This document shows positions 1 through 64,000 of a stretch of 64,000 bases of DNA, piece by piece. Positions within the stretch are counted from its first letter, which is position 1; every line of letters begins with the position of its first letter. Position numbers and translations under genes: made by a program. The notes below the pieces were generated by a model. The model was not told the DNA's origin, searched no databases, and saw only the letters and a program-made list of their open reading frames with translations. The stretch comes from Bacilli bacterium (lineage in GTDB: Bacteria; Bacillota_I; Bacilli_A; RF39; UBA660), in contig JAFURC010000026.1 of NCBI GenBank assembly GCA_017472015.1, forward strand, positions 1 to 64,000, given 5' to 3'.

Positions 1-170
1 AGAATCACTACCTTTCATGTTTCCATTATTTCATAAATTTCACGTAAATAAAAGTCTATTATTTTCTCTAAAAATAAGTTATAATTATACTAAAAAAGAA
101 ATAGACGCTAATATTTATCTATTTCTTGACTGAACTGTAACAATTTATCTATTAAATTTTAAAAAAAGTC

Positions 171-199
171 TTGCCAAGTATTTTTTTTTATAGTAGAAT
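171..199 (+). promoter_or_regulatory. Sigma-A promoter of the SRP RNA
   Basis: A -35 box TTGCCA (171-176) and a -10 box TAGAAT (194-199) are separated by 17 bp. The predicted start, about 206, coincides with the first base of the SRP RNA terminal stem, which supports both calls. The 170 bases upstream hold no gene that I can support. Confidence 0.8.
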
Positions 200-205
200 A
201 TATTC

Positions 206-276
206 GTGCAATAAAAGAGATGGAACCAGGTCAGGATCGGAAGATAGCAGCCTTAACATAACTCTTTTATGTGCAC
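206..276 (+). ncRNA. ffs: Small signal recognition particle RNA (4.5S-type)
   Basis: The sequence carries the SRP helix 8 signature: GGTCAGGATCGGAAGATAGC at about 229-248, followed by AGCC. This lies inside a terminal stem pairing about 206-219 with about 262-276 (one bulge). The RNA scaffolds Ffh and couples translating ribosomes to the FtsY/Sec membrane targeting pathway. At about 71 nt it lacks the Alu domain of the roughly 270-nt Bacillus subtilis scRNA and resembles the short form of Gram-negatives and mycoplasmas. Its place between tadA and the region upstream of dnaX fits Bacilli synteny. Confidence 0.93.
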
Positions 277-300
277 ATTTTATTTTATAGAGAGATTAAT

Positions 301-759
301 ATGGAGAATATAGATGAATATTTTATGGGGATAGCCTTAAAACAAGCAAAGAAGGCTCTTAGATGCGAGGAAGTTCCTGTTGGAGCTATTATAGTACTAG
401 ATGGTAAAATAATCGCTAAAGGGCATAATTTGCGTGAATTACGCGGTGATGTAACCAAGCATGCCGAATTAATAACTTTAAGACGTGCAAATCACAAGTT
501 AAAGAATTGGAGATTAAATGGATGTACAATGTATGTAACTTTGTTTCCTTGCAGCATGTGTGCAAGTGCAATTATTCAATCAAGAATATCACAAATTGTA
601 ATTGGAGCTCCATCTAAAGATTTAAAAAACAAACAAATAGTTGATTTGATATTTCAAAGCGAAACCAACAAACCTTTAATTGAAATTAAAGAAAATGTTT
701 TAGAAAAAGAATGTTCAAAAATTCTTCAGGATTTTTTTAAAAAGCAAAGAAAAATGTGA
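301..759 (+). CDS. tadA: tRNA(Arg) adenosine-34 deaminase TadA
   Basis: This enzyme deaminates the wobble adenosine of tRNA-Arg(ACG) to inosine. The 152-residue protein has the zinc/proton-shuttle motif HAE at residues 54-56 and the second zinc motif PCSMC at 83-87, the classic cytidine/deoxycytidylate deaminase pattern. The start chosen is ATG 301, preceded by AGAGAG at about 290; a longer reading from 271 would begin inside the 3' stem of the SRP RNA and is unlikely. The length matches the family (150-170 aa). It sits directly behind the SRP RNA, possibly sharing its promoter, and ends at a hairpin terminator. Confidence 0.95.
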   Translation: MENIDEYFMGIALKQAKKALRCEEVPVGAIIVLDGKIIAKGHNLRELRGDVTKHAELITLRRANHKLKNWRLNGCTMYVTLFPCSMCASAIIQSRISQIVIGAPSKDLKNKQIVDLIFQSETNKPLIEIKENVLEKECSKILQDFFKKQRKM

Positions 760-768
760 AAAATTAGT

Positions 769-797
769 AAATTATTTCTCGGGAAATAATTTTTTAT
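769..797 (+). terminator. Terminator after tadA
   Basis: A perfect 10-bp stem (769-778 with 783-792) closed by a TCGG tetraloop is followed by a T-rich run. The core ATTTC-NNNN-GAAAT also places it in the recurring hairpin family noted elsewhere in the window. A TATAAT at 800-805 just downstream could start dnaX transcription, but no good -35 box is visible. Confidence 0.75.
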
Positions 798-830
798 TGT
801 ATAATAGTATATAGAAATGGTGGTGTTTTT

Positions 831-2546
831 ATGGAATATCAAGCTTTATATAGAAAGTATCGACCAACTAAATTTAGTGATGTTGTTGATCAAGATAGTA
901 TTTTAAAAATTTTGACCAATTCAATTAAAGAGGGAAAAATTTCTCATGCATATTTATTTTCAGGACCAAGAGGAACGGGAAAAACAACAATTGCTAAATT
1001 AGTAGCAAAAACGATTAATTGTTTAAATATCCAAGAAGATACATCAATTTGTGGTGAATGTGAAAATTGTCTTGATATTTTAAATAATAGTCCAGATATT
1101 ATTGAAATTGATGCTGCAAGTAACAATGGTGTAGATGAAATTCGAGAATTAAAAAGTAAGATTAATTTAGTACCAAGTAAATTAAAATATAAAGTTTATA
1201 TTATTGATGAAGTACATATGTTATCGATTAGTGCTTTCAATGCACTTTTAAAAACTTTAGAAGAACCACCTAGTCATGTTGTATTTATATTAGCAACTAC
1301 GGAATTTTATAAAGTGCCTACAACTATTGTTTCAAGATGTCAATGTTTGAATTTTACAAGAATTAAAACTACTAGTATTGAAGCACGTTTAAAACAAATT
1401 GCTGAACTTGAGCAAATTAATATTGAAGATGAAGCCATTCACGAAATTGCTGTTTACTCAGAAGGTGGAATGCGTGATGCTTTAGGAATGTTAGATAAAT
1501 TAGCTTCATATTCTTTAGAAAAAATTACTTTAAAAGATTTTTTAAATATAAATGGTTTAATATCAAAAAGTGATATGGATTTATTTATCGAACAAATTTT
1601 AAAAAATAATAATGAAGAAGTTATAAATACTTTAAATAAATTTGATGAACTTGGATACGATTTTTCAAAGTTATTAGAAAAATTAATGCAAGAATCTCGT
1701 GATTTAATGGTAGATTTTTACACCTCAAATGATAAAGTTAATTATAATCCAAAAGATTTATATAATTTAATTATGTGTTTTAACGAAACATATAATTTAT
1801 TAAAAGAAGCTGCTAATAGGCGAATTATCGTTGAAGTAAAACTTTTAAGTTTCATGAATAAAGAAATTACTTCAGATAATCAACAAAACCTAAATTTGAT
1901 TAATTCTCAAAAAAATAACGCCAAACAAGAAAATTTTGTGGATAAAAATATTTCCCAGGAAATACCAAAAGTTTCTAAAAGTGAAAAAACAGCACAAAAA
2001 ATCGTGGGAAATGAATTTAAAAACACAGAAACAACTGAAAAGAAGTATATGATCAATAAAAAAATGAAGCAACAAAGAATCAATAATACTTTTGCACTAG
2101 CAAGCAAGTTGCTTAAAAATATGGCTCTTGATAAATGGAAAAATTTAACTGATTATTTAGTTGATGCTGAATATAGTGAGGTTGCTGGCCTTCTTAAAGA
2201 TTGTAATCTTGGAGTAGTTAGTAATACCAATATAATTTTAACTTCAAAATATGAATCAATCATTGATTGTATATACGATCAATTTGAGTTAGCAAGTAAT
2301 CTTATAAATAAAATAATAGAAAATAATTATGTTTTTGTTCTACTAAGTGAATCAGAATTTAAAAATGAAGTTAATAATTATAAACAGCATATGAATGATA
2401 AAGATTATTATATATTTAAAGAAGAAACCGAACCTTTTATTATTTATCAAAATATAAAAGTTGAAAATAATGATAATTTGTGTTATGGTAGTTTAGTACA
2501 GAAGGCAATAGATGTATTTGGAAATGAATATGTCGAAATAGAATAG
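831..2546 (+). CDS. dnaX: DNA polymerase III subunit gamma/tau
   Basis: This is the clamp-loader ATPase that loads the beta clamp and bridges polymerases at the fork. The AAA+ Walker A GPRGTGKT is at residues 45-52, zinc-module cysteines at 64, 74, 77 and 80, the Walker B-like DEVHML follows, and the SRC sensor/arginine-finger motif is present. After about residue 350 a Lys/Asn-rich linker leads to a tau-like C-terminal region, for a total of 571 aa. GGTGGTG precedes ATG 831. The linker codons at 1950-1963 contain one copy of the ATTTCCCAGGAAAT hairpin sequence that is otherwise intergenic here. It heads the conserved dnaX-yaaK-recR block. Confidence 0.97.
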   Translation: MEYQALYRKYRPTKFSDVVDQDSILKILTNSIKEGKISHAYLFSGPRGTGKTTIAKLVAKTINCLNIQEDTSICGECENCLDILNNSPDIIEIDAASNNGVDEIRELKSKINLVPSKLKYKVYIIDEVHMLSISAFNALLKTLEEPPSHVVFILATTEFYKVPTTIVSRCQCLNFTRIKTTSIEARLKQIAELEQINIEDEAIHEIAVYSEGGMRDALGMLDKLASYSLEKITLKDFLNINGLISKSDMDLFIEQILKNNNEEVINTLNKFDELGYDFSKLLEKLMQESRDLMVDFYTSNDKVNYNPKDLYNLIMCFNETYNLLKEAANRRIIVEVKLLSFMNKEITSDNQQNLNLINSQKNNAKQENFVDKNISQEIPKVSKSEKTAQKIVGNEFKNTETTEKKYMINKKMKQQRINNTFALASKLLKNMALDKWKNLTDYLVDAEYSEVAGLLKDCNLGVVSNTNIILTSKYESIIDCIYDQFELASNLINKIIENNYVFVLLSESEFKNEVNNYKQHMNDKDYYIFKEETEPFIIYQNIKVENNDNLCYGSLVQKAIDVFGNEYVEIE

Positions 2547-2557
2547 GAGAGATGAAT

Positions 2558-2857
2558 ATGAATATACAAGCCCTTATGAAACAAGCGCAAAGCTTACAAA
2601 AAGATATGTTAAAAACTAAAGGTGAAATTGATGAAATGGAATTTACTGCTGAAAGTTCTTTTGTTACAGTTAAAGTAAATGGTAAAAAAGAAGTTTTAAA
2701 AGTTTCAATTAAACCAGATAGTGACTTTGATATAAGTGACATGGAAATGGTTGAAGAAATGATTCAAGTAGCAATAAATGATGCCTTAAACCAAGTTGAT
2801 AAAATGACTGAAAAGAAAATGGGCAAATATGCTAATGCTATGCCAGGATTATTTTAA
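2558..2857 (+). CDS. yaaK: Nucleoid-associated protein, YbaB/EbfC family
   Basis: This is a small DNA-binding protein of the YbaB/EbfC family, which forms dimers and is almost always encoded between dnaX and recR; its exact role is not settled. The 99-aa protein begins MNIQALMKQAQ, matching the family N-terminal helix, and continues with the central beta region (VTVKVNGKKEVLKVSIKP) and C-terminal helix. AGGAGA at 2545-2550 is at the right distance from ATG 2558; the ATG at 2552 is too close to it. Translation is probably coupled to dnaX, which ends just upstream, and to recR 5 bp downstream. Confidence 0.93.
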   Translation: MNIQALMKQAQSLQKDMLKTKGEIDEMEFTAESSFVTVKVNGKKEVLKVSIKPDSDFDISDMEMVEEMIQVAINDALNQVDKMTEKKMGKYANAMPGLF

Positions 2858-2862
2858 AAAAT

Positions 2863-3462
2863 ATGTATCCTAAGAGTGTTAATAATCTAATTGAGGCATT
2901 TAAATATTTTCCAGGAGTTGGAGAAAAAACTGCTGAAAGAATGGCTTTTCACGTTATACTTAATATGGATGATATTCAACGTGATTTTATTGCTAATAGT
3001 ATTATCCAAGTAAAAGAAAAAATTAAAAGATGTAAATGCTGCAACAATATTTCTGAAAATGACTTATGTTATATTTGTTCTGATAATTTAAGAAATCCAG
3101 ATTATTTATGTATTGTTGAAGACCCTAAGTCTGTTATATCCATTGAAAAGCAAGGAATTTTTAATGGATATTATCATGTTTTGAATGGTTTAATTTCAAC
3201 TCTTGATGGAATAAATCCAGAAGATATTAGGTTGGATAAATTAATTGAAAGAATTAATCAAAATAACTTTAAAGAAATAATTATTGCTGTAAAGCCTTGC
3301 TTAGAAGGAGAAATGACAGCACTTTATATTAATAGTGTTTTATCAGGAATGGGACTTGTTATATCAAGATTAGCATCCGGAATCCCAATGGGTGCAGATA
3401 TGGAATATATTGATGCTATTACATTAGAAAAAGCATTTGATAATCGCAAAAAAATATCATAA
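2863..3462 (+). CDS. recR: Recombination mediator RecR
   Basis: RecR works with RecO/RecF to load RecA at single-strand gaps. The 199-aa protein, the usual family length, has the N-terminal helix-hairpin-helix (FPGVGEKTAERMAFH), a four-cysteine zinc finger (C57, C60, C69, C72) and a Toprim domain starting at LCIVEDPKSV. It starts 5 bp after the yaaK stop, and no separate strong ribosome binding site is visible apart from AGGA in the end of yaaK, suggesting translational coupling. Confidence 0.96.
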   Translation: MYPKSVNNLIEAFKYFPGVGEKTAERMAFHVILNMDDIQRDFIANSIIQVKEKIKRCKCCNNISENDLCYICSDNLRNPDYLCIVEDPKSVISIEKQGIFNGYYHVLNGLISTLDGINPEDIRLDKLIERINQNNFKEIIIAVKPCLEGEMTALYINSVLSGMGLVISRLASGIPMGADMEYIDAITLEKAFDNRKKIS

Positions 3463-3501
3463 ATTAATACTTAAAATTCATAAAGTTTTATAGGTGATAT
3501 A

Positions 3502-3687
3502 ATGCGCATATTGTTTAAATATTTAAAAAGATTTATTTTAGGTGGTTTTCTTTTATATGCTTACAACTTAATTGCTGTAACTTATAATATAACCATACCA
3601 ATAAATCTTTTTACAATATTTATAGTTGGACTTTTAGATATCCCAGGACTTGCGGCTTTAGTAATTTTAAAATTAGTAGGATTGTAG
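3502..3687 (+). CDS. bofA: BofA-like pro-sigma-K processing inhibitor family protein
   Basis: In Bacillus subtilis BofA sits in the forespore outer membrane and holds the SpoIVFB protease inactive until the forespore signals. This 61-aa protein has an N-terminal basic segment, a hydrophobic segment (FILGGFLLYAYNLI) and the typical C-terminal TIFIVGLLDIPGLAALVIL membrane-associated motif. The location right after recR is the same as in Bacillus, where yaaL intervenes. A ribosome binding site AGGTGAT lies before ATG 3502. The family call is firm. Whether it controls a sigma-K here cannot be told, as no spoIVF or sigK gene lies in the window. Confidence 0.85.
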   Translation: MRILFKYLKRFILGGFLLYAYNLIAVTYNITIPINLFTIFIVGLLDIPGLAALVILKLVGL

Positions 3688-3697
3688 GTGATTAACC

Positions 3698-4567
3698 ATG
3701 TTAGATGATTATAAAGAGAATAATTTTTATGATTATGCCAAAAATTTGAAAAAATATTATCATGCATATTTGTTTGAGGTAGATAATTTAGAAGATAACT
3801 ATCCTCTTATTTTAGCATTTGCTAAAACTATTATATGTAAAAATCATTATACCAATAAAAACCAATGTGATAATTGCAATATTTGCCATTTAATAGATGA
3901 AAATTATTATGAAGATTTAAAAGTAATTGAACCAGATGGTATTAATATCAAAAAAGAACAAATTTTAGAGCTTCAAAAAAAATTAAGTTTAAAATCATCT
4001 AACGGAAATAATCAAGTATATATAATTAAAGAAGCTAATAAATTAAATCCTAGTGCAGGTAACTCTTTATTAAAATTTATTGAAGAACCCGAAAATGGTA
4101 TATATGGAATTTTAATAACAACTGATAAAAATCAAATTTTAAAAACAATACTATCAAGATGTAATTTAATAAGTTTAAAAAGTTTAAAAAAAGAAGAATT
4201 TGAGGAAACTTCATTAAAAAATCTTCTGGATTTTTTAAAATTAATTCACCAAAAAAAAGAAAATAGTTTACCTTATTTAAAACCAAATTTTTTTAATAAT
4301 TATCAAACAAAAGATGATGTTATTAAAGCGTTTAATCAAATGGAAGTAATTTTAGATAATATTATTAATTTAAATTTTCAAACAAATACTTTAAATTCTA
4401 CATTTTGTGATATAATAAAAACATCTTTAAAAGACATTTCAAATTCGGATTTAATCTTTTATCTTGAAAAAATAGTTAAATTTAAAAATAAACTAATCAC
4501 AATTCCTAATTTAAATTTAAATTTATTTATGGATAGATTTGTAATTGAAATGTCTAAAGTGAGGTAA
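3698..4567 (+). CDS. holB: DNA polymerase III subunit delta prime
   Basis: Delta prime is the non-ATP-hydrolysing wedge of the clamp loader. The 289-aa protein resembles the N-terminal part of DnaX but lacks a Walker A motif, as expected for delta prime. It has a cysteine cluster (C-D-N-C-N-I-C), the segment LNPSAGNSLLKFIEEP characteristic of the family, and an SRC motif in SRCNLISL. It is about 40 residues shorter than the Bacillus protein. It starts 10 bp after bofA and is followed 2 bp later by yaaT, so all are probably one transcript. The tmk, yaaQ and yaaR genes found beside holB in Bacillus are absent. Confidence 0.92.
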   Translation: MLDDYKENNFYDYAKNLKKYYHAYLFEVDNLEDNYPLILAFAKTIICKNHYTNKNQCDNCNICHLIDENYYEDLKVIEPDGINIKKEQILELQKKLSLKSSNGNNQVYIIKEANKLNPSAGNSLLKFIEEPENGIYGILITTDKNQILKTILSRCNLISLKSLKKEEFEETSLKNLLDFLKLIHQKKENSLPYLKPNFFNNYQTKDDVIKAFNQMEVILDNIINLNFQTNTLNSTFCDIIKTSLKDISNSDLIFYLEKIVKFKNKLITIPNLNLNLFMDRFVIEMSKVR

Positions 4568-4569
4568 TT

Positions 4570-5361
4570 ATGATTAAAGTTGCTGGTATTCGTTTTTCTC
4601 CAAAGGGAAGAATGTATTATTTTAAGAAAAATAATTTAGAATTAAAAGATGGAATGGAAGTAATTGTGGAAACTGAACGCGGGTTGCAATATGGTTTTGT
4701 CGTAAAAGGAGAGCATGAAATTGATGAATCAAAAATCGTGAGTCCTTTGAAAAATATTATTCGAATTGCTTCAAAACGTGATAGAAAAATATATGATAAG
4801 AATCTAGTTGATGGTAGTTATGCTTTAACAAAAGCAAGAAAACTTGTTTCTGAATTAAAATTAGAAATGCAGGTATTAGATGCTAATTATACTTTTGATA
4901 GAAACCAATTATTATTTAATTTTACAGCTGAGGAGCGAATTGATTTTCGTGAACTTGCTAAAAAACTTGCTCAAATTTATAAAACAAGAATTGAATTAAG
5001 ACAAATTGGCATAAGGGATAAAGCAAGAGAAATAGGTGGGCTTGGTCCATGCGGAAGATTTCTTTGTTGTAACGCCTTTTTAACAGACCTCAATAGTGTA
5101 ACAATTAATATGGCTAAAAATCAAATGCTAGCTTTAAATCCTACAAAAATTAATGGTGTATGTGGACGTCTTTTATGTTGTTTATCTTATGAAGATGAAA
5201 CCTATTCCTATTATAAGAAAGGACTTCCAGGTGTAGGAGATGAGTATCTTTACAAAGGCAATTCATATAAAGTTGTAGAAGTTGATATATTAAATCGTAA
5301 AATTAAAATTGAGAATAGTGATAATATTCGGGAAGAAGTTGTAATTGATGCAGGTAATTAA
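4570..5361 (+). CDS. yaaT: PSP1-domain protein YaaT (RicT)
   Basis: YaaT/RicT belongs to the Y-complex with YlbF and YmcA, which assists RNase Y-dependent mRNA processing and, in Bacillus, the sporulation phosphorelay. The 263-aa protein shows the PSP1 region with two cysteine motifs, GPCGRFLCC (C161, C166, C167) and GVCGRLLCC (C198, C203, C204), the residues associated with iron-sulfur binding in this family. It lies directly after holB, as in Bacillus. Its 3' end overlaps the start of the next methyltransferase gene by 14 bp. Confidence 0.94.
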   Translation: MIKVAGIRFSPKGRMYYFKKNNLELKDGMEVIVETERGLQYGFVVKGEHEIDESKIVSPLKNIIRIASKRDRKIYDKNLVDGSYALTKARKLVSELKLEMQVLDANYTFDRNQLLFNFTAEERIDFRELAKKLAQIYKTRIELRQIGIRDKAREIGGLGPCGRFLCCNAFLTDLNSVTINMAKNQMLALNPTKINGVCGRLLCCLSYEDETYSYYKKGLPGVGDEYLYKGNSYKVVEVDILNRKIKIENSDNIREEVVIDAGN

Positions 5362-6064
5362 TGATATTGTAGGTAAAAACTTAAAAATTTATCAAGATGA
5401 TAAGTTTTTTAAGTTTTCTTTAGAATCAGTTTTATTACCTAATTTTGTTACAGTTAATTTACGCGATAAAATGATTTTAGATCTTTGTACTGGAAATGCT
5501 CCGATTCCTTTAATTTTATCAACTAAAACAAAAGCTAAAATTTATGGAGTTGAACTTCAAAAAGAAATTTATGAATTAGGTCTTAAAAGTGTTCAATTAA
5601 ATCAAAGAGAAAATCAAATTAAACTTTTAAATGAAGATGTTAAAAATTTAAAAAATGTTTTTAAAGGAGATACATTTGATATAATTACGGTTAATCCTCC
5701 GTATTTTAAAGTAAATGAAAGTTCTTATTTAAATCAAAATAATATTAAAGCCAATGCAAGACATGAAAATACTTTAAATTTAGAAGATTTAATAAGAATT
5801 GTAAAATATTTATTAAAAAATAATGCTTCATTTTATATGGTTCATAGAACAGAAAGATTAATTGAAATAATTGATATTTTAAAAGAAAATAATTTAATTC
5901 CTAAAAAAGTTCAATTCATTTATCCATATCAAGGAAAAGAATCTAAACTTTTCATGATCAAGGCAGTTAAAAATGGAAATCCAGGTTTAAAAGTATTAGA
6001 TTCCTTATATATTCATAATGAAGATGGAACATATAAAGACGATATAAAAGAGATATTTAAATAA
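5348..6064 (+). CDS. yabB: tRNA1(Val) A37 N6-methyltransferase, TrmN6/YabB family
   Basis: This is a class I SAM-dependent methyltransferase of the TrmN6/YabB family, predicted to methylate N6 of A37 in tRNA1(Val). The SAM-binding region LDLCTGNAPIPLIL and the N6-adenine motif NPPY (residues 116-119) are present in a 238-aa protein, close to family length. ATG 5348 overlaps yaaT by 14 bp; a TTG at 5345 is possible but weaker. The position after yaaT matches the Bacillus yaaT-yabA-yabB order with yabA missing. Confidence 0.9.
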   Translation: MQVINDIVGKNLKIYQDDKFFKFSLESVLLPNFVTVNLRDKMILDLCTGNAPIPLILSTKTKAKIYGVELQKEIYELGLKSVQLNQRENQIKLLNEDVKNLKNVFKGDTFDIITVNPPYFKVNESSYLNQNNIKANARHENTLNLEDLIRIVKYLLKNNASFYMVHRTERLIEIIDILKENNLIPKKVQFIYPYQGKESKLFMIKAVKNGNPGLKVLDSLYIHNEDGTYKDDIKEIFK

Positions 6065-6066
6065 AA

Positions 6067-6088
6067 AAATATTTCCCAGGAAATATTT
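6067..6088. repeat. Short hairpin repeat, ATTTC-CCAG-GAAAT core
   Basis: A perfect 9-bp inverted repeat with a CCAG tetraloop sits between yabB and the next gene and ends exactly where the AAGGAG ribosome binding site begins. The same core occurs at 1950-1963, 32190-32211 and, with a different loop, at 769-792 and 33034-33061. Confidence 0.7.
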
Positions 6089-6101
6089 AAGGAGTAAAAA
6101 G

Positions 6102-6971
6102 ATGCAAAAAGAAATTTATGATATAAATCAAGATAAAAAAGAAATAGCTAAATTATTACAAAAATATATTACTTGCATTTTCCAAGAATATAAGGAAATA
6201 ATTCCAATTGATGTACGAAAGATGTTGGAAAACATATCTAATTTTGAAGATATAATCCATATTGAAAATACAGGAACAATTTCCCTTTTTGTATATAATA
6301 ATCAAGTCTTTTTACCAAATGACGCTTATAAAGTTTTAAAATCAATGGCTAAAATACCAGGATTTGGTTTAAATAAAAATCATCAAACTCATAATAGTTC
6401 AAATATGATAATCAATGATAATACGTATTTAACTTTTGTAAAACATGTATTTTTAAAGGGATTGTCACCAGTTGAATATTTCAAAGAGATTTTATTACAT
6501 GAAACCATGCATTTATGTGGTTCAAGTGGTGCTTATGCATTGTATGAAGGATTCAATGAATTAAAAACTCGCGAGATTGCTTTGAAATATCATTTTGAAA
6601 CGTCTTGTTGTGGATATCCAAAAGAAACTAAAATTGCTTATGAACTTCAACAACTATTTGGAAAAGAAATTTGTGATAAATTAACTTTTGCTAGTAATAT
6701 ACCAGATAGATTAAAACTTTTAGAAATAGAAATCGGCTATGACGCGGTTTTATTATATAGTCAAGTTTTAAAAGAAATGCAATTACAATTTGAACCATAT
6801 ATGAGCAAGAAATATCCAGGTATGTTAGGTATAAAAAATAAATGTTCTGAATATGCAAAAATAAATTATTCGAAAGTATATGAATTGATAAAACAATATC
6901 AGATTAAGTATTCTACAAGAAGCTTAGAAGATGAAGCAAAACTTTCAAATGAATCTCAATCAAAAAAATGA
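6102..6971 (+). CDS. Unassigned protein with HEXXH zinc-peptidase motif
   Basis: I do not recognise a named family. The 289-aa protein has no signal peptide or membrane segment, so it is probably cytoplasmic. Residues 133-137 read HETMH, followed by CGSSGAYALYEGFNE, in which E149 or E153 could be the third zinc ligand of a gluzincin-like peptidase. The C-terminal part is helical and polar. It has a good ribosome binding site (AAGGAG before ATG 6102) and probably continues the dnaX-yabB transcript. A peptidase role is inferred only from the motif; substrates are unknown. Confidence 0.6.
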   Translation: MQKEIYDINQDKKEIAKLLQKYITCIFQEYKEIIPIDVRKMLENISNFEDIIHIENTGTISLFVYNNQVFLPNDAYKVLKSMAKIPGFGLNKNHQTHNSSNMIINDNTYLTFVKHVFLKGLSPVEYFKEILLHETMHLCGSSGAYALYEGFNELKTREIALKYHFETSCCGYPKETKIAYELQQLFGKEICDKLTFASNIPDRLKLLEIEIGYDAVLLYSQVLKEMQLQFEPYMSKKYPGMLGIKNKCSEYAKINYSKVYELIKQYQIKYSTRSLEDEAKLSNESQSKK

Positions 6972-7031
6972 AATTATTTTTTATTTTAAAATATTATCTA
7001 TAAATATGTATCCAAAGAAAATTTTTAAAAC

Positions 7032-7060
7032 TTGTCAAAAAATAACATCTATGATATTAT
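7032..7060 (+). promoter_or_regulatory. Sigma-A promoter of pth-mfd
   Basis: TTGTCA (7032-7037) and TATTAT (7055-7060) are separated by 17 bp. Transcription would begin about 7067, leaving a roughly 100-nt leader before pth with no obvious structured element. Confidence 0.65.
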
Positions 7061-7164
7061 TTAGGCAAGTAGAAAAATCTGTATTTATACTCTTTTGAAA
7101 TTAATAAACAAGGAGTACTTTTTCTGTTTATAAAATTTTTAATAGTTATTAGGAGGTTGATGAA

Positions 7165-7737
7165 ATGAAATTAATCGTAGGTTTAGGAAATCCAGGTCGT
7201 GAATATGATAATACAAGACATAATGTTGGTTTTCATTATTTAGATATATTAGCTGAATATTTAAAAGAAGATAATTTTAAAGAAAAATTTAATGGTATGT
7301 ATCTAAAAGCCAAATACAATGGAGAAGATTTAATTCTTTTAAAACCACTTTCATATATGAATTTATCAGGCGAAGTCGTTTATAAATTTGCTAATTATTT
7401 TAAAATAAAATCAGAAGATATTTTAGTAATTCATGATGATTTAGATATGCCCGTCGGAAAATTAAAACTAAAAGAAAATGGTTCAAGTGGTGGTCATAAT
7501 GGAATAAAAAATATTATTCAAAATCTTAATACTGAAAATTTTAAAAGATTAAAAGTTGGAATATCTAAAAGCACTAATATTGAAATTAAAGATTATGTAT
7601 TAGGTAAATTTAGTCAAGAAGATAAAGAAAAAATTAATAATTTAAATAAAATTGTTATCGAGTTATTACTAGACTATTTCAAATTACCTTTTAATGATAT
7701 GATGTCAAAGTATAATAGGAGAGATTTGTATGAATAA
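7165..7737 (+). CDS. pth: Peptidyl-tRNA hydrolase
   Basis: Pth recycles peptidyl-tRNAs released from stalled ribosomes. The 190-aa protein begins MKLIVGLGNPG and carries the catalytic N9 and H19 in the TRHNVGFH motif, plus the HDDLDMP and GSSGGHNG signatures. AGGAGG precedes ATG 7165 by a good distance. The end overlaps mfd by 8 bp, the same pth-mfd pairing as in Bacillus. Confidence 0.97.
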   Translation: MKLIVGLGNPGREYDNTRHNVGFHYLDILAEYLKEDNFKEKFNGMYLKAKYNGEDLILLKPLSYMNLSGEVVYKFANYFKIKSEDILVIHDDLDMPVGKLKLKENGSSGGHNGIKNIIQNLNTENFKRLKVGISKSTNIEIKDYVLGKFSQEDKEKINNLNKIVIELLLDYFKLPFNDMMSKYNRRDLYE

Positions 7738-10700
7738 TCTTTTTAATATGTTTAATATAAAATACCAAGATAATCTTGGCTTATCAGGTCTTACTGATGA
7801 GTCTTTTTGTCTATTAGTAGAAGAATTGTTTCGAAAAGAAAAACAAAGTATTTTAATAGTTTGCAGTAGTTTAACTGAAGCAAATAATTTATTAAATATT
7901 TTAACGGCATTCAACAATGATACTTTATTTTTTCCAATGGATGATTTTTTAACAAGTGAAGCAATTAGTATTAGTCCCGATTTAATGGTAACTCGTCTGG
8001 AAACTTTAAATGAATTAATTAAAGATACTAAAAAAATAGTTATAACCCATATGCTTGGTTATTTAAGATATTTACCAAGCAAGAAAACCTATCAAGACAA
8101 TATTCTAACTTTAAAAGTTGGAGATGAGTTTGATATTAAAGAATTAATTGAAAAACTATTAGATTTAGGTTATAAAAGAGAAACTTTAGTTACCAAAACA
8201 GGAGAAGTTGGAATAAGAGGATTTATAATTGATTTATTTCCAGTTTCCTCATCTCATCCTATTAGAATTGAATTTTTTGGTGATGAAATTGAATCAATTA
8301 GATTATTTGATGAGGATACTCAAAAGAAAATTGAAGAAATTAAAGAGTTTACAATTTACCCATATACAGAATTTTTACTTGATAACTACTCAAATTTAAA
8401 AGAAGATGAAAGACGGCAAAAGTATTTACCAAACTATTCAAGTGATATAAAAAACATAGTTGATTATCTAAATAATCCAATTACAATTGTCAAGGATTAT
8501 ACACTTATAATAAATACATACGAAAAAATGTTAGATGAAATCAATTCTTATAAGGAAAATGACAAAAATTATCAAGGAAATTACATGTTTCCTCTAACTA
8601 TTTTAGATAAATTTAAAGTTATGCATTATCTTAGTATTGATAATTTAATTCCAAATCATGAATTTAAAGAATATCTAAATTTTAATATCAAGGCAGTTAA
8701 TAAATTTCACGAAAATATAGATATTATCAATAACTACTTAAAAGAAGCAGCCAGTTTAGGAAAACAAATAATAATTTGTTTAAAAGATTACCAAGTTAAA
8801 AATTTTACTAAATACTTAGATTTAAATTATTTATTAACTACTCCAGATAAATTAACAGAAAATTTAGTTAATATCATAAATTTTGATTTACCAAAAGGGT
8901 TTACTTATCAAAATAAAGTAATTCTAACTGATAAAGATTTATTTAACATAAGCCCAACTAAGAAAAAATATAAAACTAAATTTAAATATGCAACCAAAAT
9001 AAGTAATATTAATAAATTAGAAGTTGGAGATTACATTGTTCATAGTATAAATGGAATTGGTATTTACAATGGTATAAAAACTTTAAATGTTCAAAATTTA
9101 AAGAAAGATTTTTTAGAAATTTTATATAAAGATGATGATAAACTTTATATTCCTGTTGAAAAAATTGAACTAATAAGTAAATACTCTGGAAAAGAAGGAG
9201 TAATACCTAAAATAAATGGGTTAGGTAGTTTAGAATGGAAGAAAAATAAACAAAGAATTATTAGTAAAGTTAAAGATATTGCTGATAAATTAATTCGTTT
9301 ATATGCAGAACGTGAAATGCAAAAAGGGTTTGCTTTTTCAGAAGATACAAAATATCATGAAGAATTTTATCAAGAATTCATGTATACCCCAACAACAGAT
9401 CAATTGGAATCATTTGAATTAATCAAGAAAGAAATGGAACGAGATCATCCTATGGATATGCTTTTATGCGGAGATGTAGGATTTGGGAAAACGGAAGTTG
9501 CATTCAGAGCAATGTTTAAAGCAGTATATGACAATAAGCAAGTATTATACCTGTGTCCAACAACAATTTTATCAAATCAACAATATCAAAATGCTTTAAA
9601 TCGTTTTAAAAATTTTCCTGTTAATATTGAACTTTTAAATCGTTTTACAACCCCAAAGAAAACGAAAGAAATTTTAGAAAAATTAGAAAAAGGAACGGTT
9701 GATATTGTAATTGGAACACATAGATTACTAGGAAAAGATATAAAACCACAAGATTTAGGACTTTTGGTAATTGACGAAGAGCAACGTTTTGGAGTAACTC
9801 ATAAGGAAAAACTAAAACAATATAAAAGTAATGTTGATGTCTTAACTCTAACAGCAACTCCAATTCCGAGAACTTTACAAATGTCTATAATTGGAATTCG
9901 TTCTCTATCAGTTATAAAAACACCACCAGTTAATCGTTTCCCAGTGCAAACCTATGTTGTTTATGAAAGTGATCAATTAATAAAAGATGCTATTGTTAAA
10001 GAAATGCTTCGAGATGGACAAGTATTTATTCTTTATAATCGTGTTGAAACGATTGAAGAAAAAATGATTGAAATCCAAAAATTAGTTCCAAATGCAAGAA
10101 TAATGTTAGCTCACGGGAGACTTACAAAAGTAGAACTTGAGGATCGAATGCTTAAATTTATAAATCATGAATATGATATTTTACTTTGTACAACTATAAT
10201 TGAAACAGGAATTGATATTCCAAATGTTAATACATTGATTGTCCTTGATGCTAATCGATTTGGTTTATCGCAACTATATCAAATAAGAGGAAGAGTTGGG
10301 CGAAGTAATAAAGTTGCCTATGCTTATTTAATGTATCCGGAACATAAAGTATTAACTGAAGAATCTGTAAAACGTTTAAACGTTTTAAAAGAATTTACAG
10401 AACTTGGAAGTGGATTCAATATTGCTAATCGAGATTTATCAATAAGAGGAGCAGGGGATATTTTAGGTAGTGAACAATCTGGTTTCATTGATACAGTTGG
10501 AATTGATTTATATTTAAAAATATTAAATGATGAAGTAAAACGTCTAAAAGGTGAAAAAATTATCGAAGAAGAAATTAAAGATGAAAAACCACTTATAAGC
10601 GTCTCAACCTATATTGGAGATCAATATACATCAGATAGTGAGTTAAAAATTGAAATTCACAAAATGATTAACACAATCGACTCTTATCCAAAATTATTGA

Positions 10701-11032
10701 GTATTAAAGAAGAATTTGAAGATCGTTTTGGTCAAGTAAACGAAGAAATTTTAATTTATATGCATGAAGAATGGTTTGAAAAGTTAGCAAAATTGAAAGG
10801 AATTGAAGAAGTTAAACAAAGTAAAAATGAAATAGAATTAATCTATACAATGGATGAAACCAAAAAGATTAATTCTGAAGAATTATTCATGAAATCCTAT
10901 AAAATATGTCGTAATTTTAAATTTAGTTATCATAATTTACGACTTCATGTTACTTTATCTTTAAATAACTTAGAACGCCATCCAATTTACTATTTAATTG
11001 AATTAATTAATGATGAAAATACTGCTAATTAG
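7730..11032 (+). CDS. mfd: Transcription-repair coupling factor
   Basis: Mfd removes RNA polymerase stalled at DNA lesions and recruits UvrA. The 1100-aa protein shows an N-terminal UvrB-like region, the RNA polymerase interaction domain beginning near GDYIVHSINGIGIY, and a RecG-like motor with motif I GDVGFGKT (581-588), the DEEQ box near 681 and the late helicase motif QIRGRVGRS, followed by a TRCF C-terminal domain. Length is close to the family norm of about 1150-1180. UvrA, its partner, is encoded at 29361-32171. The stop codon lies in the loop of its terminator. Confidence 0.97.
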   Translation: MNNLFNMFNIKYQDNLGLSGLTDESFCLLVEELFRKEKQSILIVCSSLTEANNLLNILTAFNNDTLFFPMDDFLTSEAISISPDLMVTRLETLNELIKDTKKIVITHMLGYLRYLPSKKTYQDNILTLKVGDEFDIKELIEKLLDLGYKRETLVTKTGEVGIRGFIIDLFPVSSSHPIRIEFFGDEIESIRLFDEDTQKKIEEIKEFTIYPYTEFLLDNYSNLKEDERRQKYLPNYSSDIKNIVDYLNNPITIVKDYTLIINTYEKMLDEINSYKENDKNYQGNYMFPLTILDKFKVMHYLSIDNLIPNHEFKEYLNFNIKAVNKFHENIDIINNYLKEAASLGKQIIICLKDYQVKNFTKYLDLNYLLTTPDKLTENLVNIINFDLPKGFTYQNKVILTDKDLFNISPTKKKYKTKFKYATKISNINKLEVGDYIVHSINGIGIYNGIKTLNVQNLKKDFLEILYKDDDKLYIPVEKIELISKYSGKEGVIPKINGLGSLEWKKNKQRIISKVKDIADKLIRLYAEREMQKGFAFSEDTKYHEEFYQEFMYTPTTDQLESFELIKKEMERDHPMDMLLCGDVGFGKTEVAFRAMFKAVYDNKQVLYLCPTTILSNQQYQNALNRFKNFPVNIELLNRFTTPKKTKEILEKLEKGTVDIVIGTHRLLGKDIKPQDLGLLVIDEEQRFGVTHKEKLKQYKSNVDVLTLTATPIPRTLQMSIIGIRSLSVIKTPPVNRFPVQTYVVYESDQLIKDAIVKEMLRDGQVFILYNRVETIEEKMIEIQKLVPNARIMLAHGRLTKVELEDRMLKFINHEYDILLCTTIIETGIDIPNVNTLIVLDANRFGLSQLYQIRGRVGRSNKVAYAYLMYPEHKVLTEESVKRLNVLKEFTELGSGFNIANRDLSIRGAGDILGSEQSGFIDTVGIDLYLKILNDEVKRLKGEKIIEEEIKDEKPLISVSTYIGDQYTSDSELKIEIHKMINTIDSYPKLLSIKEEFEDRFGQVNEEILIYMHEEWFEKLAKLKGIEEVKQSKNEIELIYTMDETKKINSEELFMKSYKICRNFKFSYHNLRLHVTLSLNNLERHPIYYLIELINDENTAN

Positions 11033-11046
11033 GTAGTATTTTTTTT
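11018..11046 (+). terminator. Terminator of pth-mfd
   Basis: The stem 11018-11025 pairs with 11033-11040 (one G-U pair) and is followed by a run of T residues. The mfd stop codon falls in the loop. Confidence 0.8.
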
Positions 11047-11084
11047 AAAATTAAAGTATAATATCTCCTTAAAGGTGGGATAAT

Positions 11085-12650
11085 ATGCAAATTACTATAG
11101 AAAATTTTCTCAATAATATAAAAGATTCAGATAAAAAGAAAAGATTTTTAAAAATATGTTTCAATACAGATGTTAAAGCCAAACAAAAAAATCGTTTTCC
11201 ATACTCTTTTTTAATTTTAGAACATAATTTTTCCCAAAGAGAAGTTTTATTTGCATCAAAAATATATTTAGATGATTATGCTTCTATAGAAGAAAAAAAT
11301 AAATATTACCAAGTTCTTGATATTTACCTTAATTCTTTATCAGAACATTCTAATAAACTATATTTAATTTATAAAAAAACTTTCTATACTTTTTTACAAT
11401 ATAGTTTATCAGATGAAAAATTTTATAATTTAACAAAAGAATTTATGTGTGATATAGAAGAACTACTTGAATATCCTAAAAGATACGATGCCTTATATGC
11501 AAATTCTAATGAAAGAGAACAGTATAAGAAAATAAAAGAAACTACTCCTGAAGAAAATATTAAAAACAAATTTTATTACGATATATGTTGCAAAGTTGAA
11601 TGGAATTATGAAAAAATTTATCTCTTATCTTTAAAATTTGGAAAACCAATTCCTTATATTTTAAATATGGCTAATTTAGATGCAACTAACATCTTACATC
11701 AAGAACAATTACCAGAAATTTCAAAATTAACTAGAGAATATTATTCAAAGATAAAATCATCAAATCCAATTAAAACTATATTTGAAAAACTTGAAAAATT
11801 AGAAAATAATCAAGAAATAATAGTTTATTTAATAAATAATGAAATAAGACTTACAACATTAAAAGAATATTTAAATGATTATTTAAATTTATATAAAAAA
11901 GATTTAAATGTAGTTGATTTAAGAATTTTAAGACATGATTTAAGTGAAAAAATTAAATTATATGAAGAATATTTAACAATGCTTGATCAAAAAAATATTA
12001 AAACAGAACCCCCAAAAATAGATTTAAAAAATTCAGAAATTTTAATTATAGAGTTTATAAATGGTAATTACTCAACAAAAGAAGAGTTTTGTAGTTTAAA
12101 AGAAATTAAAATAGAAGAATTTGATGAAATAATATTTAATATAAGCAAATCCAATGAAGAACTTTATATAAAGTATTTAAATTACATTCAAAAGTTGAAT
12201 AATCAAAGAGAAATAAATAATTTAGAAACGATTAGCAAGATAATTTATTTAATCAAATATGGCGTTTTAGAAAATGATAAATTAAGATACTTTGATATTT
12301 TAGATTACTTTACTATAACCAATTTACCATTTAGAAAAATTTTAGAATTATGTAAAAAGAACTTTAAATTAGAAGATTATAATTATTTGTTAGCATTTAT
12401 TAATAAAAATCGAAGATTAAACTTAATAACGGATAAAAATATTGAAAAAATATTAACTGAAAAAAATATAGTTGGAGTGGAATTTGATTCTAATAATATG
12501 CCAATTATAGGAACTGGATACGAAATTACTATAGAAGAAAAAATGGAAGTATTAAAAGAATTAAAAGATCAAAATCTTCCCTTATTTTATCAATTGTATA
12601 AACTTGCTTTAAATCGAAAATTTAATATAATTCATGAAAAAACAAAATAA
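11085..12650 (+). CDS. Hypothetical protein, 521 aa, mostly helical
   Basis: No family recognised. The protein is 521 aa, rich in Lys, Asn, Glu, Leu and Ile, without a signal peptide, membrane segment or visible catalytic motif; long amphipathic helices dominate, and a repeat-helix scaffold is plausible. An AAGGTGGG ribosome binding site precedes ATG 11085. It stands alone between the mfd terminator and the promoter at 12729, a position where Bacillus has spoVT immediately. Base and codon use look like the neighbours. Confidence 0.65.
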   Translation: MQITIENFLNNIKDSDKKKRFLKICFNTDVKAKQKNRFPYSFLILEHNFSQREVLFASKIYLDDYASIEEKNKYYQVLDIYLNSLSEHSNKLYLIYKKTFYTFLQYSLSDEKFYNLTKEFMCDIEELLEYPKRYDALYANSNEREQYKKIKETTPEENIKNKFYYDICCKVEWNYEKIYLLSLKFGKPIPYILNMANLDATNILHQEQLPEISKLTREYYSKIKSSNPIKTIFEKLEKLENNQEIIVYLINNEIRLTTLKEYLNDYLNLYKKDLNVVDLRILRHDLSEKIKLYEEYLTMLDQKNIKTEPPKIDLKNSEILIIEFINGNYSTKEEFCSLKEIKIEEFDEIIFNISKSNEELYIKYLNYIQKLNNQREINNLETISKIIYLIKYGVLENDKLRYFDILDYFTITNLPFRKILELCKKNFKLEDYNYLLAFINKNRRLNLITDKNIEKILTEKNIVGVEFDSNNMPIIGTGYEITIEEKMEVLKELKDQNLPLFYQLYKLALNRKFNIIHEKTK

Positions 12651-12728
12651 TTTATAAAAATTAATAATTCTATTAAAATAGTTTTTATCAATAAAAAATT
12701 CTTTTTCCCTTTAATTTACGAGATCAAT

Positions 12729-12757
12729 TTGACAAATTCGTGTAAATCTGCTATTTT
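12729..12757 (+). promoter_or_regulatory. Sigma-A promoter of the 196-aa coiled-coil gene
   Basis: A consensus TTGACA (12729-12734) and TATTTT (12752-12757) are spaced by 17 bp; the gene begins 34 bp downstream behind an AAAGGG ribosome binding site. Confidence 0.7.
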
Positions 12758-12790
12758 AATAGTGTAGTTAATAAATAGAAAGGGTTAAAT

Positions 12791-13381
12791 ATGAACGAAT
12801 CTATCGATATAAAGAAGCAGTTAGAAGTAAAGAATAAAGAAATTTACATGAATAAACTAAATCTTGATCTTGATAATAATTTAGAAGTTCTAGTATTAAC
12901 AATTGATAATTTATTAAATTATATCACAAGTGATGTTACTAAAAAAATTATTGAAATTGAAGAAAGTTTTTCCTTAACTGAAGAAATTCAAGATAATGTT
13001 AATAAATTTATTAACATTTATCGAGATAATTTGATGAATTTACTTGAAATAAAGAAAAATAATTTACAAAATGTTTTAGTAATTCAAGATGATTTAGAAA
13101 TTTGTCGGGATAATTTAAATGATAATTATCTAAATTTAAAAAATAATTTAGAAGATTTTTCAAAAGAAAATATTTCTAGTTTAGTAAATGATTTAAAAAA
13201 AGTAATTGAAGATAGTTTTAAAAGAAAAAGGTTAAAAGATTATTTAAATAATATATTTATTATTAATTTAAATAAAAAGATCTTAGATATAATAAAAAAT
13301 CGGGATGTTATTTTAATGAATACATTCAATGAAACCTATTTAAAATATTTAGAATTAAACAAAAATACTGTTGGAGTTTAA
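12791..13381 (+). CDS. Hypothetical coiled-coil protein, 196 aa
   Basis: No family recognised. The 196-aa protein is acidic and Asn/Leu/Ile rich, with heptad-like patterns across most of its length, and no signal peptide, cysteine cluster or catalytic motif. It has its own consensus promoter and stops 57 bp before spoVT. A structural or adaptor role linked to sporulation is possible from position only and is not supported by motif evidence. Confidence 0.6.
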   Translation: MNESIDIKKQLEVKNKEIYMNKLNLDLDNNLEVLVLTIDNLLNYITSDVTKKIIEIEESFSLTEEIQDNVNKFINIYRDNLMNLLEIKKNNLQNVLVIQDDLEICRDNLNDNYLNLKNNLEDFSKENISSLVNDLKKVIEDSFKRKRLKDYLNNIFIINLNKKILDIIKNRDVILMNTFNETYLKYLELNKNTVGV

Positions 13382-13390
13382 TTCTTTTTT

Positions 13391-13420
13391 TGTATAAATA
13401 TCCTAAATTTACTAATACTA
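13391..13420 (+). promoter_or_regulatory. Sigma-G/sigma-F-like promoter upstream of spoVT
   Basis: TGTATA (13391-13396) and AATACTA (13414-13420) are separated by 17 bp, close to the forespore consensus TGnATA / CATnnTA. In Bacillus subtilis spoVT is a known sigma-G target. No sigma-A box pair fits better in this 57-bp gap. Confidence 0.5.
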
Positions 13421-13438
13421 AAAAAGGGTGAAGAATAA

Positions 13439-13963
13439 ATGAAAACAACTGGTATGGTTAGACGAGTTGATAGTTTAGGTAGAATTGTAATACCAAAAGA
13501 AATAAGAAAAGTTTTAAAAATTAAAGAGAATGAACAAGTAGAAATCAATGTTTCAGATGATAGTATAATTCTTAATCGTTATTCAGAATTAGATGAATAT
13601 GATATTTCCCTTACCAATTTAATTGAAGTAATTCAGGAAGTTTATAATAAAGAAATTTTAGTAACTAATTTAAATTCTTTTGTTTTAGCATCAAATGAAT
13701 TTAAAGATTTAATTGGTTGTGAAATAAGTCCATATTTAAGTAATATTTTAGATAACCGGAAAGAGATAGTTGAAAATATTTCAGTTAATCTATCTTTAAA
13801 TGAGACAATTGATGATGTAAAAAAATCTTTTATAATAAAACCAATCATTAAAAATGGAGATACAGTAGGTTTATTAATACTAATATCAGATGATAATTTA
13901 GAAAATAATGATACTAAATTATTTGATCTTGTGAATTCTTTTTTAGATAAATCTCTTGAATAG
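13439..13963 (+). CDS. spoVT: Stage V sporulation protein T
   Basis: SpoVT is a DNA-binding regulator of late forespore gene expression. The 174-aa protein begins with an AbrB-type swapped-hairpin domain (MKTTGMVRRVDSLGRIVIPK, residues 1-20, continuing to about 50), followed by a GAF-like domain to the C-terminus, the SpoVT architecture and length. It lies downstream of mfd, as in Bacillus, separated here by two extra genes. The ribosome binding site is AAAGGGTGA before ATG 13439. Its stop codon overlaps the -35 box of the metS T-box promoter. Confidence 0.93.
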   Translation: MKTTGMVRRVDSLGRIVIPKEIRKVLKIKENEQVEINVSDDSIILNRYSELDEYDISLTNLIEVIQEVYNKEILVTNLNSFVLASNEFKDLIGCEISPYLSNILDNRKEIVENISVNLSLNETIDDVKKSFIIKPIIKNGDTVGLLILISDDNLENNDTKLFDLVNSFLDKSLE

Positions 13964-13984
13964 ATTTTTATTTTATGCTAGAAT
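13956..13984 (+). promoter_or_regulatory. Promoter of the metS T-box leader
   Basis: TTGAAT (13956-13961) and an extended -10 TGC-TAGAAT (13976-13984) with 17-bp spacing. The -35 box overlaps the spoVT stop codon. The predicted start, about 13990, is at the 5' edge of the T-box RNA. Confidence 0.8.
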
Positions 13985-13987
13985 ATG

Positions 13988-14188
13988 CGTGTAAAGCGAT
14001 GAAGAAATGAGTAAATTAAAAAGTATTTTAAGAGATACTTCGTTTGGTGAGAGAAGTAATTACTTTTAATTGAAGATGGTTTTGGAGCTGTTAAGTCCGT
14101 ATTTTTGCGTTAAAAAAATAAGACATAGAAATATGTGAAATAAGGTGGTACCACGAGATCTTCGTCCTTTGGATGAAGATTTTTTTGT
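13988..14188 (+). promoter_or_regulatory. T-box riboswitch, methionine specifier
   Basis: The leader contains the stem I landmarks GCGATGAAGAAATGAGTA near 13998, AGAGA and GGTGAGAG, a specifier ATG at 14076-14078 in GAAGATGG (methionine), and the universal T-box AGGTGGTACCACG at 14143-14155. An intrinsic terminator follows, with stem 14158-14167 pairing 14171-14180 and then seven T residues. Uncharged tRNA-Met is expected to pair with the specifier and the T-box bulge and stabilise the antiterminator, raising metS expression. The controlled gene being methionyl-tRNA synthetase agrees with the specifier. Confidence 0.95.
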
Positions 14189-14204
14189 ATTTTAAGGAGG
14201 AATC

Positions 14205-14234
14205 ATGAAACGGATGTGGAGTTTTAACATATAG
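14205..14234 (+). CDS. Possible nine-codon upstream ORF in the metS leader
   Basis: An ATG at 14205 follows a near-perfect AAGGAGG ribosome binding site at 14194-14200 and opens a reading frame MKRMWSFNI ending in TAG at 14232-14234. It lies between the T-box terminator and metS, so it is transcribed only when the T-box reads through. It contains two Met codons and one Trp codon. It may be a regulatory leader peptide, or an accident of a strong site; the 59-bp gap to metS, which has its own ribosome binding site, does not decide. Confidence 0.45.
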   Translation: MKRMWSFNI

Positions 14235-14293
14235 TTAAAAATAATAAATATAATTAATAAATAAAAAAATAAGTAAAAAAGGAGATTATTAAT

Positions 14294-15829
14294 ATGGAAA
14301 ATAAAAAATATTATATAACAACCCCAATATATTATCCATCGGCTAATTTTCATATTGGGCACTGTTATACAACTGTAATTGCTGATAGTATAGCAAGATA
14401 TAAAAAACAACAAGGATATGATGTTTATTTCTTAACAGGAAGTGATGAACATGGTTTAAAAATCCAAAAAAAAGCCGAAGAAAGTGGAGTAACACCACAA
14501 GAATATGTAGATAATATAATAGCGGATGCAAAAGATTTATGGAAAAGTTTAAATATTGAATATGATAAATTTATAAGAACAACTGACGATTATCATGTAA
14601 AAACAGTTCAACAAATTTTTAAGAAATTATATGATCAAGGAGATATTTACAAAGGAGAATATAAAGGACTTTATTGTACTCCATGTGAATCATTTTGGAC
14701 TGAAACTCAATTAGTAGATGGTAAATGTCCTGATTGTGGACGTGATGTTAATGAAGTTAGTGAAGAGGCTTATTTCTTCAAATTATCTAAATATCAAGAT
14801 AGGTTAGTAGAATATATTGAATCCCATCCCAAATTTATTCAACCAGTGTCTCGTAAAAATGAAATGATTAATAATTTCATTAAGCCAGGTCTTGAAGATT
14901 TATGTGTATCACGTACAACTTTTACTTGGGGAATTCCAGTATCTTTTGATGACAAGCATATTGTTTATGTTTGGATAGATGCTTTATCAAATTATATAAG
15001 TGCGTTAGGATATTTAAGTGAAGATGATTCTTTATTTAAAAAGTTTTGGCCAGCTGATTTGCATATTGTTGGAAAAGAAATCGTTCGTTTTCATACAATT
15101 ATTTGGCCTTGCTTATTAATGGCTTTAGATTTACCTTTACCAAATCAAATATTCGGACATGGTTGGTTAATTATTAATGGTGGTAAAATTTCAAAAAGTT
15201 TAGGAAATTATAGAGACCCAAGAGAATATATTTCAGAATATGGAGTAGATGCTATTAGATATTATTTACTTCGTGAAGTACCATTTGGATCAGATGGAAC
15301 TTTCAGTGAAGAATTATTAATTACAAGATATAATACTGATTTAGCCAATACTGTTGGAAACTTAGTTAATCGTACTTTATCGATGTTAACTAAATACTTT
15401 GATGGAGTAATCGAAAAATCAGATGTTAAGACTGAATTTGATGAAGATTTAATTAATTTAGTTACAAAAACTGAAGAAAAAGTAAATAATTATATGGAAA
15501 AATTAGAAATTCCTGAAGCATTAGACTCAATTTTTGATATTTTTAGAAGATGTAATAAATATATTGATGAAACAACTCCATGGATTCTTGCTAAAGAAGA
15601 AAATAAAGATAAATTAAAAACTGTTTTATATAATTTACTTGAATCAATTAGAATTGGAGCAATTTTCTTGAATTCATATTTACCAGAAACTTCTAAAGAG
15701 ATTTTAAGACAATTAAATACTAAAGAAACAACTTATGAATCAATTAAAACATTTGGTTTATTAGAAAGTGGTATTCACATAAATGATTTTAAACCAATTT
15801 TCATGAGAGTTGAGAAAAAAGATGAATAA
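14294..15829 (+). CDS. metS: Methionyl-tRNA synthetase
   Basis: This enzyme charges tRNA-Met. Class I motifs are present: HIGH at residues 20-23 and KISKS at about 298-302. The connective peptide has a zinc knuckle with CTPC and CPDC. At 511 aa it stops after the anticodon-binding helical domain and lacks the C-terminal tRNA-binding/dimerisation domain of the roughly 660-aa Bacillus enzyme, a form also known in many other bacteria. GGAGAT precedes ATG 14294. It is controlled by the T-box upstream and overlaps tatD by 8 bp. Confidence 0.97.
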   Translation: MENKKYYITTPIYYPSANFHIGHCYTTVIADSIARYKKQQGYDVYFLTGSDEHGLKIQKKAEESGVTPQEYVDNIIADAKDLWKSLNIEYDKFIRTTDDYHVKTVQQIFKKLYDQGDIYKGEYKGLYCTPCESFWTETQLVDGKCPDCGRDVNEVSEEAYFFKLSKYQDRLVEYIESHPKFIQPVSRKNEMINNFIKPGLEDLCVSRTTFTWGIPVSFDDKHIVYVWIDALSNYISALGYLSEDDSLFKKFWPADLHIVGKEIVRFHTIIWPCLLMALDLPLPNQIFGHGWLIINGGKISKSLGNYRDPREYISEYGVDAIRYYLLREVPFGSDGTFSEELLITRYNTDLANTVGNLVNRTLSMLTKYFDGVIEKSDVKTEFDEDLINLVTKTEEKVNNYMEKLEIPEALDSIFDIFRRCNKYIDETTPWILAKEENKDKLKTVLYNLLESIRIGAIFLNSYLPETSKEILRQLNTKETTYESIKTFGLLESGIHINDFKPIFMRVEKKDE

Positions 15830-16586
15830 TAATTATTTAACTGATACGCATTTTCATCTTGATTTAGATGATGATATTGATAACATATTAGAAAATGCTA
15901 GAAAAGAAGGAGTCAGGAATTTTATCATATCGGGATGTGATTTAAAAGGAATCGAAGAAGGAATTAAAATTATTAATAAGTATGAAAATATTTATTTAAC
16001 AATTGGAATTCATCCAGATGAAATAAATGATTTTAATGACATTACTATTTCTTATTTAGAAAAATTAATTTTAGAAAATGAAAAAATAATAGGAATTGGA
16101 GAAATTGGTCTTGATTATTATCACAATAAAGAAAATAAAGAATCTCAAAAACGAATTTTTAAATTACAACTTGATCTTTCCCAAAAACTTGATTTACCTG
16201 TTGTTATTCATTCACGAGATGCTTTTTTAGATACTTATAATATTTTAAAAGAATATGATTTAAAAGGAACAATTCATTGTTTTTCAGGTTCACTTGAATG
16301 TGCTAAAATGTATATAGATTTAGGTTATTTACTAGGAATTGGAGGAGTATCAACTTATAAAAATACTAATTTAACAAGTGTTTTAAAAGAAATAGATTTA
16401 AATCATATTGTTTTTGAAACTGATAGTCCTTATTTAACGCCTGAACCAATTAGAACCGAAGTAAATGAACCTAAAAATGTTAGCATTATCTGTGATAATC
16501 TGTGTCAAATAAAAAACAAAACAAGAGAAGAAGTAATCAAGATAACAACCAATAATGTTATAAATAATTATAATAGGCTAAAATAA
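15822..16586 (+). CDS. tatD: TatD family metal-dependent hydrolase
   Basis: This belongs to the TatD/YabD family of metal-dependent DNases with a TIM barrel. The N-terminal metal site TDTHFHLD (H10 and H12), GIHPDE, GEIGLDYY, VIHSRDA and TDSPYLTPEP are all visible in 254 aa. ATG 15822 lies inside the 3' end of metS; a TTG at 15810 could add four residues. The metS-tatD order is that of Bacillus (metS-yabD). Confidence 0.94.
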   Translation: MNNNYLTDTHFHLDLDDDIDNILENARKEGVRNFIISGCDLKGIEEGIKIINKYENIYLTIGIHPDEINDFNDITISYLEKLILENEKIIGIGEIGLDYYHNKENKESQKRIFKLQLDLSQKLDLPVVIHSRDAFLDTYNILKEYDLKGTIHCFSGSLECAKMYIDLGYLLGIGGVSTYKNTNLTSVLKEIDLNHIVFETDSPYLTPEPIRTEVNEPKNVSIICDNLCQIKNKTREEVIKITTNNVINNYNRLK

Positions 16587-16602
16587 TTAGTCTATTTTTT
16601 TA
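16572..16602 (+). terminator. Terminator after metS-tatD
   Basis: A 10-bp stem (16572-16581 with 16587-16596, one G-U) with a 5-nt loop is followed by T residues. The tatD stop codon lies within it. Confidence 0.8.
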
Positions 16603-16605
16603 TAT

Positions 16606-16634
16606 TTGACTAAATCCCAATTAAGTGATATATT
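16606..16634 (+). promoter_or_regulatory. Promoter of the 3D-domain gene
   Basis: TTGACT (16606-16611) and an extended TGA-TATATT (-10 at 16629-16634) with 17-bp spacing, directly behind the tatD terminator. Confidence 0.7.
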
Positions 16635-16656
16635 TTTATCATAGAGGTGGTTTACT

Positions 16657-17256
16657 TTGAAATTAGAGAAGAAGCAAATCAATTCATTAAAACAATATTT
16701 TTTTCATTTCTTTTTTATAATTTCTTTAATGTTTTTAATTGCAACTAGTAATACTAAAGATAGTTTTGTCGTTAATAATATAAATACAGTTAAAGCATTA
16801 GAGTCATCAAGAATTGAACAAATTGATACTAAAAAGCCTATTAATTTAGTTCCAACATTTACAAGAGTTACTTCAATTCAAGAGTTAAATGCAATTCAAA
16901 ATAAAAAAATTGAATTTACAGGAACTTTAACAGGTTATGGACCAGATTGTGTTGGTTGTAGTGGAATAGTTGGTTGTCCACCTTATCAAAATGTTAAAAA
17001 TGGGAATATTTATTATGAAGACTCAACTTATGGTAAAATTAGAATTGTTGCAGCCGATAAAAGCATTCCATGTGGAAGTATTATAAAAATATCTAATTAT
17101 CCACATATAGATGGAGATTTTTATGGAATAGTTCTCGATAGAGGAAGTGCCATTAATGGTTTAACCATGGATTTACTATATGAAAGTGAACAAAATACTA
17201 TAAAAATAGGAAGAACTTATAATATAAATTTTAAAATTGAAAGATGGGGATTTTAA
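16657..17256 (+). CDS. Exported 3D-domain protein (YabE/MltA-fold-like)
   Basis: This is probably a cell-wall-active enzyme. The 199-aa protein has an N-terminal basic region and one hydrophobic segment (about residues 15-32), a linker, and a C-terminal 3D domain: FTGTLTGYGPDC, VAADKSIPCGS and DRGSAINGLTMDLL, which carry the conserved Asp residues. Four cysteines in the N-terminal half of the domain could form disulfides. The start is TTG 16657 behind GAGGTGG. Its place behind tatD matches Bacillus yabE, but the G5 and DUF348 domains of YabE are absent. The rnmV and ksgA genes that normally follow are missing. Confidence 0.82.
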   Translation: MKLEKKQINSLKQYFFHFFFIISLMFLIATSNTKDSFVVNNINTVKALESSRIEQIDTKKPINLVPTFTRVTSIQELNAIQNKKIEFTGTLTGYGPDCVGCSGIVGCPPYQNVKNGNIYYEDSTYGKIRIVAADKSIPCGSIIKISNYPHIDGDFYGIVLDRGSAINGLTMDLLYESEQNTIKIGRTYNINFKIERWGF

Positions 17257-17261
17257 GTAAA

Positions 17262-17287
17262 AAAATTCTAATAAATTGTAGAATTTT
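17262..17287 (+). terminator. Possible terminator after the 3D-domain gene
   Basis: A perfect 9-bp inverted repeat (17262-17270 with 17279-17287); the T run after it is weak, so termination may be partial. Confidence 0.5.
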
Positions 17288-17327
17288 GTAAAATAAAAAA
17301 ATTGTTTAAAAAAAGTCAAAAAACATA

Positions 17328-17357
17328 TTGCTTTTTTTTTTTTTATTATGCTAATAT
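17328..17357 (+). promoter_or_regulatory. Promoter with a 13-T spacer tract
   Basis: TTGCTT (17328-17333) and TGC-TAATAT (-10 at 17352-17357) are separated by 18 bp, of which 17332-17344 is an unbroken run of 13 T residues beginning in the -35 box. Slippage in such a tract would change the promoter spacing. Confidence 0.65.
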
Positions 17358-17384
17358 TTTTATTGTAAGGAGGATAAGAAAATT

Positions 17385-18137
17385 ATGAATGAAAATTCAT
17401 CTAAACAAGTATTGTTATCAATTTTAGGAATTGCTGTATTAGTAGTTGCTGTAGTAGGAGTGTCATTTGCGTTCTTTAGTTATTCAAAAACTGGACTTAC
17501 AAATAATGTTATTACTACAGGTGAAATCTACATGTATTTAACTGAAGGTAATACTATGACATTAACTAATGCTTTCCCAGTTAAAACAGATTTAACTACA
17601 ACTCAAGATGCTGCTGATGACATTGGTAAATTAACATTCAGTGTTACAGGAAAAAATACATCAAATACTGATATTGCTTACAAAGTATACTTAGTTCCAG
17701 GAGAAGCACCAAGTGATGCTTATGGTACAGAAGATTTATTAAAAGAATCTGAAGTAAGTGCAATCATGACTACTCAAGGTGAAGGAATAACTAATAAAAT
17801 TAGTGCAGCTACTCCAGTTGTTGGTTTATCACAAGGTTTACTAATTGCTGAATCTAAAATTCCTGCAGATACTGAAGCTGATGTAACACATCAATATACT
17901 ATTAATATGTATGTTAATAATACAGTAAAAATTTCTGATACTGATGCTAATGTTAATGGAGATCCAACTGATTATTGTGCTCATGCAAAAAAAGGTACTC
18001 CAGAAACTACAACTGCTACAGGTAACTATGGTTGTGAATTAAATAAACCAGTATATAGTGATATGTATTTTTCAGCTAAAGTTCAAGTAATTGGTAATAC
18101 TACTGCTGCAAACATTGCTCCAGTTGTTACACCATAA
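17385..18137 (+). CDS. TasA/camelysin-like exported protein
   Basis: The 250-aa protein begins with a charged N-terminus and one hydrophobic segment ending VVGVSFAFFSY (about residues 12-32), the pattern of SipW-processed TasA/camelysin-type proteins. The rest is Thr/Asn/Val rich, beta-type, with a pair of cysteines near the C-terminus (YCAHAKKG and YGCEL) that could form a disulfide. There is no sortase motif and no sipW gene nearby. Codons are more G/C-rich at the third position than in most neighbours, as in highly expressed genes. AAGGAGG precedes ATG 17385. A surface fibre or sheath role is an inference from this N-terminus. Confidence 0.65.
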   Translation: MNENSSKQVLLSILGIAVLVVAVVGVSFAFFSYSKTGLTNNVITTGEIYMYLTEGNTMTLTNAFPVKTDLTTTQDAADDIGKLTFSVTGKNTSNTDIAYKVYLVPGEAPSDAYGTEDLLKESEVSAIMTTQGEGITNKISAATPVVGLSQGLLIAESKIPADTEADVTHQYTINMYVNNTVKISDTDANVNGDPTDYCAHAKKGTPETTTATGNYGCELNKPVYSDMYFSAKVQVIGNTTAANIAPVVTP

Positions 18138-18157
18138 GAATTTAAATGAACTTACTT

Positions 18158-18186
18158 AGACTTTGAGAAATCAAGGTCTTTTTCTT
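18158..18186 (+). terminator. Terminator after the TasA-like gene
   Basis: A 9-bp stem (18158-18166 with 18171-18179) closed by a GAAA tetraloop and followed by T residues. Confidence 0.85.
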
Positions 18187-18218
18187 TTGAAAAAATGTCA
18201 AAAATTTACAAAAAGTAA

Positions 18219-18247
18219 TTGCTTTTTTTAGGGTTTTATTATATCAT
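18219..18247 (+). promoter_or_regulatory. Promoter of spoVG
   Basis: TTGCTT (18219-18224) and TATCAT (18242-18247) with 17-bp spacing. The -35 box and adjacent T run closely resemble those of the preceding TasA-like gene. Confidence 0.6.
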
Positions 18248-18283
18248 TATTATAGAACATGGAGTTCAAAAGGAGGATTACAT

Positions 18284-18565
18284 ATGAAAATAACATCAGT
18301 AGATGTAAGAAGATTTGAAAAAGAAGGATCACGTATGAAAGGACGTGCAACAGTTCAATTAGATGATTGTTTTGTTGTTCGTGATATTCGTATTATTGAT
18401 GGTGACAATGGTTTATTCATTGCTATGCCAAGCAAAAAAGTTCCAGGAGGACATAAAGACATTGCTCATCCAATTAATCGTGAAACAAGAAAAATGTTTG
18501 AAGATGCTATTTTAGAAGCATATGAAAATGCTGAAGTAGAAGAACCTACAAGCGACGAAGAATAA
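18284..18565 (+). CDS. spoVG: SpoVG family regulatory protein
   Basis: SpoVG is a small nucleic-acid-binding regulator that affects septation, sporulation and cell-surface gene expression in Firmicutes. The 93-aa protein begins MKITSVDVRRF and contains DCFVVRDIRIIDGDNGLFIAMPSKK and the HPINRETR helix, all family hallmarks. AGGAGG precedes ATG 18284. It has its own promoter and terminator. In Bacillus spoVG lies between purR/yabJ and glmU; here it sits next to yabP, a different arrangement. Confidence 0.96.
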   Translation: MKITSVDVRRFEKEGSRMKGRATVQLDDCFVVRDIRIIDGDNGLFIAMPSKKVPGGHKDIAHPINRETRKMFEDAILEAYENAEVEEPTSDEE

Positions 18566-18567
18566 TC

Positions 18568-18591
18568 AAAGACCTATTGGTCTTTTTTTTT
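18568..18591 (+). terminator. Terminator of spoVG
   Basis: A 7-bp stem (18568-18574 with 18579-18585) with a TATT loop, running into a long T tract. Confidence 0.85.
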
Positions 18592-18621
18592 ATTATTTAA
18601 ATAAGATTAAATGGAGGGAGT

Positions 18622-18915
18622 ATGGAAAGAGATAATCAAATACATAACTATAACCATGTTTTTAATCTTGTTGAAAGAAAAAATGTAAGTATATCAGGAG
18701 TTAAAAAAATCGATAGTTTTGATAGCGAAGAATTTTTAATAGAATCAGTTATGGGAATGATGATATTAAAAGGATCAGGTCTTGAACTTATAAAACTTGA
18801 TACTAGAGAAGGGGTTGTAACTATTAAAGGTATGGTTAATAGTTTAAGTTATGTTGATAGTGAAACTGCTAAAAAGAATAAAGAAAATTCAGTTATAAGT
18901 AGGTTATTTAAATGA
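18622..18915 (+). CDS. yabP: Sporulation protein YabP
   Basis: YabP is a small mother-cell sporulation protein in the same family as YqfC. The 97-aa protein has the VERKNVSISGVKKIDSFDSE region and the following GLELIKLD and VVTIKGMV beta strands typical of the family. GGAGGGAG precedes ATG 18622. It overlaps yabQ by 4 bp (ATGA), so the two are translationally coupled as in Bacillus. The rqcP/yabO gene that usually precedes is missing. Confidence 0.88.
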   Translation: MERDNQIHNYNHVFNLVERKNVSISGVKKIDSFDSEEFLIESVMGMMILKGSGLELIKLDTREGVVTIKGMVNSLSYVDSETAKKNKENSVISRLFK

Positions 18916-19190
18916 GTTTAATAATTCAAATTCAAACTATTGCTTATACTTTTTTATTTGGAATAGTTATATCTTTGCTATTTAATTTACTATATAAAAT
19001 ATTATTTACTAAAAAAATTATTATTAATTTTATTACTAATTTTCTTTTTATGTTTATTATGAGTTCACTTTATTTTTATTACTTATTAATAGTTAATGAT
19101 GGTGTAATTCATATTTACCTACTTTTTATCTTTTTGATTAGTTTCTTTTTATATAACCGAATATTTAGAAAAATCAGATGGGTTGGTTGA
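18912..19190 (+). CDS. yabQ: Spore cortex biosynthesis protein YabQ
   Basis: YabQ is a mother-cell membrane protein needed for cortex formation in Bacillus. The 92-aa protein has three to four hydrophobic segments and the family-typical spacing of basic residues (IRKIRW) at the end. The call rests on this membrane pattern plus its coupling to yabP and the divIC gene downstream; sequence alone would be weak evidence for such a hydrophobic protein. It is shorter than Bacillus YabQ. Confidence 0.8.
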   Translation: MSLIIQIQTIAYTFLFGIVISLLFNLLYKILFTKKIIINFITNFLFMFIMSSLYFYYLLIVNDGVIHIYLLFIFLISFFLYNRIFRKIRWVG

Positions 19191-19204
19191 TGGTTTAACA
19201 AGTC

Positions 19205-19233
19205 TTGAAAAAAACTTAACTTTTTGGTATTAT
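19205..19233 (+). promoter_or_regulatory. Promoter of divIC
   Basis: TTGAAA (19205-19210) and TATTAT (19228-19233) with 17-bp spacing. The expected start at about 19240 falls after the ATG at 19238, which supports the divIC start at 19256. Confidence 0.75.
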
Positions 19234-19255
19234 TATCATGATAGGATGTGATAAT

Positions 19256-19561
19256 ATGGCTAAGAAGAAAAAAGTAAAGAAAAAAGCTAAAAGGATTATG
19301 ACTTTTGGTTTATTTTCGGTTTTATTAATTACTCTTGTCATTTTTACCTTATTAAGTGTCTTTGTTGAAATAGTTGATAAATATCAAGAAAAACAAGAAT
19401 TAGAAAATAGATTAGTTAATTTAGAACAAAAACAAAAACAGTTAGAAACTGATGTTAAGAAATTAGAAGATCCTGAGTATTTAGCAAGATATGCAAGGGA
19501 AAAATATTTCTATTCAAAAGACGGTGAATTAATAATTAGAATACCTGAAGATGAAGAATAA
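19256..19561 (+). CDS. divIC: Septum formation initiator DivIC/FtsB
   Basis: DivIC is a bitopic division protein that works with FtsL and DivIB at the septum. The 101-aa protein has a strongly basic N-terminus (MAKKKKVKKKAKR), one transmembrane segment at about 19-37, an extracellular coiled coil (KQELENRLVNLEQKQKQLET) and the conserved DPEYLARYAREK motif. ATG 19256 follows GGATGTG. It sits between yabQ and tilS; yabR and spoIIE, which lie between divIC and tilS in Bacillus, are absent. Confidence 0.93.
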   Translation: MAKKKKVKKKAKRIMTFGLFSVLLITLVIFTLLSVFVEIVDKYQEKQELENRLVNLEQKQKQLETDVKKLEDPEYLARYAREKYFYSKDGELIIRIPEDEE

Positions 19562-19588
19562 CTACTAATTTGTAGTTATTTTTGTTTT
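19557..19588 (+). terminator. Terminator of divIC
   Basis: A perfect 9-bp stem (19557-19565 with 19572-19580) followed by a T-rich run; it includes the divIC stop codon. Confidence 0.8.
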
Positions 19589-19673
19589 GATAAAACATTT
19601 TTTTTGATTTATTTCTTGTTTTTTGTCAAATATTGTAAAAAATAAAATATCTTAAAATTCTCTTTAATTCATC

Positions 19674-19702
19674 TTGATTAAAATCTCTTAATTTAGTAAA
19701 AT
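19674..19702 (+). promoter_or_regulatory. Promoter of tilS-ftsH
   Basis: TTGATT (19674-19679) and TAAAAT (19697-19702) with 17-bp spacing, 18 bp before the tilS start. Confidence 0.65.
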
Positions 19703-19720
19703 ACTTTACAGGTGGAGCCA

Positions 19721-21037
19721 ATGGAATTAGTATTAGAATTTTTAAAAGAAAAAGTTAATTTAAAAAGAGAAGATAGTGTTGTAATTGGAGTTAGTTCAGG
19801 ACCTGATTCGATGTGTTTATTATATTTACTTCAAAAACTTCAAAAAAGTATTGGTTTTAAAATAATAGTTGCTCATATAAATCACAAAAAAAGAATTGAA
19901 AGTGAAGAGGAAGAACATTTTTTAAAACTTTATGCTAAAGAACATAATTTAATTTTTGAAAGTATGCAAATTACAGAGTATAAAAAAACAAATTTTCATG
20001 CATATGCAAGAGAAGTTCGTTATAATTTTTATAAAGAATTGTTAAATAAATACAATGCTTCATATTTAATGACTGCACATCATGGTGATGATTTGATGGA
20101 AACAATTTTAATGCGATTAGTAAGGGGTTCAACTTTAAAAGGTTATCAAGGATTTCCTCTTATAACTAATATGGAAACATATTTAATTGTAAGACCTCTT
20201 TTATTTGTAACTAAAGAAGATATAATGAATTTTATTAATGCTAATAATATTCCATATCGAACTGATAATAGTAATTTCTCAGATATTTATACAAGAAATC
20301 GATATCGAATGAATGTTTTACCGTTTTTAAAAGAAGAAAACCCAAGTGTTCATTTAAAGTTTTTGAAATTTAGTAATTTAATTGAAGAAGCCAATAATTA
20401 TATTGAAAAAGTTTTAGAGATTGCTTATAATAATACATATAAGGAAGGTAGTTTAGATATTTTTATATTTAAAGAATTAGATGAGTTTATTCAGAAATTA
20501 GTTATTGAAAAGATTTTAACTACTATTTATGATGATTTAAGTCTTGTAACTGATAAACATGTTGATTTAATAATTGAACTTATTAAAAAGAATAAAACTG
20601 GAAGTATGTTGAGTTTACCTAATTCGATTATTTGTGTAGTTGAATATGATTATTTAAGGTTTAAAAAAGTTTCTGAATATTTAGAGTATAAATTTGAATT
20701 AGTTGATGGATTAGAATTACCAAATGGGATGAAATTTACTAAATTAAATGGTAACGAAAATGGGAATGATACTTTGCATATATCAAGTAGTGAAGTTAAA
20801 TTACCTCTTTATGTTAGGAATAAAAAAGATGGAGATATTATTGAGTTAAAAGGCATGAATGGTAAGAGAAAAGTAAGTGATATTTTTATCGATAATAAGA
20901 TTAATAAACTTGAAAGAAATAGTTATCCAGTTGTGGTTGATAGTAATGATATAATAATTTGGATACCAAAAATAAAAAAATCAAAATATGATAGTCAAAA
21001 TAGTGAAAAGTGTGATATAATGTTTAAATGTTTGTAA
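19721..21037 (+). CDS. tilS: tRNA(Ile)-lysidine synthetase
   Basis: TilS converts C34 of tRNA-Ile(CAU) to lysidine so that it reads AUA. The 438-aa protein has the N-type ATP pyrophosphatase loop (VIGVSSGPDSMCLL), the HINH and TAHHGDD motifs, the GFP-type tRNA-binding region and a C-terminal TilS domain with KKDGDIIELKG and KVSDIFIDNKI. AGGTGGAG precedes ATG 19721; a GTG at 19712 is inside that site. The hprT gene that usually lies between tilS and ftsH is missing, and ftsH starts 11 bp downstream. Confidence 0.95.
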   Translation: MELVLEFLKEKVNLKREDSVVIGVSSGPDSMCLLYLLQKLQKSIGFKIIVAHINHKKRIESEEEEHFLKLYAKEHNLIFESMQITEYKKTNFHAYAREVRYNFYKELLNKYNASYLMTAHHGDDLMETILMRLVRGSTLKGYQGFPLITNMETYLIVRPLLFVTKEDIMNFINANNIPYRTDNSNFSDIYTRNRYRMNVLPFLKEENPSVHLKFLKFSNLIEEANNYIEKVLEIAYNNTYKEGSLDIFIFKELDEFIQKLVIEKILTTIYDDLSLVTDKHVDLIIELIKKNKTGSMLSLPNSIICVVEYDYLRFKKVSEYLEYKFELVDGLELPNGMKFTKLNGNENGNDTLHISSSEVKLPLYVRNKKDGDIIELKGMNGKRKVSDIFIDNKINKLERNSYPVVVDSNDIIIWIPKIKKSKYDSQNSEKCDIMFKCL

Positions 21038-21048
21038 GGAGAGATTTT

Positions 21049-23058
21049 ATGAATAAAAAAGAGATAAAAAAAGGCATAATGCCATATGTTGTATTAATTG
21101 TAATAATGTTGGTAGTTATTTACTTTTTTAATATTTTTAATGTTAAGGTAAATGATTTAACCTATGATAAATTTGTTAATAGTTTAAATAATAATGAAAT
21201 TACTGAAATAACTATTATTCCAAGTATTGATGGTGGTGTTTATAATATTACTGGTAAACTAAAAGATTATGAAGAAAATGAAACTTTTAGTGTTCAAGCA
21301 CCTTTATCTGATGAAGTAATTAATCAAATTACTAGTGCTAATGAAAAGTATGACTTTGAGGTTAACACTGAAAAAGATCCTAATAGTAGTATGTGGTTAT
21401 ATGCTATTATTAATTTCTTACCACTTGTTTTAATTGGTGTATTCATGTTTGTTATAATTGGAAAACAAATGGGTGGAAATAATAAATCATTTGATTTTGG
21501 TAAGAGTCGTGCTAAATTAGATGATAGTGGGAAGAAAGTAACTTTCAATGAAGTTGCTGGTTTAAAAGAAGAAAAAGAAGAATTAAAAGAATTAATTGAT
21601 TTTTTGAAAAATCCTAAGAAATTTCAAAAACTTGGAGCAAGAATACCAAAAGGTGTATTATTAGTAGGTCCTCCTGGAACTGGTAAAACATTACTTGCAA
21701 GAGCTGTTGCTGGGGAAGCGAATGTTCCATTCTATTATATAAGTGGATCTGATTTTGTTGAATTATTCGTTGGTGTTGGAGCAAGTCGTGTTCGTGATAT
21801 GTTCCGTCAAGCAAAACATAATGCACCATGTTTAATTTTCATTGATGAAATTGATGCTGTTGGTCGTCAAAGAGGAACTGGTTTAGGTGGAGGCCATGAT
21901 GAACGTGAACAAACATTAAACCAATTATTAACAGAAATGGATGGATTTGGAGCAAATGAAGGAATAATTATAATTGCTGCAACTAACCGTGCTGATGTAT
22001 TAGATCCAGCCTTACTTCGTCCAGGAAGATTCGATAGACAAGTAACCGTTAATTTACCAGATGTAAAAGCCCGTGAAGAAATCCTTGCTGTTCATGCTCG
22101 AAATAAGACTTTAGATAAAAATGTAACTTTAAATAACTTAGCAAGAAGAACTCCTGGTTTTTCCGGAGCAGACCTTGAAAATTTATTAAATGAAGCAGCC
22201 TTACTTGCGGTTCGTCGTAATAAAGAAAGTATTTCAATGAGTGAAGTTGATGAAGCAACTGATCGTGTATTAATGGGACCTGCTAAGAAAAGTAAAAAAT
22301 ACACTGATGAAGAAAAACGCCTTGTTTCCTTCCATGAAGCAGGACACGTTGTATTAGGATTAAAATTAAATTCTGCTAATATTGTTCAAAAGGTAACAAT
22401 TATTCCAAGAAGTTATGCTGGTGGATATGCTATGATGGTTCCAAAAGAAGAAAAATATACCCAAACTAAACGTGAACTATTAGAACAAATTACTGGGTTA
22501 CTTGGTGGTCGTGTATCTGAAGAATTAAACTTTGGAGAAATCACAACTGGTGCACATAATGACTTTGAAAAAGCAACTAAAATTGCTCGTGCAATGGTTA
22601 CTGAATATGGTATGAGTGATTTAGGACCAGTTCAACTTGAACATCAATCAGAAGGAGTTTTCTTAGGACGTGATTACAACAAAAGCCGTAATTTCTCTGA
22701 CATTGTTGCTCATGAAATTGATGAAGAAATTCGAAAAATTGTTGGTGAGTGTTATGAAACAGCAACTAAGATTTTAAAAGAAAATGCTGATTTAGTTAAA
22801 TTAATTGCTGAAGCATTACTTGAAAAAGAAACTTTAACTAAAGAACAAATTGAATACTTAGTTGAACATAAAAAATTACCAGTTGATACAACTCTTGAAG
22901 ATATGACTTTAGAAGAATTAAGAGAATTAGCTAAAGTTAAAAATCTTAAAGGTTATTCAAAACTTGAAAAAGAAGATTTGATTAGATTAATTGAAACTAA
23001 TGGTGAATCTTTAAATAATAAAGATAAAAAAGAAAATTCTAAAGATAAAGCAAATTAA
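21049..23058 (+). CDS. ftsH: ATP-dependent zinc metalloprotease FtsH
   Basis: FtsH is the membrane AAA protease that degrades misassembled membrane proteins and regulators. The 669-aa protein has two N-terminal membrane segments flanking an extracellular domain, Walker A GPPGTGKT at 207-214, the [11 protein letters not shown] pore region, and the zinc site HEAGH at 429-433. The last 55 residues hold an unusual addition: [20 protein letters not shown] and then KEDLIRLIE (about 614-646) look like a Rho_N/SAP-type helix-extended-helix motif, followed by a basic-acidic tail. AAGGAGAG precedes ATG 21049. It is probably co-transcribed with tilS. Confidence 0.97.
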
Positions 23059-23072
23059 CCTTTGCTTTTTTT
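23047..23072 (+). terminator. Terminator of tilS-ftsH
   Basis: An 8-bp stem (23047-23054 with 23061-23068) with a 6-nt loop and a T tract; the ftsH stop is in the loop. Confidence 0.8.
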
Positions 23073-23075
23073 AGT

Positions 23076-23104
23076 TTGCTTGAAAACTTATAGTGTGATA
23101 TAAT
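23076..23104 (+). promoter_or_regulatory. Promoter of the GT2 gene
   Basis: TTGCTT (23076-23081) and a consensus extended -10 TGA-TATAAT (23096-23104) with 17-bp spacing. Confidence 0.8.
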
Positions 23105-23128
23105 GTCATCAAGAAGTGAGGTAATTAG

Positions 23129-24631
23129 ATGTCTTTTATTATAGATTTTTTTGAAAGTATTATATATTTTTTAGGAAGTTTATATCCTACATTTAGAAGT
23201 ATTAATAATTTTATTGGTACTTTATTACCAGCCTTAGTTACATATAGAAGTGTTTATTTTATAATTGGGCTTTTTTGGACTAGAAAGTTTAAACCTGCTA
23301 AAAAAAAGCATAAATATGGAATTGTAATAGCGGCTCGTAATGAAGAAACAGTTATTGGAAATTTAATAGATAGTATAAATAAGCAAGATTATCCAAGAGA
23401 ATTATTAACAATTTTTGTAGTTGCTGATAATTGTACAGATAAAACTGCCCAAATTGCTCGAGAAAAAGGTTGTATTTGTTATGAACGATTTGATGATACA
23501 AGAAAAACTAAAGGTTTTGCCTTAGAATACTTGTTCGATCGAATTGAAGAAGATTATGGAAGACAATCATTTGAAGGTTATTTTGTCTTTGATGCAGATA
23601 ATTTATTAAAAAAAGATTATATTTCACGAATGAATGATGCCTTTGATTCAGGTGAAAAAATGATAACATCATATCGAAATATTAAAAATATTGATGAAAA
23701 CTGGATAACAATGAGTTTTGCTGTTCACTGGTTAAGATCAATTAGATTTAATCATCGTGCTCGTTCTGTTTTAAGACTAGCAACGAATATTCAAGGAACC
23801 GGATATTTATTTGCAAGTGAAGTTGTTCAAGATGGATGGCATTACACATCATTAACTGAAGATAGAGGATTAACAGCTGATGCCGTTAGTCAAGGATATC
23901 GAATTTCTTATCAAGATGCAGCCGAATTTTATGATGAACAAACTCCAGATTATAAAGTTGCATATAATCAAAAACTTCGTTGGTCAAAAGGACTTTTGAT
24001 TAATTTCAAAGAGTCAGGTTGGAAATTATTTGTTAATATTATCTTCGGAAGAAAATATGCAAAAGTTAAATGGAGCAAAGAAGAAGTAGAAAAACGTCCT
24101 TGGTGGAAGAAATTATTTATTGCTTTAAAAGATCGTTTTATTATGTTTGATACATTTATGCATTTATTACCAACTAATGTTATTAATCTTTTCCGTTGGA
24201 TTTTAGTAGTTTTAATTCTTCGTTCATGTTATTGCTATTCAACAGGGGTTAATAATATTGATTTCTTTGCTGGAGGAACTTATCTTGCTCAAGTATTAAG
24301 GCATTTCTTTAATATAAAAATTCACATTTCAAATGGTATTAATTCTTTATGGGCAACTTTCTTAATAGGTGTTTGGGCCAGATTATTTTACCGAATGGGT
24401 GCATATATAGAAAACATAATTGTTCCTTATTATATTTTATTCTTAGAGCGAAAAAGAATTAAAAAGATACCATTTAAAAAAGTGTTTTATTATAGTTTAT
24501 TATGGCCAATTTTCGATATTGTAGGTCGTTATACAACTTATATTGCTTTATTTAAAAAAGTATCATGGAAACCAGTTCCTCATGTTAGTAAAATAACAAT
24601 TGATGAAATAGAAAAAGAAAAAAATAAATAA
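23129..24631 (+). CDS. Membrane glycosyltransferase, GT2 family
   Basis: This is a processive-type GT2 enzyme at the cytoplasmic membrane. The N-terminal segment is hydrophobic (about 1-50), followed by the GT-A domain beginning GIVIAARNEE (about 67), with VVADNCTDKT, the metal-binding FDADN, the acceptor-side TEDRGL and the QxxRW motif in NQKLRWSKG. C-terminal membrane segments follow. These motifs match glycosyltransferases related to hyaluronan or poly-N-acetylglucosamine synthases. The product cannot be told from sequence; a surface polysaccharide or glycolipid is likely. It is a single-gene unit between its own promoter and terminator. Confidence 0.85.
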   Translation: MSFIIDFFESIIYFLGSLYPTFRSINNFIGTLLPALVTYRSVYFIIGLFWTRKFKPAKKKHKYGIVIAARNEETVIGNLIDSINKQDYPRELLTIFVVADNCTDKTAQIAREKGCICYERFDDTRKTKGFALEYLFDRIEEDYGRQSFEGYFVFDADNLLKKDYISRMNDAFDSGEKMITSYRNIKNIDENWITMSFAVHWLRSIRFNHRARSVLRLATNIQGTGYLFASEVVQDGWHYTSLTEDRGLTADAVSQGYRISYQDAAEFYDEQTPDYKVAYNQKLRWSKGLLINFKESGWKLFVNIIFGRKYAKVKWSKEEVEKRPWWKKLFIALKDRFIMFDTFMHLLPTNVINLFRWILVVLILRSCYCYSTGVNNIDFFAGGTYLAQVLRHFFNIKIHISNGINSLWATFLIGVWARLFYRMGAYIENIIVPYYILFLERKRIKKIPFKKVFYYSLLWPIFDIVGRYTTYIALFKKVSWKPVPHVSKITIDEIEKEKNK

Positions 24632-24662
24632 ACGAGTTAGTTAAATTTTCTAACTTGTTTTT
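24630..24662 (+). terminator. Terminator of the GT2 gene
   Basis: An 11-bp stem (24630-24640 with 24650-24660, one G-U) with a 9-nt loop, running into T residues. Confidence 0.75.
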
Positions 24663-24667
24663 CTATT

Positions 24668-24696
24668 TTGTCAAAAAAAGTGTTAAATACTAGAAA
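24668..24696 (+). promoter_or_regulatory. Possible promoter of the LysM lipoprotein gene
   Basis: TTGTCA (24668-24673) and TAGAAA (24691-24696) with 17-bp spacing; the -10 box is imperfect. Confidence 0.5.
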
Positions 24697-24756
24697 TATG
24701 TCTTTATATATGTTAAGATCAAGTTGTACTGGAAAATTAATATTGTGGGAGGATTT

Positions 24757-25206
24757 ATGAAATTCTTAAAAATTAATGCCAAGGTACTATTGATTTTATG
24801 CTTATTTAGTGGAATTTTATTCTTAAGTACTGGTTGTGGAGAAACAACTGATAAAGATAATAAAAATAATCCAGACAATGGTTCAGAAGTAGGTAATAAA
24901 GATAACAATACTAATGATGATAATAATAATTCATCAACTGATCCTAGTAATGATGATAAAACCACTAATAATGATGATAATAGTTTAGCATATAATGAAA
25001 ATGTAGATTATTCAGTTTGGGTTGCTAATACAACAATTAACACTGATAAAAATCAAAAGAGTTATAAGGTTATTTGGGGAGATACTTTGTGGTTAATTTC
25101 AACTGCATGGGAAGTACCATATCAAGAAATAGCAACATTCAACAATATTCCAAATCCTGATTTAATTTATGTTGATCAAGTAATCTATAATCCATTATTT
25201 AAATAA
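24757..25206 (+). CDS. LysM-domain lipoprotein
   Basis: The 149-aa protein starts with a lipoprotein signal peptide ending in the lipobox LSTGC (cysteine at about residue 27), so it is probably lipid-anchored by Lgt, which is encoded at 33137-33934. A long low-complexity Asp/Asn/Ser/Thr linker (about 30-80) leads to one LysM domain (YKVIWGDTLWLISTAWEVPY onward) that should bind peptidoglycan. No catalytic domain is present. GGGAGG precedes ATG 24757; a reading from 24724 would put residues before the signal peptide and lacks a ribosome binding site. Confidence 0.88.
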   Translation: MKFLKINAKVLLILCLFSGILFLSTGCGETTDKDNKNNPDNGSEVGNKDNNTNDDNNNSSTDPSNDDKTTNNDDNSLAYNENVDYSVWVANTTINTDKNQKSYKVIWGDTLWLISTAWEVPYQEIATFNNIPNPDLIYVDQVIYNPLFK

Positions 25207-25228
25207 TTATAAGTATAAATCAATTACC

Positions 25229-25250
25229 AAAAGAACTTCGGTTCTTTTTT
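25229..25250 (+). terminator. Terminator of the LysM lipoprotein gene
   Basis: An 8-bp stem (25229-25236 with 25241-25248) capped by a TTCG tetraloop and followed by T residues. Confidence 0.88.
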
Positions 25251-25252
25251 AT

Positions 25253-25281
25253 TTTACAAATTTTTATTTTTTTTGTATAAT
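25253..25281 (+). promoter_or_regulatory. Promoter of the 141-aa gene and dus
   Basis: TTTACA (25253-25258) and consensus TATAAT (25276-25281) with 17-bp spacing, 15 bp before the start codon. Confidence 0.65.
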
Positions 25282-25296
25282 TCTTGTGGTGAGTTT

Positions 25297-25722
25297 ATGT
25301 TTGAATCAGAAATAAAAGAAAAAATATTTCAAAAACTTGAATATGATACTTATATGTTAAAAGAATATTTACTAATTTATTTTAAATTATTCTTTAATTT
25401 TAGCGATGATTTAGAAATAAGAAAAAAATTTAATGAATTTATAAAAAATTATTATTTATATTCTTTGCTAGAATATCAAATACTATTTAGAATAGGAAAT
25501 GTAGATTATAATGAAAAATTAGAAGAAATATGTTTAGATATGTTAGAAGAATTAGAAAAGATATATTTTAAACAATTTAATTATAATGAATATGTATTAA
25601 GTAGTTACGAAGATGCTATTTCAATGAATGACATAAACCGAGCAGTTATTAGAGAAAGAGAAGTTGACTGTCTTACAAAAGAAGTAAAAGAGGAGTTTAT
25701 TAAAAAGTTAACTTTAAAATAA
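25297..25722 (+). CDS. Hypothetical protein, 141 aa
   Basis: No family recognised. The protein is helical and acidic, rich in Tyr, Phe, Glu and Leu, with no signal peptide, membrane segment or motif. GGTGAG precedes ATG 25297; a start at 25273 would precede the -10 box. It is probably co-transcribed with the dihydrouridine synthase gene 27 bp downstream, but shares no recognisable function with it. Confidence 0.6.
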   Translation: MFESEIKEKIFQKLEYDTYMLKEYLLIYFKLFFNFSDDLEIRKKFNEFIKNYYLYSLLEYQILFRIGNVDYNEKLEEICLDMLEELEKIYFKQFNYNEYVLSSYEDAISMNDINRAVIREREVDCLTKEVKEEFIKKLTLK

Positions 25723-25749
25723 TAAAAAATTAAAAAGTAGGTGATTTAT

Positions 25750-26733
25750 ATGTATATAGGAAATGTAGAAATAAAAGGAAAAACGGTTTTAGCTCCTATG
25801 GCAGGTATTTGTAATAGTGCTTTTAGAAAAATTATTAAAGAAATGGGATGTTCGTTGATTTATGCGGAAATGGTAAGTGATAAAGCAATTTTTTATCGAA
25901 ACGAAAAAACAAAAGATATGTTATTTATGGAAAATGTTGAAAGACCAATTGCTCAACAAATATTCGGAAGTGATAAGGAGTCATTTGTTGAAGCTGCTAA
26001 ATATATTGAAGAAGTAATGCATCCAGATATAATTGATATAAATATGGGATGTCCTGTTCCTAAAGTTGCTGTTAAAAGTCAAGCTGGGGCTGCTCTTCTT
26101 AAAAATCCTGAAAAAATAAAAGAAATAGTGTCAGCTGTAGTTGAAGCCGTATCTGTTCCTGTAACGGTTAAAATTAGAAGTGGTTGGGATAAAAATTCGA
26201 TAAATGCTGTCGAAGTTGCCAAAATATGTGAAAGTGCAGGAGCAAGTGCTATTACAATTCATCCAAGAACAAGAAATCAAGGTTATGCAGGTTTATCCGA
26301 CTGGAGTATTATAAAACAAGTTAAAGAAAATGTAAGTATTCCTGTCATTGGAAATGGGGATATTACAGATATTTATAAAGCCAAACAAATGTTAGATGAA
26401 ACTGGATGTGATCTTATCATGATAGGTCGGGGAGTTCTTGGAAATCCTTGGCTAATAAGAGAAATAAATGCTTATTTAGAAGATGGAACTATTTTACCTA
26501 AGCCAACTAACGAAGAAAAAATAGATATGTGTTTAAAACATCTTGATTATTTAAGTAAAATTAAACCTGAAAAATTAGTATGTTTAGAAATTAGAAATCA
26601 TGTTGCTTGGTATTTAAAAGGAATGAAAAATGCTAATGAAGTTAAAACAAAAATTTTTCAAATGACAAAAATATGTGATATAATAAACTTATTAAATGAA
26701 TTTAAGGAGGAATTGAATGAAGAAACCTGTTAG
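25750..26733 (+). CDS. dus: tRNA-dihydrouridine synthase
   Basis: This FMN enzyme reduces specific tRNA uridines to dihydrouridine. The 327-aa TIM-barrel protein shows VLAPMAGICNSAFR, the active-site region DINMGCPVPKV with the catalytic cysteine, HPRTRNQGY, and the phosphate-binding GNGDI and IGRGVLGNP. It resembles the DusB branch found in Firmicutes. AGGTGA precedes ATG 25750. The end overlaps the next gene by 17 bp, with AAGGAGG inside dus serving the RDD gene. Confidence 0.95.
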   Translation: MYIGNVEIKGKTVLAPMAGICNSAFRKIIKEMGCSLIYAEMVSDKAIFYRNEKTKDMLFMENVERPIAQQIFGSDKESFVEAAKYIEEVMHPDIIDINMGCPVPKVAVKSQAGAALLKNPEKIKEIVSAVVEAVSVPVTVKIRSGWDKNSINAVEVAKICESAGASAITIHPRTRNQGYAGLSDWSIIKQVKENVSIPVIGNGDITDIYKAKQMLDETGCDLIMIGRGVLGNPWLIREINAYLEDGTILPKPTNEEKIDMCLKHLDYLSKIKPEKLVCLEIRNHVAWYLKGMKNANEVKTKIFQMTKICDIINLLNEFKEELNEETC

Positions 26734-27442
26734 TTATAAAAGAGTTTTAGCATATTTACTTGATATAGTTATTGTTACTTTAGTAGCAACTTTGTTAACC
26801 ATGTTTATACCTGCAAGTGAAGAGTATCAACAAAAATCAAATGAACTTACTGATGTAATTGAAAGTTATACAAATAAGGAGATAACTGATGAAGAATACT
26901 TAGAAAAAATTAATGATATTAGTTATGTTATTAATAAAGAAACTGTTTCAACTTTAATTGTAACTGTTGTCTTAACTACAATTTACTTTGTAGTAGTAGC
27001 ATATTATATGGAGGGACAAACCCTTGGTAAAAAAATAATGAAATTAAAAGTTGTTTCAACAGATGATAATAAACTCACAATGAATAAATTATTAATTCGT
27101 AGTTTAATTGTTGATTCTATTTTAATGAATATTATAAGTATTGTTACTATATTACTAATGACAAAAAGTATGTATTTACAAACTTATGATATTGTAACAA
27201 CCATCTTTGGAGCAATTTATATTGTTATATTTTCAATGATTTTATTTAGAGAAGATGGAAGAGGTCTTCATGATATAATTGCTAAAACAAAGGTAATTTC
27301 AACTGAAGAAAAAATTGAAGAACTTGCTGTAATAAAAGAAGAAATAGAAGAAAATAAAACTATTGAAACAAAAAAAGAAGGAAATAAAGAGATAAAAAAA
27401 GAAAAAACTACTAGAACAACTAAAACTAGTAGAAAAAAATAG
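26717..27442 (+). CDS. RDD family membrane protein
   Basis: The 241-aa protein begins with the RDD signature in its first membrane segment (YKRVLAYLLDIVIV), has three or four membrane segments, and includes GQTLGKKIMKLKVV, the conserved loop of RDD proteins, and REDGRGLHDIIAKTKV. The last 40 residues form a very highly charged Glu/Lys tail ending TTRTTKTSRKK. The function of RDD proteins is mostly unknown; some have been linked to ion transport. It is coupled to dus by overlap. Confidence 0.82.
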   Translation: MKKPVSYKRVLAYLLDIVIVTLVATLLTMFIPASEEYQQKSNELTDVIESYTNKEITDEEYLEKINDISYVINKETVSTLIVTVVLTTIYFVVVAYYMEGQTLGKKIMKLKVVSTDDNKLTMNKLLIRSLIVDSILMNIISIVTILLMTKSMYLQTYDIVTTIFGAIYIVIFSMILFREDGRGLHDIIAKTKVISTEEKIEELAVIKEEIEENKTIETKKEGNKEIKKEKTTRTTKTSRKK

Positions 27443-27448
27443 AAAAAG

Positions 27449-27480
27449 AAAGAACTTATCAATATATTAAGTTCTTTTCT
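27449..27480 (+). terminator. Terminator of dus-RDD
   Basis: A perfect 10-bp stem (27449-27458 with 27468-27477) followed by a short T-rich stretch. Confidence 0.65.
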
Positions 27481-27499
27481 AAAATAAAAAGGAGAAACT

Positions 27500-28604
27500 A
27501 TGGAATTAAATGAAATTAGAAATCAACTTTTAAATTTAAAAGAAAAAGAAGAAGAATTATGGGGGTTACTTTGACATTCCTGGTAAACAAAGTAAAATAA
27601 AGGAATTAGAAAGTATAACTCAAGAACCTAATTTTTGGTCTGATAAAAATTACGTTAATAAAGTAATGGATGAATTAAATAATTTAAAAGATATTGTTAA
27701 TAATAATATTGAATTTAAAGACAAAATAGAAAATAATTTAGAATTATTGGAAATATTAGAACTTGAAAGTGATTCAAATATTCAAGAAGAACTTGTAAAT
27801 GATTTAGAAAATTTAAAAAACAAGAGTTTAGAAATTGAGTTATTTACACTTTTAAATTCACCATACGATAAAAATAATTGTATCTTAGAAATACATGCTG
27901 GAGCCGGTGGAACTGAAGCTTGTGATTGGGCTGGTATGTTATATAGAATGTATCTAAGATATATTGAACGCCATAATTTTAAAGTTTCAACGATTTCTTA
28001 TTTAGAAGGAGAAGAAACGGGTATTAAAAGTGTTTCTATAAGAGTTGAAGGCATGTATGCTTATGGTTATTTAAAAGGTGAAAAAGGAGTTCATAGACTA
28101 GTTAGATTATCTCCATTTGATACTAATAATAAACGACATACATCATTTGCCTCAATTGATATTGTACCTGATTTTGGTGAAGTAGAAGATATTCAAATAG
28201 AAGATAAAGATTTAAAAATTGATGTTTATAGAAGTAGTGGAGCCGGAGGACAACATGTAAATACAACCGATAGTGCGGTTAGAATTACCCATTTACCAAG
28301 TAAAATAGTGGTTTCTTGTCAAAATCAAAGAAGTCAAATTCAAAATCGTGAAGAAGCCATGAAAATGTTAAAAAGTAAATTAAAACTTTTAAATATTGAA
28401 AAACAAAGTCAAGAATTAAACTCTATAAAAGGAGAAAGTTTAAATATTGAATTTGGTTCGCAAATAAGAAGTTATGTAATGCACCCTTATTCTATGGTAA
28501 AAGATCATAGAACTAACCATGAAACTAGTAATGTTTCTAAAGTTTTAGATGGTGATCTTGATGAATTTATAACAATGTATTTAAAAAATAATGTTAATAA
28601 TTAA
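27500..28604 (+). CDS. prfB: Peptide chain release factor 2, programmed +1 frameshift
   Basis: RF2 terminates at UGA and UAA. Translation starts at ATG 27500 (GGAG before it); codon 24 CTT (27569-27571) is followed by an in-frame TGA (27572-27574) and then C, with the stimulatory GGGGG just upstream. This is the classic RF2 autoregulatory site CTT-TGA-C. A +1 shift continues at GAC 27573-27575 to the stop at 28602-28604, giving 367 aa. The main frame contains SPFDTNNKRHTS, with the RF2 recognition tripeptide SPF, and GAGGQ for peptidyl-tRNA hydrolysis. The site shows that UGA is a real stop in this organism. Confidence 0.98.
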
Positions 28605-28632
28605 GAAGTAGTATAGCTATTTCTTTTTTTTA
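28603..28632 (+). terminator. Terminator of prfB
   Basis: A 9-bp stem (28603-28611 with 28617-28625, one G-U) with a 5-nt loop and T tract, overlapping the stop codon. Confidence 0.8.
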
Positions 28633-28648
28633 TTTATGAAGGTGATTT

Positions 28649-29236
28649 ATGAGAAAACTAAAAAAATATCTATTTTTATTAATAATTTTATTAATAGCAG
28701 CAGTTAATTTTAATATAATTTTAAAACCTCTTAATTTAGCAAGTGGTGGCACTCAAGGATTAGCAATTATAATAAGTCATATTTTTAAAATAACTCCAGC
28801 TACTATAATCTTAATAATTAATTTATTAATGCTTATTATTAGTTATTTTATATTACCTAAAGAAACAACATATGGAACTATTATAGCAACATTTATTTAT
28901 CCTTTTTTAGTTAAATTAACAAGTAATTTAAATTTTTTAAATATATCAGATAATTATATATTTATATTGGTGATATTATCGGGAATTACTTGTGGAATTA
29001 CTGGCGGTTTAATTTATAAATTAGGTTTTTCATCAGGTGGTTTGAATGTAATTGCTTTAATTATTAGAAAATATTTTCATATTAATATTGCGATTACTAA
29101 CTTTATTTTAAATACAATTATTATATTACTAGGATATTTCTATTTTGGTATTATTAAAGGTCTATATGCAATTTTAGTAATTTTAATTAATAGTTATATA
29201 ATAAACAAGATATTAATTTGGAAAAAACGGATATAA
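28649..29236 (+). CDS. YitT/YczE-like membrane protein
   Basis: The 195-aa protein has about five to six membrane segments and the glycine-rich motifs PLNLASGGTQGLAI and YKLGFSSGGLNVIALIIRK, typical of the YitT/DUF161 family. The cytoplasmic C-terminal DUF2179 domain usual for YitT is absent. The family is thought to be transport-related, but no substrate is established. AGGTGA precedes ATG 28649. The 124-bp gap downstream has a weak hairpin near 29243-29281 and the uvrA promoter. Confidence 0.75.
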   Translation: MRKLKKYLFLLIILLIAAVNFNIILKPLNLASGGTQGLAIIISHIFKITPATIILIINLLMLIISYFILPKETTYGTIIATFIYPFLVKLTSNLNFLNISDNYIFILVILSGITCGITGGLIYKLGFSSGGLNVIALIIRKYFHINIAITNFILNTIIILLGYFYFGIIKGLYAILVILINSYIINKILIWKKRI

Positions 29237-29327
29237 ATTGCTTAAGGAATTTAAATTTATTTTTCTTATATTGAAATTTCTTAAATTTAGTAAATTAAAA
29301 TTTAATATATAAAAAAATTGATTTTTA

Positions 29328-29336
29328 TGATATACT
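29328..29336 (+). promoter_or_regulatory. Extended -10 promoter of uvrA
   Basis: TGA-TATACT at 29328-29336 fits an extended -10 box; no clear -35 box is present at the usual spacing. Confidence 0.45.
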
Positions 29337-29360
29337 ATTTTCGTTTTTGAGGTGTTTTGT

Positions 29361-32171
29361 ATGGATAAAATTGTAATTAAAGGTGCAAGAGAGAATAATT
29401 TAAAAAATATTGATTTAGAATTACCTAAAAATAAATTAATTGTTATGACTGGATTATCAGGATCGGGAAAAAGTAGTTTAGCATTTGATACTATTTATGC
29501 TGAAGGAGAAAGAAGATATGTTGAATCACTTTCTGCTTATGCTAGACAATTTTTAGGGGGATCAGAAAAACCTGATGTTGATTCAATTGAAGGATTATCA
29601 CCTAGTATTTCAATTGATCAAAAGACAACTAGTAAAAATCCAAGATCAACAGTTGGAACTGTAACGGAGATTTATGATTATTTAAGACTTTTATTTGCAA
29701 GAATTGGGATACCTTATTGTCCTAATCATAATATTCCTATTACTAGTCAAAGTGTTGAAGAAATCGTTAATAAAATAGAAGAATTTGAAATAGGGACTAA
29801 ATTAATTATTTTAGCACCGGTAGTTGATAGTGAAAAAGGTACCCATAAGGATATTTTAGATGATTTAAGAAAAGATGGTTTTATAAGAGTTCGCATTAAT
29901 GGTGAAATGGTTGATTTATCAGAGGAGATAAATTTAGATAAAAATACTAAAGATACAATTGATGTAGTAGTTGATCGAATTGTTTTAAAAGAAGGAATTA
30001 GAAGTCGTTTATATGAATCAATTGAAACAGCAACTAATATGGCTAATGGAAAAGTATTAGTAAATGTAGTAGGTGGAGAAGAAATATTGTTTTCAACGAC
30101 TTATGCTTGTCCTCATTGTAATTATTCAATTGCTAAACCTGAACCTAGAATGTTTAGTTTTAATGCTCCATATGGGGCTTGTCCTGAATGTAAGGGGCTT
30201 GGTTTAAAACTTAAAATTGATGTTGATTTAGTTATTCCTGATGATACTTTAAGTTTAAATGAAAAATGTATTAAAACTTTAAATGATGATCAAGATTCAA
30301 TTGAATATAAAAGATTAAAAGCGGTTTGTGATTATTATAAAATTGATATGGATAAACCATTTCAAAGTTTAACTAAAAAAGAAAAAAATATTATTTTATA
30401 TGGTTCTCCTGATATTTTAACGTTTAATATTACAAGTCGAAGTGGAAATGTTACTAAAAATAAAGATTATTTTGAAGGAGTTATTAATAATCTTGAAAGA
30501 CGTTATATGGAAACATCAAGTGAATGGATTAGAGAATGGCTTGAACAATATATGATCGAACTTCCATGTGAAGTATGTAATGGAGCCAGATTAAATGAAA
30601 GTGTTTTAAATATTAAAATAAATAAGAAAAATATTTATGAAATTACTTGTTTTTCTGTTAAAGAATTAATTAATTGGTTTGAAAATTTAAATTTAACTGA
30701 ATCTGAAAAGAAAATATCGGAATTAGTTGTTAAAGAAATTGAAAATCGTTTAAATTTCTTAAAGAATGTTGGTCTTGAATATTTAACATTATCCAGAATG
30801 AGTGGAACTTTATCAGGTGGTGAGGCTCAAAGAATTCGTCTGGCTACGCAAATTGGTTCTAGGTTAACAGGAGTCTTGTATGTATTAGATGAACCTAGTA
30901 TTGGACTTCATCAAAAAGATAATGAAAAATTAATTAAATCACTTTTAGATATGCGTGATCTTGGAAATACTTTAATTGTTGTTGAGCATGATACGGATAC
31001 TATGCTTGCTAGTGATTACTTAGTTGATATCGGTCCAGGTGCTGGAGAAAACGGAGGTTATGTAATTGCTGCAGGAACTCCTGAAGAAGTCAAAAATAAT
31101 GAAAATAGTATTACTGGTCGTTATTTAAGTGGTAAAGAATGTATTGAAACACCACAAAAAAGGAGAAAAGGCATAAATAAGTCAATTGAAATAAAAGGAG
31201 CCAGTGAAAATAATTTACAAAATATAAATGTTAAAATTCCTCTTGGAACGCTTACATGTGTAACTGGTGTATCAGGATCAGGAAAAAGTAGTTTAATAAT
31301 GCAAATACTTGCTAATGCTTGTATGAGTCATATCTATAAATCAAAAGTAAAACCTGGTAAACATAAAAAAATACTTGGACTTGATAATTTAGATAAAGTT
31401 GTAATTATAACCCAAAATCCAATTGGAAGAACTCCAAGAAGTAATCCGGCAACTTATACAGGAGTATTTGATGATATAAGAGATTTATTTACAAATACTA
31501 AAGAAGCTAAGATGCTTGGATATGGTAAAAATAGATTTTCTTTTAATGTTAAAGGTGGAAGATGTGAGGCATGCCGAGGAGATGGTGTTAAGAAAATCGA
31601 AATGCATTTCTTACCAGATGTTTACATACCATGTGAAGTTTGTAAAGGAAGTCGTTATAACAGTGAAACTTTATCAATTAAATATAAAGATAAAAACATT
31701 GCGGAAGTATTAAATATGCGTGTAACCGAAGCGTTAGAATTTTTTGATAATGTTCCTAAAATAAAAAGCAAACTTCAAGTAATGGAAGATGTAGGTCTTG
31801 GATATGTTAAACTTGGTCAAAGTGCAACAACTTTATCAGGTGGAGAAGCAGGACGTGTTAAATTATCTAAAGAACTTCAAAAGAAAGCTACAGGTAAAAC
31901 TTTATTTATCCTTGATGAACCAACAACAGGTTTACATATGGCAGATATAAAAAGATTACTAGCAATTCTTCAAAGAATAGTTGATAATCAAGATACTGTT
32001 GTTGTGATTGAACATAATTTAGATGTTATTAAATCTGCTGACCATATAATTGATTTAGGTCCAGATGGAGGAACTGGTGGTGGAACAATAGTTGCCGAAG
32101 GAACACCTGAAGAAGTAGCCAAAGTCAAGAATAGTTATACTGGAGAATTCCTAAATAAAATATTAAAATAG
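29361..32171 (+). CDS. uvrA: Excinuclease ABC subunit A
   Basis: UvrA is the damage-sensing ABC ATPase of nucleotide excision repair. The 936-aa protein has two ABC modules with Walker A GLSGSGKSS (about 31) and GVSGSGKSS (about 636), two LSGGE signatures (SGGEAQRIRLA and SGGEAGRVKLS), and zinc-binding CxxC pairs (CPHC/CPEC and CEAC/CEVC). Length matches the family. AGGTG precedes ATG 29361. It stands alone rather than with uvrB, which is not in this window; mfd, its transcription-coupled partner, is. Confidence 0.98.
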   Translation: MDKIVIKGARENNLKNIDLELPKNKLIVMTGLSGSGKSSLAFDTIYAEGERRYVESLSAYARQFLGGSEKPDVDSIEGLSPSISIDQKTTSKNPRSTVGTVTEIYDYLRLLFARIGIPYCPNHNIPITSQSVEEIVNKIEEFEIGTKLIILAPVVDSEKGTHKDILDDLRKDGFIRVRINGEMVDLSEEINLDKNTKDTIDVVVDRIVLKEGIRSRLYESIETATNMANGKVLVNVVGGEEILFSTTYACPHCNYSIAKPEPRMFSFNAPYGACPECKGLGLKLKIDVDLVIPDDTLSLNEKCIKTLNDDQDSIEYKRLKAVCDYYKIDMDKPFQSLTKKEKNIILYGSPDILTFNITSRSGNVTKNKDYFEGVINNLERRYMETSSEWIREWLEQYMIELPCEVCNGARLNESVLNIKINKKNIYEITCFSVKELINWFENLNLTESEKKISELVVKEIENRLNFLKNVGLEYLTLSRMSGTLSGGEAQRIRLATQIGSRLTGVLYVLDEPSIGLHQKDNEKLIKSLLDMRDLGNTLIVVEHDTDTMLASDYLVDIGPGAGENGGYVIAAGTPEEVKNNENSITGRYLSGKECIETPQKRRKGINKSIEIKGASENNLQNINVKIPLGTLTCVTGVSGSGKSSLIMQILANACMSHIYKSKVKPGKHKKILGLDNLDKVVIITQNPIGRTPRSNPATYTGVFDDIRDLFTNTKEAKMLGYGKNRFSFNVKGGRCEACRGDGVKKIEMHFLPDVYIPCEVCKGSRYNSETLSIKYKDKNIAEVLNMRVTEALEFFDNVPKIKSKLQVMEDVGLGYVKLGQSATTLSGGEAGRVKLSKELQKKATGKTLFILDEPTTGLHMADIKRLLAILQRIVDNQDTVVVIEHNLDVIKSADHIIDLGPDGGTGGGTIVAEGTPEEVAKVKNSYTGEFLNKILK

Positions 32172-32197
32172 CATGAAATGTCATGTTATTTTTATTT
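32166..32197 (+). terminator. Terminator of uvrA
   Basis: An 11-bp stem (32166-32176 with 32181-32191, one G-T wobble) with an AATG loop, then a T-rich run that leads straight into the next hairpin repeat. Confidence 0.75.
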
Positions 32198-32211
32198 CCC
32201 AGGAAATAAAA
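32190..32211. repeat. Short hairpin repeat, left of the toxin-antitoxin module
   Basis: A perfect 9-bp inverted repeat with a CCAG loop; its core ATTTCCCAGGAAAT is identical to the copies at 1950 and 6071. The following 250 bases to the antitoxin hold no gene; apart from an imperfect inverted repeat near 32371-32395, I see only the promoter/operator at 32416-32444. Confidence 0.7.
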
Positions 32212-32415
32212 TATTGTGAAAAATGTAATTATTTATGTAAAATACTGATATTTGTGCAGTTCATCATAATAAATATACTGGATTTTATGAATGATAATAA
32301 TTAGATTATATAAAAAATAATATACTCACTACTGATTAGATGACAATAAGGCGAATTATAAATTCCTTTAAATACATTATATTAAAATAAATGTATATAA
32401 TATTATTAGATAGAC

Positions 32416-32444
32416 TTAACGTACGTTGGAAAGTACGTTATAAT
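32416..32444 (+). promoter_or_regulatory. Promoter and likely operator of the toxin-antitoxin module
   Basis: A weak -35 (TTAACG, 32416-32421) and consensus TATAAT (32439-32444) have 17-bp spacing. Between them an inverted repeat AACGTAC...GTACGTT holds two GTAC cores at 32421-32424 and 32433-32436, 12 bp centre to centre. This resembles the paired palindromes bound by YefM-YoeB complexes and suggests autorepression. Confidence 0.65.
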
Positions 32445-32466
32445 ATAAATAAGTGAGGTGAAAATT

Positions 32467-32721
32467 ATGGAAATAATTAACATAACTAATGCTAGACAAA
32501 ATTTATTTCAATTAATATCTGATGTCAATAAAGGATTTAATCCAATTAATATTGTTAATAGTAAAGGTGATGATGCTGTTTTAATATCCGGATCTGATTG
32601 GCGTGATATAGAAGAAACAATTTATTTAAATTCTATTCCTGGATATGTGGATTCGGTAAAAGAAGCATTAGAAGAAGATAGAAGCAAATGTAGTGTTTAT
32701 AAAAAAGGTGAAAAATGGTAG
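32467..32721 (+). CDS. Antitoxin, Phd/YefM family
   Basis: This is the labile antitoxin that neutralises the adjacent RelE-fold toxin and represses the operon. The 84-aa protein has the N-terminal DNA-binding fold of YefM (EIINITNARQNLFQLISDVN), the DAVLISGSDWRDIEETIYLN segment that follows it in YefM, and an acidic C-terminal tail that would bind the toxin. AGGTG precedes ATG 32467; a GTG at 32458 lies in that site. Its end overlaps the toxin start by 7 bp, the usual coupling. Confidence 0.9.
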   Translation: MEIINITNARQNLFQLISDVNKGFNPINIVNSKGDDAVLISGSDWRDIEETIYLNSIPGYVDSVKEALEEDRSKCSVYKKGEKW

Positions 32722-32966
32722 AATACAAAATTATTTTTTCAAAATTAGCAGACAAAGATAAAAAATTATTGAAACAGGCAGGACTAGAAGAAAAAACAAT
32801 TAATATGCTAGATATGATAAGTGAAAATCCTTACCAAACACCACCTACATACGAAAAATTAAAAGGAAATTTAGATAGTTTGTTTTCAAGAAGAATAAGT
32901 TTGCAGCATAGATTAGTTTATAAGGTATATGAAGATACCAAAGAAATTTTTATTGTAAGAATGTGA
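32715..32966 (+). CDS. Toxin, Txe/YoeB family, cut short by UGA before the catalytic His-Tyr
   Basis: YoeB toxins are ribosome-dependent mRNA endonucleases. This 83-aa protein has the family core YEKLKGNLDSLFSRRISLQH and RLVYKV, but ends FIVRM at TGA 32964-32966. In the same frame the codons after the stop read FHYDKVK and then TAA at 32988-32990. The family C-terminus carries a catalytic His-Tyr pair, preceded in some members by Arg-Met-Trp, so the TGA appears to stand in for a sense codon and removes the active-site end. It may be an inactivated toxin, a readthrough-dependent one, or a gene from a UGA-Trp organism. The antitoxin upstream is intact. Confidence 0.85.
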   Translation: MVEYKIIFSKLADKDKKLLKQAGLEEKTINMLDMISENPYQTPPTYEKLKGNLDSLFSRRISLQHRLVYKVYEDTKEIFIVRM

Positions 32967-33033
32967 TTTCATTATGATAAAGTTAAATAATAATTTCACA
33001 GTTATTTACTAATTAGATCTGAATTATAATGTA

Positions 33034-33061
33034 AAAAAATATTTCCTGAGAAATATTTTTT
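33034..33061. repeat. Short hairpin repeat, right of the toxin-antitoxin module
   Basis: A 12-bp inverted repeat with core ATTTC and a CTGA loop. Together with the copy at 32190 it brackets the toxin-antitoxin genes. It could also act as their terminator because the right arm ends in T residues. Confidence 0.65.
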
Positions 33062-33136
33062 CAGTTTTTATACTAAAAATTATACCAAAAGTTGTTTTTT
33101 TTATAAAAAAAATATATACTTGTTGTAGGTGATGTC

Positions 33137-33934
33137 ATGAATAGAATTGCAATTGATTTAGGTTTTATACAAATATATTGGTATTCAATTACTATGCTTT
33201 TAGGTGTTTTATTAGGTGGAACGATTGCTTATTTAGAACTTAAAAGATTAAAAATTGATACTAAATACTTTTTTGATATGATTTTTTATGTAATTATATT
33301 TGGTTTTCTTGGAGCAAGAGCATATTATGTTTTATTTAATTTAGATTATTATTTAGCTAATCCATCAGAAATGATTGCTATTTGGAATGGTGGGCTTGCT
33401 ATTCATGGTGCTATACTTGCAGGAACTTTAACTATTATTTTATATAGTTTAAAACATAAAAAAAGTAAAAATGAAATTATCAGATATTTAGATATTTGTT
33501 CACTTGGAATTATTGTTGGTCAAATAATTGGTCGTTGGGGAAATTTCTTTAACGGGGAAGCCCATGGAGGAATAACAACAAAATCCTTCTTAGAAAGTAT
33601 TCATATACCAGAGTTTATTATTAAAGGTATGACTATTAATGGATTAGTTTATCATCCAACTTTTCTTTATGAATCTACTTTAAATTTAATAGGTTTAATA
33701 TTTTTGTTAATTATAAGAAAACATAAAAAATTAAAAAATGGAATGCTTTTATCAATTTATCTGATGTGGTATTCAGTAGTTAGATTCTTTATAGAAAGTA
33801 TGCGAACAGATAGTTTGATGTTCATGAATTTAAAAATGGCTCAAGTAATATCAATTGTTTTATTTATAGTTGGTTTAATTAGTTTTATTATTTCGAAAAA
33901 ATATGGTAATAATTATAATAGAGAGGAGAAATAA
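33137..33934 (+). CDS. lgt: Prolipoprotein diacylglyceryl transferase
   Basis: Lgt attaches diacylglycerol to the lipobox cysteine of prolipoproteins at the outer face of the membrane. The 265-aa protein has seven predicted membrane segments, the signature region GQIIGRWGNFFNGEAHGG, the early IQIYWYSITMLLG, and the late RFFIESMRTDSL motif with an essential arginine. AGGTGATG precedes ATG 33137. It starts the lgt-trxB-whiA cluster, with 3 bp to trxB. The LysM lipoprotein at 24757 is a likely substrate. Confidence 0.96.
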   Translation: MNRIAIDLGFIQIYWYSITMLLGVLLGGTIAYLELKRLKIDTKYFFDMIFYVIIFGFLGARAYYVLFNLDYYLANPSEMIAIWNGGLAIHGAILAGTLTIILYSLKHKKSKNEIIRYLDICSLGIIVGQIIGRWGNFFNGEAHGGITTKSFLESIHIPEFIIKGMTINGLVYHPTFLYESTLNLIGLIFLLIIRKHKKLKNGMLLSIYLMWYSVVRFFIESMRTDSLMFMNLKMAQVISIVLFIVGLISFIISKKYGNNYNREEK

Positions 33935-33937
33935 AAT

Positions 33938-34834
33938 ATGTATGATTGTATAATAATAGGTGGTGGAATATCAGGAATTACAGCTGCTGTTTATTTAAAG
34001 CATGCTAATAAAAAAGTATTATTAATTGAAAAAAGTGCTTTAGGTGGTATCTTAAATAAAATTAGTAAAATTGAAAACTATCCAGGATATAAAAGTGTAA
34101 CTGGACCAGATCTTGCTTATAATTTGTATGAACAAGTTAAATATAATGAAATTGAAGTTTTAGAAAGTACGGTTATATCAATTGAAAATCAAGGTAATAC
34201 TAATCTTGTTAAATTAAAAGATAAAGAATTAACTTGCAAATATTTAATTTTAGCAACTGGAAAAGAAGCGCGGAAATTAAATTTAGAAAATGAAGATAGA
34301 TTAGTTGGAAGAGGTATTAGTTATTGTGCTTTATGTGATGGACCATTCTTTAGAAACAAAGAAGTTGCAGTTATTGGAGCCGGTGATTCAGCACTTCTTG
34401 AAGCATTATATCTATCGAATATTTGTTCTCACATAACAATTATTAATAAATATTCCAAGTTTAAGTGTAAAGAAACTTTACTAAATCAAGTTTTAAAAAA
34501 AGAAAATATTACAATTTTATATGATAGTATGACAAAATCTTTAAATGAAGAAAATGGTTTATTAAAATCAATTACTTATATGAAAGATGAAAAAGAAGAA
34601 GAATTACAAGTATCAGGTGCTTTTGTTTATATCGGAAGTACACCTAATATATTTGATATAAATTTAGAATTAGATGGTAATTATATTAAAGTAAATGAAG
34701 ATATGGAAACAAGTATTGAACGTATTTATGCTATTGGGGATGTTATTAAAAAAGATATTTATCAATTAACAAATGCTGCAAGTGAAGGAATGATTGCAGC
34801 AACTAATATAATTAAAAGATTAAATAAGGAGTAA
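33938..34834 (+). CDS. trxB: Thioredoxin-disulfide reductase-like flavoprotein
   Basis: TrxB transfers electrons from NADPH through FAD to thioredoxin. The 298-aa protein has the FAD-binding IIIGGGISGITAAVYL, the redox pair CALC in SYCALCDGPFF, the nucleotide-binding VIGAGDSALLEA and the C-terminal FAD motif YAIGDVIKKDIYQ. The active-site pair reads CALC instead of the more common CATC, and CDGPFF replaces CDGAFF, both seen in close relatives. It is slightly shorter than usual. GAGAGG precedes ATG 33938, and whiA follows 2 bp after the stop. Confidence 0.92.
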   Translation: MYDCIIIGGGISGITAAVYLKHANKKVLLIEKSALGGILNKISKIENYPGYKSVTGPDLAYNLYEQVKYNEIEVLESTVISIENQGNTNLVKLKDKELTCKYLILATGKEARKLNLENEDRLVGRGISYCALCDGPFFRNKEVAVIGAGDSALLEALYLSNICSHITIINKYSKFKCKETLLNQVLKKENITILYDSMTKSLNEENGLLKSITYMKDEKEEELQVSGAFVYIGSTPNIFDINLELDGNYIKVNEDMETSIERIYAIGDVIKKDIYQLTNAASEGMIAATNIIKRLNKE

Positions 34835-34836
34835 TT

Positions 34837-35772
34837 ATGTCGTTTACAACCAAAGTAAAAAATGAAATAAGTAATAATTATAATAATTCTAGTGCAAATA
34901 TGGCTGAATTATCGGCTATTCTTAGAAATTCTTATCTAAAAGAATTAAATAATATTGAAATCACCACAGAAAATTCAACAGTTTGTAAACATATTTATAC
35001 ACTTTTTAAAGAAATTTATAATATAAATGTCAAGACAGAATTTAAAGATACTAAATTTAGTAAAAATCGTTTATATATAATTACTGTATTAGATAAATTA
35101 GAAATTATTTTAAAAGATTTAGCAGTTATCTCAGAAAATAATGAGTTTTTAGATATTCCAAGTGAATATTTAATTAACTCAGAAGATGAAAAGAGAGCAT
35201 ACTTAAAAGGAACTTTCTTAATGACAGGTAGTATAAACGATCCTAAAACTTCGATGTATCATTTAGAATTTTTCATAGATTATTTAGAAGAAGCTAATTT
35301 CTTTTCTAATTTATTAAATGAATTTTATTTAAATAGTAAAGTAATTGAACGCGAAAAAGGTTATATGGTTTATATCAAAGAGGCTGAAAAAATTGGGGAC
35401 TTTTTAAGAATAATTGGAGCCAATCTTGCCGTTATGTATTATGAAGATATTAGAATTTATCGTGATCATAAGAATATGACTAATCGACTTAATAATTGTG
35501 AACAAGCAAATATTGAAAAAAGTATGTTAACATCTTCCAAACAAATTGAAGATATTAATTTAATAATTGAAAAACTAGGACTTGATTTTGTTGATAGTAA
35601 AATTGAAGAAGTTATTAATTATCGATTAAAATATCCAGAAACATCTCTTCAAGAATTAAGTGAAATCATGACAATTGAAACTGGTAAACAAATTACTAAA
35701 TCAGGACTTAATCATCGTTTTCGAAAAATAAAGGAATTAGCAACTAGAATAAGAGAAAATAAAGAAGATTAA
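34837..35772 (+). CDS. whiA: WhiA family DNA-binding regulator
   Basis: WhiA combines an N-terminal domain related to LAGLIDADG homing endonucleases with a C-terminal helix-turn-helix; in Firmicutes it influences division and chromosome segregation. The 311-aa protein begins SFTTKVKNEIS, includes the central AYLKGTFLMTGSINDP region of the endonuclease-like domain, and ends with the conserved helix-turn-helix ITKSGLNHRFRKIKELA. It is usually downstream of rapZ and yvcK; here it follows lgt-trxB instead. Confidence 0.95.
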   Translation: MSFTTKVKNEISNNYNNSSANMAELSAILRNSYLKELNNIEITTENSTVCKHIYTLFKEIYNINVKTEFKDTKFSKNRLYIITVLDKLEIILKDLAVISENNEFLDIPSEYLINSEDEKRAYLKGTFLMTGSINDPKTSMYHLEFFIDYLEEANFFSNLLNEFYLNSKVIEREKGYMVYIKEAEKIGDFLRIIGANLAVMYYEDIRIYRDHKNMTNRLNNCEQANIEKSMLTSSKQIEDINLIIEKLGLDFVDSKIEEVINYRLKYPETSLQELSEIMTIETGKQITKSGLNHRFRKIKELATRIRENKED

Positions 35773-35791
35773 AGTTTTTAAGGGGGAAAAC

Positions 35792-36385
35792 ATGATAATA
35801 TGGATAAATGGATCATACGGATCGGGTAAAACTCAAACAGCCTATGAACTTCAAAGAAGACTTGATAATTCCTATGTATATGATCCTGAAAATATTGGTT
35901 ATTTCTTAGATAAAAATTTGCCAACTGAATTTTCTAAAATAAAACAAGGAAATTTTCAAAATTATGAACTTTGGAGAAACTTTAATTATGAAATAATATC
36001 ATATATAGCATCTAATTATGATGGAATTTTAATTATTCCTATGACAATTATTAACAAACAATATTATGATCAAATAATTGGTAATTTAGAAAAAAAATTT
36101 GATGTTAAACACTTTATTTTATCAATCGATAAAGAAACTAATTTAAAAAGACTTGCTAAAAGATTTGATAATAAGAATCCTTGGTTTATAGAACAAATTG
36201 AACTTTCCGAAAAAGCATTTCAAAATGATATTCCTGGCATTAAATTGAAAACTGATAATTTATCAATAACTGAAGTTGTTGAATTAATTGCAAAAAAGAC
36301 TAATTTAGAATTAATAGAAGATAAAAGAACAAATTTTCAAAAAAAATTAGATCGAATTAAGACTCAAATAAAACATATACGTTAA
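35792..36385 (+). CDS. tmrB: TmrB-like ATP-binding protein
   Basis: TmrB of Bacillus is a membrane-associated ATP-binding protein that confers tunicamycin resistance, probably by binding the drug. The 197-aa protein has the same length and layout: MIIWINGSYGSGKTQTAYEL with the P-loop GSYGSGKT (residues 7-14), SYVYDPENIGYFL, ILIIPMTIINKQYYDQIIG, and the C-terminal TDNLSI segment. GGGGGA precedes ATG 35792. It closes the lgt-trxB-whiA group and ends at a strong terminator. Resistance is only inferred; a housekeeping kinase role is possible. Confidence 0.82.
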   Translation: MIIWINGSYGSGKTQTAYELQRRLDNSYVYDPENIGYFLDKNLPTEFSKIKQGNFQNYELWRNFNYEIISYIASNYDGILIIPMTIINKQYYDQIIGNLEKKFDVKHFILSIDKETNLKRLAKRFDNKNPWFIEQIELSEKAFQNDIPGIKLKTDNLSITEVVELIAKKTNLELIEDKRTNFQKKLDRIKTQIKHIR

Positions 36386-36386
36386 A

Positions 36387-36425
36387 AAAACTATCTTAAT
36401 GGCATAATACTTTTAAGATAGTTTT
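36387..36425 (+). terminator. Terminator of the lgt-tmrB cluster
   Basis: A perfect 13-bp stem (36387-36399 with 36413-36425) with a 13-nt loop, running into T residues. The remaining 118 bases before the next promoter show nothing else. Confidence 0.85.
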
Positions 36426-36542
36426 AAATTTTTTATAAGGTAAAAGTCAATTGAAAAAGAAAATTTACTTTGAAGAAATTATATAAAACTAAAATCTTTT
36501 CAAATGTTATTTAAATTTTGTAATCAAAGATTTAAGTCTATT

Positions 36543-36570
36543 TTGAAAATATTAAGTAATATGATATATT
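36543..36570 (+). promoter_or_regulatory. Promoter of the transglutaminase-like gene
   Basis: TTGAAA (36543-36548) and extended TGA-TATATT (-10 at 36565-36570) with 16-bp spacing. Confidence 0.65.
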
Positions 36571-36604
36571 AACGATGTAGAATAAATAAAAATTAGGTGA
36601 GTTT

Positions 36605-38194
36605 ATGAATGATAATCTTAATAAAATAACTTTAAATTTAGAACAAATTACTATATTTAAAAGTATTAGTCAATATGATTTTACAAATAATAAAAATATT
36701 AATATTAACTATCAACTAATAAATGAATTTTTAAATAATAAAAATACATTAGAAGAATTCCTATATATTTTATATAATAAAAATATAAAAATTATAGATA
36801 TTTATTTAGCGAATAGTAAAAATCCTATTTTATCTATTAATAAAATATCTTTCTTAAATGCTATTTTATATTTTATTCAAGAAGAAGAGTTTACAAACAT
36901 TGAAACAATAAAAAAAGTCTATCTTGCTGTATTTAAATTAAATTATGAAAATATTTTAGATAAACAAGAATCATATACTTTAAAAATAGATGGTGAAGAT
37001 ATATCTATACCAGTTCATTATTTTTATGATTTTTTAAATTTAGAAGATAATTTATATAATTTATTTATATCTTTAAATGAAAAATATTATCGAGGTATTG
37101 AAATAGAAAAATTCATCTATAGTTTAATTAATTATTTAGAAAGTAATCATTATTTAGAAGATTATGTATTTTCAAAAGATATTATTAAAAGATATCTTGA
37201 TTTAAAGGATATGCAAATAATTGACTATGAAAGTATTAATAAATTTCAAGAGACTGAAGATCCATATCTTAAAGATGTAAAAATAAATCCTGAGTTAGAA
37301 AAATTATTATTTAATAAAATAGAACCAGATAAATTAAAATATATTATAAATACCTATTTAAAACTTTGTAAAATATTTACCTATGATGATTTTTATTATA
37401 TCGATCCTCTTAGTGATGATGGTATGAAACATACAAAAATATCGTATTTAGAAAAAATAAATGAAGATAATAATAAAATAGTTTGTTTTGAATTTACAGC
37501 CATATTTGGTTATTTTTTAAGTAAAATAAAAGTACCATATAAGGTTATTCAAAATAAATCGGAATATGGTTATTTGCATAATTATATAGTATTTCGATAT
37601 GAAAAATTCTTAATATGTGTCGATCCTATCTCAACAGTTTTAGGAAGCGATTTAACTACTATTAAAATAGGTAGTTCTTTAAGTGGTATATTTTCTTTGA
37701 ATAAAAATAATAATACAAGAGAAGAATTTCAAAATATTTTAAATAGTATCTATAAATCAAGAAAAGTAGAAATTGAAAATGAATATTTACCTGCTAATAA
37801 AATAGATTCTAATAATTTAGAATTATCACCGAAAATAAAAGATTATATCCAAAGAATTGATGTAATTTTAAAAAAAATAAATCAATTAGAACTACCAATT
37901 GTTGATAAACTATCCTATTTTAGAGCTTTAATGAAATTAGTATTTACAAGGAACGAATTACAAATTAATGTTTCTGAATGTGTTATTGTCGAAAATTCTA
38001 ATCATAAAAAGTTAATTTTTGTTATAACTTTAAATGAAGTTAGTTATATGAATTTAGATAATTATTATTTAATTTATGATGATAATTTAAGATTTATTGA
38101 TAGAAAATATTTACAGGAATTATTTGATAATAATACTTATGAATATTTAAATGAAAAACATATTCCTGGAATAAAAGAAAAAAGTTTTAAATAA
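36605..38194 (+). CDS. Hypothetical protein with transglutaminase-like catalytic triad
   Basis: The 529-aa protein has no signal peptide or membrane segment. Its N-terminal 260 residues are helical and unrecognised. The middle part has the order and spacing of a transglutaminase-like papain fold: C294 in NKIVCFEFTAIFGYFL, H325 in YGYLHNYIVF and D340 in CVDPIS. Such domains act as cysteine peptidases, amidases or crosslinkers; which applies is unknown. A further 190 residues follow the triad. AGGTGAG precedes ATG 36605. It has its own promoter and ends at a bidirectional terminator shared with the kinase-like gene on the other strand. Confidence 0.6.
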   Translation: MNDNLNKITLNLEQITIFKSISQYDFTNNKNININYQLINEFLNNKNTLEEFLYILYNKNIKIIDIYLANSKNPILSINKISFLNAILYFIQEEEFTNIETIKKVYLAVFKLNYENILDKQESYTLKIDGEDISIPVHYFYDFLNLEDNLYNLFISLNEKYYRGIEIEKFIYSLINYLESNHYLEDYVFSKDIIKRYLDLKDMQIIDYESINKFQETEDPYLKDVKINPELEKLLFNKIEPDKLKYIINTYLKLCKIFTYDDFYYIDPLSDDGMKHTKISYLEKINEDNNKIVCFEFTAIFGYFLSKIKVPYKVIQNKSEYGYLHNYIVFRYEKFLICVDPISTVLGSDLTTIKIGSSLSGIFSLNKNNNTREEFQNILNSIYKSRKVEIENEYLPANKIDSNNLELSPKIKDYIQRIDVILKKINQLELPIVDKLSYFRALMKLVFTRNELQINVSECVIVENSNHKKLIFVITLNEVSYMNLDNYYLIYDDNLRFIDRKYLQELFDNNTYEYLNEKHIPGIKEKSFK

Positions 38195-38207
38195 AAATAT
38201 TAGTTAT

Positions 38208-38248
38208 AAAATAAATGTAGACCAAAGAGTACTACATTTATTTTCTTT
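38208..38248. terminator. Bidirectional terminator between convergent genes
   Basis: A perfect 13-bp stem (38208-38220 with 38232-38244) with an 11-nt loop. It has A/T-rich ends suited to stop transcription from both sides. Confidence 0.8.
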
Positions 38249-38288
38249 AAATTCAAATTTTATCATTATCTTCTATAATCTCACACCG

Positions 38289-38909
38289 TTACATTTTTTT
38301 ATTAGATGTATAAGTTTCATAATCATACGATTTTTTATATTGAACATATTCGGATAAAGTACCATTAAAGTTTTTTATTTCATCGAATATTTCATTGAAA
38401 GTTTGGCTTGTTACAAAATGTCCTATTTTTCCAAGAAAACCATATAAAAAACAATAATTTAAATCTGCGATATTATCCTTTTCAATTTCTTCAATGTCTT
38501 TTTCTTGAGAAAAAACAAAAGATTCAACATCAATAAAATATGGTCCATTTTCACTCATTATAAAATTCCAATATACAAAATCTAACATTCTAATTTTTTT
38601 TGAAGATATTTTTTTTACGTCATCAATCAATTCCGTATACCATTGATAAAAAGTTGAACATGAAACATTTACTAGTTCTAATTGATAACTCTGTATATAT
38701 TTACAATAAGTACCCACAATTTTATCATTTCTATTATAATCTATTTTTATAGGTGTAATTACTCTATTTAATTTTCCTATTTCATTGCATAAAATCTTTA
38801 TAATTTTAAAATCAATTGGATATTCTTTATCTAATTTATATTGTTTAAAAACATAATTATCATCTAATTTATAAACTATACTTTGACCACCTTGACTTAA
38901 TATTTCCAT
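38289..38909 (-). CDS. Protein-kinase-like fold protein
   Basis: The 206-aa protein keeps the skeleton of a small eukaryotic-like kinase or phosphotransferase: a glycine-rich start GGQSIVYKL, a candidate ATP lysine in YVFKQYK (K22), a catalytic-loop-like DFVYWNFIM with Asp and Asn five residues apart, and a metal-binding FIDVESF in place of DFG. It is shorter than a full kinase and may bind but not hydrolyse ATP. GGAGG at 38919-38923 could serve ATG 38909 or, less comfortably, ATG 38915. It is one of three minus-strand genes in the window, with a promoter at 38982-39010. Substrate unknown. Confidence 0.6.
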   Translation of the reverse strand: MEILSQGGQSIVYKLDDNYVFKQYKLDKEYPIDFKIIKILCNEIGKLNRVITPIKIDYNRNDKIVGTYCKYIQSYQLELVNVSCSTFYQWYTELIDDVKKISSKKIRMLDFVYWNFIMSENGPYFIDVESFVFSQEKDIEEIEKDNIADLNYCFLYGFLGKIGHFVTSQTFNEIFDEIKNFNGTLSEYVQYKKSYDYETYTSNKKM

Positions 38910-38981
38910 TAACATCTGCCTCCATTTTTTATAGTATTTTATCAACATATTTTTACTATTTTCGAATATCTTTATAATCTA

Positions 38982-39010
38982 ATTATATCATTTTTTTTAG
39001 TTTTAGTCAC
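38982..39010 (-). promoter_or_regulatory. Promoter of the kinase-like gene
   Basis: On the minus strand, GTGACT (39010-39005) and extended TGA-TATAAT (-10 at 38987-38982) with 17-bp spacing. Confidence 0.6.
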
Positions 39011-39066
39011 TTAAATTTAAAGAATATCTGCTAATTTTAATTAGAATTTGTAATAAATTTATTAAC

Positions 39067-39092
39067 ATAAAAAATCTACCTAAAGTAGACTT
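39067..39092 (-). terminator. Terminator of clpP
   Basis: On the minus strand an 8-bp stem (39092-39085 with 39079-39072, one G-T wobble) with a 5-nt loop is followed by T residues. Confidence 0.7.
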
Positions 39093-39106
39093 TATTTATA
39101 AGAAAA

Positions 39107-39688
39107 TTAATCTTTTTTTTCAAGAATTTTATCAACTATTCCATACTCAAGGGCTTCTTTACTACTTAAAAAATAATCTCTTTCGGTATCTTTTGTTACT
39201 TCTTTTATATCTTTACCAGTATTTTTAGCAAGAATAGTATTTAATTTTTCTTTTAATTTTAAAATTCTTTCAGCAACTATTTTAATTTCTGTTGCTTGAC
39301 CTTGAACTCCACCTAGAGGTTGATGAATCATCACTTCAGCATTAGGTAAAATATATCTTTTACCTTTCTTACCACATGATAAGAGGAAAGCTCCCATTGA
39401 AGCGGCCATCCCGAGACAAATAGTTGAAACATCACTTTTTACAAAATTCATGGTGTCCATAATAGCCATCCCGGCAGTAATTGAGCCCCCTGGAGAATTG
39501 ATATATAAACTAATATCATCATGATTAATGGAATCAAGATATAAGATTTCACTGACTATAATATTAGCTAAAGTATCGTCAATTTCGCCACTTAATAAAA
39601 TAATTCGGTCTTTTAAAAGACGAGAGAAAATATCATAACTTTTTTCACTACTATTATCTTTATCAACAATTACTGGAATTAAATTCAT
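39107..39688 (-). CDS. clpP: ATP-dependent Clp protease proteolytic subunit
   Basis: ClpP forms the double-heptameric proteolytic chamber used with Clp ATPases. The 193-aa protein has the catalytic serine S97 in [12 protein letters not shown]122 in [10 protein letters not shown] and the acidic triad member in the [10 protein letters not shown] region, with the [10 protein letters not shown] oxyanion segment. Length and residue spacing match the family. AGGTGAT precedes the ATG at 39688. Its partner ATPases ClpX or ClpC are not in the window; the ClpB homologue at 44904 is not expected to bind ClpP. Confidence 0.97.
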
Positions 39689-39751
39689 TCTATCACCTAT
39701 AATTAAAATATGTAAACTAGTATATTTTATACATAAAAAAATAAAAAAATG

Positions 39752-39760
39752 TGATATACT
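39752..39760 (+). promoter_or_regulatory. Extended -10 promoter of the nucleoside kinase gene
   Basis: TGA-TATACT at 39752-39760, 27 bp before the start codon; no convincing -35 box. Confidence 0.45.
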
Positions 39761-39786
39761 AACTATGAAGGATAGAGAGGAAAAAT

Positions 39787-41436
39787 ATGTTAGAAAGTAT
39801 AAAAGTTAAAGTATTTGGTAAAGAAACTATTATTAAAAAAGGTATTACACTTCTTGAACTTAGTAAAATGTATGATGATTTATTTAAACATAAGATAATA
39901 ATTGCTAAGGTTGATTCCGAATATCATGAATTAAATGATCAAATTAATAAGTCGTGTGATATTGAATTTTTTGATTTAACTACTAGATATGCTAATAGAA
40001 TTTATTTAAATGGTTTAGTATTTTTAACTAATTATTGTTTTCAAGAGTTATTTAAGAAAAAAGGTTATTTAAAAACCAGACATTCAGCTGATAAAGGATT
40101 ATATATGGAAGCATCTTGTAAGTTAACTAAAGAAATGGTAATTGATTTAGAAAATAAAATGAATGAAGTAGTTAAAGATAACTTAAATATAACTAAAGTA
40201 ACCATTCTAAGAGAAGATGCAATTGCTTATTTTAACGAAATAGGTGATGTAAAAAAAGCTGGACTTCTTGAATATATGACAAACACCTATGTCAATTTAT
40301 ATCGAATGGGTAATAGTTATAATTATATGTTTAGTTTAATGCCTAGTGAAACATCTTGTTTAAATGAATTTAAGTTAGCTTATTTAAATGAAGAAGGATT
40401 TATTTTAAGATATCCAACTATTTATAGTGAAGGTGAAATTCCTAAATATAAACATCATCCTAAATTGTTTGAAGTATTTAAAGAATCTAAAGAATGGTGT
40501 AAATTAATGAATCTAGAAACGTCAGTTGATTTAAATAATATTATTACCACCGGAAAAATATCAGATTTAATTAAAATAACCGAGACTTTATATAGTAATA
40601 AATTATTAAATATTGCGAGAGAGATAGCAAGTAATTCTAAAGTAAAAATCGTTTTAATCGCGGGACCATCTTCAAGTGGTAAAACGACAACTACTAAAAA
40701 GTTATCAATGTATTTAAAAAGTTTTGGTTTAAAACCTAAGATGTTATCAATGGATGATTTCTTTGTTGAACGTGAAGATACTCCTAAAAAAGAAAATGGC
40801 GAATATGATTTTGAATGTTTAGAAGCAATTGATCTTGAATTATTTAATAAAACTTTGGATAAACTATTAAAAGGTGAAAAAGTATTACTTCCTATGTTTA
40901 ACTTTATAACTGGTCAAAAAGAATATAATGAAGAGATGATTCTTGATAAAAATGATGTTTTATTAATTGAAGGAATTCATTGTTTAAATCCGAAGATTTT
41001 ATCGAATATTGAAGCAAGTCGTAAGTTAAAAATTTATTTATCAGCCCTTACTGAAATTAATATAGATGAAGATAACAGAATTTCAACAACTGATAACAGG
41101 TTAATTAGAAGACTTATAAGAGATCATTATACAAGAGGATACGAGCCACATGAAACTTTGGATTTATGGGAAAGTGTCAGAGAAGGTGAAGAAAAATATA
41201 TTTTTCCTTATCAAGATGAAGCGGATATTACTTTAAATACAGGTTTAGTATATGAATTTCCTGTTTTAAAAGTATATGGTTTACCACTTTTATATACAGT
41301 ATCTCGTGATAATGAATTCTATGAAGATGCTAAAAGATTAATAAGACTCTTGGAAATCTTTTTACCAGTTCCAAGTGATGAAGTACCAAATGATTCTATT
41401 TTAAGAGAATTTATTGGCGGAAGTTATTTTAAATAA
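39787..41436 (+). CDS. Nucleoside kinase with TGS and ThrRS-like N-terminal domains
   Basis: The 549-aa protein has an N-terminal TGS domain (about 1-65), a threonyl-tRNA-synthetase-like second additional domain containing [10 protein letters not shown] (H99 region), and from about residue 285 a uridine kinase/phosphoribulokinase domain with P-loop [14 protein letters not shown] and [11 protein letters not shown]. This architecture is a known family of predicted nucleoside kinases in Firmicutes and Bacteroidetes; uridine or cytidine is the expected substrate. GAGAGGA precedes ATG 39787. It is 27 bp upstream of gapdh and may share its transcript. Confidence 0.88.
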
Positions 41437-41463
41437 AATAAAAAACAAAAAGGAGAGATGAAA

Positions 41464-42471
41464 ATGAAAGTAGCAATTAATGGATTTGGAAGAATAGGAA
41501 GATTAGTATTTAGAATAATGGATGGTGAGTATAGTAATTTAGAAGTTGTAGCAATTAATGATTTAACTGAACCTAAACAACTTGCTTATTTATTAAAGTA
41601 TGATACTAATCATGGAAATTATAGAAATGATGAAATTAGTTATGATGAAGAACATATTTATGTAGGGGATAAAAAAATAAAGGTTTATAGTGAAAAAGAT
41701 CCTAGTTTATTACCATGGAAAGATTTAGGAATTGATTTAGTTTTTGAATGTACTGGTCATTTTACAAGTTTAGAAAAAGCAAGTGCCCATATAAATGCAG
41801 GGTGTAAACATGTAATTGTATCGGCTCCTTGTAAGGGAGATGTGAAAACAATCGTTTATAATGTTAATCATGATACTTTAACTGGAGATGAAAGTGTTAT
41901 ATCAGCTGCTAGTTGTACAACTAACTGTTTAGCACCGGTTCTTGATATTTTAGAAAAAAATATTGGAATTGAATCAGGTTACATGACAACAGTTCATGCT
42001 TATACAAATGATCAAGTAACTTTAGATGTTGCTCATAAAAAAGGGATTGCATCACGTCGTGGTCGCGCATGCGCTATGAATATTGTTCCAACTTCAACCG
42101 GAGCTGCTAGTGCTATTGGAAAAGTTATTCCAAGTTTAAAAGGTAAAATGAAAGGACTTGCTATGCGTGTTCCGGTTTCAACTGGTTCTGTTGTTGACTT
42201 AGTTTTAAAACTTCAAAAGAATACAACAGTTGAAGAACTTAATAAGTTATTTGAAAGTAATCAAAATGAAACAATTAAAATTACTTATGATCCAATTGTA
42301 TCAAGTGATGTTATTTCAAGTAGTTTTGGTAGTGTAGTAGACGGCTTATCAACTGATATTTTAGAAACTGATGAAGGTCAACTTGTAAAAATAATTGCTT
42401 GGTATGATAATGAAATGGGGTATTCATATCAAATGGTAAGAACTGCTAACTATTTTGCCAATAAGGATTAA
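41464..42471 (+). CDS. gap: Glyceraldehyde-3-phosphate dehydrogenase, type I
   Basis: This glycolytic enzyme oxidises glyceraldehyde-3-phosphate to 1,3-bisphosphoglycerate. The 335-aa protein begins KVAINGFGRIGRLVFR (NAD-binding), has the active-site ASCTTNCLAP near residue 150, the HAYTNDQ segment and WYDNEMGYS near the end. AAGGAGAG fits ATG 41464 better than ATG 41458. The usual partners pgk and tpiA are not next to it. Confidence 0.97.
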   Translation: MKVAINGFGRIGRLVFRIMDGEYSNLEVVAINDLTEPKQLAYLLKYDTNHGNYRNDEISYDEEHIYVGDKKIKVYSEKDPSLLPWKDLGIDLVFECTGHFTSLEKASAHINAGCKHVIVSAPCKGDVKTIVYNVNHDTLTGDESVISAASCTTNCLAPVLDILEKNIGIESGYMTTVHAYTNDQVTLDVAHKKGIASRRGRACAMNIVPTSTGAASAIGKVIPSLKGKMKGLAMRVPVSTGSVVDLVLKLQKNTTVEELNKLFESNQNETIKITYDPIVSSDVISSSFGSVVDGLSTDILETDEGQLVKIIAWYDNEMGYSYQMVRTANYFANKD

Positions 42472-42473
42472 AT

Positions 42474-42929
42474 ATGAATGCTATTTTATATTTCTTTCGT
42501 GATACTATAAGTGGCACCTATTACTTCATATATTGCTTTGTATGTTTACTTTTAATGTTTTCCATAATTGGATATTTATTTAAACAAAAATATGCTAAAG
42601 TAGAAGTTAAATTAAATACTAGTCAACCGAAATTAGATGAAAAAGTAAAAGAAAAACAAAATCAAGTCCCAAAAAGTGATCAAGTAATTCAAAAAAACGA
42701 GGCAATTCTAGAAAAACCAATTCAAGCAACATCAACAATAACTCCCCAAAATCCCAATATAAATATTCAACCTCAAGTTATTAAACAAAATCCTCAAGTA
42801 GTTACTCCAAATTTAAATACAAATACTCAAAATCAAACTCAAGTAGTATCTAATCAACCAAAACAAACCACTATTCAACTTCAACCGACAATACCTTTAA
42901 AGAAGATTGAAATTCCAGATATTAAATAA
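42474..42929 (+). CDS. Hypothetical membrane-anchored protein with Gln/Asn/Pro-rich tail
   Basis: No family recognised. The 151-aa protein has one membrane segment at about residues 15-36 (YYFIYCFVCLLLMFSIIGYL), then a low-complexity tail rich in Gln, Asn, Pro, Lys and Thr, ending IPLKKIEIPDIK. It begins 2 bp after the gap stop, so it is probably co-transcribed or even translationally coupled with gap. The tail is presumably disordered. Orientation in the membrane is uncertain. Confidence 0.6.
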   Translation: MNAILYFFRDTISGTYYFIYCFVCLLLMFSIIGYLFKQKYAKVEVKLNTSQPKLDEKVKEKQNQVPKSDQVIQKNEAILEKPIQATSTITPQNPNINIQPQVIKQNPQVVTPNLNTNTQNQTQVVSNQPKQTTIQLQPTIPLKKIEIPDIK

Positions 42930-42999
42930 AATTGACATATTTTTGTAAAATTAAAAATATTTTTCCTAATATTTTCTAATTTTATTGTATAATGTTATC

Positions 43000-43090
43000 A
43001 AAGACATTGTGACATTTTCCTTTACTTTGTCCCTGTTATTCTATTAAATTTCATTGTAATTGATTTTTCATTGTTACAATGTCTTTTTTT
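43000..43090 (+). ncRNA. Candidate small RNA, about 90 nt, upstream of ftsEX
   Basis: A 14-bp stem pairs 43001-43014 with 43072-43085 (one G-U) and runs directly into a T tract to 43090. A TATAAT at 42988-42993 would start transcription at about 43000, the first base of the stem, although its -35 box is weak. The 57-nt loop is pyrimidine-rich, with TTTTCCTTTACTTTGTCCC at 43015-43033 that could pair with ribosome binding sites. No ORF fits. It may be a free-standing regulatory RNA or, less likely, an unusual terminator. I do not recognise a known RNA family. Confidence 0.5.
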
Positions 43091-43104
43091 TATAAAAAAA
43101 AATA

Positions 43105-43130
43105 AAAACTAATGATATTATTAGTTTTTT
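43105..43130 (+). terminator. Second terminator before ftsE
   Basis: A 9-bp stem (43105-43113 with 43120-43128) with a 6-nt loop and T tract, only 15 bp after the T tract of the candidate small RNA. Confidence 0.7.
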
Positions 43131-43149
43131 TTCAAATTTGTGTTATAAT
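43121..43149 (+). promoter_or_regulatory. Promoter of ftsEX
   Basis: Extended -10 TGT-TATAAT (43141-43149) with a weak TTAGTT (43121-43126) at 17-bp spacing. Confidence 0.6.
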
Positions 43150-43187
43150 CTATATATACAAAATAAATGAATAATTGGTGGTGAAAT

Positions 43188-43886
43188 ATGGAATTTATTA
43201 AATTTAGTGGTGTAACTAAACAATATAGAAATGGTGTAGTTGCTTTATATGATATGAATTTAAGTATAGAAAAAGGGGATTTTTGTTTTATTATAGGAGG
43301 ATCAGGATCTGGTAAAAGTACTTTAATTAAAATGCTTTATCGAGAAGAAAAACCAACTCGTGGAGAAATAATTTTAGGAGGACTTAAAGTAAATAAATTA
43401 AGAAACTCAAATGTTTATAAATTAAGAAGAAAATTAGGAATTGTTTTTCAAGATTATCGATTACTTCCTAAATCTAATGTCTATGAAAATGTTGCTTTTG
43501 CTCTTGAAGTAATAGGGGCTAAAAAGAGTGAAATTAGACCTAAAGTTTTAAAAGCAATTGAACTTGTTGGTTTAAAAAGTAAACTTCGTGATTACCCTGA
43601 TGATTTATCAGGTGGAGAACAACAAAGAGTTGCTATTGCAAGAGCAATTGTTAACGAACCTAAACTTTTAATATGTGATGAACCAACTGGAAATCTGGAT
43701 CCAGTGATGAGTCGTGAAATTGTTGAACTTTTAGATGAAATTAATAAAAAAGAAGGAACAACAGTTATTATGGTAACCCATGATAAAACTATTGTAAATG
43801 ATATGAAAAAACATGTAATCGCCCTTAAAGAAGGACATTTATATAAAGATTATAAAAAGGGGGAATACATAGATGAGATTCTTTAG
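43188..43886 (+). CDS. ftsE: Cell division ATP-binding protein FtsE
   Basis: FtsE is the ATPase of the FtsEX complex, which controls septal or lateral peptidoglycan hydrolases from the membrane. The 232-aa ABC protein has Walker A GGSGSGKST, the Q-loop VFQDYRLLP, signature LSGGEQQR, Walker B LLICDEPTGNLD and the switch histidine in VTHDK. GGTGGTG precedes ATG 43188. It overlaps ftsX by 14 bp. The M23 peptidase at 59142 or another hydrolase could be a target, which is inference. Confidence 0.96.
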   Translation: MEFIKFSGVTKQYRNGVVALYDMNLSIEKGDFCFIIGGSGSGKSTLIKMLYREEKPTRGEIILGGLKVNKLRNSNVYKLRRKLGIVFQDYRLLPKSNVYENVAFALEVIGAKKSEIRPKVLKAIELVGLKSKLRDYPDDLSGGEQQRVAIARAIVNEPKLLICDEPTGNLDPVMSREIVELLDEINKKEGTTVIMVTHDKTIVNDMKKHVIALKEGHLYKDYKKGEYIDEIL

Positions 43887-44772
43887 AATAGTAGGTAGAA
43901 GTATAAGAGATGCTTTTAAAAGTGTTGGAAGAAATTTTTCTTTATCACTTGCTAGTATTTCTTGTATAATTATTACTTTAATAATAATAGCAATTTCAAT
44001 TGTTGTATCTTATAATGTTGAAAACTTTTCAAGTGTTTTAAAAGAAGATTTAACAGTTGTAGCCTTTGTTTCAAATGATGCAGATGAGTATGATTTAGCA
44101 AAATTAAAATTGGATATTGAAAATATTAGTAATGTTTCAAGTGTAGAATTTAAAAATAAAAGTCAAATAAAGCAAGAAATGATGGAAGAAGATGAAGCGT
44201 TTAAAAATGCTATGAGTAATTGGGATGAGGAAGAAAATCCATTGCAACATACTTATTTAATTAAAGTAGATGATATTGAAAAAATAGGAGAAACAGCAAC
44301 AACTATTCAAAACTTGGATGCAATTGATGTTGTTAAATATGGAGAAGGAATGGTTGATCAATTAGTAACTGTATTTAAAGTTGTTGAAAGAGTATCAATG
44401 ATTGCTGTTATCGCTCTTATTTTAATGACAATGTTTTTAATAGTTAATACAATTAAATTGACAATTTTTTCAAGAAAAAGGGAAATATCAATTATGCGAC
44501 TTGTTGGAGCAAGTAATTTTGCAATTAAATTACCATTTGTTGTTGAAGGAATGATTTTAGGTTTTATAGGATCAATTATTCCTGTTTGTATTATGATATA
44601 TGGTTATTATGCTTTATATAATTATTTTGGTGGTAAATTATTTACTGATTTAATTAGACTTGTTCATCCTGAACCATTTATCTATGTTGCATCTGTTATT
44701 GTTATTATAATAGGAATTCTAGTTGGAATGTTAGGATCAGGTCGTGCAGTTAAAAAATATTTAAAAGTTTAA
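43873..44772 (+). CDS. ftsX: Cell division membrane protein FtsX
   Basis: FtsX transmits the FtsE ATPase cycle to extracellular cell-wall hydrolases. The 299-aa protein has a cytoplasmic N-terminus, one membrane segment (about 23-46), a large extracellular domain with the AFVSNDADEYDLAKLK region, and three C-terminal segments with RLVGASNFAIKLPFVVEG, all typical of FtsX. GGGGGAAT lies before ATG 43873, within ftsE. Confidence 0.95.
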   Translation: MRFFRIVGRSIRDAFKSVGRNFSLSLASISCIIITLIIIAISIVVSYNVENFSSVLKEDLTVVAFVSNDADEYDLAKLKLDIENISNVSSVEFKNKSQIKQEMMEEDEAFKNAMSNWDEEENPLQHTYLIKVDDIEKIGETATTIQNLDAIDVVKYGEGMVDQLVTVFKVVERVSMIAVIALILMTMFLIVNTIKLTIFSRKREISIMRLVGASNFAIKLPFVVEGMILGFIGSIIPVCIMIYGYYALYNYFGGKLFTDLIRLVHPEPFIYVASVIVIIIGILVGMLGSGRAVKKYLKV

Positions 44773-44774
44773 AG

Positions 44775-44799
44775 AATAGTTTTTAAAACTATTTTTTTT
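44775..44799 (+). terminator. Terminator of ftsEX
   Basis: AATAGTTTTTAAAACTATT (44775-44793 region) forms a short AT-rich hairpin followed by T residues. Confidence 0.7.
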
Positions 44800-44807
44800 G
44801 AAATTAA

Positions 44808-44834
44808 TTAGCACTCTCGGTTGACAAGTGCTAA
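44808..44834 (+). promoter_or_regulatory. CIRCE operator (HrcA site)
   Basis: TTAGCACTC (44808-44816), a 9-bp spacer and AAGTGCTAA (44826-44834) match the CIRCE inverted repeat with one mismatch (GAGTGCTAA expected). It covers the -35 box of the clpB promoter, so HrcA should repress it in the absence of heat stress. Confidence 0.92.
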
Positions 44835-44848
44835 AATTTGAGTATAAT
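44821..44848 (+). promoter_or_regulatory. Promoter of clpB
   Basis: Consensus TTGACA (44821-44826) and TATAAT (44843-44848) with 16-bp spacing; the -35 box lies in the CIRCE spacer and right arm. Confidence 0.85.
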
Positions 44849-44903
44849 AAGTATTGAAATATGAATTTGAGTCATATTAATTTATAGAAAAGGGGATGAT
44901 TTT

Positions 44904-46994
44904 ATGTATCCAAATCAAGAAGATAATATTAATGTTTTAGAAAAATATGGTCGAGATATAACAAAAGATGCTAAAGCAGGTAAAATTGATCCAGTTATCG
45001 GTCGTGATGAAGAAATCCGTGGAATTACAAGAATCTTATCAAGAAAAACGAAGAATAATCCGGTTTTAATTGGGGAACCAGGAGTTGGTAAAACAGCAAT
45101 TGTTGAAGGACTTGCTAACAGAATAATAGCAGGGGATGTGCCAAATAGTTTACGTGATAAAGAAATTTGGGAGTTAGATCTTGCTAGTTTAGTAGCAGGT
45201 GCAAAGTACCGAGGAGAATTTGAAGAGCGTTTAAAAAATGTTTTAAATGAAATTAAAAAAAGTGAAGGAAAAATTATCATGTTCATTGATGAAATTCACA
45301 TGATAGTTGGTAATTCAGCAGAAGGTGCTAGGGATACTTCAAATATTTTAAAACCAATGTTAGCAAGAGGTGAAATTCATGTAATTGGAGCAACTACTTT
45401 AAATGAGTATCGAAAATATATTGAAAAAGATGGTGCACTTGAAAGAAGATTCCAAAAAATTAAAGTTAGTAAACCATCAGTTATCGATACAATTACAATT
45501 TTAAGAGGACTTAAAGAAAGATTTGAAATTCATCATGGGGTTTCAATTACTGATAAAGCGTTAATTAGTGCTGCAACTTTATCGAATCGTTATATAACTG
45601 ATAGATATTTACCAGATAAAGCCATTGATTTAGTTGATGAAGCATGTGCAACTATAAGAGTTCAAATGGATTCAGTTCCAAATGAACTTGATACTATCAC
45701 AAGAAATATTTTATCACTTGAAATTGAAAAACAAGCAATAAAAAAAGAGAAAGATGAATTATCTAAAAACAGATTAGAGGAAATAGAACATGAACTTGTT
45801 AAATTAAAAGGTGAAGAAGCCAAATTAAAAGAAGCTTGGCAACATGAAAAAAGAATAAATGATAGTATCAAGGCTAAGAAAAAAGAACTTGAAAATGCTA
45901 AATTTACTTTACAAACGGCTGAAAATAAATATGATTTAGAAACGGCTGCAAGATATAGACATGGTGAAATTCCAAGACTTGAAAAAGAACTTGATGAGTT
46001 AAATAAACAAGAAAAAAATCGTATTTTAAGTGATACTGTTAATGAAGAAGATATTGCTTATGTTATTTCTAAATTGACTAATATTCCTTTAACAAAATTA
46101 GTTGAATCGGAAAAAGAAAAACTTTTAAGTCTATATGATAATATGAAAAATAATGTTATGGGACAAGATGAGGCTTTAAAACTTGTTTCTGAATGTATTT
46201 TAAAAAGCAGAAGTGGAATAAAAGATCCTAATAGACCAATCGGTTCATTTATCTTTTTAGGTCCAACTGGGGTTGGTAAAACCGAGGTTGCTAAAACGTT
46301 AGCCTTAGAATTATTTGATGATAAAAGTCATATGGTTCGAATTGACATGAGTGAGTATATGGAAAAATTTAGTGTTTCCCGTCTTATTGGTTCACCACCA
46401 GGATATGTTGGATATGAAGAAGGAGGAGAATTAACCGAAGCAGTTCGTCGTAATCCTTATAGTATCGTTTTATTTGATGAAATCGAAAAAGCCCATCCAG
46501 AAGTATTGAATTTACTTTTACAAATATTAGATGATGGACGTATAACTGATTCAAATGGAAGGTTAGTTGACTTTAAAAATACAATTATCATCATGACTAG
46601 TAATTTAGGAAGTGAATATGCTTTAGAAGGAAAAGAAGATTTAGTAATTAAAGAATTAGAAAGAACATTTAGACCAGAATTTATTAATCGAATTGATGAA
46701 GTAATTATATTTAAACCATTAACTAAAGAAGTAATTTATAAGGTTTTAGATAAAATAATTAAGGAAATAGAACTTCGTTTAAAAGATAAAAATCTTAAAT
46801 TAAAACTAACTGATAATGCCAGGGATTACTTAGTTGAAATAGGATATGATGTTAATTATGGTGCAAGACCACTAAAAAGAATTGTCTCAAGAACTATAGA
46901 AACAATTTTAGCTAACAAATTAATTAGTGGTGAAGTTCACTTTGGAGAAACAATTACTTTTGATTATCAAAATAATGAATTAGTAATTAAATAA
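44904..46994 (+). CDS. clpB: Disaggregase ClpB lacking the N-terminal domain
   Basis: ClpB is a hexameric AAA+ chaperone that rescues aggregated proteins with DnaK. The 696-aa protein has Walker A motifs GEPGVGKT (57-64) and GPTGVGKT (453-460), and between them a long coiled-coil M domain (QALKKE-like helix, [32 protein letters not shown]) of ClpB type, longer than that of ClpC. It begins [20 protein letters not shown], which corresponds to the start of the first AAA domain; the roughly 145-residue N-domain is missing. AAGGGGAT precedes ATG 44904 and no upstream in-frame extension fits the promoter. CIRCE control marks it as a heat-shock gene. Confidence 0.93.
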
Positions 46995-47214
46995 TTTACA
47001 AAACATTTAACATTTAGTTAGATGTTATTTGTATTGTTAATACATTTTTTAGACTTTAAATAAGACTTAAAAAAATATTTGTAAAAAAAATGTTAAAAAT
47101 AATTTGGCAAATTAAAAGAATTTTAGAAGAAATTTTAAAATTTGTTATAGAGAAAAAAACTTTTTTCTTATAAATTTACTTAAAATAATGATTTTCCTAG
47201 GACAAATCGGATTT

Positions 47215-47243
47215 TTGCATTTTCTAAATTTTTTTGTTATATT
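47215..47243 (+). promoter_or_regulatory. Distal promoter of the AMP-forming ligase gene
   Basis: TTGCAT (47215-47220) and extended TGT-TATATT (-10 at 47238-47243) with 17-bp spacing. A perfect palindrome GTTCATGAAC (47250-47259) lies at the predicted start. The upstream part of this 383-bp gap (46995-47214) holds only a weak hairpin at about 47011-47032 that may terminate clpB. Confidence 0.55.
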
Positions 47244-47280
47244 GATGTTGTTCATGAACCAAATATCTATTAATAAAAAG

Positions 47281-47318
47281 AATTTGATAATAATGTTAAA
47301 TATAAAGTATATCAAATT
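47281..47318. repeat. Inverted repeat in the ligase leader
   Basis: AATTTGATA (47281-47289) and TATCAAATT (47310-47318) are perfect inverted copies 20 bp apart, between the two promoters of the ligase gene. It could be an operator or a leader hairpin. Confidence 0.5.
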
Positions 47319-47330
47319 CATGTCTATTTA

Positions 47331-47359
47331 TTGATTAATAAAAAAAAATTATTTATAAT
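47331..47359 (+). promoter_or_regulatory. Proximal promoter of the AMP-forming ligase gene
   Basis: TTGATT (47331-47336) and consensus TATAAT (47354-47359) with 17-bp spacing, 18 bp before the start codon. Confidence 0.65.
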
Positions 47360-47377
47360 GAAAATATAGGAGGATAT

Positions 47378-49210
47378 ATGAGTAACTTACATATAAATGA
47401 AGAAAATTTAAAAAAATTAAGTAATGAAAATTTAGTTTTAGAACAAGAAGAAAGTAAAAAAATGACTGGGTATGCATCCGTTGATAGACCATGGATGAAA
47501 TGGCATGATAAGAATAATGCTGATTTATTAGTATCAGATGAAAATTTTTATGATTACTTTATGAAAATGACTGGGGAATATCCAAGTGATACAATTTTAC
47601 TTGATTTTATGGGAAAAAGAGGGTATACAAAAGAAGACATTGAAAGAGAAGTTTCTAATCAAATTAAAATGTTTACTAATTTAGGAGTAAAAAAAGGAGA
47701 TACAGTATCATTCATGATGTTAAATGTTCCGGAAGTTATATTTATGTTTTTAGCAATAAATAAAATGGGAGCAATTGCAAATTTAATTAAGTTTGATGAA
47801 AGTCCTGAAAGAATTAACTTTATGTTAAATTTAACTAAATCAAAGTATTTCTTTATCTCTGAAGTACCACCAATAATTGAAAATGTTATTAAAACAACAA
47901 ATTTAGATAATAAATTAGAAAAAGTAATTGTTGTTCCGGTTATGGAATCTTTAGGTCTTCCTGGACAGGAATTAAATATTCCAAAATTTACGACTTATAA
48001 AAATTATAAAGATGAGTATTTAAAGGATACAAAAGTAAATTTAGTATCTAAAGGAGAAAATGAAACAACTCTTATTGTTTATACAGGAGGTTCAACTGGA
48101 GATGCTAAAGGAGTAGAGCTTACAAATAAAAATTTAGTTGCAATGGCTCATGGATTAAAGCATAGTAATTATGGTTTTACTTATGGAAAAACTTCTATGA
48201 ATATCTTACCACCAGCAATTGCTTATTATTTAAATGCAACTTGTGGGCTTATGATTTGCGGTGTTAAAACAACTTTAGTACCAGCCTTTGATATTAATAC
48301 ATATCCAGATTTGGTTGATACATATAAACCGAATATTATATTCTCAGGTCCAATTCTTTTAAAGTCTTTACAACATTCAAATATAGAAGATTTTAGTTAT
48401 TTATCATCACCGGCAAGTGGTGGAGATAAACTATATGCCAGTGAAGAAGAAGAAATTAATGAAAGTTTAATGAAACGTGGAGCTGGAGCCGTTCAACAAG
48501 GATATGGAGCAAGTGAAGAAACAGCTGTTGCTACTTGTAATCCAATTATTGGTCCAAGAGTTGGTAGTATTGGTATTCCGATGGTTAATGTAATTGCTAG
48601 TATTTTTGAATATCAAACTGATAAAGAACTTGCTTATGGTAATGGTTTAGTTGGAGAAATTTGTATAACTGGTCCAACTTTAATGAAAGGTTATTTAAAT
48701 AATAAAGAAGCAACAGATTTTGTTCTTAAAAAACATAGTGATGGAAGAATTTGGGCTCATACTGACGATTTTGGAGTTATGGATCAAGATGGATTTTTAT
48801 TTCATAAAGGGCGTGCTAAAAGAATGTTAACAAGAAGTGGAACTAAACTATGGTTACCAACTCTTGAAGAAGAAATAAAAAAATTAGATATAGTTTCTGA
48901 TTGTTGTGCTGTAAAACTAGATGATATAAATGAACGTGAAGTACCTGTTGTTCATCTTGTATTAAATGAAAGTGAACAAACACCTGAAGAATTAATTTTC
49001 CAAATTGATCAATACTTAACAAATAATTGTCCTGCATACTTTATGCCAAAATATTATGTAATCAAAAAAGAATTACCATATACTGAAGTAAATAAAAAAT
49101 TAGATTTTAAAACTCTTGAAGCTGAAAATATTTTAGATTCTGAAAACTTCAATATAAATGGCAGAATAATTACTGAAAAACAAAAAGTAAAAACTCTAAA
49201 AAGATATTAG
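47378..49210 (+). CDS. AMP-forming acyl-CoA synthetase-like ligase
   Basis: This belongs to the ANL superfamily, which activates carboxylic acids as acyl-adenylates. The 610-aa protein has the P-loop LIVYTGGSTGDAKGVELTNK, the acyl-adenylate motif QGYGASEETA, the HTDDFGVMDQDGFLFHKGR hinge motif and a C-terminal lysine candidate in VNKKLDFK. No carrier or condensation domain is fused. The closest functional guess is a fatty-acyl-CoA or acyl-ACP synthetase, but the substrate cannot be read from sequence. AGGAGG precedes ATG 47378. Two promoters and inverted repeats upstream suggest regulation. Confidence 0.82.
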   Translation: MSNLHINEENLKKLSNENLVLEQEESKKMTGYASVDRPWMKWHDKNNADLLVSDENFYDYFMKMTGEYPSDTILLDFMGKRGYTKEDIEREVSNQIKMFTNLGVKKGDTVSFMMLNVPEVIFMFLAINKMGAIANLIKFDESPERINFMLNLTKSKYFFISEVPPIIENVIKTTNLDNKLEKVIVVPVMESLGLPGQELNIPKFTTYKNYKDEYLKDTKVNLVSKGENETTLIVYTGGSTGDAKGVELTNKNLVAMAHGLKHSNYGFTYGKTSMNILPPAIAYYLNATCGLMICGVKTTLVPAFDINTYPDLVDTYKPNIIFSGPILLKSLQHSNIEDFSYLSSPASGGDKLYASEEEEINESLMKRGAGAVQQGYGASEETAVATCNPIIGPRVGSIGIPMVNVIASIFEYQTDKELAYGNGLVGEICITGPTLMKGYLNNKEATDFVLKKHSDGRIWAHTDDFGVMDQDGFLFHKGRAKRMLTRSGTKLWLPTLEEEIKKLDIVSDCCAVKLDDINEREVPVVHLVLNESEQTPEELIFQIDQYLTNNCPAYFMPKYYVIKKELPYTEVNKKLDFKTLEAENILDSENFNINGRIITEKQKVKTLKRY

Positions 49211-49228
49211 GAAACTAATATTTTTTTA
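49203..49228 (+). terminator. Terminator of the ligase gene
   Basis: An 8-bp stem (49203-49210 with 49215-49222) with a GAAA tetraloop and T tract, overlapping the stop codon. Confidence 0.85.
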
Positions 49229-49235
49229 AAACTAA

Positions 49236-49264
49236 TTGAAGATTTAGACTAAATGCTTTATAAT
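49236..49264 (+). promoter_or_regulatory. Promoter of the pseudo-histidine kinase gene
   Basis: TTGAAG (49236-49241) and consensus TATAAT (49259-49264) with 17-bp spacing. Confidence 0.75.
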
Positions 49265-49286
49265 AATTATTATAGAAGGAGAATTT

Positions 49287-51062
49287 ATGGAAAGTTTTTA
49301 TTTTACCGTTTTCGGATTAGTTTTTTGTATTTTATTAATGATAATTTATTTTCCAAAAAAGAAAGTTAATTCTTTGGAAAATAAAATATATTCAATTATA
49401 ATAGGGGTAACTTTTTTAAGTTGTGCAATCGAGGTTTATTCATTTTTCTTAGTTAATACGGGTTGTAGTCCAGATTCATTTAAGTATTTATTATCTTTAA
49501 AGTTATTATTTTCATGTTTTTTAGCTTGGGTTTACTTTTTTACAATTTATATTTTAATTGTTACTCTTAATAATTCAACAACTGAAGAAAAAATGAATAA
49601 ATTAACAAAAAAATCATTGACTTTATTTGTTGTAATTTTAGCCATTATTTTACTTTTACCAATTAATATTAATAATGTCGGAGGAATGTTTCTTCCAAGT
49701 GGACCATCAGTTAGTGTTTTATATGCCTGTGCTGCCCTTTGTATTATTTTAATGATTTCAATTTTTATTAAAAATATTAAAAATTTTAAAAGTAAAAAAT
49801 ATGTACCTCTTTATTTATTAATTTTTATGTTTGGAGTTGTAGTTGCTGTTCAAAATATATTTCCAACTTTATTACTTATTAATGCGGCTTTTGTTTTTAT
49901 AACTGTAGTTATGTATTTTACAATTGAAAATCCTGATGTTAAAATGATTGAAGAATTAAATAAAAATCGTTTATTAGTAAATCAAACTATGGAAGAAAAA
50001 TCAAATTTCTTATTTCTTACATCTAATCAAATAAAAAGTCCTATTAATAGTATTTTAGAACTATCTAATAAGTCATTAGAAGAAAATGATCAAACCAAAA
50101 TTCAAGAAAACTTAGTACAAATAAATAATTTATCACATTCACTTGCTTTTTTAGTTGAAAATGTTATGGATATGTCAACTCTTAGTATTCAAAATATTAA
50201 AGTTGTAAATAGTAAATATAATCTTAAAAATTTAATAACTAAAATAAAATTAGTAAAAGAAAAAGAAGTAAAAGAAAATATTGATTTTCGAGTAAATATA
50301 AGCGAAAATGTTCCAGAATACTTACATGGGGATTCTAAATTACTTGAACAAGTTATTATGTCAACACTTGATAATGCAATTAAATACACTAAAGAAGGTT
50401 TTATTGAATTAAATATCAATACTATTGTTAAATATGATATGTGTCGTTTAATGATAACTGTTGAAGATTCTGGTCAAGGTATATCAATTGATAAAGTAAA
50501 TGATTTATTAATGATAGATGAAGAATTAGATGAATCAGATTTAAAAAGATTAGAAACTAAAAATGTAAATATTAATACTATTAAAAAGATAGTTTCCAAA
50601 ATGGGTGGATATTTTACTATTAAAAGCGAAGAAAATCATGGAACAGAAATAAAAATAGTTATTGATCAAAAAATAGTTACAACAAAAAAAAATGAATTAG
50701 ATAATTACTCTAAAACTGAAAATATTTTAGTTGCTTCAAATGATACGGAATATTTAAAAAGTATAACCAAATTACTTGAAAAAAAAGGTTATCATGTTGA
50801 AAATTCTATTTATGCTAATGATGTAATTGATAGAGTTCGATTAAAAGAAAGTTTTAATTATATAATACTTGATGATATGTTAGATATTCGTGCTATTGAA
50901 GTGTTAAAAACATTAAAGAAAGATAATAAATTTAAAACTCCAGTTATTGTCATGCTTGATAAAGATGTTGAATTTATAAAAGATCATTTTGTTGAAGATG
51001 GTTTTAGTGATTATCTTTTAAAAGAAAATTTAGGTGAAGAAATAAATAGAATTTTTAAATAG
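49287..51062 (+). CDS. Histidine-kinase homologue lacking the phosphoacceptor histidine
   Basis: The 591-aa protein has seven or so N-terminal membrane segments (to about 215), a dimerisation helix pair, a HATPase_c domain and a C-terminal receiver-like domain. The H-box reads SNQIKSPINSI (246-256), with N247-Q248 where kinases have His-Glu. The ATP-binding N-box (LDNAIKYT), G1 (VEDSGQGIS) and G2 (GTEIKIVI) remain. The receiver has ILDD with a possible phosphoacceptor Asp and a lysine in LLKENL, but lacks the conserved Ser/Thr. It therefore cannot autophosphorylate in the normal way and may be an allosteric partner or ATP-sensing regulator. No response-regulator gene is adjacent. GAAGGAGA precedes ATG 49287. 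Confidence 0.85.
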   Translation: MESFYFTVFGLVFCILLMIIYFPKKKVNSLENKIYSIIIGVTFLSCAIEVYSFFLVNTGCSPDSFKYLLSLKLLFSCFLAWVYFFTIYILIVTLNNSTTEEKMNKLTKKSLTLFVVILAIILLLPININNVGGMFLPSGPSVSVLYACAALCIILMISIFIKNIKNFKSKKYVPLYLLIFMFGVVVAVQNIFPTLLLINAAFVFITVVMYFTIENPDVKMIEELNKNRLLVNQTMEEKSNFLFLTSNQIKSPINSILELSNKSLEENDQTKIQENLVQINNLSHSLAFLVENVMDMSTLSIQNIKVVNSKYNLKNLITKIKLVKEKEVKENIDFRVNISENVPEYLHGDSKLLEQVIMSTLDNAIKYTKEGFIELNINTIVKYDMCRLMITVEDSGQGISIDKVNDLLMIDEELDESDLKRLETKNVNINTIKKIVSKMGGYFTIKSEENHGTEIKIVIDQKIVTTKKNELDNYSKTENILVASNDTEYLKSITKLLEKKGYHVENSIYANDVIDRVRLKESFNYIILDDMLDIRAIEVLKTLKKDNKFKTPVIVMLDKDVEFIKDHFVEDGFSDYLLKENLGEEINRIFK

Positions 51063-51086
51063 TTTAGTTTTTCTAAACTATTTTTT
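51057..51086 (+). terminator. Terminator of the pseudo-histidine kinase gene
   Basis: A perfect 11-bp stem (51057-51067 with 51073-51083) with a 5-nt loop and T residues; overlaps the stop codon. Confidence 0.82.
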
Positions 51087-51114
51087 GTATAAAAAGGTAT
51101 ATTTTGCCTATTCT
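51085..51114 (+). promoter_or_regulatory. Possible promoter of the YetF-like gene
   Basis: TTGTAT (51085-51090) and TATTCT (51109-51114) with 18-bp spacing, 16 bp before the start codon. Confidence 0.45.
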
Positions 51115-51130
51115 AATAATGGTGAATTTC

Positions 51131-51838
51131 ATGAATCAACTTTTAACAATTATTTTTAAAGGAAGTATTGCTGTTATCTATTTATTTTTAGTTATTAAAA
51201 TGCTTGGTAAAAAACAAATAAGTGAACTTAATATCTTTGATTACATAATTGGTTTATCACTTGGAAATATTGCGGCTGAGATGACAGTTAATAAAGAAAT
51301 TACTATTATTGGTGGACTTATTGGAATGAGTGTATATGGGGCATTTTCTTTATTTGTTTCATTTATTACATCTAAAAGTATTTTAGCAAGACGTTTTATA
51401 ACCGGATATCCAGTTGTTATTATTAGTGATGGTAAAATAAGTCGTGAGCAACTTAAGAAATGTAAACTTGATTTAAATGACTTACTTCAAGATGCTAGAG
51501 AAAGTGGTTATTTTGATATAAGTGAAATTAATTATGCAGTTATGGAACCAAGTGGGAAAATTAGTTTTTTACCTAAAGCAAATTATCATTCAGTTACTCC
51601 ATATGATATGAAATTAAAAGTTGAAAAAAATGGTCTATGTGCTAATTTAGTAATAGATGGAAATATCATGGAGAAAAATATAGAAGCAATTGGGCATGAT
51701 AGGAAATGGCTTTTAAAAAGACTTGAAAAAGAAGGTTATAAAGATGTATCTAAGTTATTATTAGTTACTTGCGATATTCATGAAAAATTAAAAATTTATA
51801 AAATGGATGAAAAGATAGAATCTAGTGTACTAGAATAA
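51131..51838 (+). CDS. YetF family membrane protein (DUF421)
   Basis: The 235-aa protein has three N-terminal membrane segments, the conserved MLGKKQISELNIFDYIIGLSLG loop, and a C-terminal cytoplasmic domain with RRFITGYPVVIISDGKI and LNDLLQDARESGYFDISEINYAVMEPSG, all hallmarks of the YetF/DUF421 family. Some members act in spores or membrane homeostasis; the biochemical role is unknown. GGTGA precedes ATG 51131; an earlier start at 51104 would lie before the -10 box. Confidence 0.88.
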   Translation: MNQLLTIIFKGSIAVIYLFLVIKMLGKKQISELNIFDYIIGLSLGNIAAEMTVNKEITIIGGLIGMSVYGAFSLFVSFITSKSILARRFITGYPVVIISDGKISREQLKKCKLDLNDLLQDARESGYFDISEINYAVMEPSGKISFLPKANYHSVTPYDMKLKVEKNGLCANLVIDGNIMEKNIEAIGHDRKWLLKRLEKEGYKDVSKLLLVTCDIHEKLKIYKMDEKIESSVLE

Positions 51839-51850
51839 CTATCTTTTTTT
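51810..51850 (+). terminator. Terminator of the YetF-like gene
   Basis: A 9-bp outer stem (51810-51818 with 51839-51847) encloses an inner TCTAG-TGTA-CTAGA hairpin and is followed by T residues. Confidence 0.75.
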
Positions 51851-51860
51851 CAAAAAATGT

Positions 51861-51889
51861 TTGAAAAATATAATAAAGTATGTTATATT
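51861..51889 (+). promoter_or_regulatory. Promoter of rpsF-ssb-rpsR
   Basis: TTGAAA (51861-51866) and extended TGT-TATATT (-10 at 51884-51889) with 17-bp spacing. The roughly 70-nt leader has two small hairpins (AGTAT-TTTG-ATACT near 51899, and GGCTC-TTAT-GAGTCC near 51925), which could be an autoregulatory site for S6/S18; this is not proved. Confidence 0.7.
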
Positions 51890-51965
51890 ATGTACGAAGT
51901 ATTTTGATACTTTAATAACTTCTTGGCTCTTATGAGTCCATTAGTCCAAAAGGAGGTGTAGATAT

Positions 51966-52250
51966 ATGCGTAATTATGAACTTATGTTTGTTGTAAGACC
52001 AACACTTGAAGAAGAAGCAACTTTAAATGTTTTAGCAAACATGAAAAAAATTCTTGAAGAAAAAAATGCAAAAATCGTATCTGAAAAAAATATGGGAAGA
52101 CGTGAACTTGCATATGAAGTAAAAGGATTCAAGAATGGTAATTACTTTTTATTAGTTGTAGAGGCAACTCCAGAAGCTGTAAAAGAATTTGATCGTGTTG
52201 CTAATATTAACGAAGATGTAATAAGACATATAGTAGTTAGAGTAGATTAA
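51966..52250 (+). CDS. rpsF: 30S ribosomal protein S6
   Basis: S6 binds S18 on the platform of the 30S subunit. The 94-aa protein begins MRNYELMFVVRPTLEEE and contains GRRELAYEVKGFKNGNYFLL and the final HIVVRVD, typical of the family. AAAGGAGGTG precedes ATG 51966, the strong site expected of a ribosomal protein gene. It opens the conserved rpsF-ssb-rpsR operon. Confidence 0.98.
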   Translation: MRNYELMFVVRPTLEEEATLNVLANMKKILEEKNAKIVSEKNMGRRELAYEVKGFKNGNYFLLVVEATPEAVKEFDRVANINEDVIRHIVVRVD

Positions 52251-52260
52251 GGAGTAATTT

Positions 52261-52737
52261 ATGAATAAAGTATTTTTAGTAGGTAGATTAACAAGAGATC
52301 CAGAATTAAGATATGGATCAAGTAACAATGCTGTTATGCGTACATCAATTGCTGTAGATAGACAATTTACAAATCAAAATGGTGAACGTGAAGCAGATTT
52401 TATTAATATTGTTGCATTTGGTAATCGTGCTGAAACAATGAAAAAATATTTAACTAAAGGAAGTCAAATTGCTGTTAGTGGTCGTATTCAAACAGGATCA
52501 TATGATGGATCTGATGGAAAAAAAGTTTATACAACTGATGTTATAATTGATGAATTTCAATTTTTAGATACTAAAGGTTCAAGAACTGATTCAGGTAATC
52601 AAACACAAACTTCAGGTTCTAATACTGAAATGACTCCATATGATTTTTCAAGTGGTAGTCAAGATGTAGTAGAAACTGATCCATTTAAAGATTTTGGTGA
52701 TAAGATCGAAATAGATGATAGCGATTTACCTTTCTAA
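52261..52737 (+). CDS. ssb: Single-stranded DNA-binding protein
   Basis: SSB coats single-stranded DNA and recruits repair and replication proteins. The 158-aa protein has an OB-fold beginning MNKVFLVGRLTRDPELRY, then a Gln/Ser/Thr-rich linker, and the acidic tip DSDLPF that binds partner proteins. AAGGAG precedes ATG 52261. Operon position between rpsF and rpsR is the Bacillus arrangement. Confidence 0.98.
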   Translation: MNKVFLVGRLTRDPELRYGSSNNAVMRTSIAVDRQFTNQNGEREADFINIVAFGNRAETMKKYLTKGSQIAVSGRIQTGSYDGSDGKKVYTTDVIIDEFQFLDTKGSRTDSGNQTQTSGSNTEMTPYDFSSGSQDVVETDPFKDFGDKIEIDDSDLPF

Positions 52738-52752
52738 GAATAGGAGGATAAA

Positions 52753-52974
52753 ATGGCAGAATTTTATAGAAAAAAGAAAAAAGTATGTTATATGTGCACA
52801 ACTGGTAAAGATATTAACTATAAAGATGTAGAAATTTTAAGAAAATACATCAATGATAAAGGAAAAATCTTACCTCGTCGTGTAACAGGAGCATGTGCTA
52901 AACATCAAAGATATATAGCAGAACAAATCAGAAAAGCTCGTGCAATTGCATTACTTCCATATACAAATAAATAG
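52753..52974 (+). CDS. rpsR: 30S ribosomal protein S18
   Basis: The 73-aa protein has YRKKKKVCYMC, DINYKDVEILRKYI, and GKILPRRVTGACAKHQR. The cysteines in CYMC and GACAKH make this a zinc-ribbon (C+) form of S18. AGGAGG precedes ATG 52753. It closes the rpsF operon before a terminator at 52970. Confidence 0.98.
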   Translation: MAEFYRKKKKVCYMCTTGKDINYKDVEILRKYINDKGKILPRRVTGACAKHQRYIAEQIRKARAIALLPYTNK

Positions 52975-52998
52975 GAATTTTGATATTTCTATTTTTTT
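52970..52998 (+). terminator. Terminator of rpsF-ssb-rpsR
   Basis: A 9-bp stem (52970-52978 with 52985-52993, one G-T wobble) with a short loop and long T tract; overlaps the rpsR stop. Confidence 0.75.
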
Positions 52999-53044
52999 TT
53001 ATATAAAAATATGATAAGATAAATTATATAATAAAGAGGGAATT

Positions 53045-54520
53045 ATGAAAGAATTAGATGATTTATTAAAAAGATATAAAGAAAATTTAGAAATTGATCA
53101 ACAAAACTTAGAAAATTTTATGAATATCAACTTTCCTAATTTAAATTTAGATCAAGATATCTTAGAACAAATTAATTTAGATATAATAGTTTTTTATGAA
53201 AAAATCCTTAATAAATTATCTTTATCAGAATTAGAAGAAAAAAAATTTCAGGAAGCATTTGATTATTTTAGACTTAATATGGATTTAGATTTAAAAAATT
53301 TAATTGTTCGTGATTTTAAATGTTTAAATTTTATTTCTAAAATTAAAGAATTAAATAGAAAAGTAGAATTATATAGACAAACTATGATTAATAATTATCA
53401 AAGGGAAATTGAAAAATGTAAGAACTTAATTAAGCCCATTGATAGTATCAAAGGGCTATTTCAGAGCACCTCTGAAATAGATATATATTATTTAAATGAT
53501 TTATTAAATAAATTATCTTTTAATGAAAAATTCAGAGAAAATATTATAGCGGATGCTTTAAAACATAATTTTGATCTTACCAAAACTAATCAAGAAGAAT
53601 ATCAGGAAGAATCTGAATTATCAGAAGAAGTAGAAATAATTGAAATAGAAGAAAAACAAGAAGATTTAAATATCCAGGAATCGGATGTTCAAATAATTGA
53701 TTTATATTTAGATTTAATAGATGATTTACTTGAAAAAATTAAACTAAATCCTAAAAATCCCGAACAAGATCATTTAAATCAAGCAAGATTAATAGAATTA
53801 AGAGATAAATTATTGGAAGCAAAAGAAAATTCTGAACTATGTCAGGAAATGTTAAATGAAGCATCACAAGAAGAAATTACATATTTAGGTAAGGTATTAA
53901 AAGAAATAGTTATAACAATGAAAAATATAATAGATGAAGTTTCTGAAATAGCCGATGAATACCAAAGAGAACTTGAGGAAGAAATTATTGAAACTGAAAT
54001 AAAAAGGAATTTAATTTTTTTAAATTCAACTTTTAAAGATCTTGAAGAATTTAAAAAAGAAGTTTGTCAATTGCCAATTATAAAGAAATTATATGGAATG
54101 CTTAAACATTTACAATATGATGAAATTCTTACAACAACACCATATACACAAGTATCATCTCCAATTCCTATTAATGAATATAAAGTAAAAAAATCTAAAG
54201 GTACCCCAAGATTATTTTATCAAGTAATTGATGGAAATGTAATTGTCCTTTTACTTGGTATTGAAGGAAGAAAAAAACATTCAACTTTTAAAAGTATGAT
54301 TGAAGGTAGAATAACACAGTCTGTTGATAGCGAACATAAACGATTAATAAATAGTTTTAAATTAGCTAAATCTTATCCAAATGAAAAATGTGAATATAAT
54401 CAGAAGTTAACTAACAAAGAATTTTTAGAACAATTATTATCTAAATATCAAGAAGTTGAACAAGAATTCTTTGAAAAATTCCATGCAGAATGTTATAATC
54501 CTAATTCTAAAAAGAGGTGA
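53045..54520 (+). CDS. Hypothetical coiled-coil protein with RelE/HigB-like C-terminal region
   Basis: The 491-aa protein is acidic and mostly coiled coil to about residue 360, with Glu-rich stretches near 190-220. The C-terminal 110 residues change character: KSKGTPRLFYQVIDGNVIVL and LLGIEGRKKHSTF resemble the beta-sheet core of RelE/HigB-type toxins (RLFYQ, LLLGIEGRKK). Whether this is a nuclease is unknown; catalytic residues cannot be assigned. GAGGG precedes the ATG at 53045. It is the first of three adjacent unassigned genes between rpsR and rplI, a place where Bacillus has unrelated yyb genes. Confidence 0.6.
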   Translation: MKELDDLLKRYKENLEIDQQNLENFMNINFPNLNLDQDILEQINLDIIVFYEKILNKLSLSELEEKKFQEAFDYFRLNMDLDLKNLIVRDFKCLNFISKIKELNRKVELYRQTMINNYQREIEKCKNLIKPIDSIKGLFQSTSEIDIYYLNDLLNKLSFNEKFRENIIADALKHNFDLTKTNQEEYQEESELSEEVEIIEIEEKQEDLNIQESDVQIIDLYLDLIDDLLEKIKLNPKNPEQDHLNQARLIELRDKLLEAKENSELCQEMLNEASQEEITYLGKVLKEIVITMKNIIDEVSEIADEYQRELEEEIIETEIKRNLIFLNSTFKDLEEFKKEVCQLPIIKKLYGMLKHLQYDEILTTTPYTQVSSPIPINEYKVKKSKGTPRLFYQVIDGNVIVLLLGIEGRKKHSTFKSMIEGRITQSVDSEHKRLINSFKLAKSYPNEKCEYNQKLTNKEFLEQLLSKYQEVEQEFFEKFHAECYNPNSKKR

Positions 54521-54528
54521 TATATTAT

Positions 54529-56247
54529 ATGTTAAGTGAATTAATAGAAAAATATAAAACTAAAAAAATAAATGAATTTCAAATAATTAAACATAATCAT
54601 GAAATAGATAATTTATTAAAATATTTCCTAGATGAAACTAGTTTTTCTAATTTAGATATTGATAATTTCATTAGTTTTTTAGAAAAAAATAAATATACTG
54701 ACTATCCTCTTGAAAAAGTAAGAATTACGTTAACTTATATAAAAAGAAATAATTCTTATAATGATCCTAGTTGTAAAAGTTTTTTTGAAAGTTTAAGAAA
54801 TTATTTAACTAATTTAAAAGAAGAAACTTTATCAACTGAAGAATTAGAACAATTAATAATAAAAGTTAATAACTTATTAAATACTATTTCAAATCCGGAT
54901 ATTTTTATAGAAGATATAGAATTAATAATTAATATTATTAAAGAATTAAGAATAAGTGAAAATGATATGTTTGCTTGTATGTTAGAAATTAATGAACACA
55001 ATTTAAATTTTGTTAATAAATTAGGTAATAAAAACGAATTATTAGTACAAAAAGAAGAAGAAAAAATTGAAATAATAGTTTCCAATGATGATTTATTAAA
55101 ACAATTTGGTTATAATTTAAATTTATCAGCTGAAGAGAAGAAAATAATTAATTCGATATCAAATGAATTTTTAAAAGAAAAATTAGATTTCTTTAAGAAT
55201 ACTCCTAAATATAGTTTTTTAAGTCAATTTGAATATCAAAAATTATTAATAACCCTACTAAAGTATGCTAAATTAGAAAATATTAAAAAAGTTTTAGAAT
55301 TATCTATTAAACATAATCTTGATTTAAAAGAGATATTACCAACTTTTTATCTAAATAAAGATTTAATTATAGATGAGTATAGTGATGAATTTTATAAAAC
55401 TTTAACAGGTACTTATGAATGTTTTGTTGAAAATATTAGAATGTTAGAAGTTCTTGATATTTCTATTTCAGAAATGTATCAAAATTCAATTAATTTCTTT
55501 ATGACTAATAATAATTTACTAAAAGAAAATATTAAAACTTTTGAGGAATATGAAATACCTTTTAATAGTAAAAGTTTTTCTTTATTAACTTCTTTAATGA
55601 CTAATGATTTACAAACTAAATTAGATAGATTTATAGAAACTAATTTATTTGATTATGTCAAGGAATATCCAAATATTTTATTAAATCAAGATAAAGCCTT
55701 ATTTCATAGAATTCATTATGCAAGGCAAAATAATTTACCAATTAAAAGACGTTATTTAAGTTCTTTCATAACTAGTACAAATGGTTATCAAATAAATGAA
55801 GATAATTATGAAGAAATAGTTGCTACTTATACATCACCTTACTTTGATAAACCAATTTACAATGATATTTTAAAAGAACCTAGAAAAGTTTTGGAAGATA
55901 CTAAAAATAATAGTTTAATAAAAGTATTAGATACTTATTTATATGATAAAAATACTTATTATATTGCTAATACTTATATTTCAAGGTTTAAAGTATTAAG
56001 ATTATATCAAGGTCTTTTAGATAAAAAAGAAGAAAATCCAAATTATTTTGAAGGAGTTTTATTTTCTATTTTACATGGTTTAATAATTGATAAAGATAAA
56101 TATGAAGATATTGTTTTAGAAATAATGAAATTTTATAAAGAAAATGAAATGATTTATTTTGATGTAGCTGTTAGTATTTGTCGTAAATTAGGAATTAGTG
56201 TTCAAAAAATATTTCAAGAATTAAATAGTTATGAAAGGACGATATAA
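54529..56247 (+). CDS. Hypothetical protein, 572 aa, helical
   Basis: No family recognised. The 572-aa protein is soluble and almost wholly helical, Leu/Ile/Asn/Lys/Glu rich, and looks like a helical-repeat scaffold. It has no metal-binding or nucleotide-binding motif visible. AGAGGTGAT at the end of the previous gene serves ATG 54529, 8 bp after its stop, so the two are coupled. The final part (KENEMIYFDVAVSICRKLGI) ends 1 bp before the next gene. Conserved pairing with both neighbours suggests a common function, not known. Confidence 0.6.
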   Translation: MLSELIEKYKTKKINEFQIIKHNHEIDNLLKYFLDETSFSNLDIDNFISFLEKNKYTDYPLEKVRITLTYIKRNNSYNDPSCKSFFESLRNYLTNLKEETLSTEELEQLIIKVNNLLNTISNPDIFIEDIELIINIIKELRISENDMFACMLEINEHNLNFVNKLGNKNELLVQKEEEKIEIIVSNDDLLKQFGYNLNLSAEEKKIINSISNEFLKEKLDFFKNTPKYSFLSQFEYQKLLITLLKYAKLENIKKVLELSIKHNLDLKEILPTFYLNKDLIIDEYSDEFYKTLTGTYECFVENIRMLEVLDISISEMYQNSINFFMTNNNLLKENIKTFEEYEIPFNSKSFSLLTSLMTNDLQTKLDRFIETNLFDYVKEYPNILLNQDKALFHRIHYARQNNLPIKRRYLSSFITSTNGYQINEDNYEEIVATYTSPYFDKPIYNDILKEPRKVLEDTKNNSLIKVLDTYLYDKNTYYIANTYISRFKVLRLYQGLLDKKEENPNYFEGVLFSILHGLIIDKDKYEDIVLEIMKFYKENEMIYFDVAVSICRKLGISVQKIFQELNSYERTI

Positions 56248-56248
56248 A

Positions 56249-56536
56249 ATGGAATTTTTAAAATTATATGGTTTAAATGATATAGAAATAAATAAATTAT
56301 ATATAAAATATAGTAAAGCGCTTATTAATAGTATTATATATAAAAAAGAAAATGTTTTATTAATTCTTAATTATTTTAAAGAAAAAGAATTTGATTTAAA
56401 AACAATTATCTTAAATCGATTAGATCTTTTCTTGATTAATTTTAATCATTTAAAAGAAAAAATAGAAAAATATAATGAAGAAAGAATAATTAATTGGTTA
56501 AAGGATGATATTTCTTTAATTGATAGTTTAAATTAA
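56249..56536 (+). CDS. Hypothetical protein, 95 aa
   Basis: No family recognised. The 95-aa protein is helical and basic-acidic mixed, with no signal peptide or motif. AAAGGA lies upstream of ATG 56249; a start at ATG 56231 would overlap the preceding gene by 17 bp and is possible. It is the last gene of the three-gene cluster and ends at a hairpin terminator. Its length and helical content resemble a small adaptor. Confidence 0.5.
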   Translation: MEFLKLYGLNDIEINKLYIKYSKALINSIIYKKENVLLILNYFKEKEFDLKTIILNRLDLFLINFNHLKEKIEKYNEERIINWLKDDISLIDSLN

Positions 56537-56560
56537 GATAGATCTTTTCTATCTTTTTTT
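56535..56560 (+). terminator. Terminator of the three-gene cluster
   Basis: A 7-bp stem (56535-56541 with 56549-56555) with a 7-nt loop and a T tract. Confidence 0.8.
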
Positions 56561-56569
56561 TCTTAGTCG

Positions 56570-56578
56570 TGCTATAAT
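56570..56578 (+). promoter_or_regulatory. Extended -10 promoter of rplI-dnaB
   Basis: TGC-TATAAT at 56570-56578, 32 bp before rplI; the -35 region lies in the T tract of the previous terminator and is poor. Confidence 0.6.
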
Positions 56579-56610
56579 ATTAATATATTTTAGATTGAGG
56601 AGGTTTTTTT

Positions 56611-57048
56611 ATGAAAGTCATATTTTTGAAAGATGTAAAAGGACAAGGTAAAAAGGGAGAAATAAAAGAAGTAAGTGATGGGTATGCAATGAATTTTTTA
56701 ATTAAAAAAGGATATGCTTTAAGAAAAACTGAAGGTAGTCTAAGTAAATTAAAAGAAGAAATTAAAGAAAGTCAAGAACTTGATTTAAAGAATAGAGAAG
56801 AAGCTTTAAAATTAAAAGAAAAATTAGAAAGTCTTACTTTAAATTTTAAAGTTAAAGCATCAAGTAGTCGTATGTTTGGAAGTATTAGTACTAAGCAAAT
56901 TAAAGAAGAACTTATGAAACTTGGGATTAATATTGATAAAAAACAAATTGAAAATACTAGTATTAATTCTTTAGGAATGCATTTAGTTGATGTTGTTTTA
57001 TATAAAGATATTAAATGTAAATTAAAAGTTCATACAGAAGGTAATTAA
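56611..57048 (+). CDS. rplI: 50S ribosomal protein L9
   Basis: The 145-aa protein begins [20 protein letters not shown] and continues with [15 protein letters not shown], the N-terminal RNA-binding domain, then the long connecting helix and the C-terminal domain ending in HTEGN. GAGGAGG precedes ATG 56611. Coupling to dnaB, which starts 2 bp after its stop, is the Bacillus rplI-dnaC arrangement. The gdpP gene that usually precedes rplI is missing. Confidence 0.97.
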
Positions 57049-57049
57049 G

Positions 57050-58399
57050 ATGTTAAGAAGTGTTCCAAATAGTCTTGAAGCAGAACAAGCTGTTTTAAGT
57101 GCAATGTTTTTATCAAGGACTGCTCAAGATATTGCTTTTGAATCAATTGATGAAAATGCTTTTTATTATGACAACAATAAAAAAATATTTATAACTTTAA
57201 AAAGTTTATATGATAGTAACGTTCCAATTGATATGACAACGATTACTAATGAACTTCGTAATAAAGGTTATTTAGAAGAAATTGGGGGAGTAATTTATTT
57301 AACTGAAGTATTAAATACGGAATCAACGGCTGCTAATATTAATTATTATTTAAAAATAGTAAGTGATGATAATTTACTAAGAAGATTAATAGAAGTATCA
57401 AATGAAGTTAATCAAATGGGATATAATACGGATAAAGATGTATCAGAAACGCTTGATGAAGCAGAAAGAAAGATTCTTAGTATTGTAAAAGATCGCCGGG
57501 CAACGGAGTTTCGAAATATAAAAGATGTTGTTTATCAAGTACAAAAGAATTTACAAAATTTAGCCGAAACTAAAGGAGATATTACTGGTATTGCGACTGG
57601 ATGGACGGACTTTGATAAGATGACATCAGGTCTACATGAAAATCAATTTATTATAATTGGAGCTCGTCCGGCTATGGGTAAAACTGCGTTTGCACTTAAT
57701 TTAGCAACGAATGTAGCAACTTCATCAGGTAAAAGTGTTGCTGTATTTAACTTAGAAATGGGTGCAGAGCAACTTGCTAATCGTATGTTATCTTCACTTG
57801 GCCAAATTGAAGGTTATAAGTTTATGAGTGGTAAATTAAATAATAATGATTATGTGAAATTTAATGAAGCCTTAAGTCAACTTGAAGATACCAATATTTT
57901 TATAGATGATACACCAGGCATTACAATTGGGGAAATTCGTTCTAAATGCAGGAGGTTAAAAACTTCATCATCAGGACTTGATTTAGTAATAATTGACTAC
58001 TTGCAATTAATATCAGGTGGTAAGAATTATGGTTCTAATCGTCAACAAGAAGTATCTGATATATCGCGTTCTTTAAAAATGCTTGCCATGGAGTTGAAAA
58101 TTCCAATTATAGCCCTTTGTCAATTATCTCGTTCGGTTGAAGCCCGTGAAGATAAACGACCACTTATGAGTGATTTAAGGGAATCCGGATCAATTGAACA
58201 AGATGCCGATATCGTGGCTTTCTTATATCGTGATGATTATTATAAAAAAGAAGCAAGAAATGAAAATAACACTAGCATAAGTGAATTAATTGTTGGAAAA
58301 CATAGAAATGGTACAACTGGAACTATCAATTTATTATTTAAACGTGATACTAGTACATTCTTGAATTTCACAAATGAAGGGAGTGAAGTAAGTGAGTAA
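57050..58399 (+). CDS. dnaB: Replicative DNA helicase
   Basis: DnaB (DnaC in Bacillus) is the hexameric fork helicase. The 449-aa protein starts with the N-terminal primase-interaction domain (PNSLEAEQAVLSAM), then the RecA-like core with Walker A GARPAMGKTA near residue 204, Walker B LVIIDYLQLISG and the DLRESGSIEQDAD motif. The last codons, together with the start of the next gene, are the left part of a 750-bp tandem duplication: bases 58328-58399 recur at 59078-59149. The stop overlaps the next gene by 8 bp. Confidence 0.98.
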   Translation: MLRSVPNSLEAEQAVLSAMFLSRTAQDIAFESIDENAFYYDNNKKIFITLKSLYDSNVPIDMTTITNELRNKGYLEEIGGVIYLTEVLNTESTAANINYYLKIVSDDNLLRRLIEVSNEVNQMGYNTDKDVSETLDEAERKILSIVKDRRATEFRNIKDVVYQVQKNLQNLAETKGDITGIATGWTDFDKMTSGLHENQFIIIGARPAMGKTAFALNLATNVATSSGKSVAVFNLEMGAEQLANRMLSSLGQIEGYKFMSGKLNNNDYVKFNEALSQLEDTNIFIDDTPGITIGEIRSKCRRLKTSSSGLDLVIIDYLQLISGGKNYGSNRQQEVSDISRSLKMLAMELKIPIIALCQLSRSVEAREDKRPLMSDLRESGSIEQDADIVAFLYRDDYYKKEARNENNTSISELIVGKHRNGTTGTINLLFKRDTSTFLNFTNEGSEVSE

Positions 58400-59827
58400 A
58401 AAAAATAGTAAATTTCCACTTGTTGGAGTAATTATATCTTTAGTTTTTGCTTTTCTGATTACATTTTTAATAACAAATGATATCTTTGGAGAACAAAAAA
58501 ATCCTAGGGAATTATACCGGGTATATTTAAAAGGTGAATCAATTGGTTTGATAGAATCCAAAAGTGAATTGTATAACTATATTAACAGGATGCAACAACC
58601 TCTAAAAGAAAAATATCATGTTGACACGGTTTATATTTCAAATGATATAAGTGTGGTTAAAGATGTAGCTTACAATGAAAATATAACAAGTATTAATAAT
58701 ATTTATGATATCATAAATGAAAAATCATCTTTTACTATTAAAGGGTATACGGTCACTATCGATAAAACTAATACTACTGATTATGTTGATGATGCTCAGG
58801 TTGAAAGTGATGAAAAAGATGATAATAATGAACCTAAAATATTATTTTTAAATATTTTAGATAAAACAATGTTTGAAAATGCTCTTAAAAAGACAATTTT
58901 ATCTGTTGTAACGGAAGAAGAATATAAAAATTTTGTTAATGGAACTCAAAAAAATATTGTTACGACAGGTGAAGTTATTGAAGACTTGTATATTCGAGAT
59001 GTGATAACCATTAAAGAAGCCTATTTACCAGTTAATGAAAAGATTTATACAAGTGAAGAAGAATTAATAGACCATTTAATTTATTATTTAGACGTGATAC
59101 TAGTACATTCTTAAATTTTACAAATAAAAGGAGTGAAGTAAGTGAGTAAAAAAAATAATAATTTTCCAATTGTTGGAGTAATTATATCTTTGGTTGTTGC
59201 ATTTGTAATTACATTTTTAGGAACCAATGATGTCTTTGGAGAACAAAAAATACCTATGGAATCCTACCGAGTTTATTTAAAAGGTGAATCAATTGGTTTA
59301 ATTAAATCTGAAAGTGAATTATACGATTATATTAATAAAATGCAACAATCTTTAAAAGAAAAATATAATGTTGATAATGTTTATATTCCAAATGATATTA
59401 ATGTTGTTAAAGATGTAACTTATGAAGAAAATTTAACAACTATTAGTAATATCTATAATATTATAAATGAAAAATCACCTTTTACTATTAAAGGGTATAT
59501 GGTAACAATTGATAAAACGAATACAACAAACTATGTTGATGATGCTCAAGTTGAAAGTGATGAAAAAGATGATAGTAATGAACCTAAAATATTATTTTTA
59601 AATATTTTAGACAAAGAAATGTTTGAAAATGCGGTTAAAAAAACAATTTTATCTTTTGTAACTGAAGAAGAATATGAAAATTTTATTAATGAAACGCAAA
59701 AAAGTATTGTTACAACTGGCGAAATTATAGAAGATTTGTATGTTGAAGATGTTGTAACTATCAAGGAAGCCTATTTACCAGTTAATGAAAAAATTTATAC
59801 AAGTGAAGAAGAATTAACGGCTCATTT
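58328..59827 (+). repeat. 750-bp tandem duplication across dnaB end and the M23 gene
   Basis: The unit 58328-59077 and its copy 59078-59827 run in the same direction with an offset of exactly 750 bp: the start codons of the two genes are at 58392 and 59142. The junction, near 59076-59090, reads through TTTATTATTT, which is present both in the dnaB tail (58330-58339) and in the intact M23 gene (about 59825-59834), so microhomology recombination is likely. The copies have diverged visibly, so the event is not recent. Confidence 0.9.
58392..59114 (+). CDS. Truncated paralogue of the downstream M23 peptidase N-terminal region
   Basis: The 240-aa protein has one N-terminal membrane segment (about 9-27) and then follows the first 230 residues of the gene at 59142 closely, roughly four residues in five by eye (VYLKGESIGLI, INEKSSFTIKGYTVTIDK, LPVNEKIYTSEEEL). 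It then ends in a short tail (DHLIYYLDVILVHS) encoded by the duplicated dnaB 3' end read in another frame. It lacks the LysM, G5 and peptidase domains. The reading frame is intact despite clear divergence, which suggests it is still selected. GTG 58392 follows GGGAGTGA within dnaB. Role unknown; it might compete with or partner the full-length protein. Confidence 0.85.
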   Translation: MSKKNSKFPLVGVIISLVFAFLITFLITNDIFGEQKNPRELYRVYLKGESIGLIESKSELYNYINRMQQPLKEKYHVDTVYISNDISVVKDVAYNENITSINNIYDIINEKSSFTIKGYTVTIDKTNTTDYVDDAQVESDEKDDNNEPKILFLNILDKTMFENALKKTILSVVTEEEYKNFVNGTQKNIVTTGEVIEDLYIRDVITIKEAYLPVNEKIYTSEEELIDHLIYYLDVILVHS

Positions 59828-60668
59828 ATTATTTGGTAGCGAACAAAATATGTCATCTTATAGAGTAAAAAAAGGTGATACTTTAAATGAAGTTGCGGAA
59901 GCTAATAAAATGAATGTTAACGAAATTTTAATAGCTAATTCTAATTTAAGAACAAGCAATGCTTTACTTTATGAAGGTCAAGAATTAACTATAGGAGTCT
60001 TGGATCCTGTATTTACAACAGTTGAAGAAAAACACGTGGTTGCTGATCAAACAATTGCTTATAAAACCGAATATGTTTATGATAATACTAAACTAGTTGG
60101 TTATCAGGCAGTTCAAACTCAAGGTAGCAATGGAATTACGAGAATTACTCAAAAGATAAAAAGTGTTAATGGTGAAATTGTAACAGCTTTAATTTCTAGT
60201 CAAGAAGAAATTAAACCAGTTGTTAATGAAGTAATTGTTAAAGGTGGAAGAAAACCAGTAATAGCAACAGCCGGAAACTGGACTTGGCCAACAAATATTC
60301 CATATATTATATCAAGTCACTATGGTTGGCGATGGGGAACCCTTCATCGTGGTCTTGATATATCAGGAACTGGATATGGTTCACCTATATATGCTGCTAA
60401 ACCCGGTGTTGTAACTGAAGTTAATTATCATTATTTATCAGGAAATTATGTGGTTATAAATCACCAAAATGGTTATTATACAAGATATGCTCACATGTCA
60501 AGATTATCACCTTATGTAAAAGTCGGGGATTATGTTACAGCTGGTCAAACAATAGGAGATATGGGAAGTAGTGGTCGTTCAAATGGAACTCACTTACACT
60601 TTGAACTTTGGTACGGAAAACCTTATGCTTCTGGAAGTCAATGCTATAACCCATTATTATTCTACTAA
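59142..60668 (+). CDS. Membrane-anchored M23 peptidoglycan endopeptidase with LysM and G5 domains
   Basis: The 508-aa protein has one membrane segment (about 9-27), an extracellular region shared with the preceding paralogue (to about 230), a LysM domain (YRVKKGDTLNEVAEANKMNV, about 242-285), a G5-type domain (about 290-370), and a C-terminal M23 peptidase with HRGLDIS (H402, D406 region) and HLHFE (about 482-486). It should cleave peptide cross-links in peptidoglycan. The layout resembles wall hydrolases near the walRK locus of Bacilli. GGAGTGA precedes GTG 59142, a site copied from the end of dnaB. Its stop overlaps the start of walJ (TAATG). Confidence 0.93.
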   Translation: MSKKNNNFPIVGVIISLVVAFVITFLGTNDVFGEQKIPMESYRVYLKGESIGLIKSESELYDYINKMQQSLKEKYNVDNVYIPNDINVVKDVTYEENLTTISNIYNIINEKSPFTIKGYMVTIDKTNTTNYVDDAQVESDEKDDSNEPKILFLNILDKEMFENAVKKTILSFVTEEEYENFINETQKSIVTTGEIIEDLYVEDVVTIKEAYLPVNEKIYTSEEELTAHLLFGSEQNMSSYRVKKGDTLNEVAEANKMNVNEILIANSNLRTSNALLYEGQELTIGVLDPVFTTVEEKHVVADQTIAYKTEYVYDNTKLVGYQAVQTQGSNGITRITQKIKSVNGEIVTALISSQEEIKPVVNEVIVKGGRKPVIATAGNWTWPTNIPYIISSHYGWRWGTLHRGLDISGTGYGSPIYAAKPGVVTEVNYHYLSGNYVVINHQNGYYTRYAHMSRLSPYVKVGDYVTAGQTIGDMGSSGRSNGTHLHFELWYGKPYASGSQCYNPLLFY

Positions 60669-61417
60669 TGGAAATAATTATTCTTGGAAGTGGTTCAAAA
60701 GGAAATTCCACATTAGTTATTACAAAGACTAAGAAGTTTTTAATTGATGTTGGTTTTTCCTTACCTAAAACCAAAATGATTTTAGAAAAACATAATTTAA
60801 CTATCGATGATATAGATTTTATTCTTTTGACCCATAATCATAAAGATCATACAATAGGTCTTGCTTCTTTAACTAAGAAAACTGAAAAATTTCTTTATGT
60901 TCCAAAAGATATGTATAAGGAAATCAAAAAAATAGTTGAACCAGATTATATTATTCCCGTTTTAGAAGATGATATTTATTTAGATGATTTACATATAAAA
61001 TTTTTACATACTTCACATGATGCGGTTAGTCCTGTTGGTTTTTTAATCGAAGAAGAAACATCTTTAATTTATATGACTGATACAGGTTATATAAGTAGAA
61101 AGAACTTGAAACAAATGCATAACAAGGATTTATATATAATTGAAAGTAATCATGATCCTAAAATGTTAATGGATGGACCTTATCCTTATGTTTTAAAACA
61201 AAGAGTTATTAGTGATACAGGTCACTTATCTAATGAAATGACTGGAAATTATTTAAAAGACTTAATCGGTGATAATACAAAAAAAATAATTCTTGCTCAT
61301 TTAAGTGAAACAAATAATTTAGAAGAATTAGCAATTGAAACTGTTTCTTCCTTAATTGATTCAAGAGTTCCTGTAATTGCAGCAAGACAAGAAAGTGAGT
61401 TAGTGATAACTATATGA
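60668..61417 (+). CDS. walJ: Metallo-beta-lactamase-fold hydrolase WalJ/YycJ
   Basis: WalJ is a 5'-3' exonuclease-like MBL-fold protein whose gene usually ends the walRK operon. The 249-aa protein starts MEIIILGSGSKGNSTLVIT and has the metal motif LLTHNHKDHTIGL (HxHxDH), TSHDAVSPVGF, MTDTGYISRK and the later DTGHLSNEMTG and LAHLSETNN. It begins one base inside the stop of the M23 gene. The walR, walK, walH and walI genes are absent here. The end overlaps rlmH by 4 bp. Confidence 0.92.
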   Translation: MEIIILGSGSKGNSTLVITKTKKFLIDVGFSLPKTKMILEKHNLTIDDIDFILLTHNHKDHTIGLASLTKKTEKFLYVPKDMYKEIKKIVEPDYIIPVLEDDIYLDDLHIKFLHTSHDAVSPVGFLIEEETSLIYMTDTGYISRKNLKQMHNKDLYIIESNHDPKMLMDGPYPYVLKQRVISDTGHLSNEMTGNYLKDLIGDNTKKIILAHLSETNNLEELAIETVSSLIDSRVPVIAARQESELVITI

Positions 61418-61866
61418 TAAAAATAATTTGTATTGGAAAAATTAAAGAAAACTATTTAAGAGAGGCTATTTTAGAATATACAAAAAGAATTAGTAAATAT
61501 ACTAAATTAGAAATAGTTGAATTACCAGATTATGACTATGATATTAAAAAGACTTTAGAAGTTGAGAAAGATAATATTTTAAAAGTGATTAAACCAAGTG
61601 ATTATAATATTTTAATGGATTTAAATGGTAAAAATCTTGATAGTTTAGAATTTTCTCATAATTTAGATAAAATTCGTTCTATGAATAGTAATATTAACTT
61701 TATAATTGGTGGTTCTTATGGAGTACACGAGGAAATAAAAAATAAATGCCAAGAAAAAATATCATTTTCTCGTCTTACATTTCCTCATCAATTATTTCGT
61801 GTAATTCTTTTAGAACAAATCTATAGAAGTTTTAAAATTTTAAATAATGAAGAATATCATAAATAA
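61414..61866 (+). CDS. rlmH: 23S rRNA pseudouridine-1915 N3-methyltransferase RlmH
   Basis: RlmH is a SPOUT methyltransferase that modifies pseudouridine 1915 in helix 69. The 150-aa protein begins MIKIICIGKIKENYL, has the SAM-binding knot region FIIGGSYGVHEEI, and the C-terminal RLTFPHQLFRVILLEQIYRS and EEYHK, all family hallmarks. It overlaps walJ by ATGA. In Bacillus it lies in the same region downstream of walJ-htrC. Confidence 0.97.
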   Translation: MIKIICIGKIKENYLREAILEYTKRISKYTKLEIVELPDYDYDIKKTLEVEKDNILKVIKPSDYNILMDLNGKNLDSLEFSHNLDKIRSMNSNINFIIGGSYGVHEEIKNKCQEKISFSRLTFPHQLFRVILLEQIYRSFKILNNEEYHK

Positions 61867-61868
61867 AA

Positions 61869-61896
61869 ACTTAGAAATTAATCTAAGTCTTTTTTA
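61869..61896. terminator. Bidirectional terminator between rlmH and the ATP-grasp gene
   Basis: A 7-bp stem (61869-61875 with 61882-61888) has T residues on both strands beyond it; it overlaps the end of the minus-strand gene. Confidence 0.75.
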
Positions 61897-63098
61897 TAAT
61901 ATTTTTTATATTTTTTAAATTGATTGATATTTCTCATGATTAGGTAAAAATTTCTTTTAAAACTTTTATCTTCTTTATAAAATAAGGAATGACAAACTTT
62001 TCCTTCTTTAATTAGTTTTTTAACTAAAGCAAGTTTTTCTTTATCTTCAACATAGTCAAGTACTATTTTTTTAGGAATAACATGCCAAAAATAAGGTTCT
62101 TTAACAAGTAATAAATCTTTTTCAATGTTATTAATATAAGAATCAACTATATATTTAGCAACATTATAACCACTTCCGGTATTTCTATAATGACTTCTTC
62201 CTTGACGAATATTAATTTCAAATATTTTAATCTTATTATCTCTTTCATCATATTTTAAGTCACAGTCACACCAACCTTCATAGCCGATTGATTCAAGTAA
62301 GTTTTTAATTTTTAACATTAACTCTTCATTATAAACTGTAATAGTAGCGGCATTTGAACCAAGTCCTTTAGGAGTGTGCTCTTCAAGTAGGACATTACCT
62401 AAATTCATATATTCAACTTTTTTACTTTTTCCAACAAAGACATGCAAATCATACATTTTATTATCATATCCAGGGATTCTATCTTGAATAATCATATTCC
62501 CAAGATATCCAGCATCATATATTTTCTTTAAAGTCTCATCAAGTTCTTCTTTAGAATTAATAGTATAAACCTTATATTGACCAGGAAAACTGGCTTTAAA
62601 ATAAAGAACACTATCAGATGGTTTTAAAATAACAGGGTAATCAAAATCAAGTTTAAAATCTAAACTATCGCCTTTTTTATAAATATGGGTTTTCGGATAA
62701 TCAATATTATTCTTTTCGCATAGTTCATAAAAAGTTTCTTTTAAAACTATTTTATTTAAAGTTTCTAAGTTAGTATAAGGTAAGATAAACTTATCTTTTA
62801 ATTTATCTTTATTCGTAACAATTAAACGAACATAATGATCAGCGCATCCTATTAAAATTAGTTTTTTCTTTTTGGTTTTTAATTCTTTATAAAGATTATT
62901 CATGGTTTTTAAGAAAACTTGATTTTCGTCTAAATCTTTAACTTCACGGTATTCAATTATTTTAGAATGATTAATAATTCCTGATGTATTTCTAGCTAAC
63001 ACGATTGATTTAACTTTATATTCTTCATGAAAAGCCCTTGCCATACTATAAACATTTATATCACTGGCTAAAAGTATTGGAATAAATTCTTCTTTCAT
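61878..63098 (-). CDS. ATP-grasp carboxylate-amine ligase, D-aspartate ligase-like
   Basis: The 406-aa protein resembles the D-aspartate ligase of Enterococcus faecium (Aslfm), which adds D-Asp to the lysine of peptidoglycan precursors. It shares the opening FIPILLASDINVYSMARAFH, LILIGCADHYVRLI, the ATP-grasp YPVILKPSDSV, MIIQDRIPG, the LLEEHTPKGLGSNAATI loop, and the metal-site IFEINIRQGRSHYRNTG. Substrate identity is inferred from this family; related ligases with other substrates exist. GGAGGA (63107-63102) precedes the ATG at 63098; a TTG at 63113 lies ahead of that site. It points away from the VanY-like gene and shares its upstream region. Confidence 0.8.
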   Translation of the reverse strand: MKEEFIPILLASDINVYSMARAFHEEYKVKSIVLARNTSGIINHSKIIEYREVKDLDENQVFLKTMNNLYKELKTKKKKLILIGCADHYVRLIVTNKDKLKDKFILPYTNLETLNKIVLKETFYELCEKNNIDYPKTHIYKKGDSLDFKLDFDYPVILKPSDSVLYFKASFPGQYKVYTINSKEELDETLKKIYDAGYLGNMIIQDRIPGYDNKMYDLHVFVGKSKKVEYMNLGNVLLEEHTPKGLGSNAATITVYNEELMLKIKNLLESIGYEGWCDCDLKYDERDNKIKIFEINIRQGRSHYRNTGSGYNVAKYIVDSYINNIEKDLLLVKEPYFWHVIPKKIVLDYVEDKEKLALVKKLIKEGKVCHSLFYKEDKSFKRNFYLIMRNINQFKKYKKYYKKDLD

Positions 63099-63118
63099 AT
63101 TTCCTCCATTCAAGTATA

Positions 63119-63127
63119 ATTATACCA
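63119..63127 (-). promoter_or_regulatory. Extended -10 promoter of the ATP-grasp gene
   Basis: On the minus strand TGG-TATAAT (63127-63119), 21 bp before the start codon; no convincing -35 box. Confidence 0.6.
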
Positions 63128-63155
63128 TTAAAATAGAAGATTACTATTACAAAAT

Positions 63156-63184
63156 TTGACTTTTTACTCTTTTTATGTTAATAT
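63156..63184 (+). promoter_or_regulatory. Promoter of the VanY-like gene
   Basis: TTGACT (63156-63161) and extended TGT-TAATAT (-10 at 63179-63184) with 17-bp spacing. Confidence 0.7.
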
Positions 63185-63263
63185 AGCCGGCATAAAAGGG
63201 GATATGGTTAAAATTTTAAATTTAATATTTTGTTTTAATTATATTTATTAGGGGGAAATAGTG

Positions 63264-64000
63264 ATGAAAAATTTAATAACTAGAATTATTATGTTAACTT
63301 TTTTATTAATTTTAAGTTTATTTATTGTTATTAAAGATAAAAATACAGAAGATAGTTTTATAAAGAAGACTGAGGTAGAAGTTAATTCAACTACTAACTT
63401 GTATTCATTGTTAAATAAATCTAGTAATGTCATGACCGATGATTATTTAATTGATACAACAGAACTTGGTAAAAAGAATATAGTTGTTTTAACAAAAACA
63501 GGTGATGAAGAAATAAATCATGAATTTATAGTTTCAGTAGTTGATACGGAAAAACCAATTATCTTAGGTAATAAAGAGATTAAAACTAAAGTAAATGAAG
63601 AGATTGATTTATTAAAAAATGTTTTTGTATCCGATAATTATGATAAAAATTTAGAAGTTAAAATAATTGGAGAATATGACTTTAAAACGGTTGGTACTTA
63701 TAATTTAAAATACTATGTTAAAGATTCATCTAATAATGAAACTTATAGTAATTTTTCTTTAATAGTTGATAATAATGATGAGAAGTATTATATTACAAGT
63801 AAAGGTTATAAACTTTTAATAAAAGATGGAGTATCATCTATTGATAATATCATAATTGCTAATAAATCTTATACTTTATCAAGTAATTATGGAAATGGTT
63901 TAACAAGTGATACCATAAATAACTTTAATAAAATGAAAAATGATGCTAGTAAAGAAGGATTAAATCTATATATAAAAAGTGGTTATCGATCTTATTATGA
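63264..64000 (+). CDS. VanY-like D,D-carboxypeptidase, partial at window end
   Basis: The 245 codons visible encode an N-terminal membrane segment (about 8-23), a linker, an Ig/cadherin-like DUF5011 domain beginning DTEKPIILGNKEIKTKVNEE (about 93-165), and then a helical lead-in with NFNKMKNDASKEG and IKSGYRSYYE, the first motif of M15B VanY carboxypeptidases, where the window stops. Such enzymes remove the terminal D-Ala of stem peptides. The catalytic His and Asp residues lie beyond the window. A GGGGGAAATAG site precedes ATG 63264. Its neighbour on the other strand is also predicted to act on peptidoglycan precursors. Confidence 0.78.
   Translation, partial: MKNLITRIIMLTFLLILSLFIVIKDKNTEDSFIKKTEVEVNSTTNLYSLLNKSSNVMTDDYLIDTTELGKKNIVVLTKTGDEEINHEFIVSVVDTEKPIILGNKEIKTKVNEEIDLLKNVFVSDNYDKNLEVKIIGEYDFKTVGTYNLKYYVKDSSNNETYSNFSLIVDNNDEKYYITSKGYKLLIKDGVSSIDNIIIANKSYTLSSNYGNGLTSDTINNFNKMKNDASKEGLNLYIKSGYRSYY

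Follow-up and report, generated by a model that had tools for sequence, protein, structure and literature searches.

A YefM-YoeB-type module between uvrA and lgt

The window (the whole stretch of DNA analysed, 64,000 nucleotides long) carries, between uvrA and lgt, a small toxin-antitoxin gene pair whose features are compiled in Table 1. The product of the upstream gene, encoded directly ahead of the toxin, scores above the curated cut-off of the Phd/YefM antitoxin family in a Pfam search (PF02604, 49.1 bits; cut-off 29.8); its reading frame starts with an ATG at 32467, and an alternative GTG start is listed at 32458. The toxin surpasses the curated cut-offs of both models describing the Txe/YoeB family (TIGR02116, 66.7 bits, cut-off 51.8, in a family-model search; PF06769, 34.8 bits, cut-off 27, in a Pfam search).

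Table 1. Features of the toxin-antitoxin module in the window
Feature	Position	Strand	Remarks
Promoter	32416-32444	+	-35 TTAACG (32416-32421), 17-nt spacer, -10 TATAAT (32439-32444)
Probable operator, inverted repeat ACGTAC-N8-GTACGT inside the promoter	32419-32438	.	Position conserved in group-A relatives
Phd/YefM-type antitoxin	32467-32721	+	84 aa, frame intact, 7-nt overlap with toxin; PF02604, TIGR01552
Truncated Txe/YoeB toxin	32715-32966	+	83 aa; TIGR02116, PF06769; Glu47, Arg59/Arg60 and Arg66 kept; Trp84, His86 and Tyr87 absent
TGA stop in a column that is Trp in relatives	32964-32966	+	From comparison with relatives
Untranslated remnant of the catalytic tail, F-H-Y-D-K-V-K, then TAA	32967-32990	+	Relatives: (W)S/T-H-Y-D-K-V-K or (W)T-H-Y-D-K-L

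In those relatives that we refer to as group A, the promoter follows the consensus TTGACG-17-TATAAT and encloses an ACGTAC-N8-GTACGT palindrome. This repeat is probably the operator, as we infer its binding from the autoregulation of YefM-YoeB operons. The -35 box of the window copy reads TTAACG, in contrast to the TTGACG present in 17 of the 18 armed relatives. The preliminary description of this locus had regarded antitoxin, operator and overlap as intact; this holds for the antitoxin frame, the 7-nt overlap and the operator arms, but the -35 box that overlaps the operator is mutated.

The toxin frame ends ahead of its catalytic His-Tyr pair

As the preliminary description had stated, the toxin terminates with ...KEIFIVRM followed by TGA, and the subsequent in-frame codons, TTT CAT TAT GAT AAA GTT AAA TAA, spell FHYDKVK and a second stop; its assignment to the YoeB family and the loss of the catalytic His-Tyr pair, which the TGA precedes, bore out as well. 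Residues Glu46, Arg65, His83 and Tyr84 of E. coli YoeB have been reported to be needed for activity (PMC3814384, PMC4536659). Aligned with the solved YoeB proteins and their published numbering, the general base Glu47 and the active-site Arg66 of the window toxin correspond to Glu46 and Arg65 and are invariant across group A, and the residues missing from the translated product are the counterparts of His83, the general acid, and of the catalytic Tyr84. We therefore class the window toxin, judged by its sequence, as a descendant of the Txe/YoeB family and not as an active member of it.

The residues encoded behind the stop represent homologous sequence and not a chance resemblance, because the relatives continue RMWSHYDKVK or RMWTHYDKL. 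Two codons ahead of the His, the column now occupied by TGA holds Trp in 30 of the 34 distinct group-A genes, a stop in three and Tyr in one. Likewise, nearly all of 34 loci from public genomes carry Trp at this position before continuing as above, the exceptions being L006 (TGA) and L030 and L031 (TAT). The Ser/Thr column that directly follows is Phe in the window copy. Of the two ancestral residues that had been proposed for the TGA, Trp is hence the one that stands; Arg, which occurs in none of the group-A genes, is rejected.

UGA serves as a genuine stop in this genome, because RF2 is encoded (prfB at about 27540-28604), its gene carries the canonical CTTTGAC frameshift site, and 4 of the 49 long plus-strand open reading frames in the window end with TGA, a rare stop here. 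An assignment of UGA to Trp in this genome is rejected on account of prfB and its frameshift site, in line with what had originally been read from this gene. The programmed frameshift site of prfB (window 27540-28604) has the form GGGGG...CTTTGAC. The suggestion that the toxin came from a donor reading UGA as Trp is disfavoured, as the relatives write TGG.

Further copies in the assembly and arrival of the module

A Pfam search located three family-bearing places in the source genome, a draft assembly of 49 contigs (92.5% complete, 5.05% contaminated); given this contamination, its contigs may not all stem from one genome. The copy on contig C3 is the sister of the window copy (99% bootstrap). 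It ends with RM-TAA, resembles the window copy up to exactly that codon with unrelated sequence beyond, and has a frameshifted antitoxin. Homologues naturally ending at RM had been named as the observation that would speak against a truncated toxin; the C3 copy is the one such case encountered, and, since its antitoxin is also frameshifted, it is a broken relative and not a natural short form. The C3 copy (L002, contig C3 492-3674) adjoins RelB-like and YafQ-like genes, named by eye from their translations, and its surroundings apparently form a cluster of toxin-antitoxin pairs. The third copy, on contig C15, is divergent, belongs to the sister group of group A (group B) and is intact, ending RMWTHYDKVK.

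No family members were found in 16 other genomes of the same genus, and genus-level searches around G470 and G231 yielded no new close relatives. Because uvrA and lgt are contiguous in G004, separated by a short spacer that lacks the module, an insertion within this lineage most likely gave rise to the window copy. Elsewhere, nearly identical modules occur in different surroundings, as illustrated by L017 and L024, which share only 714 bp. No relatives were found in viral contigs, and the 67 plasmid records with relatives all showed less than 60% identity, so that no recent plasmid donor emerged from them. At group-A loci (including L024:1137-2850, L009:2108-3347 and L013:298-1077), the toxin-antitoxin unit is bordered by direct repeats, which have a core near GCACCAGATTGATAATTACTCGAACTT, together with a hairpin-rich stretch, AGAAATTAACC...AAATTTCCAAACGTGTACC; the same repeats border neighbouring units of about 480-660 bp in a manner resembling a cassette array. 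These repeats are absent from the genome of the window.

The catalytic tail has been lost repeatedly

Relatives were collected from 386 genomes of the family and 385 genomes of the order (about 80 places each). The tree was built from codons 4-83 only, and for each column the minimum number of changes on this tree was taken, complemented by pairwise and three-way comparisons. In group A (34 distinct genes), at least 10 changes fall on His86, a count that takes in the C3 copy with its rearranged end, four on Tyr87 and three on Trp84; none affect Glu47, Arg60 or Arg66. Among 80 positions of the toxin body, only 26 and 74 reach the number of changes seen at His86. Group B (51 genes) shows four changes at His86, none at Tyr87 or Trp84 and one at Arg66. 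Tail changes are in excess in group A over group B (three tail columns taken together, Fisher p = 6e-6), with the qualification that the changes are not fully independent. In group B, the catalytic tail is also destroyed in L136 and L156, both of which carry the same frameshift near codon 77.

Fourteen of the 33 scored copies are disarmed, and the lesions responsible are diverse. Stops arose as TGA in the window copy and in L006, as RM-TAA in the C3 copy, as a Tyr-to-stop change in L008 and as RMYTY-stop in L030 and L031; missense lesions comprise Tyr to Cys (L082) and the replacement of His, in group A by Tyr, Arg, Gln, Asn and others. Lesions of such mixed kinds are not what one mutational hot spot would produce. 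On the tree, the armed/disarmed label changes at least nine times, with five changes forced by supported branches alone; a common origin of the TGA codons in L006 and the window is not rejected (p-AU 0.216). Armed and disarmed copies also occur together in one assembly, G200, which holds those read as L016 and L021. Among the options that had been listed at the outset, that of a disarmed toxin is well supported.

Promoter and antitoxin lesions tend to accompany tail loss, and the toxin body shows no sign of relaxation

Both promoter boxes are unaltered in 17 of the 18 armed copies versus 4 of the 14 disarmed ones (Fisher p = 1.4e-4, in a test picked after the sequences had been seen), which means that the promoter is mutated in 10 of the disarmed copies and in a single armed one. 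When paired on the tree, this association was not significant: the five supported pairs gave a median p of 0.25, and with so few of them 0.05 is out of reach. Within the full-length copies for which upstream sequence is available, the antitoxin is frameshifted beside the disarmed toxins L069 and L012, and no frameshifted or missing antitoxin was found beside armed toxins. Since the armed L015 has ACG at the expected antitoxin start codon, damage to antitoxins may nevertheless extend beyond the disarmed copies. In L032, a copy with a His-to-Asn change, the antitoxin is gone except for its last codons; this toxin therefore stands without an antitoxin, which a cell would have difficulty tolerating were the toxin active. 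Among the disarmed copies, toxin lesions thus occur together with promoter or antitoxin lesions, as befits decaying systems; the order in which these lesions arose is deduced, and the tree-paired test is underpowered. L030 and L031 have identical disarmed toxins and near-identical adjoining sequences and differ in their antitoxins at about 20 positions (-262 to -32 from the toxin start), a pattern that suggests local recombination.

Relaxed constraint on the toxin body was seen neither in the private N/S changes of codons 4-83 (43/89 in disarmed lineages; 33/55 in their armed sisters) nor in the comparison of the window with the C3 copy (dN/dS about 0.19). This pattern would be expected if disarming was recent, or if the folded protein is still in use. 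Most of the divergence in the body may predate disarming, and the constraint therefore does not prove continued use.

A probable disarmed module in early decay

Starting from the stop and its column, from the way in which this tail has been lost time and again, and from the association of such losses with promoter lesions, we consider it fairly probable that the window contains a horizontally acquired YefM-YoeB type II module of gut Bacillota whose toxin has been disarmed and which has entered an early phase of decay. A gut Bacillota lineage would have taken up the module, which came to lie between uvrA and lgt. A nonsense change in the Trp codon would then have cost this ribosome-dependent mRNase its eight C-terminal residues, among them the general acid His and the catalytic Tyr. 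The remaining 83-residue product should still fold and bind its antitoxin, and it should no longer cut mRNA. With the toxin rendered harmless, promoter and antitoxin would presumably have been freed from lethal constraint. The altered -35 box indicates that decay of the promoter may already have begun in the window copy, and the sister copy on C3, with its frameshifted antitoxin and the unrelated sequence past RM-TAA, would be further along this path.

That the lesions spare Glu47 and Arg66 is not predicted by neutral decay alone. One possibility is that loss of the tail alone leaves the toxin-antitoxin complex and its autoregulation undisturbed, and that lesions would favour the tail for this reason. 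To another reading we assign a clearly smaller likelihood, namely that the module is disarmed but kept: the inactive, folded toxin might act as a co-repressor, or the antitoxin might provide an anti-addiction shield against incoming armed copies, with tail loss being selected as it abolishes the RNase activity and leaves the complex undisturbed. The clustering of lesions in the C-terminal tail, with Glu47, Arg60 and Arg66 spared, the persisting constraint on the toxin body in disarmed lineages, the intact antitoxin frame and operator arms in the window and the presence of armed and disarmed copies in assembly G200 are all in keeping with this. However, if a repressor or antidote were being maintained, one would expect neither the mutated promoters found in 10 of the 14 disarmed copies nor the damaged or absent antitoxins of L069, L012 and L032, and the constraint on the body may only reflect the time before disarming. 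A more general proposal, that tail-only loss is a recurrent, selected step toward a stable inactive antitoxin partner (co-repressor or shield) and that armed and disarmed alleles co-circulate in gut Bacillota, appears rather doubtful to us.

Readthrough of the UGA, by which small amounts of toxin would be made and its activity tuned instead of lost, is in our view very improbable. The H-Y-D-K-V-K codons do persist behind the stop in the window and in L006, with TGA in the same column and a common origin of the two that the tree comparison leaves standing, but retained tail codons are equally expected from a recent stop. The genome encodes RF2 and uses UGA for termination, the residue behind the window stop has changed to Phe, no tail follows the TAA of the C3 sister copy, and other relatives lose the His by missense; the earlier suggestion of a toxin made only by readthrough found no positive support. 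It is scarcely credible, too, that the TGA arose through faulty sequencing or assembly. The source is a contaminated draft of a metagenome-assembled genome, yet TGA stands in the same column of a second genome (L006/G470), the sister copy is broken differently at the same codon, and the promoter has changed as well.

Several stages of such decay can be seen in one module type: armed copies, copies with the tail lost and the rest intact, copies with the tail lost and promoter or antitoxin broken, and remnants. Decay of chromosomal toxin-antitoxin systems has been reported mainly from well-studied species; here it extends across many uncultured gut Bacillota. As the losses centre on the terminal His-Tyr, with the remaining catalytic residues unchanged in group A, the choice between neutral decay and selected disarming becomes a testable question.

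Relation to known systems

The window module resembles E. coli YefM-YoeB and E. faecium Axe-Txe in gene order, overlap, fold family (TIGR02116, PF06769), the Glu and Arg residues of the active site and the promoter palindrome; unlike these systems, its toxin is devoid of the terminal His-Tyr pair and its -35 box is mutated. An antitoxin encoded on the chromosome that might neutralise homologous incoming toxins recalls, putatively, the anti-addiction modules of Saavedra De Bast et al. 2008, insofar as these are described where they are cited (PMC3920263, PMC7167474); a difference lies in the loss of promoter or antitoxin from several disarmed relatives. As portrayed by the papers citing Mine et al. 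2009 (PMC2654758, PMC7167474), ccdO157 of E. coli is a decaying chromosomal toxin-antitoxin system and, like the window module, degenerates across related genomes; its toxin, by the same accounts, is a gyrase poison of another family, whereas the lesions in the window's group are concentrated, across many lineages, on a single catalytic tail. That chromosomal toxin-antitoxin systems decay through drift is an established idea (PMC2654758, PMC7167474), and the window module is therefore a new instance of it with an unusually clear, repeated target: what is new here is the repeated loss of the same tail, toxin-antitoxin decay itself being already known.
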